Of a DNA stretch of 11,915 nucleotides, positions 1 through 11,915 are shown in pieces. The stretch covers positions 1-11,915 of the forward strand of contig JAPWUH010000027.1 in assembly GCA_028275645.1 (NCBI GenBank), given 5' to 3'. How positions within the stretch are numbered: position 1 is the stretch's first letter; each line of letters starts with the position of its first letter. The notes under the pieces are model-generated. The model made no database searches and was not told the DNA's origin. It saw nothing but the letters and a program-made list of their open reading frames with translations. This DNA is from Caldivirga sp. (GTDB lineage Archaea; Thermoproteota; Thermoprotei; Thermoproteales; Thermocladiaceae). The position numbers and the translations under genes were made by a program.

Positions 1-1559
1 CCTTCGCCTCAAAGACGTTAGGTGGGAGTGATGAAATATCAGCCGTGCAGGTTGGTAATCCACTACTTGAGAAGCTACTAATAGACGTAATCACAGAACT
101 AGCCCAAAGGAGACTTATCAAGGCCATTAAGGACGTGGGCGGTGGAGGCTTAGCAACGGTGTTGAGTGAGTTGGCTTCACAATTTAACCTAGGCATTAGG
201 GTTTACCTGGACAGGGTTAGGCTTAGGGATGAGTTAAGCCCAGGGGAGATACTCGTCTCCGAGTCCCAGGAGAGGATGGTAGTGGTGGTGGACCCAGGGC
301 GATTACGTGAAGTGGAGTCGCTGCTAGGCAGCTATGGTGTAGATTACGACGTAATAGGTGAGTTAACCGAAGGTGGAAGGTTTGAGGCGTATTACAGGGG
401 TGAGCTGGTAGCTGACCTGCCGGTTAAGTTAATCACAGGCGCCCCGGAGGCTAACCATGAACTCTCAGAACCAGCCCGGCTCAGGGGCCTTTGGGAGCTA
501 CCTCAGTTAACGCCAATACCGTTTAGGGATGCCTTGATTAAGGTGCTTTCCAGCCCCAATGTAGCCTCTAAGGAACCCATTTACACGCTGTATGACCATG
601 AGGTTGGGGTTAGGACCGTAATTAAGCCAGGGCAAGCTGGGGCAGCTGTTTTAAGGGTCCTTGAGGAGGATGGTGGTGACGGGAAGTTGGGCCTTGCCAT
701 AAAGGCTGATGCAAACCCCAGGTATTCATTCCTAGACCCATATATTGGGGCGGCTAATTCGCTGGCTAAGGCGTATAGGAATGTGGTTGCCGTCGGCGGC
801 AGGCCCATAGCAGCCGTGGACTCGATAAACGTGGGGAATCCTGAATTACCTGATAGGTACTGGTACTTCGTCATGTCGGTTAAGGGCCTTTCATGGATAG
901 CTAAGTCGTTGGGGGTACCCATAGTTGGCGGTAAGGTGAGCTTCTACAATGAGGACTCAACGGCAAACACTGTGATAAAGCCCGTGGTCGCCGTGGCCAT
1001 GCTTGGCGTATTGGATGACATAGATAGGAGCATCAGCGGTGGGCTTAAGGGTAATGGATCACTTATAGTGATTGGATTAACAGATAATGAGCTTGGCGGT
1101 TCCGAGTACCTGCATAGGGTTCATGGGATGGTTAGGGGTTTACCACCAAGGCCCAAACCGGAGGAGGAACTGCGTAACGCTGAGGTTGTACTTAGGTTAA
1201 TTGAGCGGGGACTCGTGAACTCCTGCATGGACATTGGACTGGGGGGATTGGCAACAACACTGTTAAAGATGTCAGCCACCGGTGGCGTAGGTTTTAACGT
1301 CGACTTATCGAAGACCCCTACCAACGGCACCATGGACCCTGTGGCGGTGGCCTTCTCAGAAACCAATGCAAGGTATGTGATCGAAACCCACCACGCCAGC
1401 GAGGTAATGAGTATCCTTAGGGAGGTGGGTGTACCCCACGCTGTAATAGGCGTCTCCGGGGGTGATTCAGCCAGGTTTCTGTGGATGGGTGATGAACTAG
1501 CCTCATTGAAGGTAAGCGAAGTAATGGGGTATTACTCATCACTATGGGGTGTATTTTAA
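1..1559 (+). CDS. purL: Phosphoribosylformylglycinamidine synthase subunit PurL (5' end missing)
   Basis: The large ATP-dependent subunit of FGAM synthetase, which turns FGAR into FGAM with ammonia from PurQ, in complex with PurS. The reading frame is open from base 3, so the gene begins before the window; the GTG at 45 is an internal Val within SAVQVGNP, not a start. About 518 codons are visible; family members of the small PurL type are about 700-740 residues, so roughly 200 N-terminal residues, including the catalytic His region, are off the edge. Visible motifs in order are VQVGNPLLEK, the glycine-rich KDVGGGGLA, the strongly conserved ILVSESQERM, ADANPRYSFLDPY, INVGNPE, GGKVSFYNED, SCMDIGLGGLA and FSETNARYVIE. 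The C-terminal motif usually written HDxxxGGL has Met for His here. Its TAA stop shares one base with the purF start. PurS and PurQ are encoded in a different transcription unit 6 kb away. Confidence 0.96.
   Translation, partial: FASKTLGGSDEISAVQVGNPLLEKLLIDVITELAQRRLIKAIKDVGGGGLATVLSELASQFNLGIRVYLDRVRLRDELSPGEILVSESQERMVVVVDPGRLREVESLLGSYGVDYDVIGELTEGGRFEAYYRGELVADLPVKLITGAPEANHELSEPARLRGLWELPQLTPIPFRDALIKVLSSPNVASKEPIYTLYDHEVGVRTVIKPGQAGAAVLRVLEEDGGDGKLGLAIKADANPRYSFLDPYIGAANSLAKAYRNVVAVGGRPIAAVDSINVGNPELPDRYWYFVMSVKGLSWIAKSLGVPIVGGKVSFYNEDSTANTVIKPVVAVAMLGVLDDIDRSISGGLKGNGSLIVIGLTDNELGGSEYLHRVHGMVRGLPPRPKPEEELRNAEVVLRLIERGLVNSCMDIGLGGLATTLLKMSATGGVGFNVDLSKTPTNGTMDPVAVAFSETNARYVIETHHASEVMSILREVGVPHAVIGVSGGDSARFLWMGDELASLKVSEVMGYYSSLWGVF
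1546..1551 (+). promoter_or_regulatory. Ribosome binding site that favours the 1559 start of purF
   Basis: GGGGTG lies 7 bases before the ATG at 1559 and matches the archaeal GGAGGTGA consensus with one mismatch. It overlaps the alternative upstream ATG at 1544, so that start has no comparable site. This agrees with the need for Cys at residue 2. Confidence 0.5.
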
Positions 1560-2869
1560 TGTGCGGTATATGGGCCTTCTCGGGTTCCAAAGCCCCAGGT
1601 TACGTGGCTAAGATGGCACCCTGGCACATGCATAGGGGCCAGGAGGGCGTGTCGTATGCCTGTAATGTTAACGGTGTTTTAATGAAACTTGGTAATACGG
1701 GCAACCTGGCATCTACGTTATGCCTAGGCCATGCCAGGTACTCGACAAGCGGACCTTATGGTGTGGAGCTCCAGCCTATAGTACTAGGCGACATGGCAAT
1801 GGTCTTTAATGGTACCATAGCCAACTACAAGGAACTGGTCAAGATAATGAGGAGCTGGGGTCTGGAGGTTACCAATGATCATTACGATGCTTGGGTCTTG
1901 GCAATGTACCTAAGGCACCTGTTAATGAGACACGACATTAATGGGGCGGTTAGGAGACTGTTCACGACAGTTAAGGGGGGTTATGCAATAATCGCTATAT
2001 GGAAGGGACAGCTACTGCTAATTAGGGATCCCTGGGGGATAAGGCCATTGAGCATTGGCTTCAACGACGATGGCATTGCCGCGGCCTCAGAGACTAGCGC
2101 CCTTGAGGTGTTAGGCATGAGATGGCGTGAATTGGAGCCTGGAAGAGCCGTGGTGATTAACCCCAGGGGTAATGCTGAGGTTTATGGGGATGGAACCAGG
2201 GGTGTTAAAAGGGCCTATTGCGCCCTTGAGTACATCTACTTCATGAGACCCGACTCTTACTTTAACGGAATAAGCGTGTACAGCGTCAGACAGAGACTTG
2301 GGTTATCGCTGGCTAGGAAGGAGCCAATTAAGGATATTGATACAGTGACCTCAATACCCGAATCAGCTAGGGTAGCAGCCCAGAGCTACGCAAGGGCATT
2401 GGGTAAGCCCATGGAGGATTTAATAGTGAAGAATAGGTTCCTTGGTAGGAACTTCATCAAGCCACCCATGGAGAGAAACCAGGAGCTTTACGGGGTCATT
2501 AAGGAGGGGATTAGGGGGAAGTCTCTCGTCGTCGTTGATGATTCAATAATAAGGGGTGATACCCTAAGGCTACTGATACCTAAGTTAAGGGGTTATGGTG
2601 CACGGGCCATTCATGTGAGGATTTCTTCACCACCAATAAGGTACCCGTGCTTCATGGGTATGGACTTCCCCACACGGCGTGAGTTAATAGCCCATGGTAA
2701 GGCCATTGAGGATGTTAGGAAGGCCCTTGGTTCGGATTCACTTATCTACCTCACCGTGGATGAATTGTTATGGTCCATAGGCGTTGATGAGGTCTGCACC
2801 GCATGTTTCACGGGCAATTACCCATTCAACATCAACATCGATGAGGTTGAGGGGGATTTCACCAGGTGA
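1559..2869 (+). CDS. purF: Amidophosphoribosyltransferase PurF (glutaminase-active copy)
   Basis: Catalyses the first committed purine step, PRPP plus glutamine to 5-phosphoribosylamine. The ATG at 1559 (436 residues) is chosen over 1544 because it gives M-C-G-I; removal of Met exposes the Cys nucleophile of the Ntn-hydrolase domain. The 1544 start would add a five-residue propeptide, which some PurF proteins do have. Glutaminase motifs: HRGQE (25-29), GHARYSTSG (57-65), FNG (83-85), RDPWGIRPL (156-164) and ASETSAL (176-182). The phosphoribosyltransferase domain has PES (268-270), KNRFLGRNFI (291-300) and the PRPP motif VVVDDSIIRGDT (324-335). Cys221, Cys364, Cys413 and Cys416 match the four 4Fe-4S ligands known from Bacillus PurF, so an oxygen-sensitive cluster is likely. 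Oddity: from KNR to DDS the flexible loop is about four residues shorter than in E. coli PurF and lacks the V-x-x-K segment. It overlaps purL by one base and is followed after 6 bases by a paralogue. Confidence 0.95.
   Translation: MCGIWAFSGSKAPGYVAKMAPWHMHRGQEGVSYACNVNGVLMKLGNTGNLASTLCLGHARYSTSGPYGVELQPIVLGDMAMVFNGTIANYKELVKIMRSWGLEVTNDHYDAWVLAMYLRHLLMRHDINGAVRRLFTTVKGGYAIIAIWKGQLLLIRDPWGIRPLSIGFNDDGIAAASETSALEVLGMRWRELEPGRAVVINPRGNAEVYGDGTRGVKRAYCALEYIYFMRPDSYFNGISVYSVRQRLGLSLARKEPIKDIDTVTSIPESARVAAQSYARALGKPMEDLIVKNRFLGRNFIKPPMERNQELYGVIKEGIRGKSLVVVDDSIIRGDTLRLLIPKLRGYGARAIHVRISSPPIRYPCFMGMDFPTRRELIAHGKAIEDVRKALGSDSLIYLTVDELLWSIGVDEVCTACFTGNYPFNINIDEVEGDFTR
2865..2869 (+). promoter_or_regulatory. 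Ribosome binding site of the purF paralogue
   Basis: GGTGA, a core archaeal Shine-Dalgarno, includes the purF TGA stop and ends 6 bases before the ATG at 2876. It supports that start and suggests coupled translation with purF. Confidence 0.5.
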
Positions 2870-2875
2870 TGCACT

Positions 2876-4090
2876 ATGGGTACGGCTGGGTTCCTGGGGG
2901 TTTTATCATTCCATGATGGCTGGGATGTGGGTAAGGTGCTTAAGTATGGGTTACTGGCGCTGAGACATAGGGGTGAAACCCACTGGGTTTCCGTCTTAAC
3001 CAATAGTGGGCTAGCGGCGAAGAAACTCGACGAGGTAGGCGATATTGATGTTAATGGATGGGCCGGCATAGCTTGCTCCACTACTGATGACTCACTATTT
3101 GGGGTCGTTAAGTGCGGTGATGTGGATGTGGCTTACTGCTACGAGGGGCAGGGGATCAGTGAAGGTGAGGTATGTGATATAGTCCTTAACGGTAGAGCAA
3201 TTGAAAAGAGCTTGACATTACTGGCCTTAACAAGCAACGGTCGCCTGGTGGGTTATAGATCTGTTGATGGGCGTAGGACCCTGGCTTTAGGTGCCTATGG
3301 CTTCGACCTAGCCTACATCTCCAATGAGACGGCGGCCATAAATGCAGTGGGTGGTGCAGTCAGGACCTTCATAAGACCCGGCTCGGTAATAGACATCTCC
3401 AGGTACGTGGTTAGGGAAACAAGGGTTGTTAACCATGTGGAGAACCCTAGGTTATGCCCCCTTGAATTAATCTACCTAAGCAGGGCTGACTCTGAGGTTA
3501 ATGGATACTCCGTTTATGCATTTAGGAAAGCCCTAGCCCGGAGACTAGCCACTAGGTTAAGGGGTAAAACCGCAAGGGATGTGGACATAGTCATTGGTGT
3601 ACCAGATACGGGTATCATCTACGCATTGAAGGTCGGTGAGGCGTTAGGTAAACCCGTGGAACTGGCTTTAATGAACATAGAGAGGCGCAGGTCTGCGCTC
3701 ATAGATGAGGCCACAATGAGGCAGGCTACGGTGCACCTAAAGATAACTCCTGTCGTTAAGGAGCTAAGGGGCAAGAGAGTTCTACTTATTGATGACTCAC
3801 TGTTAAGTGGCTTAACCATTAAGGAGGTGTCGCAGGTGTTGAGACATAGGGCTGGGGTTAAGGAAGTTCACGTGGGCATAGCCAGCCCCAGGATAACCAA
3901 GTCATGCCCCTACGGCGTCACCATGCCGCCAACGGAGATGCTGTTAACAAGGGTTTTTCACATTGATGAGGAGTTGATTAAGGTCCTTGAGGTTGACTCA
4001 ATAACCTGGGTCTCAATTGACGACTTGGTTAATGCCGCCAGGGAGACTGGGATAATGGAGGAGTTATGCCTAGAATGCTTCCTACGGTGA
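2876..4090 (+). CDS. PurF paralogue with a dead glutaminase domain
   Basis: A 404-residue protein with the two-domain layout of amidophosphoribosyltransferase. The N-terminus reads MGTAGFLG where PurF has MCGIxxF, so the Cys nucleophile is absent. RGQE has become RGETH (32-36), GHxRYST has become GWAGIACSTT (61-70), and the oxyanion Asn-Gly is not recognisable; only a trace of the SETxA motif remains (149-153). The phosphoribosyltransferase half is better kept: PDTG (243-246), a loop of canonical length with VHLK (286-289), and the PRPP motif VLLIDDSLLSGLT (302-314). However, KNRxxGRxFI has become MNIERRRSALI. Cys194, Cys344, Cys398 and Cys401 align with the four 4Fe-4S ligands. Retention of the cluster and PRPP site argues against a decaying gene. 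Inferred roles are a non-glutaminase partner of the neighbouring PurF, or an ammonia-dependent or regulatory subunit. The function is not established by sequence alone. Confidence 0.88.
   Translation: MGTAGFLGVLSFHDGWDVGKVLKYGLLALRHRGETHWVSVLTNSGLAAKKLDEVGDIDVNGWAGIACSTTDDSLFGVVKCGDVDVAYCYEGQGISEGEVCDIVLNGRAIEKSLTLLALTSNGRLVGYRSVDGRRTLALGAYGFDLAYISNETAAINAVGGAVRTFIRPGSVIDISRYVVRETRVVNHVENPRLCPLELIYLSRADSEVNGYSVYAFRKALARRLATRLRGKTARDVDIVIGVPDTGIIYALKVGEALGKPVELALMNIERRRSALIDEATMRQATVHLKITPVVKELRGKRVLLIDDSLLSGLTIKEVSQVLRHRAGVKEVHVGIASPRITKSCPYGVTMPPTEMLLTRVFHIDEELIKVLEVDSITWVSIDDLVNAARETGIMEELCLECFLR
4057..4063 (+). promoter_or_regulatory. Ribosome binding site upstream of purM
   Basis: GGAGGAG lies 2 bases before the ATG at 4066; counted from the GGAGG core the spacing is 4. 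It is 11 bases before the next in-frame ATG at 4075. It is the only good site here and favours 4066 over the in-frame GTG at 4087. Confidence 0.45.
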
Positions 4091-5103
4091 TCAACGTGGG
4101 TTGGACCTACAGGAGGGCTGGGGTTGACCTAAATGCACATCACGAAATGCACAACTACGCCATCGACTCAATAAGGCGGTTAGCGAGGGAATTGAACATT
4201 GAGGTTAGCGAGGGGGCCTTCACCAGGTTCCTAAGTCTCAATAACATGCAACTCACGCTCCACGTTGATGGCGTGGGTACGAAGTCCATGATAGCCTTGG
4301 CCACCCACAGGTTTAAGGTCCTTGGCTGGGACTGCGTCATAGGCAACACTAATGATGTTGCCTGCGATAACGCAAAACCACTTGCCGTGGTCGACTACGT
4401 AGCCCTAAGGGACAACGATGTGGACGCTGTTAGGGGTGTGATTGATGGGATTATTGATGCCTCAAGTAAGGTCAATGCCATGCTCCTTGGCGGTGAAACC
4501 GCCATAATGCCGGACCTGGTGAATGGGATTGACGTGGCGTGCGCCGTGCTCGGCATTAGGATTGGACTCACGGGAAACGTTAAAACTGATGATGTGGTTA
4601 TTGGGGTTTCATCAAATGGCCTCCACATGAACGGTTACTCACTGGCACGCAGGGTACTACTAGGTAAGTACAGGCTTAATGACCAAGTGTGCGGTGAGGA
4701 GCTCTCAAACCTCTTACTCAAGCCAACTGTCGATTACAGTGGGCTAATCCTTGACCTATACTATTCACGGCTAATTAAGAGGGCTGTACACGTAACCGGT
4801 GGCGCATTCACGAAGCTGAGGAGGGTTCTGGGGCCGGGCCAGGGGCTTAGTCTTGAAATGCCCGAGCCACCTTGCATTTTCCAGGAGATCCAAAGCGTTG
4901 GTGGTGTGGATTGGGGCGAAATGTACAGGGTGTTTAACATGGGCGTTGGGCTGGTGTTAATTACTGACCCAAATAACGTTGATGATGTGGTTAAGGCCGT
5001 TAGGCGTTGGAACCTTAACCCCTGGGTCCTCGGTATGGTTACTGAGGATTATCAAGGTGTTTTAAGCCTTAACCTATGGAACGGCTTAAGGGTTAAGATT
5101 TAG
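4066..5103 (+). CDS. purM: Phosphoribosylformylglycinamidine cyclo-ligase (AIR synthetase) PurM
   Basis: Closes the imidazole ring, converting FGAM to AIR with ATP; it shares the fold of PurL. Family signatures are WTYRRAGVD (13-21), the ATP/metal motif HVDGVGTK (66-73), GNTNDVAC (93-100), LGGETAIMP (141-149), SSNGLHMNGYSL (182-193), HVTGGAF (242-248) and EMYRVFNMGVG (285-295). The 345-residue length is normal. The start is uncertain. ATG 4066 has the better ribosome binding site and overlaps the PurF paralogue by 25 bases. GTG 4087 would give a 4-base GTGA overlap and an N-terminus closer in length to E. coli PurM. It is the last gene of the plus-strand operon; its TAG stop overlaps the stop of the convergent purC. 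Confidence 0.95.
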   Translation: MPRMLPTVINVGWTYRRAGVDLNAHHEMHNYAIDSIRRLARELNIEVSEGAFTRFLSLNNMQLTLHVDGVGTKSMIALATHRFKVLGWDCVIGNTNDVACDNAKPLAVVDYVALRDNDVDAVRGVIDGIIDASSKVNAMLLGGETAIMPDLVNGIDVACAVLGIRIGLTGNVKTDDVVIGVSSNGLHMNGYSLARRVLLGKYRLNDQVCGEELSNLLLKPTVDYSGLILDLYYSRLIKRAVHVTGGAFTKLRRVLGPGQGLSLEMPEPPCIFQEIQSVGGVDWGEMYRVFNMGVGLVLITDPNNVDDVVKAVRRWNLNPWVLGMVTEDYQGVLSLNLWNGLRVKI

Positions 5104-5816
5104 CCTTCAACTATTCCAAGCAGTGCATTCAACTCAGCATATGCCTTAACCAAATCTGCTGCTGAGGCGCCCTTCCTAAACAATTCCTTATCCAGGTGCC
5201 TACCCTCCTTAAGGATCCTCATCGTATCGCCACTTAACTCGTCAGCCAACAGCAACCTACCATCCCTACTAAAGCCAAACTCCAGCTTAAAATCAAGGAG
5301 GGTAAGGCCATGCATGCCCAGTAGCCCCATTAATAGGTCATTTACCTTAAGTGATGTGTTAATGACTTCCTGGAGATCCTCCCTCCCTAATAACCCCGCC
5401 TCAATTAAATCATCAGTAGTTAATAATGGGTCGTGAAGCTCATCACTCTTTAGGTGAAATTCCACCAGCGGCTTTGAAAACCTAGTCAATGGCTTAACCA
5501 TCGGCATCCTCCTCAGGAATGAGCCATAGGCGTAGTTCCTAACAATAACCTCTATCGGCACCATCCTCAAGGCCCTAACGGTTATCCTCCTATCACCATC
5601 CCAATCAATGAAGTGTGTTCTTACGCCGTTCCTCTCTAGGTAGTTCATGAAAAAGGCTGTCTGGGCAGCCGCCAACCTACCCTTACCAGCAGCCACCTCC
5701 CTCCTTAACCCATCAAGTGCAGTTACCTCGTCCTTAAACTCCATGATTAATTCATCATCATTAAGCCTATACACTCTCTTAGCCTTCCCCTCATAAATCA
5801 ACTCCACCATATTCAC
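5100..5816 (-). CDS. purC: SAICAR synthetase PurC
   Basis: Joins CAIR and aspartate with ATP to give SAICAR. The 238-residue protein has the usual length and signatures: YEGKAKRVY (8-16), FKDEVTALDG (27-36), PIEVIVRNYAYGSF (87-100), DPLLTTDDL (129-137), LLDFKLEFGF (173-182) and ADELSGDT (191-198). The last differs from the common DEISPDT. The GTG at 5816 or the ATG at 5810 could start translation. A TATA box centred near 5840 would put the transcript start at about 5815-5816, so both fit a leaderless or nearly leaderless message. The gene is the only purine gene here on the minus strand. It ends tail to tail within purM, so any read-through of either operon is antisense to the other. Confidence 0.95.
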   Translation of the reverse strand: MNMVELIYEGKAKRVYRLNDDELIMEFKDEVTALDGLRREVAAGKGRLAAAQTAFFMNYLERNGVRTHFIDWDGDRRITVRALRMVPIEVIVRNYAYGSFLRRMPMVKPLTRFSKPLVEFHLKSDELHDPLLTTDDLIEAGLLGREDLQEVINTSLKVNDLLMGLLGMHGLTLLDFKLEFGFSRDGRLLLADELSGDTMRILKEGRHLDKELFRKGASAADLVKAYAELNALLGIVEG

Positions 5817-5836
5817 CAGGTTACTCCCCTAGCGCG

Positions 5837-5844
5837 TTTATAAA
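5837..5844 (-). promoter_or_regulatory. TATA box of purC
   Basis: TTTATAAA, centred about 25 bases upstream of the GTG at 5816 on the minus strand, the spacing expected for a crenarchaeal leaderless promoter. Confidence 0.6.
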
Positions 5845-5867
5845 TTTTATTATTTAATCTAATGGTT

Positions 5868-5875
5868 TCGTACGA
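5868..5875. promoter_or_regulatory. Palindrome in the purC-purD divergent promoter
   Basis: TCGTACGA is a perfect 8-base palindrome lying between the two divergent TATA boxes, 15 bases from the centre of the purD box and 31 from that of purC. It is the only GC-containing symmetrical element in an otherwise AT-rich 94-base spacer. A repressor or activator site is possible, but no regulator is identified. Confidence 0.25.
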
Positions 5876-5882
5876 GTTAAGC

Positions 5883-5890
5883 TTATAAAT
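5883..5890 (+). promoter_or_regulatory. TATA box of purD
   Basis: TTATAAAT is centred 24-25 bases before the ATG at 5911, so transcription should begin at or next to the start codon. No ribosome binding site precedes that ATG, consistent with a leaderless mRNA. Confidence 0.65.
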
Positions 5891-5910
5891 ACTAAATTAT
5901 TTAATTAATT

Positions 5911-7386
5911 ATGTTAAAAGATGAGGTGTTGATAGTCGGAGATGGGGCCCGTGAACACGCCATAGCCGTTAAACTGGCTGATAGCGTTCACGAACCGAGA
6001 ATACATGCATTAATGACCCATAGGAACCCTGGTATTGAGTCTATTGTAAGGCAAACGGGTGGCCGCGTCATCATTAGTAGCCTGGATGCCAAGGGCGTTG
6101 CTAAGGCTATCAATGAGGTTAACCCAGACATTGTGGTGATTGGGCCAGAGGAGTCTCAATTCGCCGGCGCCGCTGATAAGGCCATTGAAATGGGTGTACC
6201 AACCTTCGGGGTACCCCGTAGGTTAGCAGTGATTGAGCAGAACAAGGCATTTGCTAGGGAGTTGATGTGGAAGCATAAAATACCAGGTAGACTAGCCTTC
6301 AGGGCATTTAAGGATGCAGGAGATGCGGTGGAGTACATTAAAAACGCTGGTTCTGTAGCCATAAAGCCAGCTAGACAAGCTGGTGGTAAGGGTGTCCGGG
6401 TCTTCTGGGAAAACCTAGCCTACCTCAGAGATGCAATGGGTATGGCCAAGGCATCGCAAGTCATCGACGCCGCGAGGTCCGTCTCCAAATACAGCGATAT
6501 TGAGGATTTGATAATAATCGAGGAAGCAGTGACGGGGGTTGAGTATACAGTACAGGTCATAACCGATGGCTACAGCATTATCGCGCTACCGCCAATCCAG
6601 GATCACCCACACGCCTTTGATTACGATGTAGGACCAGAGTGCGGTGGTATGGGAAGTATTGTGGGGCCAGGACCTAGGTTGCCATTCCTACTAGATGATG
6701 AGTATTGGGAGAGTGTCGATATTGTCAAGCGGACGATAGAGGCGTTGCAAAGGGAGGTTGGTGGTAGGTACGTTGGTGTCCTCTCGGGTCAATTCATGCT
6801 TACGACTTACGGACCAACACTGATTGAGTACTACAGTAGGTTCGGTGACCCGGAGGTTACAAATGCCCTAGCCCTCCTTGAGGCCGACCTCCTGGAGTTG
6901 ATTGAGGCTGCGGTTGAGGGTAGGTTATCCAGCGTTAAGTATAGCTTCAGGGATAACACTGTGGCTATAACTAAGGCTGTGGCGCCCGTGGGTTACCCAC
7001 ACAATAGGGATATGGCGATTAACAGGACAATAACCATAAATGAGAGTGCAATAGCCAAACTAGGCTGTTCCCTATTCTACGGCTCCATCGAGAGGATTAA
7101 CGGTGCCTACAGGACTTTAGGTTCAAGAGCTGTGGAGGTAATGGCCCTGGGCAACACGTACCAGGATGCGTATAGCACTGTTGAAAGGTGCGTGTCCCAG
7201 GTTTCATCGCCTGATTGGCAACTGTTCCATAGGCTAGACATTGGGAGCCCTGAGCTTGTGAGTAGGAGGATTGCCGAGGCTGAGACCATTAGGCAGGTTT
7301 ACACATGGAGACGGCTGCATGGACTTGGTAAGGTTAGGGTGGATTGGGTGCCTGGTAGGGAGCCCATAGTCTACGACTACTCATGA
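5911..7386 (+). CDS. purD: Phosphoribosylamine-glycine ligase (GAR synthetase) PurD
   Basis: Ligates glycine to 5-phosphoribosylamine with ATP; it takes the unstable product of PurF. ATP-grasp signatures in order are VGDGAREHA (9-17), IGPEESQFAGAAD (77-89), KPARQAGGKGV (152-162), EEAVTGVEYTVQVITDG (204-220), LPPIQDH (226-232), GPECGGMG (241-248) and LIEYYSRFGDPE (304-315). In most PurD proteins the last is IExNxRFGDPE, where the Asn binds Mg-ATP; here that Asn is Tyr308. At 491 residues it is longer than the bacterial enzyme (about 430), mostly through a C-terminal extension of about 45 residues after the HRLDIG segment (from about 446). It has its own leaderless promoter, stands alone between two promoters and is co-oriented with purSQT. 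Confidence 0.93.
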   Translation: MLKDEVLIVGDGAREHAIAVKLADSVHEPRIHALMTHRNPGIESIVRQTGGRVIISSLDAKGVAKAINEVNPDIVVIGPEESQFAGAADKAIEMGVPTFGVPRRLAVIEQNKAFARELMWKHKIPGRLAFRAFKDAGDAVEYIKNAGSVAIKPARQAGGKGVRVFWENLAYLRDAMGMAKASQVIDAARSVSKYSDIEDLIIIEEAVTGVEYTVQVITDGYSIIALPPIQDHPHAFDYDVGPECGGMGSIVGPGPRLPFLLDDEYWESVDIVKRTIEALQREVGGRYVGVLSGQFMLTTYGPTLIEYYSRFGDPEVTNALALLEADLLELIEAAVEGRLSSVKYSFRDNTVAITKAVAPVGYPHNRDMAINRTITINESAIAKLGCSLFYGSIERINGAYRTLGSRAVEVMALGNTYQDAYSTVERCVSQVSSPDWQLFHRLDIGSPELVSRRIAEAETIRQVYTWRRLHGLGKVRVDWVPGREPIVYDYS

Positions 7387-7439
7387 CTACTCTACATTTA
7401 ATTGTTTATTTAAATATATCATAAATATTAGGCGTAACA

Positions 7440-7447
7440 TTTATAAA
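7440..7447 (+). promoter_or_regulatory. TATA box of the purSQT operon
   Basis: TTTATAAA is centred about 27 bases before the ATG at 7471. The 84-base spacer after purD is strongly AT-rich, and no ribosome binding site precedes the start, so a leaderless transcript is likely. T-rich stretches at about 7396-7411 may end the purD transcript. Confidence 0.6.
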
Positions 7448-7470
7448 ATTTTTAATTATTCACCTAAACA

Positions 7471-7764
7471 ATGCCCATGAATGGGGTTAAGGGTGGAAGG
7501 TACCTAGTTCACGTAGCCATAACCCTCAAGGGTTCAAGGGACCCTGAGGGTGAGACAATACTTAAGGATGTGGTTACGGCATCAGGCCTCAGTGGCGTAT
7601 TGAAGGTACGTAGTGGCAAGTACCTGGGCTTCGTAATCTCAGCACCAAACGCCGAGGGGGCGGTTAAGGCAGTGGCTGACCTATGCTATAGGCTTAGGAT
7701 CTACAACCCAACGGTCCACGAATTACTGGTGTTGGGTGTTGAGGATGAGGGTAGCGGTGATTAG
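7471..7764 (+). CDS. purS: FGAM synthetase subunit PurS
   Basis: The small structural subunit that holds the PurL-PurQ complex together. At 97 residues it is slightly longer than the typical 80-85. The family pattern of an edge strand followed by xDPEGxxI is present: VHVAITLKGSRDPEGETI (13-30). Then come GVLKVRSGKYLGFVI (42-56) and an alpha helix that begins NAEGAVKAVADL (59-70). The TATA spacing favours the first ATG; a second Met two codons on is possible. It overlaps purQ by 20 bases, fitting the 1:1:1 assembly of the complex. Confidence 0.92.
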   Translation: MPMNGVKGGRYLVHVAITLKGSRDPEGETILKDVVTASGLSGVLKVRSGKYLGFVISAPNAEGAVKAVADLCYRLRIYNPTVHELLVLGVEDEGSGD

Positions 7765-8413
7765 GTTCCCGGGGACTAACGGGGACTTAGATGTTGCTCA
7801 TGTGCTCAATAGGGTAGTGGGCCTTAGGGCTGACGTAGTGTGGCATGAGAAATTCGAAGGCGAGGGTTACGATGCGGTTGTAATACCAGGTGGCTTTAGC
7901 TATGGTGATTGGCTCAGGGCAGGGGCCATAGCCTCAAGAAGCCCAGCTCTAAAGGAGATTAGGGAAATGGCCAGTGATGGAAAGCCCATCCTAGGCATAT
8001 GCAATGGCTTTCAGATACTCGTCGAGTCAGGGCTATTGCCAGGTGCGCTGTTACCCAACGACCCACCCAGGTTCATGGCGAGGTGGGTTAGGGTTAAGGT
8101 ACTCAATACCAAGACACCCTTCACCGCCATGTATAACGACGGCGAGGTGGCTTCAATGCCCATAGCCCACGGTGAGGGAAGGTACTACATCGACAATACC
8201 ATCAGCGTCAACGCTGTATTCACCTACCACGGCGAGAACCCAAACGGGTCTATCAACAGTATCGCTGGCGTAGCCAGCGGTGACGGTAATGTGGTTGGTT
8301 TAATGCCACACCCTGAGAGGGCCTCTGAGGATGCACTGGTGCCTAGGGGGCATGGTAAGGGTGGTTTGAAGCTATGGTTGAGTCTTAGGGAGAGCTTATT
8401 GAGGGGGTGGTGA
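7745..8413 (+). CDS. purQ: FGAM synthetase glutaminase subunit PurQ
   Basis: A class I (triad) glutamine amidotransferase that supplies ammonia to PurL. The ATG at 7745 gives 222 residues and the family N-terminus [16 protein letters not shown] at 7736 would add three residues; GGTG at 7735-7738 is well placed as the ribosome binding site of 7745. Motifs: [15 protein letters not shown] (47-61), the nucleophile elbow GICNGFQ with Cys86 (84-90), [10 protein letters not shown] (139-148), and MPHPERA with His189 and Glu191 (187-193), completing the triad. It lies between purS (20-base overlap) and purT (1-base overlap). Confidence 0.95.
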
Positions 8414-9624
8414 TGGAGTTCGGCACACCGCTAATGGAGGGGGCTAGGAAGGTTCTCCTGCTGGGTAGTGGTGAGTTGGGTAAGGAGATGGCCATAGAGG
8501 CCCAGAGGCTTGGCGTTGAGGTTGTAGCTGTGGATAGGTACGATATGGCGCCCGCGATGCACATAGCCCATAGGAGGTATGTGGTCAACATGATGGATGG
8601 GGACGCCGTTAGGGCGGTGGTGAGGAGGGAGACCCCGGACGCCATTATAGCCGAGATAGAGGCCATAAACACCGACGCTCTCATGAAACTTGAGGAGGAG
8701 GGGTTCAGGGTGGTGCCTAACGCCAGGGCAGTTAAGGTATGCATGAATAGGGTGGAATTGAGGATTCTGGCCGCTGAGAAGCTGGGGTTACCGACGACTA
8801 GGTACCATATAGCTGAGTCACCTAGCGACGTGGAAAGCGCCTGTAGGGATTTGGGTTACCCATGCCTAGTAAAGCCTGAGATGAGTTCAAGTGGACATGG
8901 GCACGTGGTTATCAGAAATAGGGATGAGGTCGAGAAGGGGTTTAAGCAAGCCATTCAACACGCCAGAGGAGTAAGTAAACAGGTAGTAGTAGAGGAGTTC
9001 GTGGAGATAGATAGGGAGTTCACGGTATTGACGTATAGGCACAGGGTTTTGGATAAGGCTGAGATAAGGACTCTGATACCCATTGAACATCAAAGGCCCA
9101 GAGGGGTCTTCCATTACGTGGAGTCCTGGCACCCACTAACCGCCGAGGAAACGGTGTTAAGGACAGCTAGGGAAATAGCGACTAAGGTTGTAGATGAGTT
9201 GGGTGGACTCGGGATCTACGGCGTGGAACTGATACTAACGAGGGATGGTAGACTACTATTCAGCGAAGTTGCGCCTAGACCACACGATACAGGGCTCGTG
9301 ACGCTGGTGAGCACGGACATAAATGAATTCCAAATACATGTCAGGGCAGCGCTGGGGCTTCAAATACCTGAAGTTAAGCTCGTAACCCCAGCAGCATCAC
9401 ATGTAATAATTGCCGATAACGAGGGCTACGCACCGAGGTTCATAGGCATTGAGGAAGCCTTGGCAATACCAGGCGTTCAGGTTAGGCTTTTCGGTAAACC
9501 AAACACGTATAGGGGTAGGAGAATGGGCGTGGTTTTAGCCGTCGGGAATACTGTTGAGGAGGCTAGGGAAAGGGCAAGGCTTGCAGCCTCTAGGATCAAG
9601 GTAATTCCTAAGATCCCTGAATAA
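8413..9624 (+). CDS. purT: Formate-dependent GAR transformylase PurT
   Basis: Makes FGAR from GAR, formate and ATP, so this step does not need 10-formyl-folate (no purN is seen). The 403-residue ATP-grasp protein resembles E. coli PurT along its length: [13 protein letters not shown] (13-25), [11 protein letters not shown] (40-50), EIEAINTD (81-88), VKPEMSSSG (153-161), VESWHP, GVELIL and [16 protein letters not shown]. The ATP-loop motif SSSGKGQ of E. coli reads SSSGHGH here, replacing Lys with His162 and Gln with His164. ATG 8413 overlaps the purQ TGA (TGATG) and has GAGGGGG five bases upstream; an in-frame GTG at 8407 would add two residues. It is the last gene of the purSQT operon. Confidence 0.96.
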
Positions 9625-9653
9625 CGTGGTTAAAATAGCAGAAAAGGCACTAG

Positions 9654-9696
9654 GATTAAATCGATTAAATCTTTAATCTAACCCCAGCACCTTTTT
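9654..9696. terminator. Possible terminator region between purT and the convergent gene
   Basis: GATTAAATC occurs twice in tandem (9654-9671), and the second copy pairs with TTTAATC (9672-9678) as a 7-base stem with a 2-base loop. A run of five T follows at 9692-9696. Archaeal termination depends mainly on T-rich tracts, so the T run about 70 bases after purT is the better candidate; the hairpin is AT-only and weak. Confidence 0.3.
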
Positions 9697-9717
9697 CCGA
9701 TTAAACGCACTATTAAC

Positions 9718-10149
9718 TCACCAGTATTGGGGCCTCTCGCTGTATCTCACCTTATCCGGAGGGTCATCAATGAACCTCCACTTCCCTGAACCAGCAGCCA
9801 ATATAATTATGCCGAACTCCTCAGCCAGCACGTCGCTTATCAAAACCTCCTCCTCCGTTGGTGATATCATTACATCAACGAACTTAGGGCCCACCTCCCT
9901 ATCGCCGGTAACAACCCAGGCCTGTAAAGCTTCCCTAACAAGGAACACCCTCACTGGGCCACCCGCAGTCCCAACCTCAATTACGCTTGATGTAGGTGGT
10001 GGAGGGTAGAGCGAGAGCTGCCTAGCCAGGGGAATGGGTATGAGGAGCTGTGGACTCTCAGCCTCAAAGCCACTGTTGACCAGGGCGGAGATCTCAATGG
10101 TCTCTTGCGAGGTCTTAGACCTAAGCCTTAGTCTCACCCTCACGGCCAT
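9718..10149 (-). CDS. Small protein resembling a retropepsin-like aspartyl protease
   Basis: A 143-residue protein without signal peptide or membrane segment. SALVNSGFEAESPQLLIP (21-38) followed by a helix LARQL resembles the active-site strand of clan AA retropepsin-like proteases, normally ALVDTG or ALVDSG, and EEVLISDVLAEEFGIII (99-115) resembles their second structural repeat (LLGxDFLxxxxxxID). The catalytic Asp would be Asn25, so proteolysis is doubtful; a binding or scaffold role is possible. The match is to a short motif plus predicted strand pattern, so the assignment is tentative. The start ATG has GAGGTG five bases upstream, held within a hairpin. It converges on purT and is not part of the purine cluster by orientation. 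Upstream DNA carries 33-base repeats and a small overlapping reading frame. Confidence 0.7.
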   Translation of the reverse strand: MAVRVRLRLRSKTSQETIEISALVNSGFEAESPQLLIPIPLARQLSLYPPPPTSSVIEVGTAGGPVRVFLVREALQAWVVTGDREVGPKFVDVMISPTEEEVLISDVLAEEFGIIILAAGSGKWRFIDDPPDKVRYSERPQYW

Positions 10150-10258
10150 ATCCCCACCTCAGGGGATATATGTGGCCTATCCTACCCCTCCTCAACCTAT
10201 ATATGTGCCCTATCCTCACCCTCACACCATGATTTGTCTCATTCCCCTGAGCAGCCAT
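10121..10258 (-). CDS. Possible 45-residue peptide with an 11-residue tandem repeat
   Basis: A small frame starting at the ATG at 10258 and ending with TAG inside the first 29 bases of the protease-like gene. It encodes RIGHIYRLRRG followed directly by RIGHIYPLRWG (residues 15-36), and is rich in Arg. Of five codon differences between the repeats, three are synonymous, which hints at selection on the peptide, though the sample is tiny. A TATA-like box lies about 36 bases upstream. A longer GTG-started version from 10342 (73 residues) would contain that box and is less likely. The alternative is non-coding DNA whose 33-base repeat, being divisible by three, yields a repeated peptide by chance. 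Confidence 0.22.
   Translation of the reverse strand: MAAQGNETNHGVRVRIGHIYRLRRGRIGHIYPLRWGYGREGETKA
10148..10169 (-). promoter_or_regulatory. Hairpin enclosing the ribosome binding site and start of the protease-like gene
   Basis: ATATCCCC and GGGGATAT form a perfect 8-base stem around a 6-base loop. In the minus-strand mRNA the loop is TGAGGT, which holds most of the GAGGTG ribosome binding site, and the right arm includes the first two bases of the ATG at 10149. GGCC flanks both sides less symmetrically (10144-10147 and 10174-10177). It could control translation or be a protein-binding palindrome. Confidence 0.45.
10151..10216. repeat. Two tandem 33-base repeats upstream of the protease-like gene
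   Basis: On the minus strand the units share AGGATAGGSCACATATAT, then diverge (AGGTTGAGGAGGGGT against CCCCTGAGGTGGGGA). They differ at about 7 of 33 positions. The preceding bases GTGAGGGTGAG also recur inside the start of the downstream gene, so the whole block looks like repeated duplication of the gene's 5' end. Confidence 0.6.
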
Positions 10259-10288
10259 GTAGTACCTAACCCTATACACCATACGTGG

Positions 10289-10298
10289 GATATAAATC
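10289..10298 (-). promoter_or_regulatory. TATA-like box upstream of the protease-like gene
   Basis: GATTTATATC on the minus strand. Its spacing would start a transcript near 10268, giving the 45-residue frame a short leader and the protease-like gene a leader of about 120 bases. The repeat units carry weaker TATATA stretches closer to the gene, so the true promoter is uncertain. Confidence 0.3.
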
Positions 10299-10557
10299 TT
10301 ACTAACATTCACGTAATCATTACCTTTCAGAGACCACGCCACGGTGCTCAGCCTTAACCTCAGGCATCAACTACGTTACGAGGAGATTAGTATGCTAGAG
10401 GATTAAATAATTGGTGTATGGCATAGGAGAGAAACAGGGAATAATGTAATGAGTATTAGGGCTCTGGTAAGGCCTTAAGTCATTGCAGTGCTCTTCACAT
10501 TTTATAATTATATTATGTGGGTAAATTATTGTGATAGCTACATTATTATTTCAAGGC

Positions 10558-10564
10558 TTATAAA
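10558..10564 (+). promoter_or_regulatory. TATA box of the PaREP1 gene
   Basis: TTATAAA is centred 24 bases before the GTG at 10585, placing transcription at the start codon. This leaderless spacing decides in favour of the GTG start. Confidence 0.6.
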
Positions 10565-10584
10565 CTTGAAGGTTAAGTATTGGT

Positions 10585-11043
10585 GTGCAGGAATTACTGA
10601 GGTTGATAAGTGAGGAGAGTAGGAAGAGGGGTATGAGCCCAGAGCTCTTCCTAGCAGACTTAATAGTGCAGAGACTTGACCCAAAGGAGAGGGTAAGTGT
10701 ATACCTGAAACTTCATGAGGCACTCCTGAGAGGGGCTGAGGAGGAGTATGCGAGGGGTGATTTGGTTCAGGCCAGCGAGAAGCTTTGGGGCTCAGTCGCC
10801 TCACTGCTCAATGCAATAGCCGAGGTTAGGGGTTGGGAGCACTATAGCCATAGGGACTATGACGTAATAGTGCAGAACATATACGAAGAGACTGGTGATA
10901 AGGAATTGGTACTTTACTTCGGTATGGCCGAAAGACTACATGCTAATTTCTACAACAACTTCATGAGCAAGGAGGTCTTCGAACTCCATAGGGATTACGT
11001 GCTCAAGTTGATTAACAAATTGAAAGAATTCATCAAGCAATAG
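10585..11043 (+). CDS. PaREP1 family protein
   Basis: A 152-residue, mostly helical protein matching the archaeal PaREP1 family first noted as a repeated family in Pyrobaculum aerophilum. The core is present: LDPKERVSVYLKLHEALL (31-48), then GDLVQASEKLWGSVAS (58-73), IAEVRGWEHYSHRDY (78-92) and the LHANFYNNFM segment (118-127). The biochemical role of the family is unknown. From memory Pfam groups it with HEPN/KNTase C-terminal helical domains; R82-x6-H89 fits the R-x4-6-H spacing of HEPN RNases, but this is suggestive only. No nucleotidyltransferase partner gene is next to it. The GTG start is supported by the leaderless TATA spacing. A perfect 18-base palindrome begins directly after its TAG stop. 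Confidence 0.88.
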   Translation: MQELLRLISEESRKRGMSPELFLADLIVQRLDPKERVSVYLKLHEALLRGAEEEYARGDLVQASEKLWGSVASLLNAIAEVRGWEHYSHRDYDVIVQNIYEETGDKELVLYFGMAERLHANFYNNFMSKEVFELHRDYVLKLINKLKEFIKQ

Positions 11044-11061
11044 TTATTAAACGTTTAATAA
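11044..11061. repeat. 18-base perfect palindrome after the PaREP1 gene
   Basis: TTATTAAACGTTTAATAA is symmetrical about 11052/11053 and abuts the PaREP1 stop codon. It has no T run after it on the plus strand, so it looks more like a protein-binding site or replication/repeat element than a simple terminator. It lies about 35-50 bases before the decayed gene. Confidence 0.55.
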
Positions 11062-11093
11062 AAATTAAGTAACTCCTTGCCAACTCCATATTG

Positions 11094-11700
11094 ATGTCAG
11101 TGAGCCAATCCTTCGAGTACTTGGAGAAACTTAGGGACTTCTTCTACGGCATGCTAGAGCTCAAGGATAGGCTGAGGGAGAGGGGCTTCACCTAGCCTAG
11201 ACCGTACCCGTTTGATGGCGTAGCCATTGGTACGGTTAAGGTTGGTTCCCGGCAATGCTTAAGGATAGTGTGATTATGGATGTAACAAAGGTTGGTGTTA
11301 TGGTGCCTGATAAGTTACTGTATGATGTGAGGAGAGCTAGTGGTTATGAGGTACTGAAGGCTTGGTGTTGCGTATAGGATGTGTATTTTCCAAATTATGT
11401 TCAGCAAAGATGATATCTATGAAGCGAATTTAGTAAGGGAGCCTCTTCAATAGCAGTTCGGTGTTAAGGTCTTAGTCTATAAGTTTAGTAATGGTATAGT
11501 GTTAAAAGATACCGGAGATGATGCCATACAGATGCTGAAGGAAACACTGCCATACATTGACTCACCCACTTGATGCGTTAACCCCAATAAATGATTTTTC
11601 ATAGTAAGACTAAGGTTGATTACAGGATATTTAACCAATCAATCGTGATGCAGATAGGTTAATAAGTATTGCCGATAAGTATGGTGTAGACCGCGAATGA
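11094..11700 (+). pseudogene. Decayed gene of unrecognised family
   Basis: A chain of protein-like segments in changing frames ending in a TGA that overlaps the next ATG (ATGA). The ATG at 11094 opens 33 codons (ending RERGFT) to TAG 11193-11195. The same frame continues as PRPYPFDGVAIGTVKVGS to about 11250. A second frame carries DVTKVGVMVPDKLLYDVRR and GYEVLK (about 11255-11357). The first frame resumes with MFSKDDIYEANLVREPLQ, TAG at 11451-11453, then FGVKVLVYKFSNGIVLKD to TGA 11571-11573. Two further shifts give KVDYRIFNQ and NRDADRLISIADKYGVDRE to 11700. At least two to three stops and about four frameshifts over some 200 codons mean it cannot make a full protein. No family is recognised. 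The surrounding genes are intact, so sequencing error is an unlikely cause. Confidence 0.6.
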
Positions 11701-11915
11701 CGAAGGGTCAGTATTATGCAGGTCTTCTTCAGGCTGTATCTACAATACTTCCACTGACCATAGCAATAAGAGCCTCTAATAATATGCTGATAACCACTAT
11801 ACCACTCTTGGCGAGGTATGATTTTGGTTTCAGTAATACCTTGGTTGGGCTTATCTCCGCCTTAGTATCGTTGATGACATTCGTGAGTAGTGGTATCATA
11901 AATTCAAAGTTACAT
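11697..11915 (+). CDS. MFS transporter, N-terminus (3' end beyond the window)
   Basis: An open frame of 73 codons from the ATG at 11697 to the window edge, starting in an ATGA overlap with the preceding decayed frame. The N-terminus is hydrophobic with two membrane segments: one through LLQAVSTILPLTIAI (about 10-24) with the following RASNNMLITTIPLLAR typical of MFS TM1, and a second through LVGLISALVSLMTFVSSGI (about 49-67) ending before a short loop. The substrate cannot be told from this part. The overlap suggests it was once co-transcribed with the intact version of the upstream gene. Confidence 0.72.
   Translation, partial: MTKGQYYAGLLQAVSTILPLTIAIRASNNMLITTIPLLARYDFGFSNTLVGLISALVSLMTFVSSGIINSKLH

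Follow-up and report, generated by a model that had tools for sequence, protein, structure and literature searches.

PurF', a glutaminase-dead PurF paralogue of Thermoproteota archaea, appears to track a tailed type of PurD

Introduction

PurF and PurD, the first two enzymes of bacterial purine synthesis, are thought to hand over unstable phosphoribosylamine by channelling (Rudolph and Stubbe, 1995, cited in PMC10912719 and PMC3261824). According to a review, a stable interaction between the bacterial enzymes has been sought without success (PMC10912719), and for Aquifex, Brown et al. report in vitro PurF-PurD coupling too weak for use and suggest a further component (PMC3261824). The same authors described PurF' (Brown et al., 2011, Biol Direct 6:63; PMC3261824), a crenarchaeal family of PurF-like proteins without the catalytic cysteine that is encoded beside a Cys-type PurF in purine gene clusters, with one member per purine-making crenarchaeon. 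A literature search, with most subscription journals outside its scope, found no experimental paper on PurF'. Here, we describe a purF' gene in a stretch of 11,915 nucleotides from Caldivirga sp. (contig JAPWUH010000027.1; hereafter the window) together with its relatives. The spread of PurF' to other lineages of the phylum, its residue-level pattern, its Cys-keeping relatives and its link to a tailed PurD go beyond the sections of Brown et al. (PMC3261824) that deal with the family.

Results

The window carries a purine gene cluster that begins with purL (45..1559, + strand), its N-terminal part absent where the contig starts, and continues with a Cys-type purF (1559..2869, +; alternative start 1544) directly upstream of purF' (2876..4090, +; 404 aa, stop TGA at 4088-4090). 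As the original prediction held, this neighbouring purF is intact, with MCGI, HRGQE, GHARYST and DDSIIRGDT present. The purM ORF (4066..5103, +) overlaps the end of purF' by 25 nt, purC (5100..5816) lies on the minus strand, and purD of the PurF'-associated type (5911..7386, +; 491 aa) is followed by purS (7471-7764, +), purQ (7736-8413, +) and, last of the cluster, purT (8407-9624, +; NF006766, 540.6 bits, cut-off 339). A purT gene is also found in Caldivirga sp. MU80 (L101); Brown et al. list the Thermoproteales GAR formyltransferase as PurN (PMC3261824). Beyond the purine cluster lie a PaREP1/PaREP8 family ORF (10585-11043; PF05942, 88.7 bits) and, on the minus strand, a 143-aa ORF (9718-10149) without a Pfam match that is conserved in Caldivirga sp. 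MU80.

The N-terminal half of purF' (2876..3454, +) is a remnant of an Ntn glutaminase domain. The protein begins MGTAG, with Ala4 (codon 2885-2887, +) in the catalytic-Cys column of the alignment, and has GIACSTT where GHxRYST would stand, both in agreement with the original prediction; the loss of RGQE that it also proposed is partial, with RGET in its place but HRG itself retained and only the residues after it changed. The phosphoribosyltransferase (PRT) half (3455..4087, +) begins at the first Fe-S cysteine, Cys194 (3455..3457, +). It contains GVPDTG (residues 241-246, 3596..3613, +; E. coli 300-305), presumably the PPi-loop/Mg site region, a flexible loop RSAL...LK (residues 272-289, 3689..3742, +; E. 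coli Arg332 to Lys349) with Ala at the Phe334 position, and the PRPP loop VLLIDDSLLSGLT (residues 302-314, 3779..3817, +; E. coli 362-374). Cys344 (3905..3907, +) and the CxxC pair Cys398 and Cys401 (4067..4078, +), which overlaps the start of the purM ORF, complete the Fe-S set. All four cysteines and the PRPP loop were located where the original prediction had placed them, with codons checked, and the four columns hold Cys in 82, 85, 85 and 85 of 85 PurF', respectively.

Pfam matched the 404-aa ORF with PF00156 alone (38.8 bits, above the gathering score of 26.3) and gave no glutaminase domain match (PF13522/PF13537) in the N-half. By the PF00156 score the product is a class I phosphoribosyltransferase, and PRPP-dependent catalysis is putative. 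TIGR01134 (purF) matched residues 118-402 at 136.4 bits, under its cut-off of 350; the cut-off is severe for this phylum, since the neighbouring Cys-type PurF also falls short at 297.5 bits. Judged by the features of TIGR01134 PurF, the window PurF' has the Asp-Asp-Ser of the PRPP loop and lacks the catalytic Cys and the Arg73 loop. Profile comparison still detects homology between the N-half and the PurF glutaminase half (hhalign probability 98.8 with Thermoproteales PurF' only, against 0.4 for a PRT-half control). The window PurF' is 31% identical to the neighbouring PurF over 288 aligned positions, and a 99% identical protein is present in a contig titled Caldivirga sp. MU80. Its PRT half resembles PurF of the B. 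subtilis type (1ao0, 1gph; 1.7e-36 to 1ao0), with which it shares the Fe-S cysteines and the PRPP motif; unlike that enzyme, it has no catalytic Cys and no glutamine loop, its flexible loop is different and its N-half is shorter.

Orthologues, proposed as a check in the original prediction, are widespread. In a survey of the order, 30/45 genomes had a match, and the 25 good genomes (completeness ≥90%, contamination ≤5%) comprised 18 with both PurF and PurF', 7 with neither and 0 with one alone. Across the phylum, PurF' was counted by hand in at least 106 of 397 genomes (Thermoproteota by contig titles; at least 333 bits to a PurF' profile), the type being confirmed on sequence for the genes that were fetched. 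Of the at least 106 genomes listed, 104/106 have a second PurF match, one (G223) has its second PurF in pieces on two contigs, and in one (G218) PurF' reaches the contig end and a second PurF is not judgeable; PurF' is the only PurF in 0/105 judgeable genomes. A further 174 genomes of the phylum have a match without PurF' among the matches listed, which in a few (G108, G115) may be an artefact, PurF lying less than 300 bases from the contig end; G364, with purD directly after purF, is a better case of absence. Relatives in a protein search are named Bathyarchaeia, Nezhaarchaeales, Hecatellales and Methanosuratincola, and the seven matches titled as bacteria are all Cys-type PurF.

Several loci of these surveys are unusual. 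On one contig titled Euryarchaeota archaeon (L112), Cys-type purF and purF' occur with a purD of the tailed type (605.7 bits); the contig is either mislabelled or a case of transfer. The PurF of G243 (locus L232, family f37) scores 631 bits with the Thermoproteales profile and is likely contamination. In four draft genomes of genus g4 (L072, L073, L074, L075; three of the contigs titled Vulcanisaeta), purF and/or purF' is spread over several frames, probably through sequencing errors.

The adjacency of purF' to a Cys-type purF, part of the original prediction, is common rather than universal: purF lies directly before purF' on the same strand in 58/77 loci holding both. purD lies within 200 nt of purF' in 66/84 loci, and beside purF' in 15 of the 25 loci without a same-strand purF next to it. 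This neighbourhood may partly be inherited, since purD is also near purF in 18/45 PurF'-less loci, which have short flanks. In the window's lineage purF' is beside purF and not beside purD, and in family f39 (G151, G186) it is unlinked to both, with a PurD that has no tail.

Residues were compared in an alignment of 85 PurF', 85 partner PurF and 45 PurF of PurF'-less genomes with E. coli PurF. Counts leave out the genes of draft genomes G015 (PurF only), G016, G019 and G020 that are split over several frames, and an incomplete PurF from G039; in G080 the N-terminus of PurF is truncated, and in G378 a contig start cuts the gene. The catalytic Cys is present in 84/84 readable partner PurF and 0/85 PurF', and its absence is beyond chance because all 85 lack it. 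Arg73 is likewise found in 0/85 PurF'. At seven positions, a residue with at least 97% uniformity among Cys-type PurF is kept by at most 10% of PurF': Cys1, Arg73, Tyr74, Thr76, Asn101, Phe259 and Phe334. All 85 PurF' retain Tyr258, Pro302, Arg332, Lys349, Asp366, Asp367, Ser368 and Gly372, together with Arg/Lys342 and Ser/Thr374, and 84/85 have Ser/Thr333. Most of these conserved or lost positions are tabulated as PRPP- or glutamine-contact residues in PMC7953260, where a glutamine analogue contacts Arg73, Thr76, Ala77 and Gly102, the ammonia channel includes Tyr74 and Ile335, and a PRPP analogue is bound at Arg342, Arg343, Lys344, Lys349, Thr333, Phe334, residue 258, Thr374 and Arg371.

At several PRPP positions, partner PurF are looser (Lys349 58/85, Asp366 73/85, Ser/Thr333 34/85), and in this alignment the site is conserved more strictly in PurF' than in PurF. 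The looser positions of PurF are not tied to PurF', because PurF of PurF'-less genomes are likewise loose (Lys349 21/45, Ser/Thr333 31/45). The original prediction had limited the erosion to the glutaminase half. The Cys and GHxRYST are indeed gone from that half, but Arg371, Thr373 and Phe334 in the other are also replaced in the window protein; Arg371 is Arg in 35/85 and Thr373 is Thr in 20/85 PurF', and catalysis may therefore be altered or lost.

Two further explanations of the residue pattern were rejected. Reciprocal erosion, in which genomes with PurF' would lose the PRPP site of their PurF, had an early sign in Asp or Asn at Thr373 of many partner PurF. The early PurF'-less set was biased to high purF scores, and after 23 PurF'-less genomes were added, Asp373 stood in 14 and Lys349 in only 21 of the 45 PurF'-less PurF. 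The Asp for Thr373 (RGDT) in these PurF'-less PurF (e.g. L246, L243, L241) places an acidic residue in the phosphate-binding loop. The idea that losing the Cys brought about a selective loss of channel residues was also rejected: residue 334 is Ala in 11 relatives that keep the Cys, so Ala334 is a trait of the PurF' clade.

These relatives come from a wider search that listed 101 further relatives, of which 11 retain the Cys (P0272, P0275, P0277, P0278, P0279, P0282, P0283, P0285, P0288, P0290, P0315) and 1 more is unreadable there; one is named Freyarchaeota and one Bathyarchaeia. All 11 fall inside the PurF' clade and have Asn101, Gly102 and Asp127, with Arg73 and Tyr74 absent. The existence of relatives with the Cys but without Arg73-Tyr74 suggests that the glutamine loop was lost first and the Cys later. 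A tree of the PRT half (125 rows) groups PurF' in a single clade (44 rows, 100/99), and the Cys-type PurF sampled from archaea and bacteria lie across that branch. The window ORF matches PurF' as Brown et al. define it (PMC3261824), lacking the Cys, neighbouring a Cys-type PurF and further pur genes, and falling in a cluster separate from PurF among the sequences of this tree.

Pairwise dN/dS of PurF', another check proposed for the PRT half, was 0.05-0.22 there over 13 pairs and 0.05-0.32 over 11 pairs of the N-half, 2 others giving no usable value. Purifying selection acts on both halves, and PurF values are similar or somewhat lower. With widespread orthologues, a second PurF in every judgeable genome and purifying selection in both halves, the originally predicted maintained non-glutaminase protein of purine synthesis is supported; a lack of orthologues and dN/dS near 1, the marks of a decaying duplicate, were looked for and neither was found. 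Distances of PurF and PurF' correlate at 0.65 for PRT halves and 0.86 for N-halves (81 genomes), a measure that cannot separate interaction from shared descent. A link to thermophily was examined, and the IVYWREL fraction of PurF differs weakly between 21 families with PurF' (0.447) and 24 without (0.419).

By the comparisons that follow, the strongest evolutionary partner of PurF' is PurD and not PurF, a relation absent from the original prediction and new here. With a profile made from PurD of PurF'-bearing genomes, PurD scores are 588-799 bits in such genomes (287-568 for four partial genes) and 56-407 in PurF'-less genomes, where some of the genes are partial. As the PurD profile is biased to its own group, PurD trees were built. 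In a tree of 73 rows, drawn from 116 sequences with no more than 2-4 per family, 41 PurF'-associated PurD are separated from 32 others by one 100/100 branch; the program flagged long branches, among them G324, G416 and G364, and a deviating composition in ten rows. The tree and the tail count below leave out partial PurD of four PurF'-bearing genomes (G148, G218, G239, G319) and of G045, G128 and G378; no PurD match was obtained for G084, and no locus for G127.

In quick trees of 30 matched genomes (29 for PurF, 28 for PurM), the PurF' label must change 1 time on PurD, 5 on RpoB, 6 on PurF and 7 on PurM, and the changes forced by well-supported branches alone number 1, 5, 3 and 2, respectively. 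Topologies were tested for 39 genomes with 2000 replicates, below the number that the program recommends. The PurF' alignment is compatible with the PurD topology (AU 0.17, difference 22 log units) and rejects that of PurF (183 units); the PurD alignment rejects the PurF' and PurF topologies, and the PurF alignment rejects both others too. Tree distances are 18 for PurF'-PurD, 20 for PurF-PurF' and 26 for PurF-PurD, of 72. Co-inheritance of PurF' and PurD is imperfect, because the PurD alignment rejects the PurF' tree and the tree distances differ little. Two genomes of one genus, G340 and G364, are 90.7% identical in RpoB and 28.9% in PurD, and only G340 has PurF'; the PurF of G364 is 78.9% identical to that of G319, which has PurF' and belongs to this genus too. 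In genus g136 (L251, L186), either a plain purD has replaced a purF'-purD pair or the pair has replaced a plain purD, with purF retained.

PurF'-associated PurD carries an insert of about 8 residues (window PurD residues 184-191, 6460..6483, +) and, after RxDIG, a C-terminal tail that follows the pattern RxxYxxRxxxG...WxP (in the window residues 461-491, RQVYTWRRLHGLGKVRVDWVPG..., 7291..7383, +), a candidate docking element. The tail is present in 76/79 readable PurD of PurF'-bearing genomes (66 by a strict and 10 by a loose pattern; 1 further unreadable), being missing in G317, G151 and G186, and in 0/34 of PurF'-less genomes (2 further unreadable). Among the best 120 homologues of the window PurD, 107 have the tail by either pattern, 6 do not and 7 are unreadable. 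By name, tailed PurD occurs in archaea outside the phylum: two of the 107 are labelled Jordarchaeales and Freyarchaeota, which we take to be Asgard archaea.

Discussion

Our main reading, to which we give a probability of about 0.5, is that PurF' arose from PurF long ago, no longer hydrolyses glutamine and retains a predicted PRPP-binding PRT site, and that it acts with PurF as a PRPP-using subunit, passing phosphoribosylamine to a dedicated tailed PurD. Sequence comparison establishes the residue pattern, the purifying selection, the co-occurrence with a second PurF and the co-segregation with tailed PurD. PurF' would sit in a PurF-PurF'-PurD assembly, which fits the PurD co-inheritance, the PurD tail, the constant second PurF and the strict PRPP site. 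At the PurF' site, PRPP and ammonia, either free or from the PurF glutaminase, would yield phosphoribosylamine, or the site may hold this product; the PurD tail would dock on PurF', and the labile phosphoribosylamine would go straight to PurD. That PurF' and tailed PurD come and go together suggests a unit working on the unstable intermediate. What sets this apart from the bacterial PurF-PurD pair is the association of a third protein and of a tail on PurD.

Other roles for PurF' have to be weighed against this one. A regulatory role is possible, though unlikely: PurF' would be a pseudo-enzyme subunit that binds PRPP or nucleotides within a PurF oligomer and tunes PurF, for which PRPP-synthase-associated proteins and the PRPP-sensing repressor PurR are models. 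Such a role would suit the second PurF found wherever it could be judged and the change of Arg371 and Thr373 in many PurF'. Purine nucleotides moreover regulate PurF through sites that overlap its PRPP site, and ppGpp does so between its glutaminase domains (PMC7056826), and human PPAT is held by an inhibitor protein via purine nucleotides (PMC13421311). However, the invariance of Arg332 and Lys349 (85/85 each) is stricter than sensing alone should require, and regulation leaves the linkage to PurD type unexplained. Brown et al. saw PurF' instead as a free-standing, ammonia-dependent PRPP aminotransferase for times when ammonia is plentiful, and Cys-less E. coli PurF still uses ammonia (PMC3261824). 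The intact PRPP site without a glutaminase agrees with this, but a self-sufficient enzyme is expected to replace PurF sometimes and PurF' stands alone in none of the 105 judgeable genomes, so we consider the proposal distinctly unlikely.

We regard it as improbable that PurF' uses PRPP in some other reaction, such as one with a different amine. Its flexible loop reads R-S/T-A/M-L/I against R-T-F-I in PurF, and in many crenarchaeal PurF' the PRPP loop takes the T/S-G-x-T form of class I enzymes in general; PurF' is nevertheless found in purine gene clusters and, within the order, is absent from the same genomes as PurF. An Ntn-type half also brings to mind the missing IMP cyclohydrolase of crenarchaea, as PurO has an Ntn-like fold. 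PurO was found in 1/397 and PurH-type matches in 19/397 genomes, and the crenarchaeal enzyme is described as missing (PMC6797443). Yet most of the 174 PurF'-less genomes with PurF also have no PurO or PurH matches, and the N-half is the less conserved half of PurF'; the survey does not support the idea, which we hold to be very improbable. The PurO and PurH families leave IMP cyclohydrolase unaccounted for in most purine-making genomes of the phylum, beyond the crenarchaea. Decay of a recent purF duplicate could account for the lost glutaminase motifs and is just as hard to credit for a single ancient clade under purifying selection in more than a quarter of the genomes surveyed.

A stronger form of our main reading, in which PurF', Cys-type PurF and tailed PurD would make up an obligate three-part machine, with PurF supplying ammonia, PurF' making or receiving phosphoribosylamine and the PurD tail docking on PurF', is put forward tentatively, as somewhat less probable than the reading itself. 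If it is true, a dedicated third protein would be the archaeal solution for passing on an unstable intermediate, and PurF' and PurD would have been swapped between lineages as a cassette while each lineage kept its own PurF. The co-segregation of PurF' with tailed PurD makes the question of phosphoribosylamine transfer concrete, and bears on bacteria too.
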